DNA from: Anaerolineaceae bacterium
GTDB taxonomy: Bacteria; Chloroflexota; Anaerolineae; Anaerolineales; Anaerolineaceae
DNA length: 64,000 bases
NCBI GenBank assembly: GCA_002702705.1
Contig: PABH01000057.1
Span: forward strand, 62,001-126,000
Direction of reading: 5' to 3'
Shown: one piece after another, positions 1 to 64,000 of the stretch
Layout: every line of letters starts with the position of its first letter
Position numbering within the stretch: the stretch's first letter is position 1
The notes under the pieces: generated by a model
Told to the model about the DNA's origin: nothing
Database searches by the model: none
Seen by the model: the letters and a program-made list of their open reading frames with translations, nothing else
Program-made: the position numbers and the translations under genes

Positions 1-1
1 C

Positions 2-1318
2 CCAACTCCGACCTTTGACGTTGCACAAGTAAAGACAGTTACACCTGGCATTCCTCAAGTATGTCCCACAGTTAATACAGATCTCGTCTTTGATCGAGAC
101 ATTTTTGTAAAAGATTTATGGTATGGAGAGAAATTAGAATATATACTGGATTATTTAAACCAAGGCGGCTCAATTCCACCTGTTTTTGGAGAGGCTGACC
201 CTTCATTTGCCGATAAAAACGGTTATCAGCATGACAACTATAAAGATTTAACTGGGGATAATATTCCAGAATTGATTTTAACAATTTATGGGGTTGGTGG
301 CCCTCAAACATTTGAAATCATCGGATGTACTACTAAAGAAAATTACGAGAGTTTATATTCCTTCGATTTGGGTGGTATGGTGCTCGTGAGAAATATAATG
401 AACAATGATTTGAATCAAGATGGCATTCCGGAAATTGTATTAAGATGGACACCCACTATGGGTTCGGGATATATTTCAGGATATCATATCATTGCTTGGG
501 ATGGAAATGCTTTTCAAAATCTTATTACACAAACTGAATTTGATGGTGTAAATAAAATATCAGGCATTCAAAATGGTTGGATCCGCATGAATGGTGTAGC
601 CGGTAATTATCCTTTGGACGGGAATCCCTGGCAGATAAAAGACATCGATCAAAACAGCACCTTGGAAATGCTTATCTCTGGAGGCATAGGAGTTTCTTTA
701 GACGAAATTCGTCATGGACCGTACCAACCTGTGACCCAAATATTCATGTGGAATGGAGAAGGCTTTGTAATGGATGACATGCAAATTGGCCCCCCAGAAT
801 ATCGATTCCAGGCGATTCAGAATGGCGATTTGTACACCTTAATGCATAAATATGAACGAGCCTATGAAGCATACCGACAAGTCATTGATGACCCGTATTT
901 AGCATGGTGGTCTGAAGAGAGCGTTGCGTTTATTAGTGCGGAACTGGATGCACAGTTAGAAAAACTTCCTACACCTACGTTGAGTGCACCGGATAAAAAC
1001 GAATACCCCTATTTAGCGGCATATGCCATGTACCGTATTTTTCTGCTCCACATATTGCAGGGGCAAATGAAGGAAGCGGAACTGGTTTATTCGGCATTAC
1101 AAGCCCAATATATCCCGGAGATGCCAGGCCATATTTTCACCCAGTTAGCTAAAACTTTTTGGAATTCTTATAAGGCTTCAGAAGATATTCACACAGCATG
1201 TGCTGATACTGTGGATTACGCTTTGCCATTTCAGGATGAGGTACTCCGATATATCGGCGGTTATCATGGCTGGCAGAGTTTAGATTATGAACTTACGGAT
1301 ATTTGTCCCTTCCTGTAA
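2..1318 (+). CDS. Secreted FG-GAP/VCBS-like repeat protein, 5' end missing
   Basis: The reading frame is open from base 2, so the N-terminus lies outside the window and about 438 residues are visible. An in-frame TTG at 272 falls inside the conserved region and is not the start. The visible part opens with a Pro/Thr-rich linker, then carries acidic motifs of the FG-GAP/VCBS calcium-loop type: DLTGDNIPELIL, DLNQDGIPEIVL and DIDQNSTLEMLI. The C-terminal third, from about 840, is helix-rich (MHKYERAYEAYRQVI) and resembles a TPR-like helical domain. The linker and repeats suggest a secreted or lipid-anchored protein, but the signal peptide is not visible. Function is unknown; the repeat assignment is from motif pattern only. 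Confidence 0.75.
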   Translation, partial: PTPTFDVAQVKTVTPGIPQVCPTVNTDLVFDRDIFVKDLWYGEKLEYILDYLNQGGSIPPVFGEADPSFADKNGYQHDNYKDLTGDNIPELILTIYGVGGPQTFEIIGCTTKENYESLYSFDLGGMVLVRNIMNNDLNQDGIPEIVLRWTPTMGSGYISGYHIIAWDGNAFQNLITQTEFDGVNKISGIQNGWIRMNGVAGNYPLDGNPWQIKDIDQNSTLEMLISGGIGVSLDEIRHGPYQPVTQIFMWNGEGFVMDDMQIGPPEYRFQAIQNGDLYTLMHKYERAYEAYRQVIDDPYLAWWSEESVAFISAELDAQLEKLPTPTLSAPDKNEYPYLAAYAMYRIFLLHILQGQMKEAELVYSALQAQYIPEMPGHIFTQLAKTFWNSYKASEDIHTACADTVDYALPFQDEVLRYIGGYHGWQSLDYELTDICPFL

Positions 1319-1350
1319 GAACGATTTATGAAATAAAATTTTTTACTCGC

Positions 1351-2025
1351 TCATAAAAAGCACTGGTGGGGCAAAACCAGTTTATCTGGTTCAATTTTCC
1401 GTTTTACCAATTCTCGTTCATTTGCCAGTTCAAAGGTCTTGTGAATTTTTTCAAGCTGTTTGATCTTTTCCGCAGAAGGTTCCGCAGTGTATAACGCCAA
1501 AGTGGTGGAAAAATATCCGGGCATAAAAATTAAAACATGCCCATCCTTGATGACGATGGAGCGCATTCCTTCCCCAAAAATCTCTTTGGCTGCATTCTGG
1601 TAAGCATGTAAGATCGGTATGAACAAAATAGGATCCACAGCAAATTGCCCCAAGGTGCGCAGCGGCTGCCCCGATGTGTTGCTGTAAATTGAAAAACCTA
1701 TCAATCGCGCCGCATATCTTTTTCGGATGATGATCGATTTCCCCTCATTAACTACATCTTGCCACCCATTACCATTCTTTGTGTTTTTTAAAAACAATTC
1801 CAACTGCTGAATCTCTGATTGATAAAATCCATATAAAGCAATAAACTGGTTTTGATTAACCTTGCCCTTTGCAAAACGTTCCGCCAATAGGTCTGTTTTT
1901 TGATTTAGGCGGCTTAAGTATTGAAAAGCTTCCCGGCGTGAACTCAAACCTGATTTTTCAATTTGTTCATCAGTTTCCAGTGGATAAATATTGGTGGGTC
2001 TTTTTTTAAAATTGAAGTTCGACAT
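1351..2025 (-). CDS. Hypothetical protein, 224 aa
   Basis: Not recognised. There is no signal peptide or membrane segment, so it is probably cytoplasmic. The N-terminal 90 residues are helical and charged. Residues about 105-190 alternate short strands and helices (ARLIGFSIY, IVIKDGHVLIFMPGY, then a helix), loosely like a roadblock/longin fold, which is only an impression. The C-terminus is basic and ends HQCFL. It is convergent with the FG-GAP-like gene and lies downstream of the nucleoside phosphorylase terminator. It has its own extended -10 promoter, giving a leader of about 28 nt, so it is probably transcribed alone. Confidence 0.7.
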   Translation of the reverse strand: MSNFNFKKRPTNIYPLETDEQIEKSGLSSRREAFQYLSRLNQKTDLLAERFAKGKVNQNQFIALYGFYQSEIQQLELFLKNTKNGNGWQDVVNEGKSIIIRKRYAARLIGFSIYSNTSGQPLRTLGQFAVDPILFIPILHAYQNAAKEIFGEGMRSIVIKDGHVLIFMPGYFSTTLALYTAEPSAEKIKQLEKIHKTFELANERELVKRKIEPDKLVLPHQCFL

Positions 2026-2059
2026 TATTTTTTATAATTCTTGATACCTATTAGGGTAG

Positions 2060-2068
2060 AGTATAGCA
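2060..2068 (-). promoter_or_regulatory. Extended -10 promoter for the hypothetical gene at 1351-2025
   Basis: On the reverse strand the sequence reads TGCTATACT, an extended -10 (TGn plus TATACT), about 35 nt upstream of the ATG at 2025. No good -35 is visible, as expected for an extended -10 promoter. It starts directly after the T-run of the upstream terminator. Confidence 0.45.
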
Positions 2069-2070
2069 AA

Positions 2071-2106
2071 AAAACACCCAGGATTACGAATGATCAAGGG
2101 TGTTTT
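2071..2106 (-). terminator. Rho-independent terminator of the nucleoside phosphorylase gene
   Basis: AAAACACCC (2071-2079) pairs with GGGTGTTTT (2098-2106). Read on the reverse strand the hairpin is followed by a T-run. It lies 22 bases past the phosphorylase stop codon. Confidence 0.8.
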
Positions 2107-2127
2107 CATACGTTTTTTATGCCATTA

Positions 2128-3432
2128 TTACTCAATCACTTCATAAAACAGCGGTAAGGGCTGCACAGCCTCATCAGAAAAATCAAAGGCATCTTCCACC
2201 CGTTTAACCGCCTCTTCCAGTTTGTCCATCTGATTGGCATGGATAGTAAATAATGGATCGCCTTTTTTGATGGCGTTGCCCACTTTTTGATGAATCATTA
2301 TACCCACTGCGAAATCAATGGGATCGCCTTTTTTAGCACGCCCAGCACCAAGATCCACACTGGCTTCTCCCACCTTTCGAGCATGAATAAATTTAACATA
2401 TCCATCCTTCTCAGCGGAAATGGTTTTAGTATATTCAGCTGCAGGCAGTAAATCAGGTTGCTCTACATACCTAACATCCCCACCTTGTAGCCTAACCAAC
2501 TTCTTAAATTTTTCAAAAGCAGAGCCATCTTGCAAAACCCGTTCTACCATCTCCCTGCCTTCAGCTAACGTCTCGGTTTTACCGCCCATCCAAACCAGGT
2601 AGGCAGCTGCTAATACACAATGTTCGATAAAATCTTCAGGGCCGCCACCTTTTAACGTCTCAATGGCTTCTTTTAATTCCAAGGCATTGCCAACTGCATG
2701 CCCCAATGGCTGGTTCATATCAGATAATAAACAAATTGCTTTCCGGTTCGATAGTTTCGCAATCGAAACCATTAATTTGGACAATTCCCGGGCTTCTTCC
2801 AGATTCTCCATAAAAGCACCCACCCCTACCTTTACATCCAAAACGATGACATTCGCTCCAGCAGCAATTTTTTTACTCATCACGGATGATGCGATCAGGG
2901 GAATGGCGGGAACAGTACCAGTTACATCCCTTAAAGCATAATATTTCCCGTCGGCCGGTGCGAGATCACCACTTTGACCGGAGAGTACAATCCCCTCCGT
3001 TCTTAATTGGTGAATAAATTCTTCACGAGATAAATCGGTGCGATAACCGGGAATGGATTCCATTTTATCCAGCGTACCGCCTGTAAAACCTAATCCACGG
3101 CCGGACATTTTCCCAAAAGGAAGCCCGCAAGCAGCAACCAAAGGCTCAACAACCAATGTCGTCTTGTCCCCTACCCCACCTGTCGAATGTTTATCCAGGC
3201 TGATTTCCACCACGCCTGTCAAATCCAATGTTTCACCGGAATGGGCCATCGCCATCGTTAAATCCGTAGTTTCCTGATCCGTCATCCCATTCAGCAGAAT
3301 TGCCATCGCCAGCGCAGATGCCTGGTAATCGGGAATGGAATTATCCACGAACCCCTTTATAAAAAAATCAATTTCCTCTTTTGTCAGGACCTTTTTATCC
3401 CTTTTTTTGATAATGATATCAACAGCTTTCAT
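2128..3432 (-). CDS. pdp: Pyrimidine-nucleoside (thymidine) phosphorylase
   Basis: This enzyme phosphorolyses thymidine, deoxyuridine and usually uridine to the base plus (deoxy)ribose-1-phosphate in pyrimidine salvage. The 434-residue length is typical of the Gram-positive type Pdp/DeoA family. The N-terminal helical domain (about 1-70) is followed by the phosphate-binding motif KHSTGGVGDK (81-90) and the family signature SGRGLGFTGGTLDKME (about 110-125). A C-terminal alpha/beta domain with the GAGRAKKGDPID segment follows. A strong AAAAGGAG ribosome site precedes the ATG. It appears monocistronic, with its own terminator. Pdp versus DeoA specificity cannot be read from sequence with certainty. 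Confidence 0.93.
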   Translation of the reverse strand: MKAVDIIIKKRDKKVLTKEEIDFFIKGFVDNSIPDYQASALAMAILLNGMTDQETTDLTMAMAHSGETLDLTGVVEISLDKHSTGGVGDKTTLVVEPLVAACGLPFGKMSGRGLGFTGGTLDKMESIPGYRTDLSREEFIHQLRTEGIVLSGQSGDLAPADGKYYALRDVTGTVPAIPLIASSVMSKKIAAGANVIVLDVKVGVGAFMENLEEARELSKLMVSIAKLSNRKAICLLSDMNQPLGHAVGNALELKEAIETLKGGGPEDFIEHCVLAAAYLVWMGGKTETLAEGREMVERVLQDGSAFEKFKKLVRLQGGDVRYVEQPDLLPAAEYTKTISAEKDGYVKFIHARKVGEASVDLGAGRAKKGDPIDFAVGIMIHQKVGNAIKKGDPLFTIHANQMDKLEEAVKRVEDAFDFSDEAVQPLPLFYEVIE

Positions 3433-3480
3433 TTTTCCGCTCCTTTTAAAGATAATACCTATAATAAATTAATAAAAAAA

Positions 3481-3515
3481 CAGGGACGCCTTAATTAAAT
3501 TACCACGCGTCCCTG
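3481..3515 (-). terminator. Terminator of the rpmH-to-jag operon
   Basis: CAGGGACGC (3481-3489) pairs with GCGTCCCTG (3507-3515), a 9-bp perfect stem. On the reverse strand it is followed by a run of seven T. It lies 16 bases past the jag stop. Confidence 0.85.
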
Positions 3516-3530
3516 TAAAGGTCAAAAAAA

Positions 3531-4292
3531 TTATTTACGTTTGAGGAAAATGGTCACTTTTCGATTAGGTTCTTCGCCTACGCTTTCAGTTTCAACCAAT
3601 TCATGGTCGCGTAATTCAAGGTGAATAACACGGCGTTCATTGGCTGGCATCGGTTCCATATTCAACCGGCGGTTGGTATGCACAACCTGTTCAGCCATTC
3701 GGCGAGCCAATACTCGCAGTTGGCGTTCACGGCGTTCACGGTAACCCTGCACATCGATCATCAAAGGAATCCATTCACCATGTTCCTTGGCAACAATTAA
3801 ACTGGTGATATATTGCAAGGCATTTAATGTTTCACTGCGGCGACCAATTAAGATACTTAAATCTCGACCTTGAATTTCAACCAGCACCATTTGGCGATCA
3901 TGTTCATCAGATGGGGGAGTCAATTTTGCTGTTACTTCTGCCTGAACATGCATTTTTTCCAAAAGTTCTGTTACCACTTCTTGTGCCAACTGTAATACCG
4001 GGTCTTCATTTGTTTCCACTTTGGGTTGGGAAACCGGCTTTTTTTCCACCGGTCGGCTTTCTTCTTGCTTCTGGACTGGTGTATTCACAACCGGTTGGAC
4101 TTCATCCGCTGATTTAATCGTCAGCCGTACCCGAGCCTGGCGGCTACCCAGTCCAAATAAACCTTTACTGCCACTGTCTAAAACTTCCACGGACAATTCA
4201 TCTTTTGAAATGCCTAATTGATTAGCACCTCGTTCAACAGCTTCTTCTATCGTCGGAGCGATCATTTCTAATGTGGTTTTTTCATGATTCAT
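3531..4292 (-). CDS. jag: Jag/KhpB RNA-binding protein (Jag-N, KH, R3H)
   Basis: This is the SpoIIIJ-associated protein family (Jag/KhpB/EloR), an RNA-binding regulator linked to cell elongation and usually encoded next to YidC. Three modules are visible: a Jag-N domain (about 5-58, ending KGLFGLGSRQARVRL), a charged linker (65-98), a KH domain with IGRRSET at 149-155 in place of GxxG, and a C-terminal R3H domain (about 192-253) with the RRMAEQVVHTNRR helix. At 253 residues it is full length. It is the last gene of the operon, 19 bases downstream of yidC, as in many Gram-positive bacteria. Confidence 0.93.
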   Translation of the reverse strand: MNHEKTTLEMIAPTIEEAVERGANQLGISKDELSVEVLDSGSKGLFGLGSRQARVRLTIKSADEVQPVVNTPVQKQEESRPVEKKPVSQPKVETNEDPVLQLAQEVVTELLEKMHVQAEVTAKLTPPSDEHDRQMVLVEIQGRDLSILIGRRSETLNALQYITSLIVAKEHGEWIPLMIDVQGYRERRERQLRVLARRMAEQVVHTNRRLNMEPMPANERRVIHLELRDHELVETESVGEEPNRKVTIFLKRK

Positions 4293-4311
4293 AGTAGCAT
4301 CCCTCTTTTTC

Positions 4312-5139
4312 TTACTTCTTCTTTTTCTTCACATCAGCTGTTTTTCGGCCTGCAAGTGCGGGCGCCGGCTTTTGACCTGGTAATTTTGGAATTACATTAG
4401 ACCAATTTACTTTTCCAAGTAAAGCATATTGTCCAATACCAACCAAGTTAGAAACCAGGAAATATAAAGCCAAACCGGAAGCCAGTGTTAAAGCCAGGTA
4501 ACCCATAAATAAGGGCATGTATAAACTCATCATATTACTCATCATAGCCGCTTGATCTTTTGGATTTGCGCTTGGGGTCTGGATTAATTTGGATTGAACA
4601 TAGGTTGAAATAACAACCACAATCGCTAATACCGGAATCCCGAAAGGCAAAAACGAGAGATTTAGTCGTTCTGGTGCACCTAAATCCATCCATAAGAACG
4701 TGCTATTTAAGGGTAATAAATTTGCGACATCCAAAAACTGCGGGTACACGTGCCGCGCCAGATTTAATGTTTCAACCGGTGTTGAAACCAAAGCTGCGAT
4801 TACACTTTGGTACAGCGCAATAATGATTGGAAATTGAATCAATGTTGGCAGACAGGAAGCAAATGGAGAAATACCCTTTTCTTTGTAATAAGCCATTTGT
4901 TCTTGTGCCAATTTTTCCTTATCGCCTTTATATTTTTCCTGAATTTTTAACCATTCAGGATCTTGCTGCATTTCTTGCATTCCCTGTGCACCTTTGATTT
5001 GCTTAACCATCAAAGGATGGGTCACGAGACGAATCAGGATTGTAAATAAAATAATCGCTATACCAAAATTGCTGCCAACAAGTTTATAAATAAACAGCAG
5101 CGCATTGATAAACGGAGTAATAACTAAGGTATCCCACAT
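4312..5139 (-). CDS. yidC: YidC/Oxa1 membrane protein insertase
   Basis: YidC inserts and folds inner-membrane proteins with or without the Sec translocon. The 275-residue length and the absence of a large periplasmic domain match the short Gram-positive type. There is an N-terminal membrane segment (about 5-28), then the TILIRLVTHPLMVKQ segment carrying the conserved groove Arg, a charged cytoplasmic hairpin (about 50-85), and further membrane helices around 88-115, 165-190 and 205-235. It ends in a Lys-rich tail (KKKKK) typical of Oxa1/YidC ribosome-binding tails. There is no lipobox, unlike Bacillus SpoIIIJ. It lies between the beta-propeller lipoprotein gene and jag. Confidence 0.94.
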   Translation of the reverse strand: MWDTLVITPFINALLFIYKLVGSNFGIAIILFTILIRLVTHPLMVKQIKGAQGMQEMQQDPEWLKIQEKYKGDKEKLAQEQMAYYKEKGISPFASCLPTLIQFPIIIALYQSVIAALVSTPVETLNLARHVYPQFLDVANLLPLNSTFLWMDLGAPERLNLSFLPFGIPVLAIVVVISTYVQSKLIQTPSANPKDQAAMMSNMMSLYMPLFMGYLALTLASGLALYFLVSNLVGIGQYALLGKVNWSNVIPKLPGQKPAPALAGRKTADVKKKKK

Positions 5140-5156
5140 AAGTTTTTTACCGACCT

Positions 5157-6221
5157 TTACTTACCAGGGGTGAAAGACCAGATTTCGGAACCTTCATAAT
5201 TAAAGGCGATCACCAAATCTTCACCACCAACAACACCCAATACTAACATACCATCCGCAACAACCGGACCGGTATATAATTTTCCATCAACCTGACGGGT
5301 CCATAATAATTCACCATTAAAATCGATGGCAATCACTTTGCCTAATTCACCGGCAAAAACGACACCTTCGGGAATAACAGCGGCTGCTCCAGCAACCAGT
5401 TGATCAATGGTGTAATCCCATTTTAAGTCGCCAGTGGCTGCATCAAGGGCATAAATTTTACCCAAAGCATTACCAAAATAAACAACACCTTCATTTTCCA
5501 CAGGTTCGGACCATAAACCATCCGGGATTTCCATTCGCCATAATACATTACCACTGGTTGTATTCACTGCGACTACTTCATTAACCGTTGCGGCCACTAA
5601 AATGCCATCCGGGGTTAATGCAGGTTGGTAAATGATGGAACCGCCCAGATCTGCTTCCCATATCTTGGAACCTGTATTTTTATTTAATGCATATACAAAA
5701 TGATCCATGGATGCCACATAAATCGCTTCCCCATCGGTTAAGGGGGTTGACCATAAGGCATGCCCAGCTTCAAATTCCCATTTTTTATTCCCATTCAAAT
5801 CAAGGGCATATAAAACATGGTCTGCATTTGGAGCCACAATCAAATCATCAACCGACATGGCGCCGCCAATATAACGGCCTTTTGCTTCATCAAAAGTCCA
5901 ATTTAGCGAACCATTATTCGGATCTAAACTGTAAAAAGTGTTCACGTAATCACCGAACAAAAGTTGGTCATCCAGTAAAAGTGGCTGCGCAAAAAATGTT
6001 TTTGCAGCTTCGGCTTTTTCTGGGTATTTCCAGTTTATACTACCGTCTTTAAGACGTAAAGAATAAACCTGGCTCGCATAGGTAACGTAAACGGTTTCAT
6101 CGTTACCCTTGATTCCCGGCCAACTGCTGGCTGTAAGCGCACCTGAACATGCAGTAAGCAGCATTGCCAGAATCAAAAATAGGAATAAAACTACAATTTT
6201 TTTGGTCTTCATTGATCCCAT
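5157..6221 (-). CDS. PQQ-like beta-propeller lipoprotein (BamB-like) in the yidC operon
   Basis: The 354-residue product has a lipoprotein signal peptide: positive start (KTKK), hydrophobic core, and lipobox LLTAC around residues 21-25. The rest is a run of WD40/PQQ-type blades with repeated signatures such as VYALNKNTGSKIWE, IYALDAATGDLKWDY and VIAFNYEGSEIW, at least seven repeats. BamB of Gram-negative bacteria has this fold, but a BAM complex is not expected here, so an exported scaffold or binding role is all that can be inferred. The start could also be the in-frame ATG at 6212; neither has a strong ribosome site. The gene sits between yidD and yidC, an unusual insertion into a conserved operon. 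Confidence 0.85.
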   Translation of the reverse strand: MGSMKTKKIVVLFLFLILAMLLTACSGALTASSWPGIKGNDETVYVTYASQVYSLRLKDGSINWKYPEKAEAAKTFFAQPLLLDDQLLFGDYVNTFYSLDPNNGSLNWTFDEAKGRYIGGAMSVDDLIVAPNADHVLYALDLNGNKKWEFEAGHALWSTPLTDGEAIYVASMDHFVYALNKNTGSKIWEADLGGSIIYQPALTPDGILVAATVNEVVAVNTTSGNVLWRMEIPDGLWSEPVENEGVVYFGNALGKIYALDAATGDLKWDYTIDQLVAGAAAVIPEGVVFAGELGKVIAIDFNGELLWTRQVDGKLYTGPVVADGMLVLGVVGGEDLVIAFNYEGSEIWSFTPGK

Positions 6222-6267
6222 CTACTTCAGAAAGTAACTAATTTCAAAAATAGGAACCTGATATGGA

Positions 6268-6549
6268 TTAAGGTACTGGATCGTACCCACCGGGGTTAAA
6301 AGGGTTACATCGCAAAACCCGCCAAGTTGCCATAACACTCCCTTTGATTACACCATGTTTATAAATGGCTTGGTAACCATAGTGGGAACAGCTTGGGTAA
6401 AAACGGCAAGTATTGGAGGGCAAAGCAGGTGAAACAATCATTTGATATAAACGAATTAAACCCAAAAGAGCCAAGCGCGGCAAATTCCACAACGTTACTG
6501 GTAAAGAGCGCAAGGATGGTTCGTTTGGGTATTCATGTAAATGATCCAT
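6268..6549 (-). CDS. yidD: YidD membrane protein insertion efficiency factor
   Basis: YidD is a small amphipathic, membrane-associated protein that assists YidC-dependent insertion. The hallmark [18 protein letters not shown] (three-quarters into the protein) and the C-terminal [14 protein letters not shown] are the family signatures. The length, 93 residues, is slightly above the usual 70-90 because of an N-terminal extension. Its start codon abuts the rnpA stop (adjacent genes at 6549/6550), so translation is probably coupled. Confidence 0.95.
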
Positions 6550-6894
6550 TTAAGTATCGTCCCGAAATATTTTTGCCCTTTTTAGCAGATGCTCTTCCGC
6601 TGCTAATATTTCATCATACAGGGCTTCGGTGATTGGCTTTCTTGCCAGAAACACCAGATCCCAACCAGGCTGAACTTTATCAATTAAAGAACTCAAACTG
6701 GCTCGCATCTGACGTTTCGCACGATTTCGTTTCACCGCATTTCCTACTGATCGACCAGCTGACACTCCAATTCGGACTTCATCTTCCAGTCCCTGATCAG
6801 CTACCAAGACAACAAGCGGGTGGGCAAAGGACTTGCCCTGCCTTTTCACCCGCTTAAAATCGCTTGATCGAGTCAATCGAAATTTGCGTTTCAA
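6550..6894 (-). CDS. rnpA: Ribonuclease P protein component
   Basis: RnpA is the protein subunit of RNase P, which matures tRNA 5' ends. The 114-residue protein starts with KRKFRLTRSSDFKRVKRQGKS-type sequence and carries the RNR signature around residues 57-65 (AVKRNRAKRQMR). It lies between rpmH and yidD in the classical order. The gene starts 63 bases after the rpmH stop. Confidence 0.95.
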   Translation of the reverse strand: MKRKFRLTRSSDFKRVKRQGKSFAHPLVVLVADQGLEDEVRIGVSAGRSVGNAVKRNRAKRQMRASLSSLIDKVQPGWDLVFLARKPITEALYDEILAAEEHLLKRAKIFRDDT

Positions 6895-6957
6895 TTTAAC
6901 ACCTGTCTACTGTTACAACCACTGACAGGTTTCCTAAAAACAACAACTCGGGCGAAT

Positions 6958-7125
6958 TTACCAACGTATCTTCTTCACGTGTGGATGTGTCAATGCTAAT
7001 GAATGACGACCACGGGCTCGACGTCGTTTTAAGACGTTACGACCACCGCGTGTTTCCATGCGTGCCCGAAAGCCATGCACACGAATGCGATGTTTCTTCT
7101 TAGGCTGATATGTCCTTTTGGGCAT
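6958..7125 (-). CDS. rpmH: Ribosomal protein bL34, with a C-terminal extension
   Basis: This short gene encodes 55 residues. It begins [20 protein letters not shown] and continues with the bL34 core [20 protein letters not shown]. Typical bL34 proteins end near residue 44-46 (RKVLSA in Bacillus). Here the equivalent point reads RGRHSLA and a further tail, [11 protein letters not shown], follows. It is the first gene of the rpmH-rnpA-yidD-yidC-jag operon, behind a strong sigma-70-type promoter. dnaA, the usual divergent neighbour, is absent. Confidence 0.95.
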
Positions 7126-7179
7126 AACGATTTCCTTTCTAATTTAAATTTTCTTCACTTTTCAAACTGACAAGGAACA

Positions 7180-7208
7180 ATTATACCGTAATGGATCAGT
7201 GTGGTCAA
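7180..7208 (-). promoter_or_regulatory. Promoter of the rpmH operon
   Basis: On the reverse strand: TTGACC (7203-7208), a 17-nt spacer, then TATAAT (7180-7185). This is a near-consensus housekeeping promoter, giving a leader of about 48 nt to the rpmH ATG at 7125. Confidence 0.85.
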
Positions 7209-7226
7209 ACAACGAATCAAGAATGT

Positions 7227-7255
7227 TTGACATAATACAACACAAATTTTTAAAT
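7227..7255 (+). promoter_or_regulatory. Putative promoter for ldh
   Basis: A consensus TTGACA (7227-7232) is followed after 17 nt by TTAAAT (7250-7255). A second TATAAT at 7268-7273 has no good -35. Either could drive ldh, whose start is at 7346. Confidence 0.45.
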
Positions 7256-7345
7256 ACACCACTCAGCTATAATTTGCTTATCAGCCTACCGATTTTACCA
7301 GAAATATCTCCCAAGAAAAGGGATTCATAACAAATGGAGGAAAGC

Positions 7346-8305
7346 ATGTTATTTAATGATCATATTACTAATAAAGTCGCCATCATTGGTATTGGAAATG
7401 TAGGTGCAACCCTGGCGTATGGCTTATTACTCAATGGGTTGGCGACCGAAATTGTCTTAATTGATGCAAATCATGCCAAAGCGGAGGGGGAAGCAATGGA
7501 CTTGACCCATGCTGTGCCGCTTGCCAAACCTACCAGGATTTATGCAGGGGATTACAAAGACATTAAAGGCGCAGCCATTACTGTCGTAACCGCTGGAGCA
7601 GCCCAGAAACCAGGTGAAACCAGGCTGGATTTAGCCCACAAAAACACGGAGATTTTTAAAAAAATCATTCCGGAAATCGTAAAATATAATCCACAAGGTT
7701 TGATACTCGTAGCTACGAACCCGGTTGATGTTTTAACCTATGCGTCCATCAAGTTTTCAGGTCTACCCAGTACCCGGGTATTTGGCTCTGGAACGATACT
7801 AGATACAGCTCGTTTCCGTTATATGCTCAGTAAACGGTTTGATGTTGATCCGCGAAGTGTCCATGCTTATATCATTGGTGAGCATGGTGACAGCGAAGTT
7901 CCTGTCTGGTCTTTAGCAAATATCGCTGGAATGACCTTAAAGGATTATTGTGAAGCAAATAATATGGGATGCAGCACCGAGGATTTGGACAGTATTTTCC
8001 ACAACACCAGAGATGCCGCTTATCACATCATCGAACGCAAAGGGGCTACCTTTTATGCCATTGGTACAGGGTTGGTAAGGTTACTGGAAGCTGTTTTACG
8101 CGATCAAAGCACTGTGCTTTCGGTTTCTAGCCTGATGGATAATTATTACGGACTGAGTGATGTCTGTTTTTCTTTACCCACCGTAATAGATCGCGGTGGA
8201 GTCGAACGTGTTTTACATTTACGGTTAAATGATGAGGAAAAATCTGGTTTGGTTAATTCTGCCAATGTATTAAAAGAAACAATCCACCAATTGAAATTAG
8301 ATTAA
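7346..8305 (+). CDS. ldh: L-lactate dehydrogenase
   Basis: This enzyme interconverts pyruvate and L-lactate with NAD(H), recycling NADH in fermentation. The Rossmann motif GIGNVGA lies near the N-terminus. The substrate loop GAAQKPGETR carries Gln at the position that separates lactate from malate dehydrogenases (Arg in MDH). The catalytic segment GEHGDSEVPVWS lies near residue 177. An ATG at 7334 is in frame, but GGAGG at 7337-7341 is placed correctly only for the ATG at 7346, giving 319 residues. It is transcribed alone between the rpmH promoter and an ABC exporter operon. Confidence 0.93.
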   Translation: MLFNDHITNKVAIIGIGNVGATLAYGLLLNGLATEIVLIDANHAKAEGEAMDLTHAVPLAKPTRIYAGDYKDIKGAAITVVTAGAAQKPGETRLDLAHKNTEIFKKIIPEIVKYNPQGLILVATNPVDVLTYASIKFSGLPSTRVFGSGTILDTARFRYMLSKRFDVDPRSVHAYIIGEHGDSEVPVWSLANIAGMTLKDYCEANNMGCSTEDLDSIFHNTRDAAYHIIERKGATFYAIGTGLVRLLEAVLRDQSTVLSVSSLMDNYYGLSDVCFSLPTVIDRGGVERVLHLRLNDEEKSGLVNSANVLKETIHQLKLD

Positions 8306-8424
8306 AGATAAAAAAAGGTGCGGTGCATAATCCGTTGTACCTGGAATTCCTCGGTTTAGTGCGACTTTTTTATATTGTTTCTCGTATAGATTGTATATTC
8401 CATTTTTTGCCTTGGAGAAGATTG

Positions 8425-9366
8425 ATGCCCTTAATAGAAACAAAAGATCTGGTTAAAAAATTTGATAACTTTACGGCTGTGAAAAAAATAAATTTTCATA
8501 TTCAACAAGGGGAAATCTTCGGATTATTAGGACCCAATGGAGCAGGGAAAACCACCACCATCTCCATGTTATCGACATTGCTTAAACCAAGCAATGGTGA
8601 TGCTTTTATCTCTGGACACTCGGTCGTCGAAGAACCCCTACTCGTTCGTCAAATTATCGGTGTTGTTCCCCAAGAAATTGCCCTTTATGATGATTTAACC
8701 GCAGAAGAAAATTTAAAATTTTGGGGCAGAATGTACCGCATGTCCGGAAAAGAACTTACTCGCCAAATAGAAAAAGTCTTAGAGCAAATTGGTTTAACTG
8801 ACCGAAAAAAAGATCGGGTAGAAACCTATTCCGGCGGAATGAAAAGAAGGTTAAATATTGGCGTAGGTTTATTACACCAACCACAACTTTTATTTATGGA
8901 TGAACCCACTGTTGGCATTGACCCACAAAGCCGGCGTAAGATATTGGATACTGTTATTGAGTTAAATCAACAAGGGTTAACCGTTTTATACACGACCCAC
9001 TATATGGAAGAAGCACAAGAGCTCTCTCACCGGGTTGGCATCATTGATCATGGTGAAATGATCGCAATTGGCAACCAGCAAGAATTGACAGAAATGGTGG
9101 GAGAATATGACACCATGCGTCTTCACATCCAGGCACAGGAAGATGGGCAACAATTAGCTGCACGGTTAAAAGAAATTCCAGAAATTATTGAAGCGTCCAC
9201 TGCCGATCATGAAATTGTGATCATAACCCCCACAGCAGAAGATGTGCTGCCCACTGTGATAAATATTGCCAACCAATTAAATATAAAAATTCGGTCAATT
9301 GATATCCAAGAACCGAACCTGGAAGCTGTCTTTTTGCATCTTACCGGCCGAGCTTTAAGGGATTAG
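8425..9366 (+). CDS. ABC-2 type exporter, ATP-binding protein
   Basis: This is an ATPase of a DrrA/NatA-like ABC exporter. Walker A GPNGAGKTTT is at about 36-45, the signature YSGGMKRRL near 135, Walker B LLFMDEPTVGID near 155, and the H-loop in YTTHYMEEA. The C-terminal 90 residues form the DrrA-type accessory domain. The frame is open from 8323, but GGAGAAG at 8414-8420 supports the ATG at 8425 (MPLIETKDLV). Two permease genes follow at 10 and 8 bases, so the three form one operon. Substrate is unknown; drug, lipid or sodium export are all possible for this family. Confidence 0.9.
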   Translation: MPLIETKDLVKKFDNFTAVKKINFHIQQGEIFGLLGPNGAGKTTTISMLSTLLKPSNGDAFISGHSVVEEPLLVRQIIGVVPQEIALYDDLTAEENLKFWGRMYRMSGKELTRQIEKVLEQIGLTDRKKDRVETYSGGMKRRLNIGVGLLHQPQLLFMDEPTVGIDPQSRRKILDTVIELNQQGLTVLYTTHYMEEAQELSHRVGIIDHGEMIAIGNQQELTEMVGEYDTMRLHIQAQEDGQQLAARLKEIPEIIEASTADHEIVIITPTAEDVLPTVINIANQLNIKIRSIDIQEPNLEAVFLHLTGRALRD

Positions 9367-9376
9367 GAAAAACGAT

Positions 9377-10660
9377 ATGCCGCCAGTATTAAACATAACC
9401 TGGAAAGAATTGTTGTTAAACTTTCGAGATCGTTCCGGCTTAATTCTGATGTTTATCGCTCCGTTTGCCTTGATTTTGGTGATCGGGGCTGCCTTTGGCG
9501 GTTTCAGTAGTGAAACGTCAGCAACGATAGGACAAATCCCGGTTGTTCTCGTTAATCATGACCAAGGGGAATTCAGCACCTATGTCATTGATGCGTTTTA
9601 TTCAGAGGATTTGTCTGACCTGGTATCTCCAAGTTTAAATTCAGATGAATCCCAAGCGCGATTGGCTGTGGACAACGACCAGGCTGCAGCTGCAGTAATT
9701 ATTCCAGCAAATTTTTCCGAGTCCATTTACCCTAAAGCCTTGCAAAATGGCGAATTTCCAAACAATTCAAACGATAACCCATTTCAAAGGGAAACCTCAA
9801 CCATTGAAGTTTACCGCAATCCAAGCCGTGTGATCAGCAGTGGAATAATCCGCAGTATTGTTGATACCATTCTGGATCGTTTTGTTTCCGGCGGATTAAC
9901 AACAGAAATTAATATTCTCCAAATGATCCAGTTTGGTTTAATAACACTAGATCAAGCACCAGAAATAGGTGAAAAACTGGGTCGAGAAGCCGCAAATAAT
10001 CCAATCGAAAATGATTGGGTCAGCCTGAAAACAGAAAACTTTAGCTCTGAACCACAACAAACCGAATTTGATTGGTTAACCTACTCTGTACCCAGCATGG
10101 CAATTTTGTATCTAATGTTCACCATTAACGCAGCCGGCAGATCCATTCTGACGGAAAAAAACCAGGGCACCTTATCGCGCATGCTGGTAACACCCACAAC
10201 TGCAACGCATATTATTGGCGGAAAAATGCTAGGCGCAATCCTGACAGGTGTATTACAAATGACGGTTATTTTATTGGGGGGAACATTATTGTATTCGATT
10301 CAATGGGGTAGTTATTTTGGTTTGATCCTCCTCACCTTGGCCATAGTAGCTGCTGCAACCGGATGGTCAATGATTATTGCTGCATTTTCCCAAACCCCAG
10401 GGCAGGCCTCCGCAATTGGGACTGCCATTACCCTGACCTTTGCCGCAGCCGCTGGAAATTTTTTGCCGAGAGGTGCATTGCCCGAGTGGTTACAAAATGC
10501 CAGTTTGATTACGCCAAATGGCTGGGGGTTGGAAGGATATACCAACTTAAGTTTGGGTAATGGATTTGAAAGTGTCCTTCCAGCAATTATCGCGTTATTT
10601 ATCATGGCTTTGGTTTTGTTTCTTATATCCTCCCTCATCTTTCGACGCCAATATCAATAG
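9377..10660 (+). CDS. ABC-2 type permease (first of two)
   Basis: A 427-residue membrane protein of the ABC2_membrane_3 type. One membrane helix (about 20-42) is followed by an extracellular domain of about 180 residues, then a cluster of five helices from residue 235 to the end. The conserved GTLSRMLVTPTTATHIIGGK coupling region after the second helix is typical. It follows the ATPase gene by 10 bases. The second permease is a related paralogue, so the transporter is probably a heterodimer of permeases with an ATPase dimer. Confidence 0.88.
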   Translation: MPPVLNITWKELLLNFRDRSGLILMFIAPFALILVIGAAFGGFSSETSATIGQIPVVLVNHDQGEFSTYVIDAFYSEDLSDLVSPSLNSDESQARLAVDNDQAAAAVIIPANFSESIYPKALQNGEFPNNSNDNPFQRETSTIEVYRNPSRVISSGIIRSIVDTILDRFVSGGLTTEINILQMIQFGLITLDQAPEIGEKLGREAANNPIENDWVSLKTENFSSEPQQTEFDWLTYSVPSMAILYLMFTINAAGRSILTEKNQGTLSRMLVTPTTATHIIGGKMLGAILTGVLQMTVILLGGTLLYSIQWGSYFGLILLTLAIVAAATGWSMIIAAFSQTPGQASAIGTAITLTFAAAAGNFLPRGALPEWLQNASLITPNGWGLEGYTNLSLGNGFESVLPAIIALFIMALVLFLISSLIFRRQYQ

Positions 10661-10668
10661 GAACCAGC

Positions 10669-11877
10669 ATGAAACAAATCATCCATATTGCCTTGAAAGA
10701 CATAAAAATCGAATTTTCTGAAAAATCTACTCTCATCTTTTTTCTTTTATTACCGATTGTTTTTACGACCATCATTGGCTTAGGTTTAAAAAATTCTTAT
10801 GGAAATGATGAACCTGAAGATCCACGGTTAGTTATCGTTGTTGTAAATCAAGATGACGGACGATACGGGGAACAATTGCTCGAATTTATGGAACAATCAG
10901 ATACATCCCGTCCTGTTCTTCGGTCCAAAGACGAAGCAAAAACATTAATGCAAAACGAATCGATCAGTTCCTTTTTAGAAATCCCTACTAATTTTTCCCA
11001 AAAAATTCTAGAAGGGAAAAAAGTTCAAATCGAATTTACAAAATATGCTGAAAGCACGACGGCAGTTGGCCTCGAACAAGATCTTTTATCCAGTATTGGA
11101 AAACTTAATACGGTTATTTCCATCCGAGCTCAAGGATTGGAAACAATTAATAAACAACCGGATTTTCCCAAAATAAATCAGGAAGGTTTTTTGTTGGAGA
11201 TGGAAAAAATCACCATCGATCGTTTAAAAAATCCACCCACAAAAGCGATTTCCACTCAATCCGAGCTGGTACAAAATCAAATCCCGACTGGTTTTGAACA
11301 ATCTTCACCCGGTCAGTTAGTCACTTGGGTTTTAACCACTTTATTAGGCGGTTCAGAAGCTTTTGTTTATGAACGAAACAAAGGAACCCTGCGGCGATTA
11401 TTAATTACACCGAACCGAAAAGCAATCATTTTCTCTGGAAAAATATTAGGAAGATTACTCATGGGCATTGTTCAAATGATTCTTCTGATTGGTTTTGGGG
11501 CAATGGTATTAAATGTTTATTGGGGTAAAGATTACCTGGCATTAGCTATTATGTTATTTTGTTTTGGGTTAGCCGGTACTGCCTTGGGTATCATGCTGGC
11601 TTCGTTTGCACGTACAGTCCGTCAGGCATCCGGTTTAACGATATTGTTTTCAATGGTGTTGGCGGCATTAGGCGGCGCATGGTGGCCATTGGAAATAACA
11701 CCAAAAGCTTATCAAACTGCCGTACAGATTTTGCCTTCCACTTGGGCCATGCGCGGATTTAATGATGTCATTATTCGCGGGCAAAATGTTCAGGGCATCA
11801 TTTTAGAAGCAAGTGTTTTGTTGGGTTTCGCACTTTTATTTTTTGTTGTTGGCATCTGGCGTTTGAAGTTTGAGTAA
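10669..11877 (+). CDS. ABC-2 type permease (second of two)
   Basis: A 402-residue paralogue of the preceding permease: one helix near the N-terminus (about 22-42), an extracellular domain (about 45-215), then five helices. The coupling motif NKGTLRRLLITPNRKAIIFS matches the first permease. It starts 8 bases after it. No terminator is evident before the convergent mtaB gene. Domain order matches the YhhJ/DrrB-like family; substrate cannot be deduced. Confidence 0.88.
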   Translation: MKQIIHIALKDIKIEFSEKSTLIFFLLLPIVFTTIIGLGLKNSYGNDEPEDPRLVIVVVNQDDGRYGEQLLEFMEQSDTSRPVLRSKDEAKTLMQNESISSFLEIPTNFSQKILEGKKVQIEFTKYAESTTAVGLEQDLLSSIGKLNTVISIRAQGLETINKQPDFPKINQEGFLLEMEKITIDRLKNPPTKAISTQSELVQNQIPTGFEQSSPGQLVTWVLTTLLGGSEAFVYERNKGTLRRLLITPNRKAIIFSGKILGRLLMGIVQMILLIGFGAMVLNVYWGKDYLALAIMLFCFGLAGTALGIMLASFARTVRQASGLTILFSMVLAALGGAWWPLEITPKAYQTAVQILPSTWAMRGFNDVIIRGQNVQGIILEASVLLGFALLFFVVGIWRLKFE

Positions 11878-11933
11878 ACAGTAAAAAATCAACAAACGAT
11901 CAGAAAAAACGAGGATAAAACCTTGAAATATGG

Positions 11934-13211
11934 TTATCCGATTATTTCACCTTTAACCAAATCACCTTCAAAAGATAATAACCGTACGTTATCAATCTCA
12001 TTCCAATGATTGTGACTGCAATCCGCAGCCACTTTGAGATAATTTCCGGTTAACCCTTTCAACTGCCAGGTACCATCACTGCTCTGTTGGCTGCTTTCCC
12101 ATAATACGTCCAGCGTCTCTCCCAAAAAACGCTGGTGATACCGGTACGCCATTTCTGCAAATGCCGCTCGTAACACCGCTGAACGTCGTTTTCGAATTGG
12201 TCCACGCACCTGATCTTTGTATTTCGCAGCGGGTGTTCCCTGGCGGGCTGAATACGTAAAAATATGCCCACCTGCAAAATCAATTTGTTTGACATAATCT
12301 AATGTTTCCGCGAAATCCTCATCCGATTCACCCGGGAAACCAACAATCATATCGGTGGTGATGGCCATGTCCGGTGCGACTGACCTGGCATCAGAAACAA
12401 TTTTACGAAAATCTGTGGGCGTAGTTTTCCGAGCCATTCGTTTTAATGTTTCTTTAGCCCCGGATTGTAATGGTAAATGCAGATGCCGGCACATTCGTTT
12501 ATCTTCCCAAACAGAGAAAAAATCCTCCCCTAAATCCCAGGGTTCTAATGAAGATAATCTTAAACGCGGCACATCCGTATAAGATAAAATTGCTTGAAGT
12601 AAATCTTTTAAATGGCGCGGGCGTTCAAAATCACGGCCCCAGGAACCAAGGTGAACACCACTCAAAACCACTTCTTTTACACCACCCGCCAATGCCCAAT
12701 TAACATCATTGATCACATCTTCCATTGACTTACTGACACCCGCACCTCTGGCAACCCGGGTGATACAAAAGGTGCAAAAATTGTCACAACCATCTTGGAC
12801 CTTTAAGAAAGCCCGTGTGCGTTGGTGCGCACCGGGAAGAGGTTCTCGTGCTAATGGTTCAATATCAAAAACTTCAGGATTGATCTTTAAGATCTCTGCA
12901 ACCAAATTGTCTTTGTCAGGGTTTAAAAATACATTTTCTACCCCGGGTAATTCAGCTGCTGCCTCCGGTTCAAGCGTTGCCCAACAACCGGTTAAAATAA
13001 TTTGTGCATCACTGCTGCGGGCTGCCTGGCGCACTTTATTCCGAGAATCAGAGGAAGCCGCACTGGTGACCGCACAGGTATTAATAATCACCATATCCGC
13101 TTCTGCAGGTGTAGCAACAATTTCATGACCAGTCTGTCGAAATTGACCAGCCATAATTTCAATTTCACTTTGATTTAAACGACAACCAATTGTATCTAAA
13201 AAAACTTTCAT
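11934..13211 (-). CDS. mtaB: tRNA (N6-threonylcarbamoyladenosine(37)-C2)-methylthiotransferase
   Basis: MtaB is a radical-SAM enzyme that methylthiolates t6A37 to ms2t6A in ANN-decoding tRNAs. The N-terminal UPF0004 domain carries three cluster cysteines, in TIGCRLNQSE, INTCAVT and LTGCWA. The radical-SAM CxxxCxxC motif is in GCDNFCTFCITR (about 143-154). A C-terminal TRAM-like segment follows. The GCRLNQSE variant is characteristic of MtaB rather than MiaB (GCQMNxxD). Length 425 is normal. It is the last gene of the reverse-strand block. Confidence 0.9.
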   Translation of the reverse strand: MKVFLDTIGCRLNQSEIEIMAGQFRQTGHEIVATPAEADMVIINTCAVTSAASSDSRNKVRQAARSSDAQIILTGCWATLEPEAAAELPGVENVFLNPDKDNLVAEILKINPEVFDIEPLAREPLPGAHQRTRAFLKVQDGCDNFCTFCITRVARGAGVSKSMEDVINDVNWALAGGVKEVVLSGVHLGSWGRDFERPRHLKDLLQAILSYTDVPRLRLSSLEPWDLGEDFFSVWEDKRMCRHLHLPLQSGAKETLKRMARKTTPTDFRKIVSDARSVAPDMAITTDMIVGFPGESDEDFAETLDYVKQIDFAGGHIFTYSARQGTPAAKYKDQVRGPIRKRRSAVLRAAFAEMAYRYHQRFLGETLDVLWESSQQSSDGTWQLKGLTGNYLKVAADCSHNHWNEIDNVRLLSFEGDLVKGEIIG

Positions 13212-13267
13212 ATCTTTAAACTTTTTCTAAACGATTTCTATTAAAAAGCCGCTTGGTTAGGTTACTT

Positions 13268-13918
13268 TTATGGCTGAGAAACCGTTAAATTATCAAATAA
13301 AATATCAACACCGGGTTGGTCGTAAGAACTAACCATTAAACCGACATCACCGGTTTCAAAATTTTGGTCCTGTACTTCAAATATCTTTTCACCATTAATC
13401 ATAAAGGTTAATTCATCTTCCGCACAAATAACCGAAATTTTGTTTAACGCTTCACCTTGTAAAATAACAGGCGCATATTCCATGGAATTTGCATTTAGTA
13501 ATGTATATGCTCCATCCAGAACACGCAAGAGTCCTGCATAACCATCACTACTCATTAAAAATGCATAATAATTTTCTGCATCCACAAAACGACACATCAC
13601 ACCATAGGCATTATTGTCAGGTCCGCCTACTTTAATGGCATCCACCTCAATTTTTACATCTTTAAAAGTGTAACCAGGCGTTGACCTGTAATCGTAATTG
13701 GCTTGATTTACAAAAAAATGAAGCCCTTCAGCCTGATAACGTACAAAAGAACTATCCTGATCCCAAGTTTGCCAGCCGTTTTCTTCCGTGGAAAAATCTT
13801 CTTGAAAAAGAATGGAGCCCGAAGGCACTTCATAGATTGTTTGCTGCCACAAAGAAGGAACTTGGCTGCAAGCTGTTAATAAAACCAATCCAAGAATAAT
13901 TAAACCTTTTCGGTGCAT
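13268..13918 (-). CDS. Lipoprotein with a concanavalin/LamG-like domain
   Basis: The 216-residue product begins with a lipoprotein signal peptide with lipobox LLTAC at residues 13-17. The rest is a single beta-rich domain. It opens LFQEDFSTEENGWQTW, a pattern common at the start of concanavalin A-like/laminin-G-like jelly rolls, and closes with ILFDNLTVSQP, typical of the last strand of this fold (family-16-like or DUF1080-like). Such domains often bind carbohydrate, but no catalytic residues can be assigned. It lies 56 bases from both the TPR gene and mtaB. Confidence 0.8.
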   Translation of the reverse strand: MHRKGLIILGLVLLTACSQVPSLWQQTIYEVPSGSILFQEDFSTEENGWQTWDQDSSFVRYQAEGLHFFVNQANYDYRSTPGYTFKDVKIEVDAIKVGGPDNNAYGVMCRFVDAENYYAFLMSSDGYAGLLRVLDGAYTLLNANSMEYAPVILQGEALNKISVICAEDELTFMINGEKIFEVQDQNFETGDVGLMVSSYDQPGVDILFDNLTVSQP

Positions 13919-13974
13919 ATCCTGACCTTAATGTAACTTGAATCCAAACGCTAACTGATTTTAGCATATAACCT

Positions 13975-15396
13975 TTAATTTTTTATAAAATCGGACAACA
14001 ATCGTTCAGCCTGCTCTTTAATGAGATCGTTTTGAGCGAAACGTATACTTTTTTCTAAATTTTCTTCTGCGGCTTCCAGTTTATTTTGTTGGATATAAAT
14101 TTGTCCCAAGTGCAAATGGATCAGGGCAGAGTTTGGAGCCAAGTTTTTTGCTTTTAGAACAAAACGTTCCGCACTGACAAAGTCATTCAGATGATAAAAT
14201 ATCCATCCCATCAAGTCATTTGAATCGCTGTTATTTGGGTCCAGACTTAAAGCTTTGCGAGCTGCAGTTAAACCAATGGAATCCAGCCCAATAGAATAAT
14301 CCAGGCAAAACCGTGCCAGTTCCCGCCAATAATAAGGATCGGTTTCATTAATTTCAGCTGCTTTTTGATAAGCAGTTAATGCATCTTCAAAATTCCCAGC
14401 TAATGCATAGGTCATGCCGCTTTCAAATAACCATAAGGGGGTATCCGGTTCTTCATCCGATAATTCTTCCCATACCTTTAAACTATCTGTATATAAAGAT
14501 TCTCGACGTAAATAGTATCCGCTGATTGCACGTACCAGAGTCGCATTGGCATCCAGAGATTGGGCAGTTTGTAACGCCTTTAATCCATCTTGGCCTAAAT
14601 AATAAAGTGCATTGCTGTATAAAGCCCAGGCTTCTGCATAATCCGGCACGGTTCGAACTACGAGAGCATACGCAGCAGCAGCATACGCCCATTCATTTTG
14701 CTGGGATAATACTGCACCTGCAATCATCAACCGCCTCACGGAATTTTTTTCTTCCACCAGATCTGGCAAAGCAGTCATGAATTGTTTTATTTTGTCAACT
14801 TGTTGGTTTTGCCTTTCCTGTGCTCGAGTCAACGAGGTATGTGCACTTTCGGGATCATAAATTATTTGAGATAACCCCAAAGCGTAATAAAATGAATTAT
14901 CCTGGGGGTGCTCCCTTTGCCAAATTAATAACGTCTCATACGCACCAAACCAATCCTGATGCTGCTGCTGAACTTGAACCAATTGTTCAAAATCTTCCAC
15001 CGTGTTATCCGGTAAATCTCTTATCTTTTGCCAAACCAGACGGGCGGTTTCCAATTCGTTAAGCTGCCAATAGGCTTCCGCCAGTTGGTATAAATCGCTG
15101 CGACTTAAGTCCGAATCTTCAAGCAATTCATAGGTTTCCACTGTTTCTTGCCAATCTCCCAGCTGAAATGAAGCATCAGCGATAACAATTGCATCGGAAG
15201 TGCGCCAGGGCATCAGCTGGTTTATTGTCTTATAAGCCGACAAAATTGATGAATAATCTTGTTTGTTTTTGCTGGTTTCCACTTTCTTCCATAAATCTTG
15301 AACCAATCGGGACTGCGGATTTAAATTAAAAAACAGTCCGAACAATATCGGCAGCAGGATAAGGAGAAATAAAACAAACCGGCTATTCCATTTCAT
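13975..15396 (-). CDS. TPR-repeat protein with an N-terminal membrane anchor
   Basis: A 473-residue protein with one membrane segment (about 6-24, FVLFLLILLPILFGLFF). Tetratricopeptide repeats then run through most of the chain; the clearest are ALAGNFEDALTAYQKAAEIN, LFHLNDFVSAERF-type and LGQIYIQQNKLEAAEENLEK near the C-terminus. The N-terminus-in, repeats-out topology suggests an extracytoplasmic scaffold. The start is 2 bases from the stop of the upstream methyltransferase, indicating coupling. No specific partner can be named. Confidence 0.85.
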   Translation of the reverse strand: MKWNSRFVLFLLILLPILFGLFFNLNPQSRLVQDLWKKVETSKNKQDYSSILSAYKTINQLMPWRTSDAIVIADASFQLGDWQETVETYELLEDSDLSRSDLYQLAEAYWQLNELETARLVWQKIRDLPDNTVEDFEQLVQVQQQHQDWFGAYETLLIWQREHPQDNSFYYALGLSQIIYDPESAHTSLTRAQERQNQQVDKIKQFMTALPDLVEEKNSVRRLMIAGAVLSQQNEWAYAAAAYALVVRTVPDYAEAWALYSNALYYLGQDGLKALQTAQSLDANATLVRAISGYYLRRESLYTDSLKVWEELSDEEPDTPLWLFESGMTYALAGNFEDALTAYQKAAEINETDPYYWRELARFCLDYSIGLDSIGLTAARKALSLDPNNSDSNDLMGWIFYHLNDFVSAERFVLKAKNLAPNSALIHLHLGQIYIQQNKLEAAEENLEKSIRFAQNDLIKEQAERLLSDFIKN

Positions 15397-15398
15397 GA

Positions 15399-16202
15399 TT
15401 ATTTTGGATTTTTAGCGATAAAAACCCCGGTAGATTTTTGAATAAAAAAGAATCCTTTGGCTGCAATTTCATGTTCGATTAAGTTTCGCAGTGTAGTGCG
15501 AATGCTCTCATCAAAATATGCCCCCCACAAAGAATCCAGATAATCTAACAGCGGTTGTGCTTCGGTTACTTTTAACGAGTCTTCATAAAGATGCAGTTCA
15601 ACCGAATTAAACTTTTTTCTTAATAAACTTTCACCATTATCAAGATTAAACCGGCGTAGTACCCGTGGTTTGGAAAAAAACTCCGGTAAAAGGTGGGAAA
15701 GCAGGGTATAAGTTTCCAACATATGATTTTCACCATTGGTTGCGGCAACCATGATCCCATTTGGTTTTATTACCCTGGTTGTTTCCCTTAAGACAGTGGC
15801 AATATCCGGCACATGATACAACATGTGATTTGCAATTACCCGATCAAAACTATCTTGCTTAAACGGCAATCGCATACTATCGACATTGGAAAAATGAAAA
15901 CCCGGATAAGTTTCCAGTAGGGTTTTTGCATTTTTCACCATACCAATAGATATATCCGTCAAGACAGAGGTTAGGTTTTCCGGAATCTGGTGTAAATTTG
16001 GCTTCCAAAATGATCCCGGACCACTTCCAATCTCCAGAACCTCCTGTCCGGTTTGAATATCAGCTTTTTTAAATACCCAATCCTGCCAATCCGCTTTATT
16101 TGTGCTGAACCGCTGGTGTAGGGCTATACGGGCATTTAAATTATCCGCATTTTTATATTGAGATTTTTTTAAGTACGCTGAATCACAGAATTGATCAAAC
16201 AT
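15399..16202 (-). CDS. Class I SAM-dependent methyltransferase
   Basis: The 267-residue protein has the SAM-binding motif I VLEIGSGPGSFW (about 53-64), an acidic residue at the end of the second strand, and the motif DRVIANHMLYHVPD near 117-130 of the Methyltransf_11/25 type. The C-terminal part forms a small lid domain. There is no membrane segment. It is 8 bases downstream of the DUF218 gene and overlaps the start region of the TPR gene. Substrate is unknown; small molecules or lipids are as likely as nucleic acids. Confidence 0.85.
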   Translation of the reverse strand: MFDQFCDSAYLKKSQYKNADNLNARIALHQRFSTNKADWQDWVFKKADIQTGQEVLEIGSGPGSFWKPNLHQIPENLTSVLTDISIGMVKNAKTLLETYPGFHFSNVDSMRLPFKQDSFDRVIANHMLYHVPDIATVLRETTRVIKPNGIMVAATNGENHMLETYTLLSHLLPEFFSKPRVLRRFNLDNGESLLRKKFNSVELHLYEDSLKVTEAQPLLDYLDSLWGAYFDESIRTTLRNLIEHEIAAKGFFFIQKSTGVFIAKNPK

Positions 16203-16210
16203 CTTGCCTC

Positions 16211-16840
16211 CTATAATCTATAAAACGCAAACAAACCCAAATATTCCCCTATCGTTCGTTCCCAACCTGATAACTTAAACATCCAAGTGGTCGGTGTGTA
16301 CCAATGATTTTGAACTGCATGTACATAAATGGGGATGCCCGAATCTTCAAATATTTGATTAAAAATAATGCCTGTCCGGCGGGTATGATACGGATCAGTG
16401 ATAATTAAATACGAGGTAATATTTCGTTGTTCGGCCAGGGTTAATAAAGCATTTGCTTCCTCTTCTGTTGAACGAGATTCCCCATTGGTTACCAGCATTG
16501 AATCCGAGGGGACCTTAAGGTCTATGGCTATGCGCATCAAAGATTCACTGTAAGTCCGATCTTCACCAATATCTTCCTGGTCAGTTCTGGTAAAGACGAA
16601 ATATTTAATTTTTTCCGATTGGTAAATTTCAACAGCCTGCTCCACCCGAGCTCCTTCATCGCCGCTTAAAACAACAATTGCATCAACTGGACGGCTGACC
16701 TCACTCTTAATCAGGTAACGGCCCATCCCTACCAATAGAAAATAAACCAGGATCGGTGTGATTAGAATAACGATAAGTATCATTAAACAGGTCGATCCTG
16801 ATTTTTTATTATTAATATTTGTGTTTTGATTTTTTTCCAT
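16211..16840 (-). CDS. YdcF/SanA-type DUF218 membrane protein
   Basis: The 209-residue protein has one N-terminal membrane helix (about 17-40) and then a DUF218 domain: VDAIVVLSGDEGARVEQAVEIY, a charged middle with TNGESRSTEEEANALL, and LIITDPYHTRRT. This is the pattern of ElyC/SanA/YdcF, which are linked to envelope integrity and lipid-carrier metabolism in other bacteria. The domain is probably outside the membrane. It lies in a four-gene operon after the PatB-like aminotransferase gene (8-base gap). Confidence 0.87.
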   Translation of the reverse strand: MEKNQNTNINNKKSGSTCLMILIVILITPILVYFLLVGMGRYLIKSEVSRPVDAIVVLSGDEGARVEQAVEIYQSEKIKYFVFTRTDQEDIGEDRTYSESLMRIAIDLKVPSDSMLVTNGESRSTEEEANALLTLAEQRNITSYLIITDPYHTRRTGIIFNQIFEDSGIPIYVHAVQNHWYTPTTWMFKLSGWERTIGEYLGLFAFYRL

Positions 16841-16848
16841 ATTTCCGA

Positions 16849-18000
16849 TTATGACGGATAAACGGCCTCTTGTAAACGCTTTAAACCATCCATAAGGGTT
16901 TTTCTTGGGCAGCCAAAGTTCAATCGTACAAACCCATCCCCACCCTTTCCAAAGGTTTTTCCATCATTTAATGCGACCTTGCCCTCATTCATCAGGAATT
17001 CAAAAGGACTGGGTTCTAAATTTAATTGATTAAAATCCAACCAGGCTAAGTAAGTCCCTTCCGGTACTGTCATTTTTACACCTGGCAAGTTGCTTTGCAC
17101 AAAATCCACCAAATAATCACGATTCTGTTCCAGATAAACTAATAATTGATCCAACCATTCCTGACCGTGTTCATAAGCAGCCAAAGCAGCTGTATATCCC
17201 ATGATATTTACATGAGATACCAGACCCTGGTAAGCGGTTTCCAGGCGTTTTTTCATTTCAGCAGATTGAACAACAGCAAAAGAACATTCTAAACCTGCAA
17301 TATTAAAAGTTTTACTGGGTGCCATGAGTGTGATCGTTTTGGCGGCCACTTCCGCATCAAGGGAAGCAATTGGCAAATGTTGATAACCTTTAAATATCAA
17401 ATCACAATGTATTTCATCTGAACAAATGGCTACATCATGACGTAAACAAATATCAGCCAGCGTTTCCAATTCTTGTTTATTAAAGACTCTGCCTACCGGA
17501 TTGTGGGGATTACAAAATAAAAATAGACTTGTATTTTTTTTAATCTGATTTTCAAAATCGGTAAAATCAACCTGGTATTGGTCTTTTCCTCGCGCCAACT
17601 GGTTTTCTTGCCGAAATGCTCTTGCATTTTGGGGTGCGCCCAAAAATGGAGGATAAACCGGAGTTTGCATTAACACACCGTCACCCGGCTCGGTTAAAGC
17701 ATGGATCACAGCATTAAATCCATTTACCACCCCAGGTAAAAATTCAATTTCTTCCGGAATTACTTCCCATGCATATAGGTTTTTTAATCTGGCACAGATC
17801 ACTTCTTTTAAAACGGGGTCTGGTAATGGATACCCAAAAACCCCATGCTGAACTCTTTCTAACAAAGCATCAACCACTGGTTGCGGTGACTTAAAATCCA
17901 TATCAGCCACCCACAAGGGCAATGCTTCTTTTTTATAATAGTTCCATTTAACACTATCTGAATGGGTTCGATTTATGATTTCGTCAAAATTATAGTTCAT
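16849..18000 (-). CDS. patB: MalY/PatB-type aminotransferase (probable C-S lyase)
   Basis: A PLP-dependent fold-type I enzyme of the MalY/PatB group, usually cystathionine beta-lyase. Features are the N-terminal LPLWVADMDFKSP, the Asp-containing CSDEIHCDLIF, and the PLP lysine in APSKTFNIAGL (Schiff-base Lys in SKTFNIAG). A TTG at 18060 is in frame, but the ATG at 18000 has an AAAGGA ribosome site and the promoter found lies so that transcription begins near 18040. The product is therefore about 383 residues, usual for the family. It is first in the operon with the DUF218, methyltransferase and TPR genes. Confidence 0.88.
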   Translation of the reverse strand: MNYNFDEIINRTHSDSVKWNYYKKEALPLWVADMDFKSPQPVVDALLERVQHGVFGYPLPDPVLKEVICARLKNLYAWEVIPEEIEFLPGVVNGFNAVIHALTEPGDGVLMQTPVYPPFLGAPQNARAFRQENQLARGKDQYQVDFTDFENQIKKNTSLFLFCNPHNPVGRVFNKQELETLADICLRHDVAICSDEIHCDLIFKGYQHLPIASLDAEVAAKTITLMAPSKTFNIAGLECSFAVVQSAEMKKRLETAYQGLVSHVNIMGYTAALAAYEHGQEWLDQLLVYLEQNRDYLVDFVQSNLPGVKMTVPEGTYLAWLDFNQLNLEPSPFEFLMNEGKVALNDGKTFGKGGDGFVRLNFGCPRKTLMDGLKRLQEAVYPS

Positions 18001-18046
18001 TTGTTTTTCCTTTGTTCGTTTCTGTGTACCCGATCCACTAAAAACG

Positions 18047-18075
18047 ATTATACTTTTCAAGGATAAGATTGTCGA
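18047..18075 (-). promoter_or_regulatory. Promoter for the patB operon
   Basis: On the reverse strand: TCGACA (18070-18075), 17-nt spacer, TATAAT (18047-18052). The predicted start near 18040 lies inside the upstream TTG candidate, supporting translation from 18000. Its -35 overlaps that of the divergent promoter. Confidence 0.65.
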
Positions 18076-18098
18076 ATAAGGATCAAATCCACTATAAT
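18069..18098 (+). promoter_or_regulatory. Promoter for the RlmI-like/proC operon
   Basis: TTGTCG (18069-18074), 18-nt spacer, TATAAT (18093-18098), about 45 nt before the ATG at 18149. It shares bases with the -35 of the divergent patB promoter. Confidence 0.65.
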
Positions 18099-18148
18099 CG
18101 TTTGTATTCGTAATTTTAAATTTATATAAACTAGTGTAAGGTTAAACA

Positions 18149-19036
18149 ATGCAATTACCCCAACTTGATTTAATTACATCCCCGGATTGGTCTGATTACG
18201 CGCTGTTAGACAGCGGTAATGGGCAAAAACTGGAACAGTTTGGTCCATATCGATTGATCCGTCCTGAACCGGAAGCAATCTGGCTGCCCTCACAATCCCA
18301 AAAAGAATGGGATCTCGCCCACGGTATCTTCGTACCTACCGCTGAAAAAAATGGAGGTCATTGGGAGTTTATGAAAAAAATCCCAGACCGTTGGACCATG
18401 ACGTACAAAAATTATAGTTTTTGGGCCCAAACAACAGCATCAAAACATCTTGGAGTTTTTCCGGAACAAGCCGCACAGTGGGATTGGGTTTATCAAAAAA
18501 TTAAATCCAGCAATCATAAAACCAATGTGCTCAATTTATTTGGATATACAGGAATGGCCTCCCTTTCAGCTGCTGCCGCTGGTGCAAAGGTCACTCACGT
18601 AGATGCTTCCAAAAAGGTAAATTTGTGGGGTAAAGAAAACCAAAACCTATCTGGCATCAGTGATACCGCTATTCGCTGGTTGGTTGATGATGCTTTTAAA
18701 TTTGTGAAACGAGAAATCCGGCGAGGCAGCCAGTATGATGGGATTATCCTTGATCCACCGAAATTTGGACGTGGCCCTAAAGGAGAGGTTTGGGAGTTTT
18801 ATAAAATTCTGCCTGACTTGCTCGATGGTTGTCGCCAAATTTTAAGTTCCAAACCACAGTTTATTGTGTTAACTGCTTATGCGGTAAAAGCCTCAGCATT
18901 AACCTTATATTATGCCACCGAGGAAATGATGAAAAAACACAATGGCACCACTACCGCAGGTGAAGTTGTATTAACGGAAAAATATGGGCAGCGTGCCCTC
19001 GCTATGGCAATTTACGCACGCTGGTCGTCCATCTAA
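18149..19036 (+). CDS. RlmI-like class I SAM methyltransferase
   Basis: A 295-residue methyltransferase related to RlmI/RlmK (23S rRNA m5C/m7G enzymes) but without the N-terminal PUA domain. The SAM site reads VLNLFGYTGMASLSAAAAGA (about 130-149), followed by HVDASKKV. The catalytic-type motif ILDPPKFGRGP is near residues 200-210. No cysteine is visible in the equivalent of the m5C catalytic loop (VLTAYAVKAS), so an m5C reaction is doubtful. It lies 16 bases before proC in the same operon. Confidence 0.85.
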   Translation: MQLPQLDLITSPDWSDYALLDSGNGQKLEQFGPYRLIRPEPEAIWLPSQSQKEWDLAHGIFVPTAEKNGGHWEFMKKIPDRWTMTYKNYSFWAQTTASKHLGVFPEQAAQWDWVYQKIKSSNHKTNVLNLFGYTGMASLSAAAAGAKVTHVDASKKVNLWGKENQNLSGISDTAIRWLVDDAFKFVKREIRRGSQYDGIILDPPKFGRGPKGEVWEFYKILPDLLDGCRQILSSKPQFIVLTAYAVKASALTLYYATEEMMKKHNGTTTAGEVVLTEKYGQRALAMAIYARWSSI

Positions 19037-19052
19037 AACCACAGGAGTTACC

Positions 19053-19904
19053 ATGAATACCAATACAAAATTTGCCATCATCGGCGCAGGCTCCATGGGG
19101 GAAGCCATCCTCAGCGGATTAATCCGGCAAAAACTTGCCAACCCAAACCAGATCACTGCTTCCGAACCAAGAGAAGAACGCGCCCAGGAATTACATGAAA
19201 AATACGGTATCCAGACTACCCAAAACAACCTGAACGCCATTGATCAGGCTGATATTGTGGTTTTGGCTGTCAAACCACAGCAGTTGGATAAAGTAATGTC
19301 CAACTTATCAGGAAAAATTCCGCCAAATGCCGTTGTCGTCAGTATTGTAGCAGGAGCCACTATAGAAACCATTTCAGCCGGATTATTTCATCAGGCGGTT
19401 GTGCGCACGATGCCTAATACCCCAGGGCAAATCGGAGAAGGAATCACAGTCTGGTATGCCTCTTCATCGGTTGACGAAAAACAATTATTACCAGCCAAAA
19501 TGATGCTGCAAGCATTAGGTAAAGATGTCCAAGTGGACGAAGAGTACTATCTGGATATGGCAACCGCAGTATCAGGTACAGGACCAATGTATGTATTTTT
19601 ATTTATGGAAGCGATGATGGACGCTGCGGTTCACCTCGGATTTTCCCGCCATATTGCCGAACAGTTGGTTATTCAAACCATCCGCGGTTCAGTGGACTAT
19701 TACGATGGGCAACCTCGGCACGTGGCTGATCTCCGTAATAAAGTTACTTCACCGGGTGGCACATCGGCATCCGCTTTATATTATCTGGAAAAAGCAGGCT
19801 TTCGAACCGCTATTTCCAGAGCCATCTGGGCAGCCTACGAACGATCTCAACAATTGGGACAGGGTAAACCGGAGCAGCATCCCGAAAAAAATAACGAACA
19901 TTAA
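19053..19904 (+). CDS. proC: Pyrroline-5-carboxylate reductase
   Basis: ProC performs the last step of proline synthesis, reducing pyrroline-5-carboxylate with NAD(P)H. The Rossmann motif IGAGSMGEAIL is near residues 10-20. The middle MPNTPGQIGEG and the C-terminal family signature RNKVTSPGGTSASALYYLEK (about 228-247) are clear. The frame is open from 18984, but AGGAG at 19043 and the homologous start MNTNTKFAIIGAGS fix the ATG at 19053, giving 283 residues. It is co-transcribed with the RlmI-like gene and followed by a terminator. Confidence 0.95.
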   Translation: MNTNTKFAIIGAGSMGEAILSGLIRQKLANPNQITASEPREERAQELHEKYGIQTTQNNLNAIDQADIVVLAVKPQQLDKVMSNLSGKIPPNAVVVSIVAGATIETISAGLFHQAVVRTMPNTPGQIGEGITVWYASSSVDEKQLLPAKMMLQALGKDVQVDEEYYLDMATAVSGTGPMYVFLFMEAMMDAAVHLGFSRHIAEQLVIQTIRGSVDYYDGQPRHVADLRNKVTSPGGTSASALYYLEKAGFRTAISRAIWAAYERSQQLGQGKPEQHPEKNNEH

Positions 19905-19920
19905 GCAATAAGGATAAAAA

Positions 19921-19947
19921 GCTGGCACTTCTTCTGCCAGCCTTTTG
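19921..19947 (+). terminator. Terminator after proC
   Basis: GCTGGCA (19921-19927) pairs with TGCCAGC (19935-19941), 7-nt loop, followed by CTTTTG. Confidence 0.75.
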
Positions 19948-20025
19948 AATTGTACAGCCACCCTTAGTATTCTATGGCATCCCCTATAATTAATTGAAAT
20001 AAAAAATTAAATCAGGGAGTAATAT

Positions 20026-20964
20026 ATGAAATACCGCAGCTTAGGAAAATCAGGGGTAAAAGTATCCGTCATCGGTATCGGCACCAACCGGTTTGGTTCC
20101 GAAAAAACACCCCAATCAGAAGTGGATAAAATGATCGACCACGCTATCGATTTGGGGATTAACCATTTGGATACTGCCAATGTTTACCAAAACGGTGCAT
20201 CAGAAACCACGCTGGGAAAAGCGCTCAAAGGAAAATGGAATCATTTTTTCCTGGCTTCGAAATTTTATTTCTCCACTGGTGATGGGCCAAATGATGGCGG
20301 TGCTTCCCGGTACCACATGATGAATGCTGTCGAAGCCAGTTTAACCCGGTTGCAGCATGATCATATTGATTTATATTACGTCCACCGCTGGGATAAAAAC
20401 ACACCCATTGAAGAAACCCTGCGTGCCTTGGATGACCTCATCAGGCAGGGTAAAGTGCGGTATATTGGGGCTTCGGATTTTGCATCCTGGCAGTTAGCCC
20501 AGGCCAACTTACTGGCAGAATTTAAAGGCTGGACAGCATTTGCTGCTTTACAATCGCACTATCATCTTTTTGAACGCAGCGTAGAAACCGAAGTTTTGCC
20601 GTACTGTCAGGCAGAGAATGTTGGGTTTATTCCGTATTTTCCGTTGGCTGGCGGTTTTTTAACGGGTAAATATGAACAAGGCAAACCGGCTCCAGCCGGC
20701 TCGCGTGGTGAAAGCAGCGAGTATGTCCAACAGTATATGACCGAATCCAATTATCAAAAGTTAGACCGGTTAATTAATTTTGCAAAAGAACATGGCCGTG
20801 AGATGAACGAATTGGCAATTGCCTGGTTATTGGCGCAGCCCCAAGTCGCTTCGGTTATATCCGGTGCTACCCGTCTCGATCACGTAACAAAAAATGCCAA
20901 CGCTTCGAATTGGGAACTTTCAACAGAAGATTTGGAAACGATACGAGAGATTCTGGATCAGTGA
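20026..20964 (+). CDS. Aldo/keto reductase
   Basis: A 312-residue NADPH-dependent oxidoreductase of the AKR superfamily. The catalytic tetrad is recognisable: Asp and Tyr in HLDTANVYQNG (about 48-58), Lys in FLASKFYF (near 78), and His in DLYYVHRWD (near 118). The C-terminal cofactor segment ends SVISGATRLDHV. The domain order is that of the YajO/YghZ/tas-like groups. Physiological substrate is unknown. A TATAAT at 19985-19990 may be its -10. It is the last core gene before an AT-rich island. Confidence 0.9.
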   Translation: MKYRSLGKSGVKVSVIGIGTNRFGSEKTPQSEVDKMIDHAIDLGINHLDTANVYQNGASETTLGKALKGKWNHFFLASKFYFSTGDGPNDGGASRYHMMNAVEASLTRLQHDHIDLYYVHRWDKNTPIEETLRALDDLIRQGKVRYIGASDFASWQLAQANLLAEFKGWTAFAALQSHYHLFERSVETEVLPYCQAENVGFIPYFPLAGGFLTGKYEQGKPAPAGSRGESSEYVQQYMTESNYQKLDRLINFAKEHGREMNELAIAWLLAQPQVASVISGATRLDHVTKNANASNWELSTEDLETIREILDQ

Positions 20965-21072
20965 TTCAAGTGTTGAATTACCCCTGTTTTTTACCTGAGC
21001 ATTCACAAAACGATTAAAGTTTGTTGTAGTGTGGCGATTAAGTAGATATCAGAAGTTTTCGTTTAGCTCTTT

Positions 21073-21351
21073 TTGTCAAATGAATTTTATCTTTATCCAA
21101 AATTCAGGCTAAATAATACTGCACTCGTAGTTGGTCCAGAAATCAAATCATCAAATATAAGCGGAAAACATCCTAGCATGGGTTTTAACACATATGACTA
21201 TCGGCACTATTGGGCCACACAAGCAGCCAGACACGGAACACCCATAGACCGGTTACAAGATGCGGGCGGTTGGGCTTTCCCGGCTATGGCTTTACGATAT
21301 TTTGAATTTGCAAATATAGCAAATGAGGGATTAATTCTGGGAAGAGAGTAA
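21073..21351 (+). pseudogene. Tyrosine recombinase/phage integrase, C-terminal remnant
   Basis: Only the end of an integrase is present. YDYRHYWATQAARHG matches box II (HxxR-H) around the second catalytic Arg, AGGW follows at the H/W position, and RYFE holds the nucleophilic Tyr. The canonical His of HxxR is Tyr here. The preceding 35 residues do not resemble the catalytic core, and the only start is a TTG with no ribosome site. The core, first Arg and N-terminal domain are missing, so it cannot be active alone. A weak hairpin with a T-run follows at 21473-21496. Confidence 0.7.
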
Positions 21352-21472
21352 ACAGTTCCGGATTTCGTCATGGAGGTTATCAATAGGAAACCACTAAATT
21401 TATATATCAGACAGATGATTGTTCTTTTGACAACCGCTGGCTAAACAAATAGAGTGAAAACAAAAATCGAAG

Positions 21473-21496
21473 CCTTTTTATGTCAGAAAAGGTTTT
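21473..21496 (+). terminator. Possible weak terminator after the integrase remnant
   Basis: CCTTTT (21473-21478), 8-nt loop, AAAAGG (21487-21492), then TTTTG. The stem is only 6 bp and AT-rich. Confidence 0.4.
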
Positions 21497-21584
21497 GTGA
21501 ATCAATAGTATATAAGTAAAATTGATTTGATAATATTGGAACGAAAAATATCCTCAGATTTTTAGACGGAAGGGATTTGTAAGA

Positions 21585-22451
21585 ATGTCTGATTCAGAAG
21601 AGCTCAAAAGATCCGTTCAAAATGAATATGATAACTGGGATAAGACGATAAAAAAAATTAAATTGCTGGCTGATCTAATTCCCAATTTAGAAGAAAGGAA
21701 AAAAGAAGCGAAAGCAAAAATGGTGTTTGTCAATAATATGCCACCCGATTTTTTAGAAGAGATAGCCCCAAATCTAATTCAAATTCAAATTGCAGATGAA
21801 AATAAAATTGCAAACTTCAAAATGGATGATATATCATTTGTTGATTCTTATCCTTTAAGTAACCTAAGTGATACATCTGGATCAATTTCATCTTTTGATT
21901 CATTTACAAATCTTATTAAGGATAATTCGAGTCCCTCACCAGTAGTCCCAACAAAAGTAACTAAAGAATTTCAACTTCTCGCTGATGAAAAAGCAAAAAA
22001 GTTATCAATTCTAGAGAATTTACGAAAAATAAATTTTGAGCTTGAAGCTGTTTACATTCAAGTTAATGACAATTACGATAAGTGTTTAAACGGAATAATG
22101 AATATCAATCAAGTTGCAATGGATATGAGGGAAATCATTAGGATGCTTTGGGGAGAAATATCACAAATAGCAAAAACAAAGCATCCAGAAAATTTCAATT
22201 TTCAGCATACTCAACACAAAACTGAAAATCACAGAATCGCAGTTGCGAAAAGCTTATCAAATTCTTTTGATAAGCAACATAGAATCCAGCGCAATCTAAA
22301 AATAATGTATGATTTGGTAACAAAAATTTCTAGTACAGATTTTGGAAAATACCCATTGGCTAATGATATGGAAAAACTCAAAGAAATAAGAACAAGTTTT
22401 GTAATTCAAATTGATGAGTTGATGAGTTTAATTAAAGATTTCTTGGATTGA
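21585..22451 (+). CDS. Unknown coiled-coil protein, 288 aa
   Basis: Not recognised. The product is very rich in Lys, Asn, Ile and Glu, and base composition is lower in GC than neighbouring core genes. Residues about 1-50 and 130-200 are heptad-like and probably coiled coil, separated by a Ser/Asp-rich linker (about 85-115). The last third is also helical (HRIQRNLKIMYDLVTKI). There is no signal peptide or membrane helix. GGAAGGG lies about 10 nt upstream of the ATG. It stands alone in an accessory patch beside an integrase remnant, which suggests acquired DNA. A defence or phage role is possible but unsupported. Confidence 0.65.
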   Translation: MSDSEELKRSVQNEYDNWDKTIKKIKLLADLIPNLEERKKEAKAKMVFVNNMPPDFLEEIAPNLIQIQIADENKIANFKMDDISFVDSYPLSNLSDTSGSISSFDSFTNLIKDNSSPSPVVPTKVTKEFQLLADEKAKKLSILENLRKINFELEAVYIQVNDNYDKCLNGIMNINQVAMDMREIIRMLWGEISQIAKTKHPENFNFQHTQHKTENHRIAVAKSLSNSFDKQHRIQRNLKIMYDLVTKISSTDFGKYPLANDMEKLKEIRTSFVIQIDELMSLIKDFLD

Positions 22452-22562
22452 ATAATGAAAAAATAAACAATTATTTTCAAATGGTTTCTACTGATTGAAG
22501 AACATACCGGACATGAAGCTGACAATTCAAATACGCCCACGATTTATACTTTTTATTATTGA

Positions 22563-22602
22563 TTTTCCAGGGAGTTATACCCTTACTTGGGAAAAATTTT
22601 TA
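22563..22602 (+). terminator. Hairpin terminator upstream of comM
   Basis: Outer stem TTTTCC (22563-22568)/GGAAAA (22590-22595), inner AGGG/CCCT, then a T-rich run. It probably insulates comM from the accessory gene. Confidence 0.6.
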
Positions 22603-22631
22603 TTAAATTAAAAACCTACCCACATTTTTAT

Positions 22632-22660
22632 TTGACATTTTTCCTTACCTTTTTTAAACT
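22632..22660 (+). promoter_or_regulatory. Promoter of comM, consistent with a leaderless mRNA
   Basis: TTGACA (22632-22637), 17-nt spacer, TAAACT (22655-22660). The expected transcription start, about 7 nt past the -10, coincides with the A of the ATG at 22667. No Shine-Dalgarno is present between them. Confidence 0.65.
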
Positions 22661-22666
22661 TATCCC

Positions 22667-24226
22667 ATGTTAGCGCGCATTTTCTCTTGCGGGGTGATTG
22701 GATTAGAAGGCGTCATCATTGAAGTCGAGGTTGATGCTGGCACCGGACAGGTGATGACGTTAATCGTTGGTTTACCGGGGGCCGCCGTGCAGGAAAGCCG
22801 GGAGCGGGTCAATGCTGCCATTAAAAATTCCGGTTACACCTTTCCCTTAAAGCGCATCACGATTAACTTAGCACCAGCCAATGTTCGCAAAGAAGGCCCA
22901 GCTTATGATTTGCCAATTGCGCTTGGGGTTTTGGCAGCCAGCGGACAAATTAACCCCGAAAAATTGGAAAAGAGTCTGGTTGTCGGAGAGCTTTCTCTTG
23001 ATGGTAGTTTACGTCATGTCCGTGGGGTTTTACCAATGGCCGCATTGGCTAGAGAGCAAGGATTCGAGCGCATCATCGTCCCTGCCGTCGATGGCAGCGA
23101 AGCTGCTTTAATCCCGGATATTGAAGTCATCCCGGTTGAAAACCTGAACCAACTATGTGATTGGATTAATTACGGTTCACCTATCGAACCGCCCGTTTTA
23201 GAACAAACCGACAATGAAACCTACGCTGGTTTTATCACCGACTTCCAGGAGATTAAGGGTCAGGAACACGTCAAACGAGCCCTGGAAGTAGCTGCAGCTG
23301 GAGGACATAATGTGTTGATGATCGGACCACCGGGCTCGGGTAAAACACTCATGGCGCGAGCCCTACCCTCCATCTTACCCACCATGACCATTGACGAAGC
23401 ACTGGATGTCACTCGCATTTATTCCGTTGCAGATCAACTTCCGCCCGACACACCTTTAATGAAATACCGTCCCTTCCGGGCTCCGCACCACACCATCAGC
23501 CATGCCGGTTTGGTTGGCGGGGGTAACTGGCCAAACCCCGGTGAAATCTCTTTAGCGCACCGAGGGGTTCTTTTCCTGGACGAGTTACCTGAATTTGGCA
23601 GCCGGGTTCTGGAAGTCATGCGCCAACCAATGGAAGACAAAATTGTCACCATTAGCCGCGCATCCGGTTCGTTAACTTTTCCCGCCAATTTTCAACTGAT
23701 CGCCGCTATGAATCCTTGCCCTTGTGGTTATTATGGAGATGCGGTTAAACCTTGCTCCTGCTCACTCGGTTTTGTCCAAAAATACCAAAAGAGAATTTCG
23801 GGACCAATGCTCGACCGTTTTGACATCCAAATCGAAGTGCCGCGCGTGGATTACGAAAAACTGAGCCAGACTCGGCTGGGGGAATCCTCCAATATCATCT
23901 TAGACCGGGTAGAGACTGCCCGTAAAATTCAACAAACGCGTTATTCCACCCAAGAAAATTCCGATAATGGCGAAAACAATCACCGAATGATCACCTGCAA
24001 CACGGATATGGGACCCGGTGAAATTCGCAAATTCTGCCAGCTTGATAAAGACAGTGAAAAACTAATTCGGGCAGCCATGCGCCAGATGCAGCTTTCTGCG
24101 CGAGCTTACCACCGCATCCTCAAATTAGCCCGTACGATTGCCGACCTGGCTGGAAACGAAACGATTGTCACCAACCACCTTGCGGAAGCGCTGCAATACC
24201 GGCCAAAATTGATGTTGGATACTTAA
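22667..24226 (+). CDS. comM: YifB/ComM family Mg-chelatase-like AAA+ ATPase
   Basis: A 519-residue AAA+ protein. ComM is a helicase that extends branch migration during natural transformation; wider roles of YifB are unclear. The N-terminal ChlI-like domain (about 1-170) starts MLARIFSCGVIGLEG as in the family. Walker A GPPGSGKTLMARALP is near 222-236, Walker B FLDELPEF near 303, and a C4-like cysteine cluster in NPCPCGYYGD and KPCSCS follows. The C-terminal Mg_chelatase_C domain includes LSARAYHRILKLARTIADL. It has its own promoter. Nothing else of a competence system lies nearby. Confidence 0.93.
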   Translation: MLARIFSCGVIGLEGVIIEVEVDAGTGQVMTLIVGLPGAAVQESRERVNAAIKNSGYTFPLKRITINLAPANVRKEGPAYDLPIALGVLAASGQINPEKLEKSLVVGELSLDGSLRHVRGVLPMAALAREQGFERIIVPAVDGSEAALIPDIEVIPVENLNQLCDWINYGSPIEPPVLEQTDNETYAGFITDFQEIKGQEHVKRALEVAAAGGHNVLMIGPPGSGKTLMARALPSILPTMTIDEALDVTRIYSVADQLPPDTPLMKYRPFRAPHHTISHAGLVGGGNWPNPGEISLAHRGVLFLDELPEFGSRVLEVMRQPMEDKIVTISRASGSLTFPANFQLIAAMNPCPCGYYGDAVKPCSCSLGFVQKYQKRISGPMLDRFDIQIEVPRVDYEKLSQTRLGESSNIILDRVETARKIQQTRYSTQENSDNGENNHRMITCNTDMGPGEIRKFCQLDKDSEKLIRAAMRQMQLSARAYHRILKLARTIADLAGNETIVTNHLAEALQYRPKLMLDT

Positions 24227-24628
24227 AACGGTTAAGTACTATTTTTACATTTTTTAATTTATTTTCCAATCGAAATAATTCTTTTTATTAAAAAATAAGT
24301 GACAATCACCAATTTTTTTGGTGGTGTTCACGTTAATTTCACGCGAATCTCACACATAGATCACAACAAATATCTATCATTTATGTAGAGGTAGTTAAGG
24401 TTTCATCTCACAATGATGTGTGAGGTTTAAAGGAGGGATATATAAGTCGATATTTTTAACTTTTTCTTTAGCTTCACCCGAAGGTTGTTTCAAACTGTGA
24501 TTAATCAAAAAAAGTTTCGTGCATCGAGCATTACGATCAAACATCAGACACAGAATGTAACCGATGTTGAAATCATTTAATGAATTGGTTTTTTTTAATA
24601 AACTATTCAGTCATAAGGAGCTGTACAA
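24227..24628 (+). other. Intergenic region before the FN3-like protein gene
   Basis: About 400 bases without a gene. It holds a hairpin CACCAA/TTGGTG at about 24308-24324 within a longer imperfect stem, probably ending comM transcription although no T-run follows. A second hairpin, CTCACA (24407-24412)/TGTGAG (24419-24424), has a 6-nt loop. A strong AGGAGGG at 24431-24437 has no usable start codon after it. The downstream gene has its own AAGGAG site next to the ATG. No riboswitch class was recognised. Confidence 0.5.
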
Positions 24629-26740
24629 ATGATTAAAAAATTATTTTCATCAACAGCTATCCTGGCTATTATCGCAGCTTCATTCTTATTTGCCAGCACT
24701 GCCCAACAGCCTGCATTCATTAATCCCGTGCAGGCTGCTTCAACTACCTTAAGTGGATATGCCGGCATTGCAGCCTATACTCACACCACGCCGATTGACC
24801 TAGAAATGGTTAAATCCATTTTCCAGGTAATTGAATATATGGATAACTCAACCATCATAGGCACACTTGATCTCCCAATTTATGAGTCCGAATATGATCC
24901 CCTGGTGCTCGTGTCTTCGGATGGTTGGATTTTCGCTTTTTATTCCAATTCAGATCCAGCCGGTAAATTGCTGGATGTAATTAGCAAAAACCTCGATGAA
25001 ACCCTGCTGGAAAAAGCCGTCAAGATCGTTGCAGGGGCTGCTGAGATCGTTAACCCAATGATCGATTATTATGATTTCGGGAATCCAGCTGCTGCAAAAA
25101 TGCTGCTCGTGGCGGAATATGAGCCGGATGGAAATGCATTTACACTCTTCCTGGATGGAAACAACGATTATTACGAAAAATCCTACGGCTTTTACCGCAC
25201 TTATTATCCCAGCTTTACATTGGACAATGAGGGCATCGACCAGGTCAACTTTGTATTGGAAAACCAAGATTACATTGGCGAAGGGTATTACGGCACAATC
25301 TATGGACATTTTGAAACGATTGACTTTGGTACAGAAATCGAACAAACCTTTGCTGTCCAAGCTGGAGACCATCTTGGGTTCGGTGCTTTAGCTATCCTTT
25401 ACAGCGGTGATGCACCTGTCATGGTTGCAGACAAAGATTTTATAAAGGAAATCAGTCTAATTGATCCCGTATTCGACTCAACGTTCGATTTAATTCCTAG
25501 TGCTTTTAATAAAACCGGACCTTTTGATGGTGCTGCGGATATTGGATTGAGCCCCACCTTATCTTGGAGTGCTAGCAGCGCACCCAATTATGAGTACTGT
25601 ATTGATGAAAGCCCACCAGATGTTGATCCCGCCACCGATGATTGCGAAACCGGATGGATCAGTGTTGGCAGTAACACTGCTGTGGATCTCAGTAACCTGA
25701 TGTACGAAACCACATACTACTGGCAGGTACGCTCATTAAATAGTTACGATTTGATTGAAGCAGATAGCGGAAATTGGTATTCTTTCACCACTGCCGACGG
25801 GGTTGTTCCCTTTACATTCAGTAAATTATCCGAGACCCTTAAAGAACCCACTGACAGTCTGAGTAAGGTAACCATGACCTGGGAACCAAGTTATGGTGCG
25901 TATTATTATGAAGTTTGTGTTGATACCACAGAAGAATGTATCGCACCTGAACTCTGGCATAATGTCGGTTTAAACACCACCGCAACCATTGGTGAATTAC
26001 TTCTCGATACAACCTACTTCTGGCAAGTTCGTGCGGTTAATTATTACCCTTCCACAGAAAATATTCTTAACTACACCTATGCGGATGCTGGCGAATGGCA
26101 ATCGTTTGACACCAGATCTTTTAGAAAACTTCGACCACTGCAAGATGAAGTTTATAATCTCACGCTCCCCTTCAAGTGGGAGTCGACTCCCATCGCAACC
26201 GACGGCTACGAGTACTGCATCGACCAATCTGATGATGATGAATGCGATACACCTTGGAAAAAGGTATCAGACACCTCAGTCGTTGTTAAAAGATTAGATG
26301 CCGGTACCTACTACTGGCAAGTTCGGGCGGGAAATAAAGAAGCTGATGAGGGTATCTGGTTTGCGTTTGATGTACTTGCAAAAAAAGATGCCAGTAAAAT
26401 CAATTTGTTCAAAGTCAGTCCGATTGATGGTGCCGTCGATCAGGTTCTCAATGAACTTCAACTTTCATGGAAAACCACCAAATCTGCAATAGACTACCAA
26501 TACTGCTTCTTCCCGGTTGATGATACCGATACAACGCCTATTTCTGAGGAAGATACATGTACGTACTATGAAGAAAATTGGGTCTCTGTAGGTAACAATA
26601 CTTCCACAACAATAAATAGCCTTGATACAACAACGACCTATTACTGGCAGGTTCGGGCAAACATTGGAAACAATGAAGATCCTGATTGGGTTTACGCAGA
26701 CAAAGGCGATTTCTGGGCGTTCACCACTGTACCCGAATAA
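24629..26740 (+). CDS. Secreted protein with four fibronectin-III-like repeats
   Basis: The 703-residue product has a Sec signal peptide (about 1-36, cleavage near PVQA). An unrecognised N-terminal domain (about 38-275) is rich in aromatic and acidic residues. Four FN3-like repeats follow (about 290-385, 395-490, 495-570, 585-700), each ending in a TTYYWQVRA-type strand and a WxxFTT-type strand. Each repeat also carries a conserved Cys pair (YEYCID...C...W), likely a disulfide. There is no membrane anchor or sorting tail. It is probably an extracellular binding protein; ligand unknown. AAGGAG precedes the ATG and a strong terminator follows. Confidence 0.85.
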   Translation: MIKKLFSSTAILAIIAASFLFASTAQQPAFINPVQAASTTLSGYAGIAAYTHTTPIDLEMVKSIFQVIEYMDNSTIIGTLDLPIYESEYDPLVLVSSDGWIFAFYSNSDPAGKLLDVISKNLDETLLEKAVKIVAGAAEIVNPMIDYYDFGNPAAAKMLLVAEYEPDGNAFTLFLDGNNDYYEKSYGFYRTYYPSFTLDNEGIDQVNFVLENQDYIGEGYYGTIYGHFETIDFGTEIEQTFAVQAGDHLGFGALAILYSGDAPVMVADKDFIKEISLIDPVFDSTFDLIPSAFNKTGPFDGAADIGLSPTLSWSASSAPNYEYCIDESPPDVDPATDDCETGWISVGSNTAVDLSNLMYETTYYWQVRSLNSYDLIEADSGNWYSFTTADGVVPFTFSKLSETLKEPTDSLSKVTMTWEPSYGAYYYEVCVDTTEECIAPELWHNVGLNTTATIGELLLDTTYFWQVRAVNYYPSTENILNYTYADAGEWQSFDTRSFRKLRPLQDEVYNLTLPFKWESTPIATDGYEYCIDQSDDDECDTPWKKVSDTSVVVKRLDAGTYYWQVRAGNKEADEGIWFAFDVLAKKDASKINLFKVSPIDGAVDQVLNELQLSWKTTKSAIDYQYCFFPVDDTDTTPISEEDTCTYYEENWVSVGNNTSTTINSLDTTTTYYWQVRANIGNNEDPDWVYADKGDFWAFTTVPE

Positions 26741-27049
26741 TCTCTCTCTTAATAAAAAATACCTTTGTTTTAGTAGCAAAACAGGGTTGTCATGGTTGGC
26801 AGCCCTGTTTTACTTTTTAGAGGGATAAAAAAATTGAAAAAAGAATCAAATTTAAATCGCTGATGGTAACAGAATTGATCATTCGCACCTAACCGCAATA
26901 ACCACTGTAAGAAAGACCAAAAGTCATGGTCAAAAACTCATCTTCTCAGTTCAGAGAAAAAACGAGGTTATAATTTATTTTACAGTTAAAAAAACAGATA
27001 TTATTTTTGTCAAAAAAAACAATCTTAACCGATCAAAACAAGGTGAACC
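26741..27049 (+). other. Intergenic region with a terminator and a -10 for the VF530/UDG pair
   Basis: About 310 bases. The first part holds the terminator at 26778-26816. A TATAAT at 26969-26974 is the best -10 for the downstream operon, but its -35 is poor. The remainder is AT-rich with no further structure seen. Confidence 0.5.
26778..26816 (+). terminator. Terminator after the FN3-like protein gene
   Basis: AAAACAGGG (26778-26786) pairs with CCCTGTTTT (26803-26811), extended inward by wobble pairs, followed by ACTTTTT. Confidence 0.85.
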
Positions 27050-27277
27050 ATGACAAATGAACAACCCAATAACCCCCTCCACGGGATAACCCTGGAAAAA
27101 ATTTTAAATGAATTGGTCGAAAAATTTGGCTGGGAAGATTTGGGTTATATGATTAATATTAAATGCTTTCAGAATGACCCCAGCATCAAATCCAGTTTAA
27201 AATTCTTAAGAAGAACCCCCTGGGCCAGAAAAAAAGTAGAAGAGTTATACCTCTTATCAAGGAGTAATGAATCATGA
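27050..27277 (+). CDS. VF530/DUF2132 family small DNA-binding protein
   Basis: The 75-residue product matches the VF530 (DUF2132) family throughout: [20 protein letters not shown] at the start, then ...[20 protein letters not shown] ending in [10 protein letters not shown]. Solved family members are small helical proteins suggested to bind DNA; the role is not established. The stop codon overlaps the ATG of the uracil-DNA glycosylase gene by 4 bases, so the two are co-translated, which hints at a shared DNA-related function. Confidence 0.85.
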
Positions 27278-27906
27278 TCACTGCATCTCCCCCCAACCTA
27301 CCCCATTACGAAACATTATCCATTTTGGTTGAAGATATGAAAAACATGACAGAAGACCCTCTGGCGGATGCGGGTACAAATGTTGTGATCAGCCGAGGAA
27401 ATCCAAACGCAAAGATTTTAATCATCGGTGAAGCGCCCGGTCCCCAAGAAAACATTCAAGGGGTTCCGTTTGTGGGACGCGCCGGACAAATGTTGGAAAA
27501 GATCTTACAATCTGTCAAGTTGGATTCCGAAAATGATGTATATATCTCTAATTCTGTTTTTCGGATGCCCCCCGGTGAACCCGGCAAAACGTTCCGAAAG
27601 CCAACGGACAACGAAATCGAATATTACCGTCCATATGTTTTTGAAATCATCCGTCTGATTGATCCTTGGATCATGCTGCTCACTGGTAATGTTGCCTGTT
27701 ATTCAATCCTGAATAAAGTGGGCATCACCAAACTTCGTGGTCAATGGACCCAAACAGAAAGCCGTTGGATCATGCCGATTTTCCATCCTTCTTATTTACT
27801 GCGAAACCCATCAAAAAATCCCGGTGCTCCGAAAGCATTAATGTGGGATGATATTCGCGGAGTCCGTCGAAAATATGATCAATTGTTAGAGAATTCCGCC
27901 CGATAA
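27274..27906 (+). CDS. Family-4-like uracil-DNA glycosylase lacking Fe-S cysteines
   Basis: This 210-residue protein excises uracil from DNA if it follows its superfamily. Motif A is [20 protein letters not shown] (52-71) and motif B is HPSYLLR (171-177). Family-4 enzymes carry four cysteines for a [4Fe-4S] cluster. Here the only Cys is at 142: the usual N-terminal CxxC region has none, and the KCRPPGN-type motif reads VFRMPPGE (95-102). Key active-site elements remain, so activity without the cluster is plausible. The ATG overlaps the VF530 stop. It could be a distinct Fe-S-free subgroup rather than a degenerate copy. Confidence 0.85.
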
Positions 27907-27956
27907 ATTAATTAGTCACATAAAAAAAGCCTTCAAAATAAAGACCTTTTTGGGGT

Positions 27957-28481
27957 TCACTTTATGTCCATCTTTTTAAATTTCTCAACCTTTGGACGAA
28001 TCACCATTTGACAGTAACCAGCCCATGGATTCTTTTTATAATATTGTTGGTGGTATTCTTCTGCCTTATAAAAATGATCCAATGGCACTACCTGAGTGAC
28101 AACAGGTTTTTTCCACACATCTGATTGATTAACCTCATGAATAACTTCTTCTGCAGTTGTTTTTTGTTCCTCATTATGGGTTAAGATGATGGACCGATAT
28201 TGCGTTCCCACATCCGCTCCCTGGCGGTTTAATGTCGTTGGATCATGAAACTGAAAGAAAATTTCCAGCAGTTTTCGGTAACTTGTTTTTTCAGGGTCAA
28301 ACCGAACCTGAATCACTTCGGCGTGACCAGTTGTTCCACCACACACCAATTCATAACTAGGATTTTTTACCGAACCGCCCGCATATCCTACCTCAACCGA
28401 TAGGACACCGCTTACATCTTCAAAAATCGGTTCCAAACACCAAAAACATCCTCCCCCAAAGGTTGCTAATTCTGCAGCCAT
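27957..28481 (-). CDS. msrA: Peptide methionine-(S)-S-oxide reductase
   Basis: MsrA repairs oxidised methionine in proteins. The catalytic GGGCFWCLEPIF is at residues 9-20, with the active Cys in GCFW. The family motifs GYAGGSVKNPSY and GHAEVIQVRFDP follow. Length 174 matches single-domain MsrA. AGGAGG precedes the ATG. It is transcribed opposite the UDG gene and shows no msrB partner nearby. Confidence 0.95.
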   Translation of the reverse strand: MAAELATFGGGCFWCLEPIFEDVSGVLSVEVGYAGGSVKNPSYELVCGGTTGHAEVIQVRFDPEKTSYRKLLEIFFQFHDPTTLNRQGADVGTQYRSIILTHNEEQKTTAEEVIHEVNQSDVWKKPVVTQVVPLDHFYKAEEYHQQYYKKNPWAGYCQMVIRPKVEKFKKMDIK

Positions 28482-28578
28482 ACAATCCTCCTACAAATAA
28501 TTCTTATCTAAAGTATAGGGGGTTTCAGTAAGCTTTTCCTTCTGTTGTAAAACATTATTCTTCACCCACCTATAAAAA

Positions 28579-28613
28579 AACCCCCACAGCACATTAACTT
28601 GGGTGTGGGGGTT
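28579..28613 (-). terminator. Terminator of the serC-serA operon
   Basis: AACCCCCAC (28579-28587) pairs with GTGGGGGTT (28605-28613). On the reverse strand it is followed by a T-run. It lies 31 bases after the serA stop. Confidence 0.85.
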
Positions 28614-28643
28614 CGTTTATCAATAACAAATAAATTGGTTATA

Positions 28644-29567
28644 TTATTTGTTTACCTGGAAAGTCGTATCACCATCGTTTATAAAAGCAACAATTTGCCG
28701 AATAGCTGCTACACCAGCGTTTAAATTAGCTTCCGCTGTTTGTGCACCCATCTTTTTTGGTGTAAAAAAGCAGCGTCCGGGGAATTTTTCTTCCAATTCA
28801 GCCGCATTATCTGGTTTAATATCCGAAAGATAAGAAAAATCAGGGCGCTCTTCCATTACTTTCATGAGGTCTGTTTCATTGACCACTTCTTTACGAGCAG
28901 TGTTAACCAATATTGCTGGCGATAACATGCTGCTCAATAAAGAGTAATTAACGGATTGTTTTGTTTGTTCATTAGCCGGAATATGCAGTGAAACATAATT
29001 ACTGTTTCTATACAATTCTTCTACGCTGTCCACACAAACAACACCATCTGCTTCAATGGTTTCACGAGGAATGAAGGGATCATAGGCAAAGATTTCCATT
29101 CCAAACCCACGGGCAAGATCTGCTACGCGTTTTCCAACATTTCCATAAGCATGGATACCGAGCTTTTTATCTTTTAATTCGCTGCCCGCTTTACCATTAA
29201 AACCATTTCTAGCATTAAAAATCATCATGCCAATCGCTAATTCAGCAACCGCATTGGAGTTTTGGCCTGGGGTATTCATAACAACTACATTATGTGCTGT
29301 CGCTGCTTCCAAATCCACATTATCATAACCAGCACCAGCGCGAACAACGATTTTTAAATGTTTTGCAGCATCCAATACCGCCGCATCCACTTTATCGCTG
29401 CGCACAATCATTGCGTCTGCTTCTTCAACCACAGTTAATAAATCAGCTTGATTGGTATATTTTTCTAACATCATTACAATAAACCCTGCCTGGTCTGCGA
29501 TTTTTTTGATCTGATCCACAGCAGCCGGGGCAAATGGTTTTTCAGTTGCAACCAAAACTTTCGTCAT
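28644..29567 (-). CDS. serA: D-3-phosphoglycerate dehydrogenase, short form
   Basis: SerA oxidises 3-phosphoglycerate to 3-phosphohydroxypyruvate, the first step of serine synthesis. The D-2-hydroxyacid dehydrogenase fold is clear: RAGAGYDNVDLEAA, the nucleotide-binding GIHAYGNVGKRVADLARG (G-x-G-x-x-G varied to AYGNVG), and the C-terminal catalytic region with ILVNTARKEVVNE. At 307 residues it lacks ACT and ASB domains, the short type III form, so serine feedback through ACT is not expected. The canonical catalytic His near the C-terminus is not obvious (FTPKKMGAQTAEA), which leaves some doubt about exact substrate. It is 21 bases downstream of serC. Confidence 0.85.
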   Translation of the reverse strand: MTKVLVATEKPFAPAAVDQIKKIADQAGFIVMMLEKYTNQADLLTVVEEADAMIVRSDKVDAAVLDAAKHLKIVVRAGAGYDNVDLEAATAHNVVVMNTPGQNSNAVAELAIGMMIFNARNGFNGKAGSELKDKKLGIHAYGNVGKRVADLARGFGMEIFAYDPFIPRETIEADGVVCVDSVEELYRNSNYVSLHIPANEQTKQSVNYSLLSSMLSPAILVNTARKEVVNETDLMKVMEERPDFSYLSDIKPDNAAELEEKFPGRCFFTPKKMGAQTAEANLNAGVAAIRQIVAFINDGDTTFQVNK

Positions 29568-29588
29568 GACAATTTTCCTTTCAACAGA

Positions 29589-30659
29589 CTAATGTTTTGC
29601 TTCAAATGCCTGCATACAAGCTGTGAGGGCTTTTACACTTTCAATCGGCATGGCATTATACAGAGAAGCACGGAAACCACCGACAGAACGATGACCTTTA
29701 ATGGAGACCATTCCCTGTTCGGTTGCAAATTTTAAGAAATCACCCTCTAATTCTTTATATCCTTCTGCCATTACAAAAGGTATATTCATGATAGAACGAT
29801 CCATTTCATTCATAATGGTCGGAGCAAACATTTTATTACGTTCAATTTCATCGTATAGAACTTTTGCTTTTTCGATATTGATTTTTTCGATTGCTTCAAC
29901 CCCACCCAATTGTTTTAACCATTTTAAAGTTTGTAAAGCAGCATAAATGACGACAACCGGAGGTGTATTAAAAGCAGATTCTTTTTTAATATGGGTGCGA
30001 TAATCAACCATTGTTGGCAGCTGACGATCAACTTTGCCTAAAATATCTTCTTTAATGATCACAAAGGTCATTCCGGCTGGTGCTAGGTTTTTCTGCGCTC
30101 CACCATAAATTAATGCATATTTTGAAATATCAACGGGCCGGCTGAAAATATCCGAGGACATATCCGCTACTAAAGGAACCCCCACTTCCAAATCCTCTTT
30201 GATCTGGGTACCAAAAATCGTGTTATTGGATGTGATATGAAAATAATCTACATCTTGCGGCACAGTATAGTCCCGCGGAATGTAGTTATATAATTTATCT
30301 TCTGAGGAGGCAACAATTTCAACTTCTCCAAAAATCTTGGCTTCTTTGGCAGCTTTTTTTGCCCAATCGCCTGTAACAAGATAAGCAGCCTTGGTTTGAA
30401 GTAAATTGTAAGGAACCGTGAAGAATTGGGTGCTGGCTCCACCACCCACAAAGATTACCTGATAGCCTTCAGGAATAGACAAAATTTCTTTGAATAAGCT
30501 GGCTGTTTCTCTGTTGATCGCTTCATATTCTTTTGATCGATGAGACATTTCCAAAATCGAAAGACCAATACCATCCAAATCTTTCACAGCAGCGGCTGTC
30601 TGGTCAATTGTGTATTGAGGAAGAATGGATGGCCCTGCACTAAAATTATACTTTTTCAT
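29589..30659 (-). CDS. serC: Phosphoserine aminotransferase
   Basis: SerC converts 3-phosphohydroxypyruvate and glutamate to phosphoserine. The start [13 protein letters not shown] is typical, the PLP Lys lies in [17 protein letters not shown] (about 193-209), and the C-terminus has [18 protein letters not shown]. Length 356 is normal. It leads the serC-serA operon behind a good promoter, with AAGGATG before the ATG. serB is not in the window. Confidence 0.95.
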
Positions 30660-30704
30660 ATTTACATCCTTATCTGGGTTATTTAGGTTTTAATTCACTG
30701 GAAA

Positions 30705-30733
30705 ATTGTATCTGAATTATAAATTAATGCCAA
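30705..30733 (-). promoter_or_regulatory. Promoter of the serC-serA operon
   Basis: Reverse strand: TTGGCA (30728-30733), 17-nt spacer, TACAAT (30705-30710). Leader about 39 nt. Confidence 0.65.
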
Positions 30734-30817
30734 TTGAAATTCATTTGACGAAAAGCATCAATTTTAAGTGTAGTTGTACTTAACAAACAGCAACTGAATT
30801 TAAAACGTTCAGAAAAA

Positions 30818-31300
30818 TTACTGTTGTTCTCTTCCATCCGGCATAATCGCACCGGAAAGAGATTTGGCTCTTAAGATTAAATGATCTGGTGCGTTCGATC
30901 CACTTAAATCCGCACCTGTTAAATTCGCATTTGAAAGATCAACACCACCTAAGTTTGCATCAATTAAATTGGCATTTGTTAAATTTGCTTCACTCATATC
31001 AGCTTCTGAGAGGTCAGCTTCCCTTAAATCACAGCCAATTAGAATGGCACCTCGCAAATTCGTTCTTTTTAATATAGCACCCACCAGGTTTGCATTAGAT
31101 AAATCACATCCACCAAAATTGGCTTCACTTAATTGGGCACCACGAAAATCAACTTCTTTTAAATTAGCATGATACAAGGTTGCTTTCCGTAAATCGACCC
31201 CTCTTAAATCAACCCCCTCTAAATCAATATAACTTAACCATAAGGGTTTCGGTTGATTTAATAACATATAAATTTCATAACGGGTGAATTCTGTCATCAA
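30818..31300 (-). CDS. Pentapeptide-repeat protein
   Basis: The 160-residue protein is almost entirely A(D/N)LxX pentapeptides after a short N-terminal helix (about 1-25), for example CDLREADLSEADMSEANLTN. About 20 repeats form a right-handed quadrilateral beta-helix. Some family members mimic DNA and protect gyrase (Qnr-like), but most have unknown roles. No signal peptide or membrane segment is present. It is isolated between the serC promoter and a divergent envelope operon. Confidence 0.88.
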   Translation of the reverse strand: MMTEFTRYEIYMLLNQPKPLWLSYIDLEGVDLRGVDLRKATLYHANLKEVDFRGAQLSEANFGGCDLSNANLVGAILKRTNLRGAILIGCDLREADLSEADMSEANLTNANLIDANLGGVDLSNANLTGADLSGSNAPDHLILRAKSLSGAIMPDGREQQ

Positions 31301-31433
31301 TTACCTCATTTAAAGATAGATAACGTAATTTTCACATAAAAAAGCATTATTAACTTAGTCAATAATACCATTTGATTATATAATAACAATTAATTCATGT
31401 AAGCGATTATTCTTATACTACTTGGGGCTTTTC

Positions 31434-33449
31434 TTGAAAGGTATTAAGTACTACTTCATTCCGGTACTCATTATTTTTATTTCGTCTTTATTCCTCAAAA
31501 CTACCAACATAGCAGCGCAACAAGGCAACGATGATAATAATGGTCGATATAAAATAATAGAAAATACTTTCACACAATATACTTGGCAAATGGTCAGGAG
31601 AACAGATGGGAAGGTATTGTGTACTGTTTTAATTAACCACGAAGGTTTTCCAAACCAGATGGAAACACTTGCTGCATGTCAAGAATCCATCAATTTTTAC
31701 TATCCCACCAATACTCCCTACCCCACTCCTTCTGGCACAGTGCAAGTAACCTCTACCCCATATCCTATCGCTACTCCATTTACTTATTCAACATTCTACG
31801 ATGAAACCTACTGGGTTTTTATTTCAGAAGAAGAAACTACACAAGTTACCAAGTTAAAAATCCCGGATATTATCTTGAATATCTATCCACCAGCTTTACC
31901 TGTCAATGCGCCTTACGTATTAATTAAAGCTGTAGAACCCTTTTCAGAATATAAAATCAGCCGGATTGCTGGCACAGTCAATGGAGATCCCTTTGAATGT
32001 CTGTCGGATCAATGTATCGTTCCCCTCATCCAGGACTCAGAGTTATCATTTTGGGCAGAAAGCACTTTTGGTGACCAAACAGAACCCGTTTATGCAGTTG
32101 CCAGGATTTGGATCAGCAATGATTACTACAACGTTCGTATCACCAATCTTGAACAATACACAACCTTCTCCGATTCATGTCAAGAGATTTGGGGTGATAC
32201 AGCCCAGGGTGAATCTCCCAACTGGGTATTTTTACCGGATTCGCCTTTAGCCTTACACACTGAACACAATTTGCATTATCTGGCAGGAAAATTAATTCTC
32301 CATCGTTTTGTTGATGGATCAGCTTGCCCCTCGGGAGGCTTGTTTACAAATGGTGCCCCCACAGGCTGTGGTCTGGTTATAGCGCATGACGCCATGGTTG
32401 AATGGCAAAATCGTTTTGACCCAAACATTTGGGCTGCCGGCAAAGAAACAGGCATTGCACCAATTTTAATCAAAAGCCTGATGGAATTAGAAACTCAATT
32501 TTGGCCTGAAAACGCCAAATACACCTATGAAGAATTTGGTTTTACGCAAATTAATGAATTAGGCGCCGATGTGGCTTTACGCTGGAATGATGATCTTAAG
32601 AATCAAATTTGCTCCACTCTTTTATTTGATTGTGATCCTTCCTTTGCCAATATGAATAGTTTTGAACAAGCCATGTTACGAGGAGCGTTGATCAAATCCA
32701 TTGATGTCTATTGTCCAAGTTGTGAAAACATGATGAATTTAGGTATTGCGGAACAAAGTATTCCCATCACAGCCCAGATCATAAATTCCAACTGCAGACA
32801 GACAAGTTATATTATGGACAACCTTGAACAGAAAGCAAATATGGACGATATGTGGAAATTCACATTCTTGTCCTATCACGCCGGATATCAATGCCTTGAG
32901 GACAGCTTAAAAGTCGTCCTCAAAAAAGGAGAAAAACCGGACTGGGAACATGTTTCCGCAAATCTTGTCTGTCCGGATGCTCGGAGCTATGTGGATGATT
33001 TATGGAGGCTAGTTAATGACTTCCAACCTTATCTAGAACCACAACCTACCTTGGCTCCTTTTCAATTAACACCGACTGGGCAAAGTGACTTGGTTTATAT
33101 TCCACCTACGATCACACCGACTGTAACGAGTACACCAAAAAATTACTTAACCGATGGGGTATTACATATTTTTGTGTATATCGATTTTAATAAAAACAAA
33201 GTAATGGATTCAGACGAGTTAGTCAACAATGCTACAATGATCGCGACCTTTGCAAATGGCATTCAAACCGAAAATAAAATAATCAATGGTGAAGTTATCA
33301 TTCCTTTTGATCGCCAATTCATCAATTCTGACGTGGAATTAACGATTAAGGAAATATATCAACAGACATCCGTTAAAATCCCAGCAAATGGTGAACTATT
33401 TGATATACTACGCATTGAACCGCCAGTTATTCCAAATTTCTTACCTTAA
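31434..33449 (+). CDS. Secreted lytic-transglycosylase-like protein with a calcium-loop C-terminus
   Basis: The frame is open from a TTG at 31422. The TTG at 31434 has GGGG at a better spacing, so it is preferred, giving 671 residues; both are uncertain. An N-terminal hydrophobic segment (YFIPVLIIFISSLFL) is a signal or anchor. Two Pro/Thr-rich linkers (about 95-120 and 540-575) flank a central domain. Residues about 330-500 show the SLT/lysozyme-like pattern: KSLMELETQFWPE with the putative catalytic Glu, EFGFTQIN, and LSYHAGYQ in place of AYNAG. The C-terminal YIDFNKNKVMDSDEL is an Ca-binding loop motif of SdrD/EF-hand-like type. Several Cys suggest disulfides. A gene of the same operon follows 18 bases later. 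Confidence 0.72.
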   Translation: MKGIKYYFIPVLIIFISSLFLKTTNIAAQQGNDDNNGRYKIIENTFTQYTWQMVRRTDGKVLCTVLINHEGFPNQMETLAACQESINFYYPTNTPYPTPSGTVQVTSTPYPIATPFTYSTFYDETYWVFISEEETTQVTKLKIPDIILNIYPPALPVNAPYVLIKAVEPFSEYKISRIAGTVNGDPFECLSDQCIVPLIQDSELSFWAESTFGDQTEPVYAVARIWISNDYYNVRITNLEQYTTFSDSCQEIWGDTAQGESPNWVFLPDSPLALHTEHNLHYLAGKLILHRFVDGSACPSGGLFTNGAPTGCGLVIAHDAMVEWQNRFDPNIWAAGKETGIAPILIKSLMELETQFWPENAKYTYEEFGFTQINELGADVALRWNDDLKNQICSTLLFDCDPSFANMNSFEQAMLRGALIKSIDVYCPSCENMMNLGIAEQSIPITAQIINSNCRQTSYIMDNLEQKANMDDMWKFTFLSYHAGYQCLEDSLKVVLKKGEKPDWEHVSANLVCPDARSYVDDLWRLVNDFQPYLEPQPTLAPFQLTPTGQSDLVYIPPTITPTVTSTPKNYLTDGVLHIFVYIDFNKNKVMDSDELVNNATMIATFANGIQTENKIINGEVIIPFDRQFINSDVELTIKEIYQQTSVKIPANGELFDILRIEPPVIPNFLP

Positions 33450-33467
33450 GACAGGAAGTAAACGAGT

Positions 33468-35192
33468 ATGGAAAATCAAAATCCCGAACCCAATAAAAAT
33501 GAAGAAGAATATGATGATCTTGACTCGATGCGTTCTAAAATGAGTGATCGTGAAGATGCACCGAATGCAGAGGAAGAAAATGGTGGTTTGATTAAAAACA
33601 TTGGAAAAATTTTCACCAGAAAATTGCCACCGGTTGAAAGCAAGGAAGTCAACGGTGATCGTCTCCCCGATTCAGAAGATGAAGAACCAAACCGGAAAGC
33701 GCCATTCTTAGAAACAAATGAAACCAAAACACTTCCGGAATTAGATAACGAAGATAGTTTTAACCTTGAACCGGATGATAAAAAATCAGAAAAAAATCCA
33801 ACTTCTAGTTTGATTGACTTTTTCAAAGACAAATCGGCTGAAGATAAAATCAACGCTGAATTTGATCCAACAGGATTTAGTCAATCTCCTACCATACCAA
33901 GAAATGCTTTCCAGTCTGATCCATTAGAAGAAACTCCGGTGAATGATTCTGTGGACCCATCCAAGACTAAACCGCTGCCGGATATAAATAATGAAGATTT
34001 TATGGAAAAAGTTACCGCTTCTTTAAGAGATGATATCGATGAATTAGGTGATTTTGACGATATACCAAAACCAAAAGAAATATTTTTAATGGATGATTTA
34101 ATGGTAAAGGATATCGAAAATGAAATTGACCATGCAAACGAAGCCTCTAACCCATTTGAAAGTTATGATGAAAACGAAAGTGATGATGACTTTATTTCCC
34201 GTTTAGAGGAAATGTTCCCCGAACAAGAAACACAAAACACCACCCGTACAAAACCATTATCACTAGAAGATGAATACACCGAGTTTTTTGATGATGAAAA
34301 TTCCCTGTCTCGTGAAAAATGGGAACAAGTATTTAAAGCTACCGAAGAGACAACAACTTCTGCTCCTGACAAACAACAATTATTAAATGCAGGCAGCCCA
34401 ATCAATAAAGAAACGCCTACCTTTGAAGATATGATGTCAGCGGAAGATCAGTTAAACAACCTTGATCTTAGTGAATTACCAATTGATGAAATAACAAGTG
34501 AACCAGCAAACAAAATAGAAGAGGAAGAAAATTTAAATACACTTCGACAATCGTTTATTGAAGAGTTTGAACAATCCCCGTGGACTACGGAAAATGAAGA
34601 CACAGAAGAAAATAAATCTTGGTTTGCTAAAAAATGGATGGGGTTTAAAAATTGGATTCAAACTCTTTCAACTGCTGAAAAAATATTGATGTTTTTATCC
34701 GTAATCATCAGCATAACGGTTTTGGTTGCGATTTCTATGGTTGCTTTTGAATGGAACCTAAATCGTGATCGTAACGCCACCCCACCCGAAACGCTGGAAG
34801 TGATGAGTGATATGGAAATTTATCCCACTGGGTTACAGTTACCTGGCGGTTGGTTCTTTTTCTTAAAACAAGGGCAAATTCAACAAAGTGGTTCAATTGG
34901 CAAATGGGAACCGGAAGGGGCTGAGTGGTTAGCGGGAACCACTATTCGGCGAGTGGTGGCCATTCCTTGGTCAAAACAAGCAGAAGCAGTGGTACTCTCT
35001 TTGGAAAATGGAGATGAAATACGGCTTTTCCTCAACAATAATGAGGTTAATTCATTTTATGTTGAGGAGATAAAAACTGTTGAATATGATAACGTGCGCG
35101 ATACAATGATTGATACCCAACCCTCATTAGCAGTAATCCTTTATCGTGATGATAAAGCAGACCGGCTTGTCATTATCGCTCGGCCAAAATAA
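33468..35192 (+). CDS. Single-pass protein: acidic cytoplasmic region plus a sortase-like outer domain without catalytic residues
   Basis: The 574-residue protein has no signal peptide. Residues 1-385 are highly acidic and probably disordered, with three similar short motifs: ETKTLPELDNED (85-96), KTKPLPDINNED (166-177) and RTKPLSLEDEY (260-270). A basic stretch (KKWMGFKNW) precedes one membrane helix (about 405-427), placing the C-terminus outside. Residues 455-574 match the strand order of a sortase (GAEWLAGT, LENGDEIRLFL, YVEEIKTVEY, ADRLVIIARP). The expected His site reads VAIPW, and the TLxTC Cys site reads AVILYR. The final Arg is kept. A regulatory or binding role is inferred. Co-transcribed with the transglycosylase-like gene. 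Confidence 0.7.
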   Translation: MENQNPEPNKNEEEYDDLDSMRSKMSDREDAPNAEEENGGLIKNIGKIFTRKLPPVESKEVNGDRLPDSEDEEPNRKAPFLETNETKTLPELDNEDSFNLEPDDKKSEKNPTSSLIDFFKDKSAEDKINAEFDPTGFSQSPTIPRNAFQSDPLEETPVNDSVDPSKTKPLPDINNEDFMEKVTASLRDDIDELGDFDDIPKPKEIFLMDDLMVKDIENEIDHANEASNPFESYDENESDDDFISRLEEMFPEQETQNTTRTKPLSLEDEYTEFFDDENSLSREKWEQVFKATEETTTSAPDKQQLLNAGSPINKETPTFEDMMSAEDQLNNLDLSELPIDEITSEPANKIEEEENLNTLRQSFIEEFEQSPWTTENEDTEENKSWFAKKWMGFKNWIQTLSTAEKILMFLSVIISITVLVAISMVAFEWNLNRDRNATPPETLEVMSDMEIYPTGLQLPGGWFFFLKQGQIQQSGSIGKWEPEGAEWLAGTTIRRVVAIPWSKQAEAVVLSLENGDEIRLFLNNNEVNSFYVEEIKTVEYDNVRDTMIDTQPSLAVILYRDDKADRLVIIARPK

Positions 35193-35229
35193 CACGACCT
35201 GTCATTTTATAAATTGCTTAACTACACAC

Positions 35230-35323
35230 AAACCAAGGGAAATGCATCCGGGAAATAATCACAAGAAGATTCCCGTTAAATGACATTCAACATTGGTTTT
35301 AAAATAATAGACAGAATTATAAT
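35230..35323 (+). promoter_or_regulatory. Nested hairpin and -10 upstream of glmS
   Basis: Three nested arms are visible: AAACCAA (35230-35236)/TTGGTTT (35293-35299), AATG (35241-35244)/CATT (35284-35287), and CGGGAA (35249-35254)/TTCCCG (35270-35275). A TATAAT at 35318-35323 lies just downstream and is the best -10 for glmS. The structure could terminate the upstream operon or regulate glmS. The glmS ribozyme core is not present. Confidence 0.45.
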
Positions 35324-35355
35324 AAATCATATTAACGATCATAAGGAGCACCTGC

Positions 35356-37146
35356 ATGTGCGGTATTTTTGGTATTGTCACCAAACAGGAAGAAGAATTG
35401 GGAAAATTATTAACGGCTGCTGGTCACCGTTTATCTTATCGGGGTTATGATTCAGTAGGAATTGCAACCATTAATGAAAAAGGTGAAATTGACCTGCGAA
35501 AAGATGCCGGCAAAGTCAGTGCTGTGGCTGAAAAATATCATTTTGAGGAAATGACCGGAAAACGAGGCATCCTTCAACTGCGTTGGGCTACCTTTGGTGA
35601 ACCATCATTGGTCAACTCCCAACCACATCTGGATTCAGAAGGCTTAATGGTCGGAGCTCATAATGGCAATGTGGTAAACAATACACAGCTCCGCCAGGAA
35701 TTCATCAATGAAGGTATGACCGTCCGCTCATCAAACGATGGAGAAAGCTGTGTGCATGCGGTGGAACGTTTTATTAACCAAGGTGATTCCATGCTGGATG
35801 CCATCAGAAAAGCTTACAACATTCTTGAAGGCGATTATGCATTTGTGATAGGAAAAGCCAGTGAAGATCGGCTGTATGCTTTTAAAAAAGGTTCGGGGTT
35901 AGTCGCGGGAATCGGTGAAGATTTCACGTGTATCTCATCTGATTTACCCTCGATTTTGCCCTTAACTCGAGAAATAGTATTTTTAAATGATGGGGAAATT
36001 GTCGAATTTTCAGCCAACGAGGTAAAACTTTTCCGCGTCTTGGATGGTGTCGAAGTAACCCGCCCCAGTGAGACCGTTATTGAAACCATGGAAGTTGCTC
36101 AAAAGGGTGGATATGAACATTTCATGTTGAAGGAAATCCACGAACAACCGAAAGTTGCTGAAGAACTTTTACATCTATATGACAACTTGAGTGATATGCA
36201 CCAGATTCTTCAAAAATTATCTGACGCGCGTAATATTTATTTTATAGGCTGCGGAACAAGTTATCATGCTTGCATTAGTGGAGCAGTATTTTTCAATCGG
36301 TTAGCCAAAAAAGCAGTTTTCCCCGTGGCAGCACCACAGTTTATCGCCCAATATGGGCAAAGTATTTCTAAGGAAGATGTTGGGATCTTTGTGAGCCAGA
36401 GCGGTGAAACCAAAGATGTGTTAAACGCAGTAGAGATTGCGAAAAACCAGGGTATGAAAACCATTTGCCTGGTCAACGTTGTTGGTACGACCCTCACGAA
36501 AATTACTGATCACTGGCTGCCATTAGGTTGTGGTTATGAGATCAGTGTCCCTGCCACAAAAACCTTTACCAATCAATTAGTCGCCTTTTTATATCTGGCC
36601 TATCGTTTGGCTGGGATTGAATTGGATGATATCCGCAAGTTGCCTGCTGCAATGGAAACCGTTATCCAACAATCCGAAGTAATGATTCCGGAAATCATTC
36701 CCTTTGTTAACCCATGGCAAGATCTTTACAGCCTTGGATATGGTCTCACTTACCCCATCGCATTAGAAGGTGCATTGAAATTAAAAGAAATCACTTATGC
36801 ACACTGTGAAGGCATGTTATCCACTGAATTTAAACATGGACCATTAGCAGCGGTAACAAAGAACTACCCTGTCCTGTTCTCCACCGTAAAAGAAGACATT
36901 CCCATCATTATTTCAGGTATTAATGAAGTAACATGCCGTGGTGGTTTTGCAATCGCAATTGGCCCGGATGATAACCGATTAAATTCAAATGCCAATCACC
37001 TCATCGTTTGCGATTTTCCCCAACCGGAAATAGCTTCAATTCTGCAAACGATACCATTACAACTCCTGTCATATCACATGGCAGTCGCGCGTGGATTTGA
37101 TCCCGATTTCCCTCGAAATTTAAGTAAAACTTTAACCGTTGATTAA
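35356..37146 (+). CDS. glmS: Glutamine-fructose-6-phosphate aminotransferase (isomerizing)
   Basis: GlmS makes glucosamine-6-phosphate from fructose-6-phosphate and glutamine, the entry to amino sugars for peptidoglycan. The N-terminal nucleophile Cys is in MCGIFGIV, the glutaminase domain spans about 1-240, two SIS domains follow (about 285-595, with GCGTSYHAC and FVSQSGETKDV), and the C-terminus KTLTVD matches the family KSVTVE end. Length 596 is normal. The glutaminase motif HTRWATHG reads LQLRWATFG here, losing the His that lines the glutamine pocket, while Arg, Trp and Thr remain. AAGGAG lies before the ATG. A paralogue with altered amidotransfer is the alternative. Confidence 0.9.
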   Translation: MCGIFGIVTKQEEELGKLLTAAGHRLSYRGYDSVGIATINEKGEIDLRKDAGKVSAVAEKYHFEEMTGKRGILQLRWATFGEPSLVNSQPHLDSEGLMVGAHNGNVVNNTQLRQEFINEGMTVRSSNDGESCVHAVERFINQGDSMLDAIRKAYNILEGDYAFVIGKASEDRLYAFKKGSGLVAGIGEDFTCISSDLPSILPLTREIVFLNDGEIVEFSANEVKLFRVLDGVEVTRPSETVIETMEVAQKGGYEHFMLKEIHEQPKVAEELLHLYDNLSDMHQILQKLSDARNIYFIGCGTSYHACISGAVFFNRLAKKAVFPVAAPQFIAQYGQSISKEDVGIFVSQSGETKDVLNAVEIAKNQGMKTICLVNVVGTTLTKITDHWLPLGCGYEISVPATKTFTNQLVAFLYLAYRLAGIELDDIRKLPAAMETVIQQSEVMIPEIIPFVNPWQDLYSLGYGLTYPIALEGALKLKEITYAHCEGMLSTEFKHGPLAAVTKNYPVLFSTVKEDIPIIISGINEVTCRGGFAIAIGPDDNRLNSNANHLIVCDFPQPEIASILQTIPLQLLSYHMAVARGFDPDFPRNLSKTLTVD

Positions 37147-37236
37147 TTAAATCGGATTGGCAATTGATCAATAATCTTTATAACTGAAGAAATATACCTG
37201 GTCGGGTTCCCGTTTTCAATTAAGTCTTACATTGTG

Positions 37237-37276
37237 CGAATATTCTGCAGAGTTTATTTACTCTGCAGAATATTCG
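37237..37276. repeat. Perfect 17-bp inverted repeat between convergent genes
   Basis: The arm at 37237-37253 (CGAATATTCTGCAGAGT) pairs perfectly with 37260-37276, with a 6-nt loop. It lies between glmS and the convergent DinB gene. No T-run follows on either strand, so it is not a standard terminator, though it may block or stabilise both transcripts. Confidence 0.85.
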
Positions 37277-37308
37277 TCTACCCAAATTTTTAATTAAGTT
37301 GATCGAAA

Positions 37309-37794
37309 TTAAAATATCTTGTCAGTTTTTCCGAGCATTGGTCTTAATAATTCGAGCTGTCCAATATGATAAGTTTCATGCCAGAGATAACCATTTATGG
37401 TCGCTGCAATTGTATTTTTCTCTTCGCCATCACCAATCACCTGGTTTAATTCCTCTTCCGACATTTCCGCAATTTTCACCACTAATAATTCTTGGGTTGC
37501 GATAAAATCAGCCGTTAACCGGTCAAAATCCTCACCCGGATTTATTAACTCAGAGACTGGTTCTGAACCTGTTTGATACTTCATTTGTATCTTTGCAGTC
37601 CAGATAGGTGCCAGGCCCACTACCTCTAACAATTCATTTCTCGATTCAACCAGATGCCCCACAATCCAATTGAAATTATTATCCCCATAAAGTGGAGGGG
37701 CGATACTCTCTTCATGAGTAATTCCATGAATAAGGCGCTCAAACGCGTGTAAATTATACCCAAACTGAGCCACAAAACCATCCGAGATGTTCAT
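37309..37794 (-). CDS. DinB-family protein
   Basis: The 161-residue protein has the DinB/YfiT four-helix pattern with metal-site histidines: NFNWIVGHLVESRNELL (His about 48) and YLWHETYHIGQLELLR (two His near 138 and 142). Members are putative metal-dependent enzymes, some of them thiol S-transferases; the substrate here is unknown. It has a consensus promoter with an overlapping inverted repeat, so it is likely induced by a signal. AAAGGA precedes the ATG. Confidence 0.87.
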   Translation of the reverse strand: MNISDGFVAQFGYNLHAFERLIHGITHEESIAPPLYGDNNFNWIVGHLVESRNELLEVVGLAPIWTAKIQMKYQTGSEPVSELINPGEDFDRLTADFIATQELLVVKIAEMSEEELNQVIGDGEEKNTIAATINGYLWHETYHIGQLELLRPMLGKTDKIF

Positions 37795-37832
37795 GATTGT
37801 CCTTTCAGAGTCGATTTTTATTTAACAATTTA

Positions 37833-37861
37833 ATAATAGAAAATATTTTCCATTTTGTCAA
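37833..37861 (-). promoter_or_regulatory. Promoter of the DinB-family gene
   Basis: Reverse strand: TTGACA (37856-37861), 17-nt spacer, TATTAT (37833-37838). Leader about 32 nt. Confidence 0.8.
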
Positions 37862-37870
37862 TATTTTCTA
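37837..37870. promoter_or_regulatory. Operator-like inverted repeat over the DinB promoter
   Basis: TAGAAAATATT (37837-37847) and AATATTTTCTA (37860-37870) are perfect inverted copies separated by 12 nt. They span from the -10 to beyond the -35. The left arm also belongs to a 12-bp palindrome GAAAATATTTTC (37839-37850) in the spacer. This is the geometry of a dimeric repressor site. Confidence 0.65.
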
Positions 37871-37931
37871 TGGTTTGATTCTTTGCAACCATACTATTTG
37901 ATCAATTTCTTTGGTAGATCAGCGATTTATC

Positions 37932-38606
37932 CTAAGAGCGCATTTTTTTTCTGGTTTGTAACACCATTCTGGAAAAATGAAACAAATGCTGTAATGGTCG
38001 AATATGGCTTGTTTCATCAGCATAAATCGTTCGAATCGGCACCCAAGCCAATGAATACCCGGCCTTCAAACAGCGAACGATGACCTCAACCTCAAAATGA
38101 AAACCCAATTCACTGCTGTCCAAAACCAAGTCCATTAAACGCGCACTCATTAATCGATAACCTGATTGGTTGTCTTGAATTTTTTGCCCCATTGCCCAGG
38201 AAAAAGCATATGTACCCATTGTATTTGATATTCGCCGCACCCAAGGCATTTGTTTAAAATCACGAAAGCCAATGATTAAGTCGATTTTATTTTTTTCATA
38301 AAGATCAATAAACTTGTAAAGTTCAGCAGGGTCGTGCTGCCCATCAGCATCCAAAGTAATGACATAATCGTAACCCAACCGGAGTGCTTCTTTAAATCCT
38401 CGAACCAAAGCCGCGCCCTTACCTTGATTCACTTCTTGACGAAAAACTCTGGTTCCGGCATTTGTCGCAATTTTTACTGTATTATCTGTTGACCCATCGT
38501 CAACAACTATTATCGGTAAAATTCCGCCTATTTTTTGTATGAGATCAGATATATGTTTTTCTTCATTATAGGCAGGAATTAATATACAACCCGAATATTT
38601 TTCCAT
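37932..38606 (-). CDS. Family 2 glycosyltransferase (polyprenyl-phosphate sugar synthase type)
   Basis: A 224-residue GT-A fold enzyme of the DPM1/polyprenyl-phosphate glycosyltransferase group. It has CILIPAYNEEKHI, VVDDGSTDNT (nucleotide binding), and the DAD metal motif in ITLDADGQHDP (about 103-112). QSGYRLMSARLM is the acceptor-side QSGxR motif. No C-terminal membrane helices are present. It probably transfers a sugar from a nucleotide donor to a lipid carrier at the cytoplasmic face. Divergent from the dehydrogenase-cytochrome gene. Confidence 0.9.
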   Translation of the reverse strand: MEKYSGCILIPAYNEEKHISDLIQKIGGILPIIVVDDGSTDNTVKIATNAGTRVFRQEVNQGKGAALVRGFKEALRLGYDYVITLDADGQHDPAELYKFIDLYEKNKIDLIIGFRDFKQMPWVRRISNTMGTYAFSWAMGQKIQDNQSGYRLMSARLMDLVLDSSELGFHFEVEVIVRCLKAGYSLAWVPIRTIYADETSHIRPLQHLFHFSRMVLQTRKKMRS

Positions 38607-38728
38607 AAATTTCTCCTCTATTCATCATTCATTATTATACCGTTTGGATTAACAATATTGAAAAAACACTGGAAATAAAAGTCAAATATGGGTAGTATCT
38701 TAACATATGAGTTACCTAGCAGGTTGAA

Positions 38729-41700
38729 ATGAATAAAACCATAAAAATCCTTATTGGGCTCTTTGCTCTTAGTTTTATCATAGCATTACCTACTTATGCC
38801 CAAACCCCTTCGGATATTCGTGAAATCAATATAAATGTCGACACGGTGATTGCTTCAGGTTTCACACAGCCTGTTCAAGTTACTCACGCCGGTGATAACA
38901 GCCAAAGATTATTTGTTGTTGAACAAACAGGATTAATAAAGATCATCCATCCGGACCGTTCGATCACGACATTTTTAAATATTGACCCACGGGTTTTAAG
39001 CGGAGGAGAACGGGGTCTTTTGGGGTTGGCATTTCACCCCCAATATGCAGCCAATGGATATTTTTATTTGGATTACACCGATAATGACGGAAATACGACA
39101 ATCTCCCGATTCCAGGTCAGTACAAATCCTAATATCGCTGATGAGAACTCAGAACAGATCTTATTTAAAATTAATCAACCTTACAGTAACCATAACGGAG
39201 GCCAACTTTTATTTGGTCCCGATGGGTATCTTTATATTGGCATGGGTGACGGCGGAAGTGGCGGGGATCCTCAGAATAATGCCCAAAACTTAAATACGCC
39301 GTTAGGTAAGTTGTTAAGGATAGATGTTAACCAAGGTGTGTTATACGCTATTCCACCTAGTAACCCTTATATTAATACACCAGGTGCAGATCCAAGAATT
39401 TGGGCTTGGGGTTTACGCAACCCATGGCGCTTTAGTTTTGACCGCCTGACCGGTGATTTATATATCGGAGACGTTGGTCAAAACAGCTGGGAAGAAATCG
39501 ATTTTCTCCCCAACGGTACTCCTGGCGGCACCAACTTTGGTTGGCGCTGTATGGAAGGCACCCATAGTTATAATACAGATCCCCCTTGCGATTCTCCGTC
39601 CTATTTAGCAACCTTAACTGCTCCTATCACCGAATACGACCATACGGTTGGCAGATCAATTACAGGTGGTTTTGTTTACCGCGGTTCCTTAAATCCCGGT
39701 TTACAAGGGTTATATTTTTTTGCAGACTATGTCAATGGAAAAATTTTTAGTTTACAAAATAACAATGGAAACTGGATACAAACACTCGAACTTTCACCCG
39801 GCTTTTTAATCAGTGCCTTTGGGGAAGATGAAAACGGAGAATTGTATGTAGTGGATTACAGTGGAAGTATCCGCCAATTAAGCGGTGAAAGTCTCTCACC
39901 ACCCAATTTAGATGAGAGTTCAATTTCAGTAGATAAACAACAAGCTGATCCCGATGAAGTGTTAACCTTTACAATAAATATAACCAACAGCGGGGTAGCC
40001 TTAAATTCTACGGCTATATTGGTAAATCCCATCCCTGAAAAATTAGATTACCTTCCGGGCACGATGATTGCCACAAGTGGGACAATTAACGATTCCCAAC
40101 CAACACAGTTAACCTGGTCAGGCTCTATAGGCCAGGAATCAACAGTGCCCATCCAATACCAGGCCCGCATCAAAACCAATGCGGGTGGATCGATTGTAAA
40201 TCTAATCACGATTTCCGGATCAGAGTTCTCGACTGTGCAGGATCATTCTGTCACCTCTGTTCCCCGGCCAGTGTTTAATTCCACACCCAACGATTTTATT
40301 CTTCCCGGAACACAGCCACTGCTTCAAGAATCGCTGATCGATTCCGTGGATTGTCAAACTTGCCATTCTTCTCCGATATACGATCTTTGGCGGGGATCCA
40401 TGATGAGTCAGGCTGGACGAGACCCACTTACCTGGGCGGCGATATATAATGCGAATGCTTACGTTCCAAACTCGGGTGAATACTGCCTTCGCTGTCATAC
40501 TCCCAATGGCTGGTATGGAGGAAGAAGTAATCCATCCGATGGCAGCACCTTGACCTCTCAAGATATTCGTAACGGTGTGAGCTGCCAATTATGCCATCGT
40601 ATGGTAGATGTGATTGCATCGGCAAGTGACGAAGCAAGTACAATTGATGAACAAATTCGGAATAATTTGGAAAACACACCTCCAACGGATCATCGCGGAA
40701 GTGCGATGATCATTATTGATCAATTAGATCGTAGAAGAGGTCCATTTAATCTCCCAGATGATTTTTCTTATCACACGGCTTATCAAACAGATTTCCTCAG
40801 CCAAAGGATGAATGCCTGGAAAGAAGCAAGTTTGTGCGGTTCCTGCCACAATGTGGATAATCCACTCCTTTCTTGGGATGTGGGCCGTAACCAATATTGG
40901 CCTAACACTATGGATGCACCTGCTTCAGATTTTTCAAAGGGTGCTCTATTTCCAATTGAACGCACCTTTGATGAATGGGCAGCCAGCGACTTCGCAGATC
41001 ATGGTGTGGTCAGCGCACCTTTCGGTTACGGGCTACCGGATCAGACGGTTCGTTCATGCCAAGATTGCCATATGCAGCGCACCAGTGGGTATGCTGCCCA
41101 AAGTGCTTTTAATCCACCTTACCGAAACTGCCAAAATGGGGAATGTATCGCCGAACACAGTTTTTTTGGGGCAAATAGTTGGGTACCACAGTTATTATTA
41201 AATCCAAATTGGCGATTATCTGCCCTTTCAGATGAGAATGCGTTAAATAATACAATTACCGGAGCAAATAACTTTGTTAAAAAGTCCGCCACACTCGATG
41301 TCACTGTGGAAGATGGTATTGGAAATAAAACTGCACGAGTAACTGTAACAAATCTTACGGGACATAAATTACCAACCGGATATCCAGAAGGAAGACGGAT
41401 TTGGATCAATATCGTCGCTAAGGATCACGCTGGCAATATTCTTTATGAATCGGGAAAATATGATTGGAATAATCACACTTTGATTGAAGACGCAGACCTA
41501 AAAGTTTACGAAGCAAAACAGGGCCTCACAGCGGAACTTTCTCAATCAATTGGCTTAACATCCGGTCCAACATTCCATTTTATTTTAAACAACACCATCT
41601 TAAAAGATAATCGCATTCCACCAAAAGGAGTAACACAGGCTGAATATGCAGCTATCGGTTTAAATCCTGTTGGCGCGGTGTACGCAGATAATCAAAACTG

Positions 41701-41926
41701 GGATATAACTGAATATGATCTGCCGGCAGACACAGAATCCGTAATTGTGCGGTTATATTATCAGGTAGCTTCAAAAGAATATATAGACTTTTTGGAAAAT
41801 TATGGCGGTTATGACGGGGTAGTACTTAAATCACTTTGGGAAGAAACACCAGCTGACCCAATCCTAATGAATATCAGATTTTCACCACAATTTGATAGCC
41901 GCCTCCCTATCATTTTTAAGAATTAA
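38729..41926 (+). CDS. Glucose/sorbosone dehydrogenase-pentaheme cytochrome c fusion
   Basis: The 1065-residue product has a Sec signal peptide (about 1-24, cleavage near TYAQ). Residues about 30-385 form a six-bladed GSDH propeller. The catalytic-type His is in SNHNGGQLLFGPDG (about 155), with GLRNPWRFSFD near 230. A DUF11-type beta domain spans about 393-510. The rest is cytochrome-like with five CxxCH sites: 542-546, 586-590, 619-623, 703-707 and 777-781. GHKLPTGYPEGRR in the C-terminal beta domain is typical of multiheme proteins. It ends LPIIFKN, similar to short tails of other Chloroflexota exoproteins. PQQ- or sugar-dependent oxidation coupled to heme transfer is inferred. Confidence 0.88.
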   Translation: MNKTIKILIGLFALSFIIALPTYAQTPSDIREININVDTVIASGFTQPVQVTHAGDNSQRLFVVEQTGLIKIIHPDRSITTFLNIDPRVLSGGERGLLGLAFHPQYAANGYFYLDYTDNDGNTTISRFQVSTNPNIADENSEQILFKINQPYSNHNGGQLLFGPDGYLYIGMGDGGSGGDPQNNAQNLNTPLGKLLRIDVNQGVLYAIPPSNPYINTPGADPRIWAWGLRNPWRFSFDRLTGDLYIGDVGQNSWEEIDFLPNGTPGGTNFGWRCMEGTHSYNTDPPCDSPSYLATLTAPITEYDHTVGRSITGGFVYRGSLNPGLQGLYFFADYVNGKIFSLQNNNGNWIQTLELSPGFLISAFGEDENGELYVVDYSGSIRQLSGESLSPPNLDESSISVDKQQADPDEVLTFTINITNSGVALNSTAILVNPIPEKLDYLPGTMIATSGTINDSQPTQLTWSGSIGQESTVPIQYQARIKTNAGGSIVNLITISGSEFSTVQDHSVTSVPRPVFNSTPNDFILPGTQPLLQESLIDSVDCQTCHSSPIYDLWRGSMMSQAGRDPLTWAAIYNANAYVPNSGEYCLRCHTPNGWYGGRSNPSDGSTLTSQDIRNGVSCQLCHRMVDVIASASDEASTIDEQIRNNLENTPPTDHRGSAMIIIDQLDRRRGPFNLPDDFSYHTAYQTDFLSQRMNAWKEASLCGSCHNVDNPLLSWDVGRNQYWPNTMDAPASDFSKGALFPIERTFDEWAASDFADHGVVSAPFGYGLPDQTVRSCQDCHMQRTSGYAAQSAFNPPYRNCQNGECIAEHSFFGANSWVPQLLLNPNWRLSALSDENALNNTITGANNFVKKSATLDVTVEDGIGNKTARVTVTNLTGHKLPTGYPEGRRIWINIVAKDHAGNILYESGKYDWNNHTLIEDADLKVYEAKQGLTAELSQSIGLTSGPTFHFILNNTILKDNRIPPKGVTQAEYAAIGLNPVGAVYADNQNWDITEYDLPADTESVIVRLYYQVASKEYIDFLENYGGYDGVVLKSLWEETPADPILMNIRFSPQFDSRLPIIFKN

Positions 41927-41980
41927 TTTCTACTCAAAAAACTTGGCAATTTCATCCCCTTTCTATGGAAGGAAAAAATA

Positions 41981-43141
41981 ATGGTCGATAAACAAACACT
42001 AAAAAATATAATTCAAACAGCATTTCCCGGATTAGCCTCAGAAGATGCGGATCAAATGATCAATGCAGGACGAACAAAAACTTTCCCGCCTAAAACCGCA
42101 TTATGCATAGAGGGTGCTTATGAATCCACATTTTATATTGTTCTAAAAGGCCAGGTAGCAGTTACCAAAAACTTTAATGACCAGGAAGAAAGGTTTCTTA
42201 AGCATCTCAATCCAGGCGATTTTTTTGGAGAAATGGCAATTATTCATGATGCCCCTCGAGCTGCGACAGTCACTACGGTGACCGAAACAACGGTTATGGA
42301 AATTTCAAAAGAAACTTTTACCAATTTCCTCGAATCGTTTAATACCGTTTCGATAGCAGTCATCCGAGAAGTATCACGCCGCTTGAGAGAGAATGATGAA
42401 ATGGCTATTGAAGATTTACGGGTTAAAGCAAAAGAGGTTGCAGACGCATATCAAAAATTAGCAGAACAAGATTTAGCCCGCCGCGAATTTTTAACAACCA
42501 TCGCCCATGAATTTCGAACACCATTAATGGCAGCCACCGGTTACTTACAAATCATCCGGACCGGAATGCTAAAAGGTGAAGGTTTACAATCTGCAATCGA
42601 AACTGTTGAACGGAATATGAAAGAAATTATTACCTTAACAAATAACATCCTTTTCCTTCAAGAATTGGATCTTATTCTTCCCGAATTTCGGGAAACCGAT
42701 TTGGGTACCGTAATAGCATCAGCGGTTGAATCGCAGCGAAATCATGCCAAACGAAATCGAGTTGGTATTTCGTTAAAAATCGCCCCTGATTTACCCATAA
42801 TTAGTGCCGATCCTCCTAGTTTGGAACGTGCCTTTGTTGCTATCCTGGAAAATGCAATCAAGTTTAGCCCAAATGGTGGCGATGTAATCGTGACGGTAAA
42901 ACAAACAGAGGATTTTATTCAAATAATTTTCCGAGATTTTGGAGTCGGTATTGAAGAAAAAGATTTACCCTATATTTTTGATCGTTTTTACCACCAGGAA
43001 AAAATCGGAAATCAATTGTTCCGTGGGATAGGTTTGGGTTTATCTATCACAAAGGAAATCATTAAACAGCATAAAGGAAATATAACGGTAACCAGTCAAC
43101 CAGATGATGGAAGTCAGTTTGTGATTAAACTGCCGATATAA
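41981..43141 (+). CDS. Histidine kinase with an N-terminal cyclic-nucleotide-binding-like domain
   Basis: The 386-residue protein is soluble. A cNMP domain (about 15-130) has the pocket motif FGEMAIIHDAPRAATV with Glu84 and Arg93. A coiled linker (140-165) leads to the HisKA domain with EFLTTIAHEFRTPL (phospho-His 176). The HATPase_c domain covers about 270-386 (N box LENAIKFS, G boxes DFGVGIEE and GIGLGLSI). No response regulator lies nearby. It begins 54 bases after the dehydrogenase-cytochrome gene and may be co-transcribed with it. Confidence 0.92.
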   Translation: MVDKQTLKNIIQTAFPGLASEDADQMINAGRTKTFPPKTALCIEGAYESTFYIVLKGQVAVTKNFNDQEERFLKHLNPGDFFGEMAIIHDAPRAATVTTVTETTVMEISKETFTNFLESFNTVSIAVIREVSRRLRENDEMAIEDLRVKAKEVADAYQKLAEQDLARREFLTTIAHEFRTPLMAATGYLQIIRTGMLKGEGLQSAIETVERNMKEIITLTNNILFLQELDLILPEFRETDLGTVIASAVESQRNHAKRNRVGISLKIAPDLPIISADPPSLERAFVAILENAIKFSPNGGDVIVTVKQTEDFIQIIFRDFGVGIEEKDLPYIFDRFYHQEKIGNQLFRGIGLGLSITKEIIKQHKGNITVTSQPDDGSQFVIKLPI

Positions 43142-43433
43142 GACCAAACCACATCAAAAGATTTTCCATTGCGGTATTTAAATTTATAAAAACCGGGTTT
43201 TATACTGTTAGCAATAATTGAAAAATTTTTTTATTCGATCATTAGAAAAATAGTGAGCGGAATTAAACAAGTTTTGTTTTTTGGAATGGTTTAAATCCGC
43301 CATATTTTTTGTTACGTATGAAAACCTTTTTCAGAAAAGGGATATTAAGGTAATTTTTTATCTAATAAACGTTCAGAAAGTCGATAAAATTAGTCGGTTT
43401 TCAATTTTGTATACCCAATTGTCCAAAAAGTAC

Positions 43434-43462
43434 TTGCATCTTGGTTCATTTTCAGCTAAAAT
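43434..43462 (+). promoter_or_regulatory. Promoter of the dcw operon (Pmra)
   Basis: TTGCAT (43434-43439), 17-nt spacer, TAAAAT (43457-43462). The expected start near 43469 lies just before the GTGG repeats. Confidence 0.75.
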
Positions 43463-43472
43463 GTGTTTAATT

Positions 43473-43498
43473 GTGGAGATAAGTGGGAGAAAGTGGAG
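43473..43498 (+). promoter_or_regulatory. Probable MraZ operator: three GTGG repeats at 10-nt spacing
   Basis: GTGGAG (43473), GTGGGA (43483) and GTGGAG (43493) recur at exactly 10-nt intervals, one helical turn. MraZ of other bacteria binds direct TGGGN/GTGG-type repeats upstream of its own gene. The site lies immediately downstream of the predicted start, as in the known operators, suggesting autorepression. Confidence 0.8.
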
Positions 43499-43514
43499 CG
43501 CCGGGTAACCGGCG
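43499..43514 (+). promoter_or_regulatory. GNRA-tetraloop hairpin in the mraZ leader
   Basis: CGCCGG (43499-43504), loop GTAA, CCGGCG (43509-43514): a perfect 6-bp GC stem capped by a GNRA loop, directly after the operator and 13 nt before the GGAG ribosome site (43528-43531). Confidence 0.7.
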
Positions 43515-43542
43515 TTCCGCCGTTAATGGAGTATTAGAACTT

Positions 43543-43977
43543 ATGTTCCTTGGACAGTACGAACACACAATCGATACAAAAGGCAGAATGACCATTCCGG
43601 TAAAATTTCGAGAGTTGCTGGTTGATGGTGCTTTCGTTACTGTTGGTTTCGATAACAACCTTATGGTTCTCACCGCTGACATTTTTAACAGTTTATATGA
43701 ACGAATTAATGCCATGAGCATCACCAATGAAAATGCGCGTTCTTTGCGGCGGTTAATGTTCTCACAAGCTGTTCAGGTTGAGGTTGATAAAGCTGGTCGA
43801 ATTTTACTACCACAATATCTTCGTGACCGGATCAACCTTGAGAGTCAGGCTACTGTGATCGGCGTTGGCGGTTACTTTGAAATATGGAATCCGGAAACAT
43901 GGGCACCACAATCCGAAGCACTCTTTAACGGTGAAACAAACGCACAGCGTTATGAAACGTTAGATCTTTCATTATAA
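43543..43977 (+). CDS. mraZ: Transcriptional regulator MraZ
   Basis: MraZ is the AbrB-fold regulator at the head of the dcw operon. The frame is open from 43483, but the conserved start MFLGQYEHTIDTKGRMTIP places the ATG at 43543 (144 residues). Two SpoVT/AbrB-like halves are visible: GQYEHTIDTKGRMTIPVKFR and EVDKAGRILLPQYLRD (the DxxGRxxxP motif twice). The upstream GTGG repeats are its likely target. Confidence 0.95.
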   Translation: MFLGQYEHTIDTKGRMTIPVKFRELLVDGAFVTVGFDNNLMVLTADIFNSLYERINAMSITNENARSLRRLMFSQAVQVEVDKAGRILLPQYLRDRINLESQATVIGVGGYFEIWNPETWAPQSEALFNGETNAQRYETLDLSL

Positions 43978-43985
43978 TACTTACC

Positions 43986-44927
43986 ATGAATAACACTACC
44001 CCCACTCCTCACCAATCAGTACTTTACCAAGAGATTATTGACGCTTTATCCCCGCAGCCTGATGGATATTATATTGATGCCACCGTTGGAGCCGGGGGAC
44101 ACGCCTGGGGTATTCTAAACGCAGCTTTGCCCGGTGGACATTTGCTCGGTTTAGACCTCGACCCACAGGCGCTGGATATTGCAAGCCAGCGCCTTTCTGT
44201 ATTTTCAGACCGTGTTTTCCTGCGAAAACGTTCCTATCAATATATGCGAGAAGAAACCCAGCAACTGGGATGGGATTATGTAGACGGAATCGTTATGGAT
44301 TTAGGTGTATCTTCCATGCAACTAGATACGCCCGAACGAGGTTTTTCATTCAGGTTTGATGGTCCGCTGGATATGCGCTTTGGTGATGAAACTGGCAAAA
44401 ACGCTGCACAGTTAATCAACACCATTAGCGAAACCGAATTGGCCGAAATCATTTGGAAATATGGAGAAGACCGACTCTCCAGAAAAATCGCTCATAGGAT
44501 TTATGAAAACCGGCCGATTAATTCCACGAAGGAACTAGCAGAGTTGATCGAAAAAACAAGTCCACGCAAAGCAAATTCTCCTCATCCAGCCACACGCACA
44601 TTCCAGGCCATTCGAATTGCCGTAAACGAAGAATTAAAAACCATTGAAACAAGCATTCCGGGGGCAATCCATTTGTTAAGACCAGGAGGACATCTTGCCA
44701 TCATCTCCTTTCATTCATTAGAAGACCGTCTGGTTAAAACAATTTTTCGTCAAGAAAGTACCGATTGTATTTGCCCCCCAAAACAACCAATTTGTACTTG
44801 TGGTCACAAAGCAAGCATTCAATTAATCAATAAAAAACCAATTGAACCAAGTGAAAAGGAAAAAGAAAATAATCCCCGCGCTCGCAGCGCAAAATTAAGA
44901 ATAGCGAAAAAGCTGACAATGGCATGA
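43986..44927 (+). CDS. rsmH: 16S rRNA (cytosine(1402)-N4)-methyltransferase
   Basis: RsmH (MraW) methylates C1402 of 16S rRNA. The start HQSVLYQEIIDAL and SAM motif DATVGAGGHAWGIL (about 31-44) match. MDLGVSSMQLDTPERGFSFR and the C-terminal IISFHSLEDRLVK and NPRARSAKLRIA are family signatures. Length 313 is normal. It starts 8 bases after mraZ. Confidence 0.96.
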   Translation: MNNTTPTPHQSVLYQEIIDALSPQPDGYYIDATVGAGGHAWGILNAALPGGHLLGLDLDPQALDIASQRLSVFSDRVFLRKRSYQYMREETQQLGWDYVDGIVMDLGVSSMQLDTPERGFSFRFDGPLDMRFGDETGKNAAQLINTISETELAEIIWKYGEDRLSRKIAHRIYENRPINSTKELAELIEKTSPRKANSPHPATRTFQAIRIAVNEELKTIETSIPGAIHLLRPGGHLAIISFHSLEDRLVKTIFRQESTDCICPPKQPICTCGHKASIQLINKKPIEPSEKEKENNPRARSAKLRIAKKLTMA

Positions 44928-44973
44928 CAGTTGCAAGATTTTTGATTAAGAATCTAACTTTAGTAGGTAAATT

Positions 44974-45438
44974 ATGAAAGATCGACTAAAACAAGCTTAC
45001 AAACAAAAACCGTGGCGTATCCAAATTCAATGGGTAGGCCGTATTCTTTTGGTTCTGATCATTTCCATTATTTCGATTGTCTTGCACCTAAATGTTACAA
45101 CCCAAGCAGCGAAAGCCGGGGTCGAAATTCGTTTAATGGAAGCGGAACGCGAATTATTATTGCGTGAGATTAATAATAATCGCACCCAACTAGCCATCAT
45201 TACTTCCGCCGCAGTGATGCAAAAAAGGGCGGAAGAATTGGGTTTTCGCCCAGCCACCAATGCGGATATTGAGTACCTTTTTATTAACGAGTACCTGAAT
45301 AAGGAACCTGAAATCAATTATTATCAATCAACCTTTAACAAAGTTGATGATAAACAGATTGATCCTCAATATGTTCAATCTATTTGGGATTTGGCTTTTT
45401 CAGGCACCTTGTTCTATTTAGAAAGAGGGGGTAAATAA
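44974..45438 (+). CDS. ftsL: FtsL-like division protein
   Basis: A 154-residue bitopic protein in the FtsL position between rsmH and ftsI. A basic cytoplasmic start (KDRLKQAYKQKPWR) is followed by one membrane helix (about 24-44) and a coiled coil (about 50-85, EIRLMEAERELLLREINNN). A region containing AEELGFRPA resembles the FtsL/DivIC end. The C-terminal 60 residues extend beyond typical FtsL. Identity rests on position and architecture. Its stop overlaps the ATG of ftsI by 1 base. Confidence 0.75.
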   Translation: MKDRLKQAYKQKPWRIQIQWVGRILLVLIISIISIVLHLNVTTQAAKAGVEIRLMEAERELLLREINNNRTQLAIITSAAVMQKRAEELGFRPATNADIEYLFINEYLNKEPEINYYQSTFNKVDDKQIDPQYVQSIWDLAFSGTLFYLERGGK

Positions 45439-47228
45439 TGTCAAATCAAAAAAACCCTCGAGTATATATGTTAGCCATATTGTTTTGTTTGATGACTGTA
45501 TTAATCTTTTCAAGGATTATGTATATTCAAATCGCCCTAAAGGATTTAGGAAGATCAATTAATGAACGATCATCGATAAAACAAAAAGATCTGGAAGCGG
45601 TTCGTGGAAATATTTATGACCGGTGGGGAAACCTGCTGGCTGGCAATGTGGAAGTTTATGAGATCGGTGTCGATTTGATCCACCTTGTCGATGCAACCGA
45701 AGAAGAAAAATGGGATTTAGCCAATTTTTTAAGTTCTTTAACTGAACTTAACGTAAATGATATTTACAATCGAATTAATATTCCATATGACAAACAATTG
45801 GCCGTTTTTTCTACCATTTATAAAGACGCCCCAAAAGAAATGATTGAAAAAATTATCGAAGCCAGAGAAGACAAAGAAATTTACAAGTCAATTGCGTGGA
45901 ATGGGCGTCTGACCAGGCGGTATCCCGAGGGATCGTTGGCAGCCAATGTCCTTGGTTTTTATGCTTCGGAAGGGTATTACGGGGTTGAAGAATATTTTGA
46001 AAACATGCTGGCTACCCCATCACAAAAAACAGAAATCTATATGGCACCTTACGACCCCATTATTATTCCTGAAATTCCTCATGGGGCTAGTGTGATGCTG
46101 ACGATTGATCGGGAAATTCAATCCCGCACCGAAAAAATCCTGGATGCCGCTGTAGAGAATAACGGCGCTGCCTCCGGCACGATCATTGTCATGGATCCGC
46201 GTAATGGTGAAATTTTATCAATGGCTACTACACCCCGTGCAGATTTGAACTTACCTGCAAATTTAATTTTAAGTGCTTATCCGGAATTAAATGTAAATGG
46301 AGAAACCATTCAAACCCCATTTAACCGCGCTATTATGCAAACCTATGAACCCGGTTCTGTTTTTAAAGTAATCACAATGGCAGCAGCGATTGATGCCGGG
46401 GTCGTAACGCCCGACACACCGTTTATTGATACTGGTTATGTGGAAATATACGGTGCACCAGTTCAAAACTGGGATTATGGCGCCTGGGGTCCCCAAACGA
46501 TGACAACTTGTATGCAGCACTCATTAAACGTTTGTTTAGCATCTGTTGCAAAAATGTTGGACATCCCTGGTTTTTATAGTTATCTAAATGCATTTAATAT
46601 CGATCGGAAAACAAATATTGACCTAAACGGAGAAAGAAATTACCCATTACTTTCTCCTCAAAATCCCACCCCATTTGGTTCAGATTTTAATGCTCCTAAA
46701 TGGGACGAACGAATGTTGGCTTACCAATCCTTTGGTCAGGGTGTTGCGGTTACTCCAATCCGCATGATCAGCTCAATTTCCGCACTAGCCAATGAAGGCC
46801 GCATAATGGCTCCCCATGTTCAAAAAGCCATCATTCAGGGTGATAAAATTCGATATTTTAATCCCATGATCGTTTCGACACCCATCAAACCTGAAACTGC
46901 AAAAACAATGACCGAAATGTTATCCATTTCATTGGAAGTTGAATCATCCGACGCATTGGTTGATGGATATCGGGTTGCTGGTAAAACAGGCACCGCTGAA
47001 ATTCCAACCCTGGGTGGTTATACCGAAAATCTTACGAACGCTTCCTTCGTAGGGTGGGGACCAACAGATGATCCGGAATTCATTGTTTACGTTTGGTTAG
47101 AAAAACCAACCACCAGTATTTGGAGTTCTGTAGTTGCAGCCCCTGTTTTTCGAGACGTAGTGGAAGAATTAGTGATTTTATTAGATATTCCGCCTGATGA
47201 AATTCGTATGCAAATGGCAAACCAATAG
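45438..47228 (+). CDS. ftsI: Peptidoglycan transpeptidase FtsI/PBP2-type
   Basis: The septal transpeptidase (class B PBP). An N-terminal membrane helix (about 8-28) is followed by the PBP dimer domain with RGNIYDRWGNLLA and then the transpeptidase domain. The SxxK motif is in YEPGSVFKVITMAAA, SxN in QHSLNVCLA, and KTG in RVAGKTGTAEIP. Length 596 is normal; no PASTA domains are present, unlike many Firmicutes homologues. murE, often next, is missing; murF follows 8 bases on. Confidence 0.93.
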   Translation: MSNQKNPRVYMLAILFCLMTVLIFSRIMYIQIALKDLGRSINERSSIKQKDLEAVRGNIYDRWGNLLAGNVEVYEIGVDLIHLVDATEEEKWDLANFLSSLTELNVNDIYNRINIPYDKQLAVFSTIYKDAPKEMIEKIIEAREDKEIYKSIAWNGRLTRRYPEGSLAANVLGFYASEGYYGVEEYFENMLATPSQKTEIYMAPYDPIIIPEIPHGASVMLTIDREIQSRTEKILDAAVENNGAASGTIIVMDPRNGEILSMATTPRADLNLPANLILSAYPELNVNGETIQTPFNRAIMQTYEPGSVFKVITMAAAIDAGVVTPDTPFIDTGYVEIYGAPVQNWDYGAWGPQTMTTCMQHSLNVCLASVAKMLDIPGFYSYLNAFNIDRKTNIDLNGERNYPLLSPQNPTPFGSDFNAPKWDERMLAYQSFGQGVAVTPIRMISSISALANEGRIMAPHVQKAIIQGDKIRYFNPMIVSTPIKPETAKTMTEMLSISLEVESSDALVDGYRVAGKTGTAEIPTLGGYTENLTNASFVGWGPTDDPEFIVYVWLEKPTTSIWSSVVAAPVFRDVVEELVILLDIPPDEIRMQMANQ

Positions 47229-47236
47229 AGGATTTT

Positions 47237-48649
47237 ATGCTGAACCTGGCCGATGTTTTCGAAGCACTTACCCACCAAAAAATACAAACCCCGATCACTA
47301 TTCGTGAAACTTGTATCGATTCACGACAAGTTGTGCCCTCGGCTATGTTTGTCGCTTTACCTGGTGAAAATGTAGACGGCCATGACTATATCCAAGAAGC
47401 CTTCAATCGAGGTGCCATCATTGCTTTGGTGCAAAAGGATACCCGTGATCAATTTGAAACCATTGACATCAGAAATGGTCAACTTCCTGAAACCCTACCG
47501 GATTTTTCTGCCCCAATTTGTTTGTGGGTAACCGATTCGTTAAAAGCATTACAAGAGATTGCAAAGTTTTGGAGACATAAATTAGATGTCAAAGTAATTG
47601 GTATCACCGGATCTGTAGGAAAATCTACAACCAAAGAACTGATCGCTGAAGTACTCGGTCAAAGATTTTTTACATTAAAAAACATCGGAAACCTAAATAA
47701 CGAAATTGGTTTACCACTTACCGTGCTCCGTCTTGAAGAATCACATCAAAGAGCCGTATTGGAAATGGGTTTTTATGTTCCCGGTGAAATAAAATTCTTG
47801 TGTGAAATCGCCAGTCCGGAGATAGGTGTCATCACTAATGTAGGCACAGTGCATGCTGAACGTGCTGGCTCTCAGGAGGCTATTGCTCGGGGAAAGGCAG
47901 AATTGGTAGAAAGCCTTCCACAAACCGGTGTTGCCATCCTAAATTTAGATGATCCGTTTGTAGCAGCAATGGCTCATAAAACAAACGCCCGCATTTTCAC
48001 CTACGGATTGGATCAAAAAGCGGATCTTTGGGCGGATCAAATTGAAGGATTAGGTTTACAAGGAATTCGGTTCCGGTTACATTATCGAAAGGAAATTTTG
48101 TATGTCCGTGTACCTCTGATCGGGCGCCATTCCGTTCATACTGCACTTCGAGCTGCCGCCGTTGGGTTGGTCGAAGGGTTAACCTGGCAAGAGATCATCC
48201 GCGGATTACAAAAAGGCCATACTCAACTTCGATTAGCTGCTGTGACGACAAAAAGTGGTGCGTTAATTCTGGATGATACCTATAATGCTTCACCAGATTC
48301 CATGTTAGCAGCCTTGAATTTATTAAGCGAATTGCAAGGAAATAAGTGCGCAGTTTTGGGTGAAATGTTAGAATTAGGCCAATACGAAGCACAAGGACAC
48401 GAAATGGTTGGTGTCCGTGCTGCGCAAATAACAAACCGATTAATCACGGTTGGAGAGCGAGCAAAAATAATTGCCCAAGCTGCCCAAAACGCCGGTTTGT
48501 CGAAAGAAGCAATTTCCTGGGTTCCTGATGTACCCACTGCAATCAACTTATTAAAAGGCACACTAAAAACCAACGATGTTGTCCTCATCAAAGGATCACA
48601 TGGTTTACACATGGAACGCATTGTCGCTGCATTGGAGGTAACCGAATGA
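47237..48649 (+). CDS. murF: UDP-MurNAc-tripeptide-D-alanyl-D-alanine ligase
   Basis: MurF adds D-Ala-D-Ala to the UDP-MurNAc-tripeptide. The N-terminal MurF domain (about 1-100, with DSRQVVPSAMFVALPGENVDGHDY) precedes the ATP-binding VIGITGSVGKSTTKELIAEVL (near 117-137). The DDTYNASPDSMLAAL motif in the C-terminal half is characteristic of MurF. Length 470 is normal. The stop overlaps the mraY ATG by 4 bases. Confidence 0.95.
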   Translation: MLNLADVFEALTHQKIQTPITIRETCIDSRQVVPSAMFVALPGENVDGHDYIQEAFNRGAIIALVQKDTRDQFETIDIRNGQLPETLPDFSAPICLWVTDSLKALQEIAKFWRHKLDVKVIGITGSVGKSTTKELIAEVLGQRFFTLKNIGNLNNEIGLPLTVLRLEESHQRAVLEMGFYVPGEIKFLCEIASPEIGVITNVGTVHAERAGSQEAIARGKAELVESLPQTGVAILNLDDPFVAAMAHKTNARIFTYGLDQKADLWADQIEGLGLQGIRFRLHYRKEILYVRVPLIGRHSVHTALRAAAVGLVEGLTWQEIIRGLQKGHTQLRLAAVTTKSGALILDDTYNASPDSMLAALNLLSELQGNKCAVLGEMLELGQYEAQGHEMVGVRAAQITNRLITVGERAKIIAQAAQNAGLSKEAISWVPDVPTAINLLKGTLKTNDVVLIKGSHGLHMERIVAALEVTE

Positions 48650-49638
48650 ACGAAACTCCCTTGGCATTAGCCTTAAGTGGGATTAGTTTTATGATGACCG
48701 TTATTTGGGGTCCACCATTATTACGAATCCTAAAACATTTTAAAATTGGAAAATTGATCCGGGTGGAAGGACCCGATTCTCATATCAGTAAAATGGGTAC
48801 CCCCACAATGGGTGGTGTGATGATTATCGCACCCGTTATTTTATTAACCTTATTATTAAACGCAGCATCCCTACTCGGATTAAACGTATTAGGCCGGTCG
48901 GTTTTAGTTCCGTTGGGCACGCTGTTTATCTACGCTGCCCTGGGTATGTTGGATGATTGGGAAGGCATTCGTGGTGCTCGTACCGGTTTGGGAATGCGCG
49001 CCAGAACAAAATTCTTTCTCCAGGTTGTGATCGCAGTATTCATCAGCCTGACATTAAAATATATTTTGGATGTGCCAGAAATGTTTTGGCCAGGTTTTAA
49101 TGGGGAAATATCGCTCGGAATTTTTTATATTCCGATTGCAGTATTTATCATTGTCGGTATGTCCAATGCAGTCAACCTGACGGACGGTCTTGATGGTTTG
49201 GCAGGATTAATCTCCGCTACATGTTTTATTGCTTTTGGGGGCATTGCCCTTTTGCAAGGTCAAATCTTTCTAGCCCGATTTTGCTTCACCCTGGTGGGCG
49301 GGTTGTTTGGGTTCTTGTGGTTTAATGTCCACCCTGCTCAATTATTTATGGGAGATACGGGTTCTTTAGCATTAGGAGCAACGATGGGGGTCGTATCACT
49401 AATGACAGGGCAATGGCTTCTTTTGCCCATTATCGCCATTATCCCTGTTAGTGAAACCTTAAGTGTTATGTTGCAGGTATTTTTTTTTAAAATGACTGGC
49501 GGCCGCCGCCTATTCAAAATGTCACCGCTCCACCATCATTTTGAATTAAGCGGATGGAGTGAAACCCAGGTTGTTCAGCGCTTCTGGTTGGTCAGTCTAA
49601 TCGCATCCATCATTGGTATTTCAATCACACTGGTGTAA
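48646..49638 (+). CDS. mraY: Phospho-N-acetylmuramoyl-pentapeptide-transferase
   Basis: MraY makes lipid I in the cytoplasmic membrane. About ten membrane helices are present in 330 residues. Family motifs are KMGTPTMGGVMII (about 46-58), LGMLDDWEGIRG (first Asp pair), NLTDGLDGLAGLIS (about 175-188), and SPLHHHFELSGW with the HHH motif near the C-terminus. It lies between murF and murD. Confidence 0.96.
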   Translation: MNETPLALALSGISFMMTVIWGPPLLRILKHFKIGKLIRVEGPDSHISKMGTPTMGGVMIIAPVILLTLLLNAASLLGLNVLGRSVLVPLGTLFIYAALGMLDDWEGIRGARTGLGMRARTKFFLQVVIAVFISLTLKYILDVPEMFWPGFNGEISLGIFYIPIAVFIIVGMSNAVNLTDGLDGLAGLISATCFIAFGGIALLQGQIFLARFCFTLVGGLFGFLWFNVHPAQLFMGDTGSLALGATMGVVSLMTGQWLLLPIIAIIPVSETLSVMLQVFFFKMTGGRRLFKMSPLHHHFELSGWSETQVVQRFWLVSLIASIIGISITLV

Positions 49639-49640
49639 TT

Positions 49641-51020
49641 ATGAATTGGTCTGATAAACACATTCTCATCATTGGTGCAGCCCGACAAGGGTTAGCTTTA
49701 TCTCGTTACTTGGTTCGACAAGGAGCAAAAGTAACCATAAATGATAACCGCACGTCAGACCAATTACAGTCATCCATTGCCGCACTCGAAAATCTACCAG
49801 TTTATTGGTCATTGGGCGGCCATCCTATTTCACTTTTGGATAATATCGATTTAATTTCTGTTTCCGGAGGGGTACCCTTAGATTTACCAATTTTGATCGA
49901 AGCTGGCAAAAGAAACATTCCGATAACCAACGATACACAAATCTTTATGGAAATCGTTCCCTGTCCTGTTATTGGAATTACTGGCTCCGCAGGAAAAACG
50001 ACCACAACATCTTTGGTTGGAGAAATAGCCAAATTAGCACTCAGCCCTAAACATACAGCCTGGGTAGGAGGAAATATTGGTAAACCATTAATCGATCTGG
50101 TAGAGAAAATCAAAAAAGATGATCTGGTCATCCTTGAACTTTCAAGTTTTCAATTGGATCAAATGACAATTTCTCCTCATATTGCCGCCATTACCAATAT
50201 CACACCCAATCATCTTGACCGGCATGGCACCCTGGAAGCCTACACTGCTGCGAAGGCCCATATCCTCGATTATCAGACTCATAAGGATATTGCTATCCTG
50301 AATCAAGATGATGAAGGTGCTTGGAATTTAAAGGATAAAGTAAAAGGGGAACTGCATAGTTTTAGTATTCACCCATTGTCACCTAGCATGAATGGTGCTT
50401 TTTTAAAAAACAATCAACTGTATATCCAAATGGACGGAAAACAAACTGATATTTGTAATAAATCAGAAATTAAGCTGCGTGGCGAGCATAATATAATGAA
50501 TATTTTATCCGTCTGTGCCATTTCCCAAGCCATCGGTTTTTCTGCCGAGGTTATGCGCACAGCAATACTCAGCTTTAAAGGGGTTGAACACCGGTTGGAA
50601 TTTGTGCGCACATGGAATGGTGCAAAATGGTATAACGATTCAATTGCAACTGCACCGGAAAGAACGATAGCAGCCATTCAAGCTTTTGATGAACCCATCA
50701 TCTTATTATTAGGCGGAAAAGATAAAAATTTGCCATGGGATAAATTGGCACAATTGGTGCACCAAAAAGTTGATCATGTTGTAATTTTTGGTCATGCCGC
50801 AGAAAAAATTAGACAAGCATTATATATAGATTCAAGTTCAGAACGGCCTTACAGCATCACGTGTTGTAAAAAAATGATCGATGCTGTTCATGCTGCCAGT
50901 CGTATCACAAAACCTGGGCAGGTTGTTTTATTATCCCCCGGTGGAACCAGTTACGATGAATTTATAGATTTTGCTGAACGTGGAGAGAGGTACAGAGAAT
51001 GGGTGCACAAACTTCAGTAA
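49641..51020 (+). CDS. murD: UDP-N-acetylmuramoylalanine-D-glutamate ligase
   Basis: MurD adds D-Glu to UDP-MurNAc-L-Ala. The N-terminal UDP-binding domain has LIIGAARQGLALSRYL. The ATP motif reads GITGSAGKTTTTSLVG (about 113-128), a variation on the usual GTNGKTT. NITPNHLDRHGTLEAYTAAK and KWYNDSIATAPE are diagnostic of MurD. Length 459 is normal. The last 22 bases overlap the start of ftsW. Confidence 0.95.
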   Translation: MNWSDKHILIIGAARQGLALSRYLVRQGAKVTINDNRTSDQLQSSIAALENLPVYWSLGGHPISLLDNIDLISVSGGVPLDLPILIEAGKRNIPITNDTQIFMEIVPCPVIGITGSAGKTTTTSLVGEIAKLALSPKHTAWVGGNIGKPLIDLVEKIKKDDLVILELSSFQLDQMTISPHIAAITNITPNHLDRHGTLEAYTAAKAHILDYQTHKDIAILNQDDEGAWNLKDKVKGELHSFSIHPLSPSMNGAFLKNNQLYIQMDGKQTDICNKSEIKLRGEHNIMNILSVCAISQAIGFSAEVMRTAILSFKGVEHRLEFVRTWNGAKWYNDSIATAPERTIAAIQAFDEPIILLLGGKDKNLPWDKLAQLVHQKVDHVVIFGHAAEKIRQALYIDSSSERPYSITCCKKMIDAVHAASRITKPGQVVLLSPGGTSYDEFIDFAERGERYREWVHKLQ

Positions 51021-52228
51021 AACAGAATTTTTCATTTCGAGATCTTTTTATCGGATTAGATATCCCATTGTTATTAACAATTATTGCACTTTTGATCTTT
51101 GGATTGGTTGTGCTTTATTCCGCAAGTATGCCCGTTGGTATTCAGTATGGTTATCATCCAATTGAAGACGTTTTAGAACAAGGCCGCTGGGCTTTATTGG
51201 GATTATTTGTTGCCTTCTTCATTTCCATAATTGACTACCGAAAATTACAACCTTTCATTTTTTATCTGTTGGCATTAGCTGTATTTGCTTTGATCTTGGT
51301 GCTGCTCGTTGGAGAAGAACGTTTTGGTGCTACTCGTACATTTTTAAACGGGCGTGTTCAGCCATCAGAAATTACCAAGGTGATTTTGATTCTATACCTT
51401 GCGTTTTGGTTAAAAACCAAAGGTGAATATTTACAAAAAATCAGTTTGTGGGCACTCCCCCTCGGCTCCGTTTTGGGTTTTATCAGTGTATTAATTTATA
51501 TGGAACCAGATTTTAGTGCCTTAATCACCATTGTTATCATCACCGGAATTCTTTTGTTTTTAGCCCATATCGACTGGTGGCAGGTGATCATTATTGCTTT
51601 GATTGGAACTGGCATGTTTGCCCTAGTAATTCGCTTTACCGGTACTGGTGCTATTCGTTGGGAGCAATTCCGCAATGGCTGGCGAGACCCCGGTGAAGCA
51701 ATCAGCCAGGTACAACGTACTTTTGAATCGATTGTTAATGGCGGTATTTTTGGGGTAGGGATCGGTCAAGGTCAGGTGAAATTTACCGGACTTGAAGTCG
51801 GCCAGACGGATACAATTTTCACAATTATTGCCGAGGAATTAGGATTAATTGGTTGTTTGATTGTTTTGGCTTTATTTACCATGCTCCTTTGGCGCGGCAT
51901 AAAAATTTCTTTAGCCAGTTCAGACTTAAGCGGCCAATTAATTGCAGCCGGTATAACCTTCTGGATTGTAGCGGAGGCTTTTATCAATATTGCCAGTTTA
52001 ATTAACCTAATCCCCATTGGTGGTAACACACTGCCATTTTTCAGTAAAGGTGGTTCCAGCCTAATTTCTATTATGACTGGCCTAGGTTTTGTATTAAGCG
52101 TTTCTCGAGTTAATCAGGTTTCAAAAATAAAAGAAAGGAGTTCCAATAGTGCGGTTGTTGATATGCGCTGGAGGGACCGGGGGCGGAGTATATCCCGCGC
52201 TCGCAGTTCTTCAAGCACTCACAGATAA
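50999..52228 (+). CDS. ftsW: Lipid II polymerase/flippase-type SEDS protein FtsW
   Basis: FtsW is the SEDS glycosyltransferase of the septum, partner of FtsI. About ten membrane helices and SEDS motifs are visible: RTFLNGRVQPSEITK (about 113-127), GGIFGVGIGQGQVKF, and SKGGSSLISIMTGLGFVLS near the C-terminus. The usual GARRW segment is altered to GATRTFL. A Ser/Arg-rich tail of about 27 residues overlaps the murG start by 80 bases. Length 409 is slightly long. Confidence 0.94.
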   Translation: MGAQTSVKQNFSFRDLFIGLDIPLLLTIIALLIFGLVVLYSASMPVGIQYGYHPIEDVLEQGRWALLGLFVAFFISIIDYRKLQPFIFYLLALAVFALILVLLVGEERFGATRTFLNGRVQPSEITKVILILYLAFWLKTKGEYLQKISLWALPLGSVLGFISVLIYMEPDFSALITIVIITGILLFLAHIDWWQVIIIALIGTGMFALVIRFTGTGAIRWEQFRNGWRDPGEAISQVQRTFESIVNGGIFGVGIGQGQVKFTGLEVGQTDTIFTIIAEELGLIGCLIVLALFTMLLWRGIKISLASSDLSGQLIAAGITFWIVAEAFINIASLINLIPIGGNTLPFFSKGGSSLISIMTGLGFVLSVSRVNQVSKIKERSSNSAVVDMRWRDRGRSISRARSSSSTHR

Positions 52229-53261
52229 GTTGGACGATATCTTATGGGTTGGCGGCCAGGGTGGTCTTGAGGCCGAATTAATCAAAAGAGAATCGATTCC
52301 TTACGCTGAAATTCCGGCAGCCGGTGTTCACGGTGTCGGATTACGCACTTTACCTGGGAACATCTTAAAGTTGGTCAAAGGCTTTTTCGCATCCCGGAAA
52401 ATCCTTCGAGAATTTAAACCCGATGTCTTACTATTTACTGGCGGATATGTCGCTGCACCAATGGCGGTTGCTGGATTTGGAAAAAAATCAATTTTATATA
52501 TTCCCGATATTGAACCCGGTTTAGCCCTCAAGTTCTTGTCTGGTTTTGCAGATAAAATTGCTATTTCAGCCCCTCAGTCCAAAGAATATTTTAAAAACCC
52601 TAATAAACTTGTGGTAACCGGTTACCCTACCCGAGCAGATTTGAAATCCTGGGATAGAAATAAAGCATTTAATTTACTTAATCTACACTCAAAAAAAACT
52701 GTTTTACTTTGTTTTGGCGGAAGTAAAGGTGCACGCTCCATAAATCGAGCTTTAATTCCTATTCTCCCGGATTTACTACCTCAAATGCAAATTATCCATA
52801 TTACTGGCAGTCTGGATTGGACAGAAGTTCAGCAAGCCAAAGAGAACCTTTCTGCTGAAATCAGCTCTGATTATCATATTTATCCTTACTTACATGAAGA
52901 AATGGGTGCAGCTTTGTCCGCCGCCGATTTGGTTATATCTCGCGGTGGAGCCTCCACCCTCGGAGAATTTCCATTATTTGGGCTTCCTGCTATTATCGTC
53001 CCTTATCCTTACGCCTGGCGTTATCAAAAAGTAAACGCCGAATATATGGTTAACCAGGGAGCAGCAATTCTTTTACAGGATGAAATGCTGCAAAGCTCTC
53101 TAAAACAGCAAATCCTTTCCTTATTTAATCAGCCGGAGTTATTACAAACAATGAAACAGGCCATGTCTGATTTAGCACACCCCCAGGCAGCATCAGAAAT
53201 TGCCGGCTTGGTATTGTCACTGGGAAATCACCCCCACACGAAAGGGGATGTCCATGATTAG
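52149..53261 (+). CDS. murG: UDP-GlcNAc:lipid I N-acetylglucosaminyltransferase
   Basis: MurG converts lipid I to lipid II. The start is GTG at 52149, preceded by AAGGAG (52134-52139). The first G-loop reads AGGTGGGVYPALAVLQAL; the usual His in GGTGGH is Gly here. Further motifs are LFTGGYVAAP, CFGGSKGARSINRAL and the donor site ISRGGASTLGEFPLFGLPAI. Length 370 is typical. It overlaps ftsW by 80 bases in another frame and the next gene by 8 bases. Confidence 0.94.
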   Translation: MRLLICAGGTGGGVYPALAVLQALTDKLDDILWVGGQGGLEAELIKRESIPYAEIPAAGVHGVGLRTLPGNILKLVKGFFASRKILREFKPDVLLFTGGYVAAPMAVAGFGKKSILYIPDIEPGLALKFLSGFADKIAISAPQSKEYFKNPNKLVVTGYPTRADLKSWDRNKAFNLLNLHSKKTVLLCFGGSKGARSINRALIPILPDLLPQMQIIHITGSLDWTEVQQAKENLSAEISSDYHIYPYLHEEMGAALSAADLVISRGGASTLGEFPLFGLPAIIVPYPYAWRYQKVNAEYMVNQGAAILLQDEMLQSSLKQQILSLFNQPELLQTMKQAMSDLAHPQAASEIAGLVLSLGNHPHTKGDVHD

Positions 53262-53793
53262 TTTGAATTTCATCTTTTGGATGTATGTCGTTTTATTCGC
53301 CGTCATAGGTGGTATGCGCGGATGGGCACGGGAACTATTGGTCAGCTTCAGCGTGATCCTTTGCCTTTTTATCATTTCCGTTCTGGAGCGATTTGTTCCC
53401 TTTATTCGGGATATTTTGCCAAATAATTCACCAATTTCCATGTTTTGGTTACGAAGCATCTTACTGCTTTCACTTGTCTTTTTTGGATACCAAACCCCGA
53501 AATTCCCAAAATTAGCATCCTCTGGGCGTTTTATTCGAGACAAATTTCAAGATATTTTATTAGGATTATTTTTGGGTGGTATTAACGGGTACTTCATCTT
53601 TGGCTCTCTGTGGTTTTATATGCATCAGGCAAATTATCCATTTGAGATGATCAAAGCCCCCGATGCAAATACAGAATTGGGCAGAGCTGCCCTGGAATTA
53701 CTTTCCTTGATGCCACCGCAAGTCTTAGGATCTCCGGCTATTTATTTTGCAGTTGCCGTGGCATTCGTTTTTGTATTGGTGGTCTTTTTATGA
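53254..53793 (+). CDS. CvpA-like membrane protein
   Basis: The frame is open from 53200, but AAAGGGG at 53241-53247 fits the ATG at 53254, giving 179 residues. Four or more membrane helices are predicted. The N-terminus MISLNFIFWMYVVLFAVIGG then MRGWARELL resembles CvpA (GxxRGxxxELL). The C-terminus is a membrane helix ending in FVFVLVVFL. It sits between murG and murC, overlapping both by a few bases, so it is translationally part of the division operon. CvpA proteins are linked to purine/colicin phenotypes elsewhere; its role here is unknown. Confidence 0.75.
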   Translation: MISLNFIFWMYVVLFAVIGGMRGWARELLVSFSVILCLFIISVLERFVPFIRDILPNNSPISMFWLRSILLLSLVFFGYQTPKFPKLASSGRFIRDKFQDILLGLFLGGINGYFIFGSLWFYMHQANYPFEMIKAPDANTELGRAALELLSLMPPQVLGSPAIYFAVAVAFVFVLVVFL

Positions 53794-55163
53794 TCAAACA
53801 CATTCACCTGATTGGAATTGGCGGTTATGGTATTTCTGCCATTGCACAGGTACTCCTGGAAAAAGGGTACCTGATCAGTGGTTCTGATCGCCAGTTATCC
53901 GATATGGCCCTCCATCTCCAAAAACAAGGTGCGCGTGTTTATCAAGGCCACGCTGCGGAATATATTAAAGGTGCCGATCTGATTGTAAAATCATCCGCCA
54001 TACCCGAAAGCAACTCGGAAGTTCTTGCTGCCCGCCAAACCGGTATTCCGGTCCAAAAAAGAGATGAATTTTTGGGAAATCTGCTGCGAGAATATAAGGG
54101 AATTGGTATCGCGGGCACCCATGGAAAGACAACAACAACCGCCATGATCGCCTGGATGCTGTCATATCTAAATCAAGATCCCAGTTATATTATTGGTGGA
54201 ATATCCAAAAACCTTGGTAATAATGCCCATGCCGGAAAAGGGCCTTATTTTGTAATCGAAGCTGATGAATATGACCGTATGTTCCTTGGGCTTTTCCCGT
54301 TTGCAGCCATCATCACCAATATGGAACATGATCACCCTGATTGTTACCCCTCTCCTGCTGCTTACGAAGATGCATTTATTCAATATATTCACAATGTTTC
54401 ATCCGATGGTTTTATTTTGCTGTGTGCAGATGACAGCGGAATTCATAACTTGCTCAAGAAAAATATTGATAAAAAAATATTCACCTATGGTTTAACAACT
54501 GCTTCAGATTACCAGGCAGTGAACTTATCCATTAATCAATTGGGGTCTTACCAATTCACCATTCAACACCAACACACCCCTCTGACAGAAATCTCCCTGC
54601 GTGTACCGGGAAAACATAATGTCCAAAATGCAACAGCTGCGATTGCAATGGCAGACAAACTTGGTCTGGATATCCAACTTGCCTCGAAAGCCATTGGTTT
54701 ATTTGAATCAACAGGACGTCGTTTTGATCTCGTTGGTACCATCCAAGGCATCACCATTATTGACGATTACGCTCACCATCCCACAGAGATCAAAGCAACA
54801 CTGGAAGCCGCAAAAAACCGGTTCCCAGATCAAACCATTCGAGTAGTTTGGCAGCCCCATACTTATTCCCGAACAATCACCTTATTTGACCAATTTGCCA
54901 CCGCTTTTTCGGATGCCGATGAGGTCATTGTGACAGAGGTTTTTGCATCCCGGGAAACCAATAACGAATTTTCAGCCCAAACCATTGCAGCTGCCTTACA
55001 AAACCCCAAAGTTCACTTCATGCCAGACTTAAATAAAATCTCCTCATTTTTAATCGAGGATTTAAAACCTGGTGATGTTTTATTGGTCTTAACCGCAGGT
55101 GATGCGGACCAAATTAGCAAATCTGTGTATAAATCCTTACAACAACAGGAGGCCGGTTTATGA
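53790..55163 (+). CDS. murC: UDP-N-acetylmuramate-L-alanine ligase
   Basis: MurC adds L-Ala to UDP-MurNAc. It starts MIKHIHLIGIGGYGISAIAQ, and the ATP motif is GIAGTHGKTTTTAMIAW (about 108-124). FVIEADEYDRMFL and STGRRFDLVGTI followed by DDYAHHPTEIKATL are diagnostic for MurC. Length 457 is normal. The stop overlaps the ATG of the following small gene (ATGA). Confidence 0.95.
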   Translation: MIKHIHLIGIGGYGISAIAQVLLEKGYLISGSDRQLSDMALHLQKQGARVYQGHAAEYIKGADLIVKSSAIPESNSEVLAARQTGIPVQKRDEFLGNLLREYKGIGIAGTHGKTTTTAMIAWMLSYLNQDPSYIIGGISKNLGNNAHAGKGPYFVIEADEYDRMFLGLFPFAAIITNMEHDHPDCYPSPAAYEDAFIQYIHNVSSDGFILLCADDSGIHNLLKKNIDKKIFTYGLTTASDYQAVNLSINQLGSYQFTIQHQHTPLTEISLRVPGKHNVQNATAAIAMADKLGLDIQLASKAIGLFESTGRRFDLVGTIQGITIIDDYAHHPTEIKATLEAAKNRFPDQTIRVVWQPHTYSRTITLFDQFATAFSDADEVIVTEVFASRETNNEFSAQTIAAALQNPKVHFMPDLNKISSFLIEDLKPGDVLLVLTAGDADQISKSVYKSLQQQEAGL

Positions 55164-55342
55164 GCAAAGAGAAAAAAGACCGCAAATACGAATCTGCTAG
55201 CCAAGATTTTTTTGACCTGGAATTAATTCCCAGCAACAAGCGGAATCAAAAATCGAAACTGGCTGATGAAGAAATCAACCTTAAACCGGTCGAAAACCAA
55301 TTGGATGTCGTGTCAAAATTAATCAAGTTCCTAAAAGATTAA
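55160..55342 (+). CDS. Unknown 60-residue protein between murC and murB
   Basis: Not recognised. The product is charged and soluble: a basic start MSKEKKDRKYESASQDFF, then an acidic and mixed stretch ending DVVSKLIKFLKD. It appears real: the ATG overlaps the murC stop (ATGA) and GGAGG at 55147-55151 is well placed. The last 20 residues could form an amphipathic helix. A role with the Mur ligases or divisome is suggested only by location. Confidence 0.7.
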   Translation: MSKEKKDRKYESASQDFFDLELIPSNKRNQKSKLADEEINLKPVENQLDVVSKLIKFLKD

Positions 55343-55355
55343 CGTTGGAGAACAA

Positions 55356-56351
55356 ATGACCTTTCTTTCACCCACTATACAAAAGACCTTAAGCGAACGC
55401 TTTGGTACTCGTTTGAAAAATAACGTGTCCTTGGCTGGCTTAACGACTGCACAAGTGGGTGGCCCAGCGAACACATTAATCACCATCCAAAACCGTGAAG
55501 AATTAGCTGAGACAGCCCGCCTTTTATGGGATGCCGATATTCCTTTCCGAGTGTTAGGCTCTGGATCCAATGTACTTTTTAGTGACCAACCCTATCAGGG
55601 CATTATTCTACTTAACAAAGCAAAATTAATTAAAATTGATACAAATATTCCCCAACCCACTATCTGGGCTGAATCTGGCGCAAATTTCGGTCTGGTGGCA
55701 AGGAAAGCCGCGTTAGCAGGATTAGGTGGCCTTGAATGGGCAGCCACCATTCCCGGCACCATTGGCGGAGCGGTATATGGAAATGCAGGAGCCCACGGTG
55801 GTAACATGGCTGGCAACCTCTTGGTGGCTGAAATCTTGCAACAAGGAAAAGAACCGGCTAACTGGACCTGTGAGAAGATGGAATATTCATACCGCAGCAG
55901 CATCCTGAAACGGGAGCAAATTCAAGCAATCATCTTATCAGCAACATTTTCTTGTTCACCAGCCTCACCAAAAACAGTACAAGATCAAATGCAGCAATAC
56001 AGTGAATATCGCCGTCTAACGCAGCCCCCAGGGGCCAGCATGGGTTCCATGTTCAAAAATCCTGAAGGGGATTATGCCGGGAGATTAATTGAAGCAGCTG
56101 GATTAAAAGGAAAAAAGATTGGCGGCGTTAAAGTCAGCGAAATCCACGCTAATTTTTTCGTCAATTCGGAAAACGCCACAGCACAGGATATCTGGCAGTT
56201 GGCCCGATTTGTGCAAGAGAAAGTGTATCAACAATTTAATGTTCGTCTTGAATTAGAAATCGAACCGGTTGGCTTCACCCCCGAAGGGGATTTTACCCCC
56301 CAGGTTAGTAACAACCAAAACAACAAAACAGCTTCGAATGGTAGAGATTGA
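55356..56351 (+). CDS. murB: UDP-N-acetylenolpyruvoylglucosamine reductase
   Basis: MurB is the FAD/NADPH reductase making UDP-MurNAc. FAD-domain motifs are FRVLGSGSNVLFSDQPYQG (about 67-85) and the GLGGLEWAATIPGTIGGAVYGNAG core (shown in two parts: GLEWAATIPGT and IGGAVYGNAG). YSYRSSILK, QPPGASMGSMFKNP and GGVKVSEIHANFFVN support type IIa-like MurB. Length 331 is normal. It starts 13 bases after the small ORF. Confidence 0.95.
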   Translation: MTFLSPTIQKTLSERFGTRLKNNVSLAGLTTAQVGGPANTLITIQNREELAETARLLWDADIPFRVLGSGSNVLFSDQPYQGIILLNKAKLIKIDTNIPQPTIWAESGANFGLVARKAALAGLGGLEWAATIPGTIGGAVYGNAGAHGGNMAGNLLVAEILQQGKEPANWTCEKMEYSYRSSILKREQIQAIILSATFSCSPASPKTVQDQMQQYSEYRRLTQPPGASMGSMFKNPEGDYAGRLIEAAGLKGKKIGGVKVSEIHANFFVNSENATAQDIWQLARFVQEKVYQQFNVRLELEIEPVGFTPEGDFTPQVSNNQNNKTASNGRD

Positions 56352-56354
56352 AAA

Positions 56355-57476
56355 ATGGAAAAATTAACTGTAGCAATTTTATTTGGTGGACGATCCGGGG
56401 AACACGAAGTTTCCCTCCAATCTGCACGCTCGGTGATGGAACAAATAAACCGGGAAAAATATGACGTTTTTCCGATTGGCATCACTCAAGATGGATTATG
56501 GTTGGTTGGAGACAATACCTGGGAAGCTTTATATAACAAAAATACAGAAAACCTTTTGCCTGCTTTTATGATCGCCGAACCGGGAAACCACATGGTTTAT
56601 ACCCGTCAGGAAACTTCACAGGGCGTATTGATTACACCTTATAAAAAAATTGACGTTGTTTTCCCCGTCTTACATGGCAGCTTTGGTGAAGATGGAACCC
56701 TGCAAGGTTTATTTGAAATGAACGAAATCGCCTATGTCGGGGCCGGTGTTTTAGGTTCTTCTGTAGGGATGGATAAAGCATTATTTAAACAAGTAATGCG
56801 AGCAAATAATATTCCGGTGATCAATGATGTGGTCGTAAGTCGAAAAGAAATCGAGACAAACCTGGAAGATATTATTCAGCGGGTGGAAAATCTGGGATCT
56901 TATCCTTTTTTTACGAAACCGGTCAATATGGGTTCTTCCGTTGGTATCAGCAAATGCCGCAATCGAAATGAATTAATCGCAGGTATTCAAGATGCTGCCC
57001 GATATGACAGACGTGTAATGATTGAAATCGGTTTGGAACACCCGATGGAAGTAGAGATTTCCGTTCTGGGAAATGAATTTCCGATGGTTTCCGTTCCTGG
57101 TGAAATTGTCCCCGGAGATGAATTTTATACCTACGAAGATAAATACATTAATGGTGTTTCTTTGTTAAACATCCCGGCAGAACTGCCCGATGGAATGACT
57201 GAAAAAATCCAACAGACAGCGCTGCAGGCTTACACAGCTATTGATTGTGCCGGATTGGCTAGAGTAGATTTTATGCTCGATCAAAATGATGAACGTTTGT
57301 ACCTAAACGAAATCAACACCATCCCTGGTTTTACCAATATCAGTATGTACGCCAAACTTTGGGAAGCCACCGGCATCACATATCGGGAATTGATCACCAA
57401 GTTAATCGAACTGGCACTCGATCGCCAACAGGAACGCACCCGTTCGTTACACCAGTATCAAGGAAAACAACTATGA
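56355..57476 (+). CDS. ddl: D-alanine-D-alanine ligase
   Basis: Ddl joins two D-Ala for MurF. ATP-grasp features: LFGGRSGEHEVSLQSA at the N-terminus, FPVLHGSFGEDGTLQGLFEM, FTKPVNMGSSVGISKC and the C-terminal NEINTIPGFTNISMYAKLWE. FYTYEDKYI carries the Tyr typical of D-Ala-D-Ala enzymes rather than D-lactate ligases. Length 373 is normal. The stop overlaps the ATG of ftsQ by 4 bases. Confidence 0.94.
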   Translation: MEKLTVAILFGGRSGEHEVSLQSARSVMEQINREKYDVFPIGITQDGLWLVGDNTWEALYNKNTENLLPAFMIAEPGNHMVYTRQETSQGVLITPYKKIDVVFPVLHGSFGEDGTLQGLFEMNEIAYVGAGVLGSSVGMDKALFKQVMRANNIPVINDVVVSRKEIETNLEDIIQRVENLGSYPFFTKPVNMGSSVGISKCRNRNELIAGIQDAARYDRRVMIEIGLEHPMEVEISVLGNEFPMVSVPGEIVPGDEFYTYEDKYINGVSLLNIPAELPDGMTEKIQQTALQAYTAIDCAGLARVDFMLDQNDERLYLNEINTIPGFTNISMYAKLWEATGITYRELITKLIELALDRQQERTRSLHQYQGKQL

Positions 57477-58516
57477 ACAGATCAAGAGGTTCTCAATTAA
57501 GCCGGGCAGATTTGGTACGCCAACGCCAGAATGAGCGCAGCCAACAGCGTGTTACCAAACCGAAAAAAAGCTCAGCAAATGCCGTTAGATCAACAGCACC
57601 CATCCATACCCGAGGGGTGGTGTCCGGGTTTAATTACTCACCTCCTGTTCAACAACGCGCTCGTAAACAATATTATTACACTGTCGGAGCCAGCGGAACC
57701 GAGATTCGAATGCCAGCACTGCCTTCTATTAGATTGGGTTGGCGTTTGTTGTCATTCCTTTTATTGGTTGCTGCATTGGCTGGGATTTACTTCTTGATAA
57801 ATGCCCCATTTTTACAAGTTGAAGCACTTACGGTTAATGGGACCAATCGGGTTACCACAGCCGATATTGAAAACGAATTGGGATTGGTGGGAAAATCAAT
57901 CGTATATGCCAATCCAAAACAGGCTGTTGAATCCCTAACATTAGCCTTCCCTGAACTCTATGATATTGAATTTTTGGTTGAACTACCCGACCAGATTACG
58001 ATTAATGCCGCGGAAAGGCAACCCGTGATGGCCTGGCAAACCGATCAAAAAACCTATTGGGTTGACCAGGAAGGGATCCTTATTCCCCCTCGCGGTGAAA
58101 GTGCGGATATGTTAACTGTGTATGCAGCAATGGACCCAATCATTAAGCCAAAACTAACAGACAAATCAGAAACAGATCAAACCGGTTCTGCCGATTCTGA
58201 CAAAGCAGATAAAAATGATAGTAAAATTATTGTGGCGCTCCCCCAATGGGGTGATCAAATTGATCCGGTAACAATTCAAGCCGCCTACCAACTTCAAACG
58301 AAGATTCCAGCTGGTACAAATATAATTTATGATAAAACGCACGGCATGGGTTGGCGTGCTGAGCAAGGATGGGATGTATTCATTGGGTTGACATTAAATG
58401 ACATTGAGTATAAATTAAAAGCTTATGATGTATTAATAAATAAGCTCAACACCGAAGGGATTACTCCCACCATGGTCAGTATTGAATACGTTCATGCACC
58501 GTTTTATAGGGAGTAG
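57473..58516 (+). CDS. ftsQ: Cell division protein FtsQ/DivIB
   Basis: The frame is open further upstream, but ATG at 57473 overlaps the ddl stop and fits position. The 347-residue protein has a long basic cytoplasmic region (about 1-85), one membrane helix (about 85-106), a POTRA domain starting FLQVEALTVNGTNRVTTADI, and a beta domain (MAWQTDQKTYWVDQEGIL). An acidic low-complexity insert lies near residues 226-250 (SETDQTGSADSDKADKNDSK). It is the divisome bitopic protein that joins FtsL-like and FtsI. Confidence 0.9.
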   Translation: MNRSRGSQLSRADLVRQRQNERSQQRVTKPKKSSANAVRSTAPIHTRGVVSGFNYSPPVQQRARKQYYYTVGASGTEIRMPALPSIRLGWRLLSFLLLVAALAGIYFLINAPFLQVEALTVNGTNRVTTADIENELGLVGKSIVYANPKQAVESLTLAFPELYDIEFLVELPDQITINAAERQPVMAWQTDQKTYWVDQEGILIPPRGESADMLTVYAAMDPIIKPKLTDKSETDQTGSADSDKADKNDSKIIVALPQWGDQIDPVTIQAAYQLQTKIPAGTNIIYDKTHGMGWRAEQGWDVFIGLTLNDIEYKLKAYDVLINKLNTEGITPTMVSIEYVHAPFYRE

Positions 58517-58520
58517 AGGG

Positions 58521-59762
58521 ATGATGGAAGAAGCAATTATTGTAGGAATTGATATTGGTACAACAAAGGTCTGTACATTGGTCGGGCGCATTGAAGGGGA
58601 ACACGGCATCCGAATTCTTGGCGTTGGCATCGAACCTTCGAAAGGCATTAAAAAAGGAACAATTGTTGATTTAGGTGCTGCCTCACAATCCATCGCCCGA
58701 TCCATTGAAAAAGCTCAACGTTCTTGTGGTTTGGAAATTTCAACAGCCCAAATCAGCCTGGCAGGCTCTCACGTTTCATCCGTAAACAGCCGGGGTGTGG
58801 TTGCCATTGCAGGCGGCATTATTGACGAACATGATATGCACCGCGCACTCGAAGCAGCCCAGGCCGTGAACATCCCTCACAACAGAGAAATTATCCATGT
58901 CATCCAGCGTGGTTTTATCGTCGATGGACAAGATGGTATCCGCTCACCAATTGGTATGCATGGCTATCGCTTAGAAGTTGAAGCCCACATGATCACCGCA
59001 GCCGCAGCAACTGTCGAGAATTTACGCCAAAGTGTTGAATCCGTTGGTGTATCTGCCGGTTCATTTGTACTTAATCCATTGGCATCTGCAGAAGTCGTCT
59101 TATCCGAAACCGAACGAAATATGGGCGCCATTGTTTGTGACATCGGCGGCGGAACAACCGATCTGGCCATTTATATTGATGGCGATGTCTGGCACACCAT
59201 GGTTTTGGCTGTCGGTGGAGATCATATCACCTCTGATATTGCTCATGGATTACGATTGCCTATTGAAGAAGCGGAAAAAATTAAAAAACAACATGGTTAT
59301 GCCATTAAAGATGAAATCGGTGAAGATGAATTCTTTAATGTTCGTAGTTTTGGTTCAGACTCAGCTGCCCAAATTCCGCGCCGAGACCTGGCGCACATCA
59401 TTGAAGCTCGGGTAGAAGAGATTTTTGAATTGGTGTTACAAGAGATAAAACGTTCGGGTTACGACGGCCTGTTACCAGCCGGCATGATCCTAACTGGTGG
59501 AACCAGCCTCTTACCAGGCATCCGCCCGTTAGCCAGCCGTATTTTGGGTTTACCGGTCCGTTTAGCCCGTCCGGAACATCTCGTAGGTCTGGTGGATCAA
59601 CTGCACTCCCCCGCGTATTCCACCAGTGTTGGCCTGTTACACTTTGCGTTAGCGATGAACGAATCGCTCGTGCCGGCGCGTGGCACACGGTTCGCGTCGA
59701 AAGGAGGCAGCTCGAACTGGCGTACATTTTTAGCGGAGTTATTTAGGAAAATTATGCCATAA
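58521..59762 (+). CDS. ftsA: Cell division protein FtsA
   Basis: FtsA is the actin-like membrane tether of FtsZ. The ATG at 58521 is preferred because AGGGAG lies 7 nt upstream; a second ATG at 58524 is possible. The 413-residue protein has phosphate-1 IVGIDIGTTKVCTLVG, the SHS2-like 1C domain, CDIGGGTTDLAIYIDG (phosphate-2), and ILTGGTSLLPGI (adenosine). The C-terminus RTFLAELFRKIMP is an amphipathic membrane-binding helix. Confidence 0.95.
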   Translation: MMEEAIIVGIDIGTTKVCTLVGRIEGEHGIRILGVGIEPSKGIKKGTIVDLGAASQSIARSIEKAQRSCGLEISTAQISLAGSHVSSVNSRGVVAIAGGIIDEHDMHRALEAAQAVNIPHNREIIHVIQRGFIVDGQDGIRSPIGMHGYRLEVEAHMITAAAATVENLRQSVESVGVSAGSFVLNPLASAEVVLSETERNMGAIVCDIGGGTTDLAIYIDGDVWHTMVLAVGGDHITSDIAHGLRLPIEEAEKIKKQHGYAIKDEIGEDEFFNVRSFGSDSAAQIPRRDLAHIIEARVEEIFELVLQEIKRSGYDGLLPAGMILTGGTSLLPGIRPLASRILGLPVRLARPEHLVGLVDQLHSPAYSTSVGLLHFALAMNESLVPARGTRFASKGGSSNWRTFLAELFRKIMP

Positions 59763-59800
59763 ACCCCACAAATCTCAATTTTAACTTTAGTGTAGAACGA

Positions 59801-59814
59801 CGATAGAAATATCG
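59801..59814 (+). promoter_or_regulatory. GNRA hairpin abutting the ftsZ ribosome site
   Basis: CGATA (59801-59805), loop GAAA, TATCG (59810-59814), directly followed by GGAGG (59815-59819). The stem could tune ftsZ translation. Confidence 0.55.
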
Positions 59815-59826
59815 GGAGGAAGAAAA

Positions 59827-60972
59827 ATGGATATCAATTCACAACCACAATCAGAATCATTTGCAAGAATTAAGGTCGTTGGTGTTGGCGGCGGTGGCTG
59901 TAATGCAGTCAACCGCATGATCTCTGAAGGCATGCAAGGGGTCGAATTCATCGCAATCAACACAGATGCACAAGCGTTGCTGCTCTCACAAGCAAAAACG
60001 CGCGTGCGAATTGGGGACAAATCCACACGCGGCTTAGGCGCGGGTGGTAATCCCGAAATGGGACAAAAAGCTGCTGAAGAATCTGCAGAAGAACTGTATG
60101 AAGTCCTGCGTGGCTCCGATATGGTTTTTGTAACCGCAGGTTTGGGTGGCGGCACCGGCACAGGTGCGGCAGCCGTTATTGCACAGGTCGCTAAAGAAGT
60201 TGGCGCGTTGACCATTGGTGTGGTCACCCGTCCATTTACTTTTGAAGGCGCCCGCCGTGCAAAATCTGCCGAAGGCGGAATTACCCGTTTGAAAGAACAT
60301 GCCGATACACTGATCGTTATCCCGAATGATCGCCTCCTGCAGATCGTGGATAAACGAGCCAGTTTACAGGACGCATTCCGCACAGCGGATGATGTTCTGC
60401 GCCAAGGCATTCAAGGTATTTCCGAATTAATCACCGTGCCCGGCATGATCAATCTCGACTTTGCTGACGTTCGCGCCATTATGAGCGAAGGCGGCGCTGC
60501 CTTAATGGCAGTTGGCCGTGCGTCCGGTGAGGATCGCGCTCGCATCGCAGCCGAATCAGCAATTTCAAGCCAGCTGCTCGATATCACCATTGATGGTGCC
60601 CGCGGTATTCTGTTTAATGTCACCGGTGGTCCCGATCTGACCTTGTTTGAGGTCAATCAGGCTGCTGCGATTATTAAAGAAACCGCACACCCAGATGTCA
60701 ATCTCATCTTTGGTGCAGTAATTGACGAAAATCTGGGCGACGAGGTGCGCATCACCGTTATTGCAACGGGTTTTGATCGCGCGGGCATGCGCCAGACTCC
60801 GGCATTTGAAACGCGCCAAACGAACCGGAGTGAGGAAAAACGGCCCGCGGCAAACACAAACACGAATCGTTCTGAAAAACCTGCTGCATCGCCCACTGAA
60901 TTTCAACCACACGTCATCAATACGGACGATCTGGATATCCCCGCTTTCCTGCGCAACCGCTCGCAGAGATAA
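59827..60972 (+). CDS. ftsZ: Cell division protein FtsZ
   Basis: The tubulin-like GTPase forming the Z-ring. [15 protein letters not shown] at the start, the tubulin signature [11 protein letters not shown] (about 102-112), and NxDxAD-type [11 protein letters not shown] are present. The C-terminal domain ends in a linker and the conserved peptide [14 protein letters not shown], the FtsA-binding tail. Length 381 is normal. The ribosome site GGAGG lies 7 nt before the ATG. Last gene of the dcw operon. Confidence 0.97.
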
Positions 60973-60995
60973 GCGGATAACCCTCCCCCGTCGTG

Positions 60996-61041
60996 CCCCG
61001 ATATGCGAAATGCCTTCAGCATATCGGGGGACACATTTTTT
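60996..61041 (+). terminator. Terminator of the dcw operon
   Basis: CCCCGATATGC (60996-61006) pairs perfectly with GCATATCGGGG (61019-61029), then a T-run at about 61036-61041. Confidence 0.88.
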
Positions 61042-61192
61042 GAACGGTGGGAGATCGTCCGGCGGAATGCTCCATGAAAAATCCCACAAAAATCCATAGA
61101 ACCTCCCATGTTCTCCACAATTCTTGACCAGGGTACCGATCCAACTCCACAAGTTATTTAGGTACCCTCGGTCTGGGGGATAGAAAAAAGTC

Positions 61193-61229
61193 ACAACCGC
61201 CTTGTCTCCACAATGGCGGTTGTTTTTTA
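61193..61229 (+). terminator. Second terminator downstream of ftsZ
   Basis: ACAACCGCC (61193-61201) pairs with GGCGGTTGT (61215-61223), followed by TTTTT. Confidence 0.82.
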
Positions 61230-61446
61230 TTCTGCTAATGCCAAAATTTTAAGCTTACAATTTCCTATCGGATATCCTAGGGGCTATGATCCCCCACTGC
61301 TGGCTTAAATCCAAAAATCCAAACTAATCCCCCCTAAATACATGGCCCATATCAAGGGGTGTCAATCTTCTAAATTTTGCAGAAACCAATATAGAAATCT
61401 CGTTCTATAACCGGAAAATTTTAAGGTAATATGATGTGATTCTTGC

Positions 61447-61475
61447 TTGCCTGTCATTAAGTCTTGTGCTAGAAT
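61447..61475 (+). promoter_or_regulatory. Promoter of nrdR-nrdJ
   Basis: TTGCCT (61447-61452), 17-nt spacer, TAGAAT (61470-61475), with a TG extended -10. It gives a leader of about 118 nt. Confidence 0.75.
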
Positions 61476-61507
61476 CAAATCCATACATACAAGGAACAAC
61501 TAATACA

Positions 61508-61534
61508 ATACCCCCATATGCGGGGTATATTTTT
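61508..61534 (+). terminator. Attenuator-like hairpin in the nrdR leader
   Basis: ATACCCC (61508-61514) pairs with GGGGTAT (61522-61528), 7-nt loop, followed by ATTTTT. It lies between promoter and start codon, so it could terminate transcription early unless an antiterminator forms. Confidence 0.6.
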
Positions 61535-61599
61535 CAAAACAACCACACAAAACAACCCACCACCCAACCGGTTGGTTTGCTTTTTTGAAGGAGGGTCTC

Positions 61600-62049
61600 T
61601 TGAATTGTCCATTTTGCCAGGGTGATAAATTACGCGTTATTGATACAACACACGACTCCCGTGGGGGGATTCGACGGCGGCGTGAGTGCGAATCTTGCAA
61701 CAATAGATTCAGTACCTACGAACGTCCGATCATGGCAACACCGTTGGTCATCAAACGTGATGGTACTCGTGAGGAATTTGATCGAGAAAAATTGGAACGC
61801 GGCATCCGCATCGCCTGCGTAAAACGTCCCGTATCCGCCAGTCAGATTGACCGTATGGTGGGTGAAATTGAATCATCACTGCAGAAAATGGGACGTGCGG
61901 AAGTCTCCTCCCGTGTGGTCGGAGACAAGGTTATTCAGGTTTTAAAAGAACTCGACCTGATCGCCTACGTCCGCTACGCCATTGTTTATCTCAATCTCGA
62001 TGACTTACGAGCCATCCGTCAAGAAGTTGATAAACTGCTGGAAAACTAA
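61600..62049 (+). CDS. nrdR: Transcriptional repressor NrdR
   Basis: NrdR is an ATP-cone and zinc-ribbon repressor of ribonucleotide reductase genes. The start is TTG at 61600 (MNCPFCQGDKLRVIDT), supported by AAGGAGG 5 nt upstream; the frame continues to 61585. The zinc-ribbon cysteines are C3, C6, C30 and C33. The ATP-cone (about 47-137) contains VIKRDGTREEFDREKL. It sits directly before nrdJ, as in many class II RNR organisms. Length 149 is normal. Confidence 0.95.
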   Translation: MNCPFCQGDKLRVIDTTHDSRGGIRRRRECESCNNRFSTYERPIMATPLVIKRDGTREEFDREKLERGIRIACVKRPVSASQIDRMVGEIESSLQKMGRAEVSSRVVGDKVIQVLKELDLIAYVRYAIVYLNLDDLRAIRQEVDKLLEN

Positions 62050-62088
62050 TTAAAACCGATCCCCTACCCACGCTTAAGGAGAATAATT

Positions 62089-64000
62089 ATGAATAAAAAT
62101 AATCCAAAAACCCAAACCGCGAATCACAATTTTGGAATGAATCCTACCCCGCCCATGCCGAGTGGATTGCCAAAAATTGACCTTTCGGACAATTCACGGA
62201 AGGTTCTGGAAAAACGTTACCTCCGGCGTGGAAAAGATGGGCAACCAATCGAGACCATTGAAGAAATGTTCTGGCGTGTGGCCTATCACGTTGCCCTTGT
62301 GGAAGAAAATTGGGGTGGAAATGTTCAAGAACGTGCCAAAGCATTTTATGGATTATTAATCAATAAACGCTTTTTCCCCAATTCACCCACCTTCACTGGT
62401 GCAGGTACCCCACTAGGTCAATTGGCAGCCTGTTTTGTTCTCCCGATTGAAGATGATATGGGACGTTCCTCTGCTGGCATCTTCCAAACCCTGCGGGATG
62501 CCGCCCTAATCCAACAAACTGGCGGCGGCAACGGTTTTTCTTTCTCACGCCTGCGTCCCAGTAATACCCATGTTAATACATCAGCTGGAAAAGCGACCGG
62601 TCCAGTTGGTTTTTTGCGCGTTTATGATCACGCTTTTGGAGAAGTAGCCCAGGGTGGCACACGCCGCGGGGCAAATATGGCGGTCTTGCGTGTGGATCAC
62701 CCGGATATCGAAGATTTTGTCAGCTGTAAAACCAACGAAAACTCCATAACTAACTTTAATATTTCTGTCGGTATCACCGATGATTTTATGCGAGCCGTTG
62801 AAAACGATGAAGAATGGGCATTACGTTTCCCGGATGTTTCACACCCCGATCATAAGGATTTTGAAGGCACCATTGACCAGATCGAAGCGGCTGGTTACCC
62901 AATCCTGACTTATAAAACAGTGCGTGCCCGCGAACTATTTGCCAAAATCGTAAAACAAGCACACCATAACGGTGAACCCGGCATGCTTTTCCTGGATGCT
63001 GCCAACCGTTCCAATCCCGTTCCTCACCTATACGCATTAGAAGCCACCAACCCTTGCGGTGAGCAGTGGCTCGGGCCCTACGAAAACTGCTGTCTGGGGT
63101 CATTAAACCTATCCCAACACTGTGATGCCGATGGAAACATCGACTGGGAACAGCTCCGCAAAGATACCGTCCTGGCAACCACCTTCCTTGATAATGTTGT
63201 TGAAGCCAATGCCTACGTTCCAGCCGTGCCCCAGCTAAGAGAAGCCGCCCTACGTGCTCGCCGCATCGGCCTGGGTATCATGGGATTGGCCGACTTAATG
63301 TACCGGGCCGGTATTCGTTACGGCAGTCCGGAAGGCCAGGAATTTGGCGCTCAGGTAATGGAATTTGTCCGTTACCACAGTATGAAAACCAGCATCGAAC
63401 TGGCACAGCAGCGTGGTCCCTTCCCTGCTATTCAAGGTTCGATATACGACCCGCAAAACCTGACATGGCAGCCGCCTGTATCGATTGTGCCTTACAACCA
63501 CGATTGGGATCGACCGGAATTAAATTGGGATGAAATTACGTTGGATATCAAACAATACGGTATCCGCAACGCCGCCCAAACTACGGTCGCACCAACCGGC
63601 ACCATCTCGACCGTTGCTGGTTGTGAAGGTTACGGCTGTGAACCCGTTTTCGCCCTGGCCTATATCCGTCACGTTAATGACAACGGCAAAGACCTGAAAT
63701 TAACCTACGCCAGCCCCGCTTTTGAAGAAGCTCTCATCAAGGCCGGATTGGATCAGCCTACCCGGGAACTCGTTTTCCAAAAAACCATGCAGCAAGGCAA
63801 CTGCCAGGGTGTGGAAGAGATTCCCCAACATATTCGTGACACCTTTGTAGTCTCTGCGGATATCAGTGCTGAAGAACACGTTCGTATGCAAGCCGCCTTG
63901 CAGGCCTTTGTCGATAATTCTCTCTCCAAAACCATCAATTTTGGAGCTGGGGCTACCGAAGAAGAAGTTGCCACCGCCTATAAATTGGCCTGGGAATTGG
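62089..64000 (+). CDS. nrdJ: B12-dependent ribonucleoside-diphosphate reductase (class II), 3' end missing
   Basis: This enzyme makes deoxyribonucleotides using adenosylcobalamin and does not need oxygen. About 637 residues are visible, without a stop before the right edge. AAGGAG lies before the ATG. The barrel motifs are [20 protein letters not shown] with the redox Cys (C115) and [11 protein letters not shown] (about 319-329) with the active-site N-C-E. The run continues through [13 protein letters not shown]. No ATP-cone is seen at the N-terminus. It is co-transcribed with nrdR. Confidence 0.95.

Follow-up and report, generated by a model that had tools for sequence, protein, structure and literature searches.

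A secreted HHIP-type propeller fused to a pentaheme cytochrome in an Anaerolineaceae bacterium: a possible electron relay whose donor site would be non-canonical

The closest described relatives of the protein presented here are, for its propeller, human HHIP, a signalling-ligand binder, followed by soluble PQQ glucose dehydrogenase (sGDH, 1c9u) and aldose dehydrogenase (Asd, E. coli YliI). For its heme-bearing half they are c552 of Thermochromatium tepidum (5ze8), ExtKL/Gsu2801 of Geobacter and sPHC/lPHC of cable bacteria, which carry, as here, five CxxCH motifs, an N-terminal heme domain and an Ig-like C-terminal domain. The ExtKL/PHC family has been proposed elsewhere in the literature for extracellular electron transfer, and cable bacteria also have the PHC domain in fusions with further partners, for example a truncated hemoglobin domain (accessible part of PMC11976967). 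A six-bladed PQQ propeller and a cytochrome in one chain are known from the fungal AA12 enzyme CcPDH, whose cytochrome is a heme b AA8 domain and which keeps Arg621 and His560; Arg621 contacts the C-9 carboxylate of PQQ, and AA12 enzymes retain at least one Arg of the carboxylate clamp (according to the available portion of PMC6881789). For Anaerolineales, the accessible text of PMC7399161 reports large multiheme cytochromes, cites a Chloroflexi isolate capable of extracellular electron transfer, and describes porin-cytochrome conduits as not found in Anaerolineales genomes. A literature search that had most subscription journals outside its scope returned no description of a fusion between a GSDH propeller and a multiheme cytochrome.

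The window, that is the whole stretch of DNA analysed (64,000 nucleotides), holds such a fusion gene at 38729..41926, on the plus strand like every feature given below, as a single ATG-to-stop frame of 1065 residues. The chain runs from a probable signal peptide through a GSDH propeller, a DUF11 domain and five CxxCH motifs to an Ig-like C-terminal domain, so that, compared with the c552/PHC family, it is additionally joined to a propeller and DUF11. The signal peptide (about residues 1-25, 38729..38803), stated outright in the first-pass annotation, is here called probable, since it was judged by eye from the N-terminus, with a helix at residues 2-23 in the model. The propeller (residues 46-375, 38864..39853) matches Pfam PF07995 at 154.7 bits (cut-off 25), and the linker domain (residues 400-501, 39926..40231) matches DUF11, PF01345, at 29.6 bits (cut-off 24.6). 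Cytochrome_C7 (27.5 bits, cut-off 24.8) and Cytochrome_C554 (22.8 bits, cut-off 20.8) both find their best stretch within residues 539-623 of the cytochrome part (residues 533-1054, 40325..41890). The heme motifs are CQTCH (542, 40352..40366), CLRCH (586, 40484..40498), CQLCH (619, 40583..40597), CGSCH (703, 40835..40849) and CQDCH (777, 41057..41071). The C-terminal tail, LPIIFKN (41903..41923), resembles a tail common in the genome, the strict pattern of which has no match here.

A stop or frameshift between the propeller and cytochrome halves was looked for and none was found. The same architecture occurs in eight further genomes, nine in all, including G142 of the same genus, where the gene for a 1063-residue protein with 62% identity has neighbours that match those of the gene studied here: upstream a glycosyltransferase gene of the same kind, downstream the same cNMP/histidine-kinase gene. 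An assembly artefact or frameshift is ruled out by the single frame, the nine genomes and this syntenic copy; the single-chain fusion read from the window is real and recurrent. In the propeller tree the fused propellers lie on one side of a branch with support 88/91, the unfused rows being the 14 of the alignment A3 described below. In the cytochrome tree, which took in 20 of the 78 unfused genome-contig loci, the fused cytochromes and five unfused ones form one clade (SH-aLRT 99). These sequence trees of both halves fit what would be a single origin of the fusion. The five close unfused relatives are without a propeller, and a GSDH gene is absent from the 8-15 kb around them.

The propeller is of the HHIP type. 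Its best match in the PDB, by sequence and by fold, is human HHIP, ahead of glucose dehydrogenase: the profile of A3, an alignment of 20 propellers (6 fused, 14 unfused), scored 224 bits against HHIP versus 99 against Asd/sGDH (fold Z 37.6 versus 34.8), and among the matches listed for the whole model HHIP at Z 37.6 is followed by glucose/aldose dehydrogenases at Z 32-35, with AA12 below both at 26.8-28.0. A3 used 16 of the 30 propeller loci (L159-L164, L166, L167, L169-L175) and left out L158 (the window itself), L165, L168 and L176-L187; viral GSDH loci were used solely to deepen the fold alignment. The base His claimed for the SNHNGGQL motif (residues 153-160) is indeed kept, as His155 (39191..39193), aligned with sGDH His144. 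Arg230-Asn231 (39416..39421) are the counterparts of sGDH Arg228-Asn229, and all three residues are conserved in 20/20 A3 propellers, in 9/9 fused propellers and in the six planctomycete neighbour GSDHs discussed below. HHIP, which has no cytochrome, carries His-Asp instead of Arg-Asn.

Fold, base His and Arg-Asn pair are thus common to sGDH/Asd and the window propeller, but the latter lacks the counterparts of the PQQ-binding Lys377, Arg406 and Arg408. Val335 (39731..39733) aligns at the Lys377 place and Leu360-Ile361-Ser362 (39806..39814) at the Arg406/Arg408 place, V335, L360 and S362 standing where YliI has K, R and R in a sequence, not structural, alignment. A profile alignment to YliI was used for these residues because the MAFFT alignment looks wrong in the C-terminal third, where the YVY/FVY motifs are unaligned; the sGDH row is unaligned in that region. 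By sequence alignment the three counterparts are missing in 20/20 A3 propellers, and of the six neighbour GSDHs L084 alone carries an Arg where Arg406 would be. Likewise, by way of YliI (AA12 itself lies outside the alignment), no Arg at 360-362 matches AA12 Arg621. The Ca loop, where the carbonyls of Gly247 and Pro248 form the Ca site in sGDH/Asd, is VGQ, against QGP/HGP there, with G250 kept and P replaced by Q251, the carbonyl ligands not being judgeable from sequence. Most unfused propellers examined carry a Cys pair (positions 309 and 335) where sGDH holds the PQQ C-7 carboxylate, with Cys at the Val335 place, and both Cys are lost in 9/9 fused propellers.

With the clamp residues gone and HHIP as the closest structure, the PQQ route of the first-pass annotation, in which sugars or lipid-linked alcohols would be oxidised, finds no support. 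In the host genome the best PqqE match reached 132.6 bits against a cut-off of 381 and PqqC had no match; this search, which that annotation had suggested, found no PQQ synthesis genes but is a weak test lacking a positive control, as PqqE exceeded its cut-off in 0/14 control genomes and PqqC in none. The missing clamp residues and the outcome of this weak test leave the name 'PQQ glucose dehydrogenase' unsupported. One could still suppose a classical PQQ/Ca-dependent aldose dehydrogenase, wired to hemes and using scavenged PQQ, given the fold similarity to sGDH/Asd (Z 32-35), the base His and the Arg-Asn pair; in addition, AA12 enzymes have no Lys377 and still bind PQQ, and both fungi and E. 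coli work with PQQ made elsewhere (available portions of PMC6881789 and PMC6881810). The residue-by-residue alignment to sGDH and YliI lowers this reading, as both C-terminal Arg counterparts are missing whereas AA12, as far as the same text goes, retains one (Arg621), and the failure to find PQQ synthesis genes also speaks against it; we regard it as improbable. Because the base His and Arg-Asn are kept while the PQQ carboxylate clamp is absent, the cofactor would be bound differently or would not be PQQ, and another redox site in the propeller is possible, as is a binding site.

The main rival to an electron relay follows from the latter: the propeller could be a redox-silent, HHIP-like binding or docking module by which the cytochrome is anchored to a glycan, a mineral or a partner protein, with redox chemistry only in the pentaheme half. 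For the closest fold, HHIP (Z 37.6), there are structures in complex with heparin and with a mimic of a glycosaminoglycan (going by the titles of 7pgm and 7pgn), the PQQ clamp is lost, the five close cytochrome relatives have no propeller, and the cytochrome of G028, of the same family, bears a different, repeat-rich C-terminal part. Yet a pure binder would be expected to need neither the base His nor Arg-Asn, which are invariant in 20/20 propellers, Arg-Asn having been lost in HHIP, and we hold this reading to be somewhat unlikely.

The cytochrome half aligns with 5ze8 at Z 22.3 over residues 533-1054 of the whole model and, taken alone, at Z 22.5 (rmsd 3.0, 346 aligned residues, 22% identity; Foldseek E 2.3e-16), 5ze8 being the sole cytochrome among the 50 matches listed in each fold comparison, so that others are possible. 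The ExtKL equivalog NF040886 scored 26.5 bits, below its curated cut-off of 250, and the OmcA/MtrC decaheme model TIGR03507 scored 25.6 bits against 209.3, for a protein with five hemes, not ten. The five CxxCH motifs, the heme and Ig-like domains and the modelled c552 fold place this half in the pentaheme c552/ExtKL (PHC) family, which the literature connects with extracellular electron transfer. His879 of GHKLPTGYPEGRR (41363..41365), His in 82/82 aligned rows including the window, is a candidate distal heme ligand from the alignment. Heme motif 4 lacks the His about six residues upstream that most relatives have (68/82 rows). In the fused clade this His is at its usual place in 0/14 rows, with G453 having one four residues earlier. 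Its loss was dropped as a strong marker of the fusion, several unfused lineages also being without it. The missing His could leave a heme open, and the pentaheme half might be a reductase (for example of an oxyanion) to which the propeller would deliver only substrate or partner, electrons then flowing out of the cell into the cytochrome; in Geobacter, the reduction of selenite and tellurite suffers when extI, which encodes the porin of the extHIJKL cluster, is deleted (accessible part of PMC6148476). Against such a reductase, the upstream His is missing in unfused lineages too and no model of a known reductase is among the Pfam/NCBIfam matches of the window protein, and we consider it unlikely.

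Linkage of the two halves was also found outside the fusion. Six of 50 loci, mostly of Planctomycetota, have a separate GSDH gene near the pentaheme gene, against 0.31 expected; a seventh pair lies outside the 50-locus set, and in all seven the two genes share a strand. For five of the six genomes the neighbour is the only GSDH match found. Unfused pentaheme genes of Chloroflexota had no GSDH neighbour in the profile search, most stretches there reaching only about 1.5 kb per side. The planctomycete pairs may be mere clusters of secreted proteins. Proteins of the GSDH plus single-heme kind are also known from Planctomycetota.

We tentatively favour, at somewhat less than an even chance, a secreted single-chain relay from propeller to hemes with a non-canonical donor site. 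The chain would be secreted, probably to the cell surface, where the six-bladed HHIP-type propeller would draw electrons from a substrate outside the cell (probably a sugar or some other hydroxylated compound) and pass them through the linked pentaheme wire of c552/ExtKL type to an extracellular acceptor. Retention of His155, Arg230 and Asn231, whereas HHIP has His-Asp instead of Arg-Asn, argues for this relay, as do the nine-genome recurrence, the tree support, the planctomycete linkage, the 5ze8 fold and three PF01578 cytochrome-assembly matches over cut-off in the genome. Weighing against it are the lost clamp, the PQQ synthesis genes not found in the weak test, HHIP as the nearest structure, the five propeller-free cytochromes, the possible secretion clusters and a propeller poorly modelled in places (pLDDT below 50 at residues 273-291 and 296-314), which makes pocket and heme distance unreadable. 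The mode of action of CcPDH would be matched here only if the window propeller is active. Extracellular electron transfer by the fusion protein is plausible, though not as new to the group as first thought, having been proposed before for Anaerolineales/Chloroflexi (available text of PMC7399161). The host's supposed anaerobic life is also doubtful, given two matches to heme-copper oxidase subunit I in its genome.

Similar propellers are widespread, 180 of the 298 sampled genomes of the class matching at E 1e-20 or better. We hypothesise, speculatively, that bacterial HHIP-type propellers could be redox enzymes that act outside the cell, form a large group and differ from sGDH, Asd and AA12 in their cofactor site. 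Their partners would be c552/ExtKL-type pentaheme wires, as the fusion and the planctomycete loci would show, the Cys loss looking as if heme wiring had taken the place of a thiol/disulfide step or remodelled the pocket for the cofactor. Pfam and NCBIfam models label HHIP-type propellers glucose/sorbosone or PQQ dehydrogenases, with which the tested residues disagree; if the propeller is silent, it would be a clear case against the glucose dehydrogenase naming of such genes. If it is active, one secreted polypeptide would both oxidise a substrate and wire the electrons outward; bacterial propellers of HHIP type would then gain a function and a tie to a pentaheme family of unclear role.

The fusion gene (38729-41926, plus strand) is a single frame of 1065 residues, and a search for a stop or frameshift between propeller and cytochrome found none. 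The coordinates and the list of parts in the first-pass annotation, which had described one signal-peptide protein joining a propeller, a DUF11 domain and five hemes, are correct by frame and domain matches. A hydrophobic N-terminus, which reads as a signal peptide, precedes a glucose/sorbosone dehydrogenase (GSDH) propeller (residues 46-375), a DUF11 domain (residues 400-501), five CxxCH motifs (starting at residues 542, 586, 619, 703 and 777) and a C-terminal beta domain carrying the conserved stretch GHKLPTGYPEGRR. The full-length model (pLDDT 82.3, pTM 0.62; loops 273-291 and 296-314 at pLDDT < 50) left the domain arrangement unfixed.

Among 147 genomes of the same family, we found the cytochrome half in 24 and the fusion only in the window's own genome (G000) and in G142, where the protein is 62% identical and flanked by the same kinds of genes. 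G028 instead encodes a frame of 1063 residues (L032:7380-10568) that opens with the cytochrome and lacks the GSDH fusion; by eye, its pentaheme unit is followed by about four other, repeated C-terminal segments, ending in IYLPLIMK. At the level of the class, 396 sampled genomes gave 34 that matched the cytochrome half at E 1e-20 or better and seven that carried the fusion (G000, G419, G465, G320, G402, G475 and G453, the last interrupted by a contig end). The best 80 of 561 relatives in the contig collection included two fusions (L044 and L045, both titled Anaerolineales), the other 78 not being fused to a GSDH; with L044 and G419 counted as one genome, nine genomes have the fusion. The L045 protein (L045:4396-7632) has four intact CxxCH motifs and CQLGH as the third, reflecting either natural loss or sequencing error. 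A phylogeny built from 49 cytochrome halves placed all nine fused copies together with five unfused ones (G260, G431, G181, G468, G213) in a single clade (SH-aLRT 99); two changes of the label "fused" are needed on this tree. For the propeller, a 23-sequence tree separated the nine fused copies from the rest by one branch, with 88/91 support and recovery in 87% of 200 bootstrap trees. The simplest history is a single fusion followed by propeller loss in one lineage; two origins are a possible alternative.

By sequence, the closest solved chains to the propeller are those of human Hedgehog-interacting protein (HHIP; phmmer E 3.7e-44), which scored 224 bits against a profile of 20 propellers (6 fused, 14 unfused) versus 99 for the best aldose sugar dehydrogenase (Asd). 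The fold matches were Z 37.6 for HHIP, 32-35 for Asd and soluble PQQ glucose dehydrogenase (sGDH), and 26.8-28.0 for the fungal AA12 enzymes. That the propeller serves as a binding module on a heme wire is the second-ranked reading, one we consider rather unlikely. HHIP-type propellers were also seen in IMG/VR contigs classed as viral (L203, L205, L207, L208, L210, L218, L219); the open frames that contain them span at least about 2280-2380 residues, and several reach the locus end.

The first-pass annotation had pointed to the base histidine of soluble PQQ glucose dehydrogenase, and this residue is indeed kept: His155, Arg230 and Asn231 correspond to sGDH His144, Arg228 and Asn229 and are present in all 20 profile propellers. 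The places of sGDH Lys377, Arg406 and Arg408 are occupied by Val335, Leu360 and Ser362; none of the 20 has Lys at the first or Arg at either of the others, and one of six planctomycete neighbour GSDHs (L084) has Arg at the 406 place. According to the AA12 study (PMC6881789), those enzymes bind PQQ without Lys377, through other residues including Arg621, which is considered there to correspond to a conserved arginine of sGDH and Asd. As judged by alignment, each carboxylate clamp that could be checked is missing from the fused protein. The search for PqqE gave at best 132.6 bits (cut-off 381) and that for PqqC no match, both weak negatives since no control genome passed the cut-off. Because of the missing clamps, and with no PQQ synthesis found in these weak searches, we do not file the protein under PQQ glucose dehydrogenases; its reading as a classical PQQ enzyme ranks last and is the least probable. 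Residue 335, at the Lys377 place, also covaries with residue 309 (window 39731-39733 and 39653-39655): Cys occupies both places in 12 of the 14 unfused propellers of the class and in 6/6 planctomycete neighbours, and neither place in 9/9 fused and 2/14 unfused propellers. All 29 rows have both or neither, as a disulfide would predict.

The cytochrome half, modelled alone (mean pLDDT 89.3, pTM 0.90), best matches 5ze8, the Thermochromatium tepidum pentaheme c552 (Foldseek E 2.3e-16; Z 22.5, rmsd 3.0, 346 aligned). In a cable-bacteria study (PMC11976967), ExtKL, Gsu2801 and cable-bacteria proteins are grouped as a pentaheme (PHC) family with structural homology to this c552, itself assigned no clear function, and with fusions to truncated hemoglobin; ExtKL is described in PMC6148476 as a predicted periplasmic pentaheme protein of a Geobacter conduit cluster. 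His810 and His879 are conserved in 82/82 aligned rows and His682 in 81/82, making them candidate distal heme ligands. A His upstream of heme 4 occurs in 68/82 rows; each of the 14 fused-clade rows lacks it at its usual place, and so do other lineages. Extra hemes were observed elsewhere, with an additional N-terminal CxxCH in L061, L065 and L083 (six motifs) and 14 within one frame of L070. A reductase function for the fusion protein ranks third and seems improbable.

If propeller and cytochrome cooperate, their unfused genes might be neighbours. A separate GSDH-type frame was found in 7 of the 78 unfused loci among the best 80 of 561 relatives, in Planctomycetota (L067, L069, L073, L080, L084, L088, L106) and on the cytochrome's strand in 7/7. 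Whole-genome counts for the first 50 of these unfused loci totalled 112 GSDH matches, which gives an expectation of 0.31 inside loci, against 6 observed (Poisson P ~1e-6, or 0.004 when three independent events alone are granted), and in five of these six genomes the locus GSDH is the sole match. Several points weigh against such a link. The other 71 loci have no GSDH within reach, and L073, L080 and L088, in which gene order is partly the same, may represent a single lineage. L080 and L088 show the order GSDH, ~1010-aa protein, ~271-aa protein, pentaheme, ~1010-aa protein; Pfam found a subtilase in one ~1010-aa neighbour in L080 and nothing in the two other L080 neighbours tested. Genes near these planctomycete pairs have in common a C-terminal tail of a type usual for secreted proteins, and the adjacency could instead reflect a general cluster of secreted proteins. 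Also against the link, no GSDH was found near unfused Chloroflexota pentaheme genes, within flanks of only ~1.5 kb for most.

In G000 itself, PF01578 matched three times above the cut-off, in frames 718, 694 and 252 aa long (the shortest interrupted by a TAG), which by length we read as CcmF- and CcmC-like, suggesting that c-hemes can be made; six further C554-type rows (E up to 1) were present. The genome's two matches to COX1, at 464.7 and 264.5 bits, argue against the earlier description of the organism as an anaerobe. A gene for a histidine kinase with a fused cNMP-binding domain (41981-43141, same strand) lies 54 bases 3' of the fusion gene and could regulate it or be co-transcribed with it; it also adjoins the fusion in G142, and fused genes in other genera have other neighbours. 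The tail [YF]-h-P-h-h-h-[KR]-stop gave 44 DNA matches in G000 against 5 for a reversed-pattern control; the DNA-level pattern is loose enough to accept TGG and some further final residues. Among the 30 loci inspected (L229-L258), the stop was genuine in 26, and in 21 of those 26 the tail closes an open frame of 225 residues or longer, with K or R as the final residue in 21/21. The strict pattern has no match in the window, where a looser form lies at 41903-41923. The tail, of which we found no description in the literature searched, resembles an as yet undescribed tag by which secreted proteins would be sorted or anchored.

Both domains are already known, as is the idea of joining a propeller to a cytochrome, which the AA12 enzyme CcPDH shares with the fusion protein; an HHIP-type propeller and a c552/ExtKL-type pentaheme unit in one protein were not found in the literature searched. 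The reading we tentatively rank as most likely is that of a relay, in which the fusion protein would be secreted and its propeller, through a donor site that would be non-canonical, would pass electrons to the hemes.
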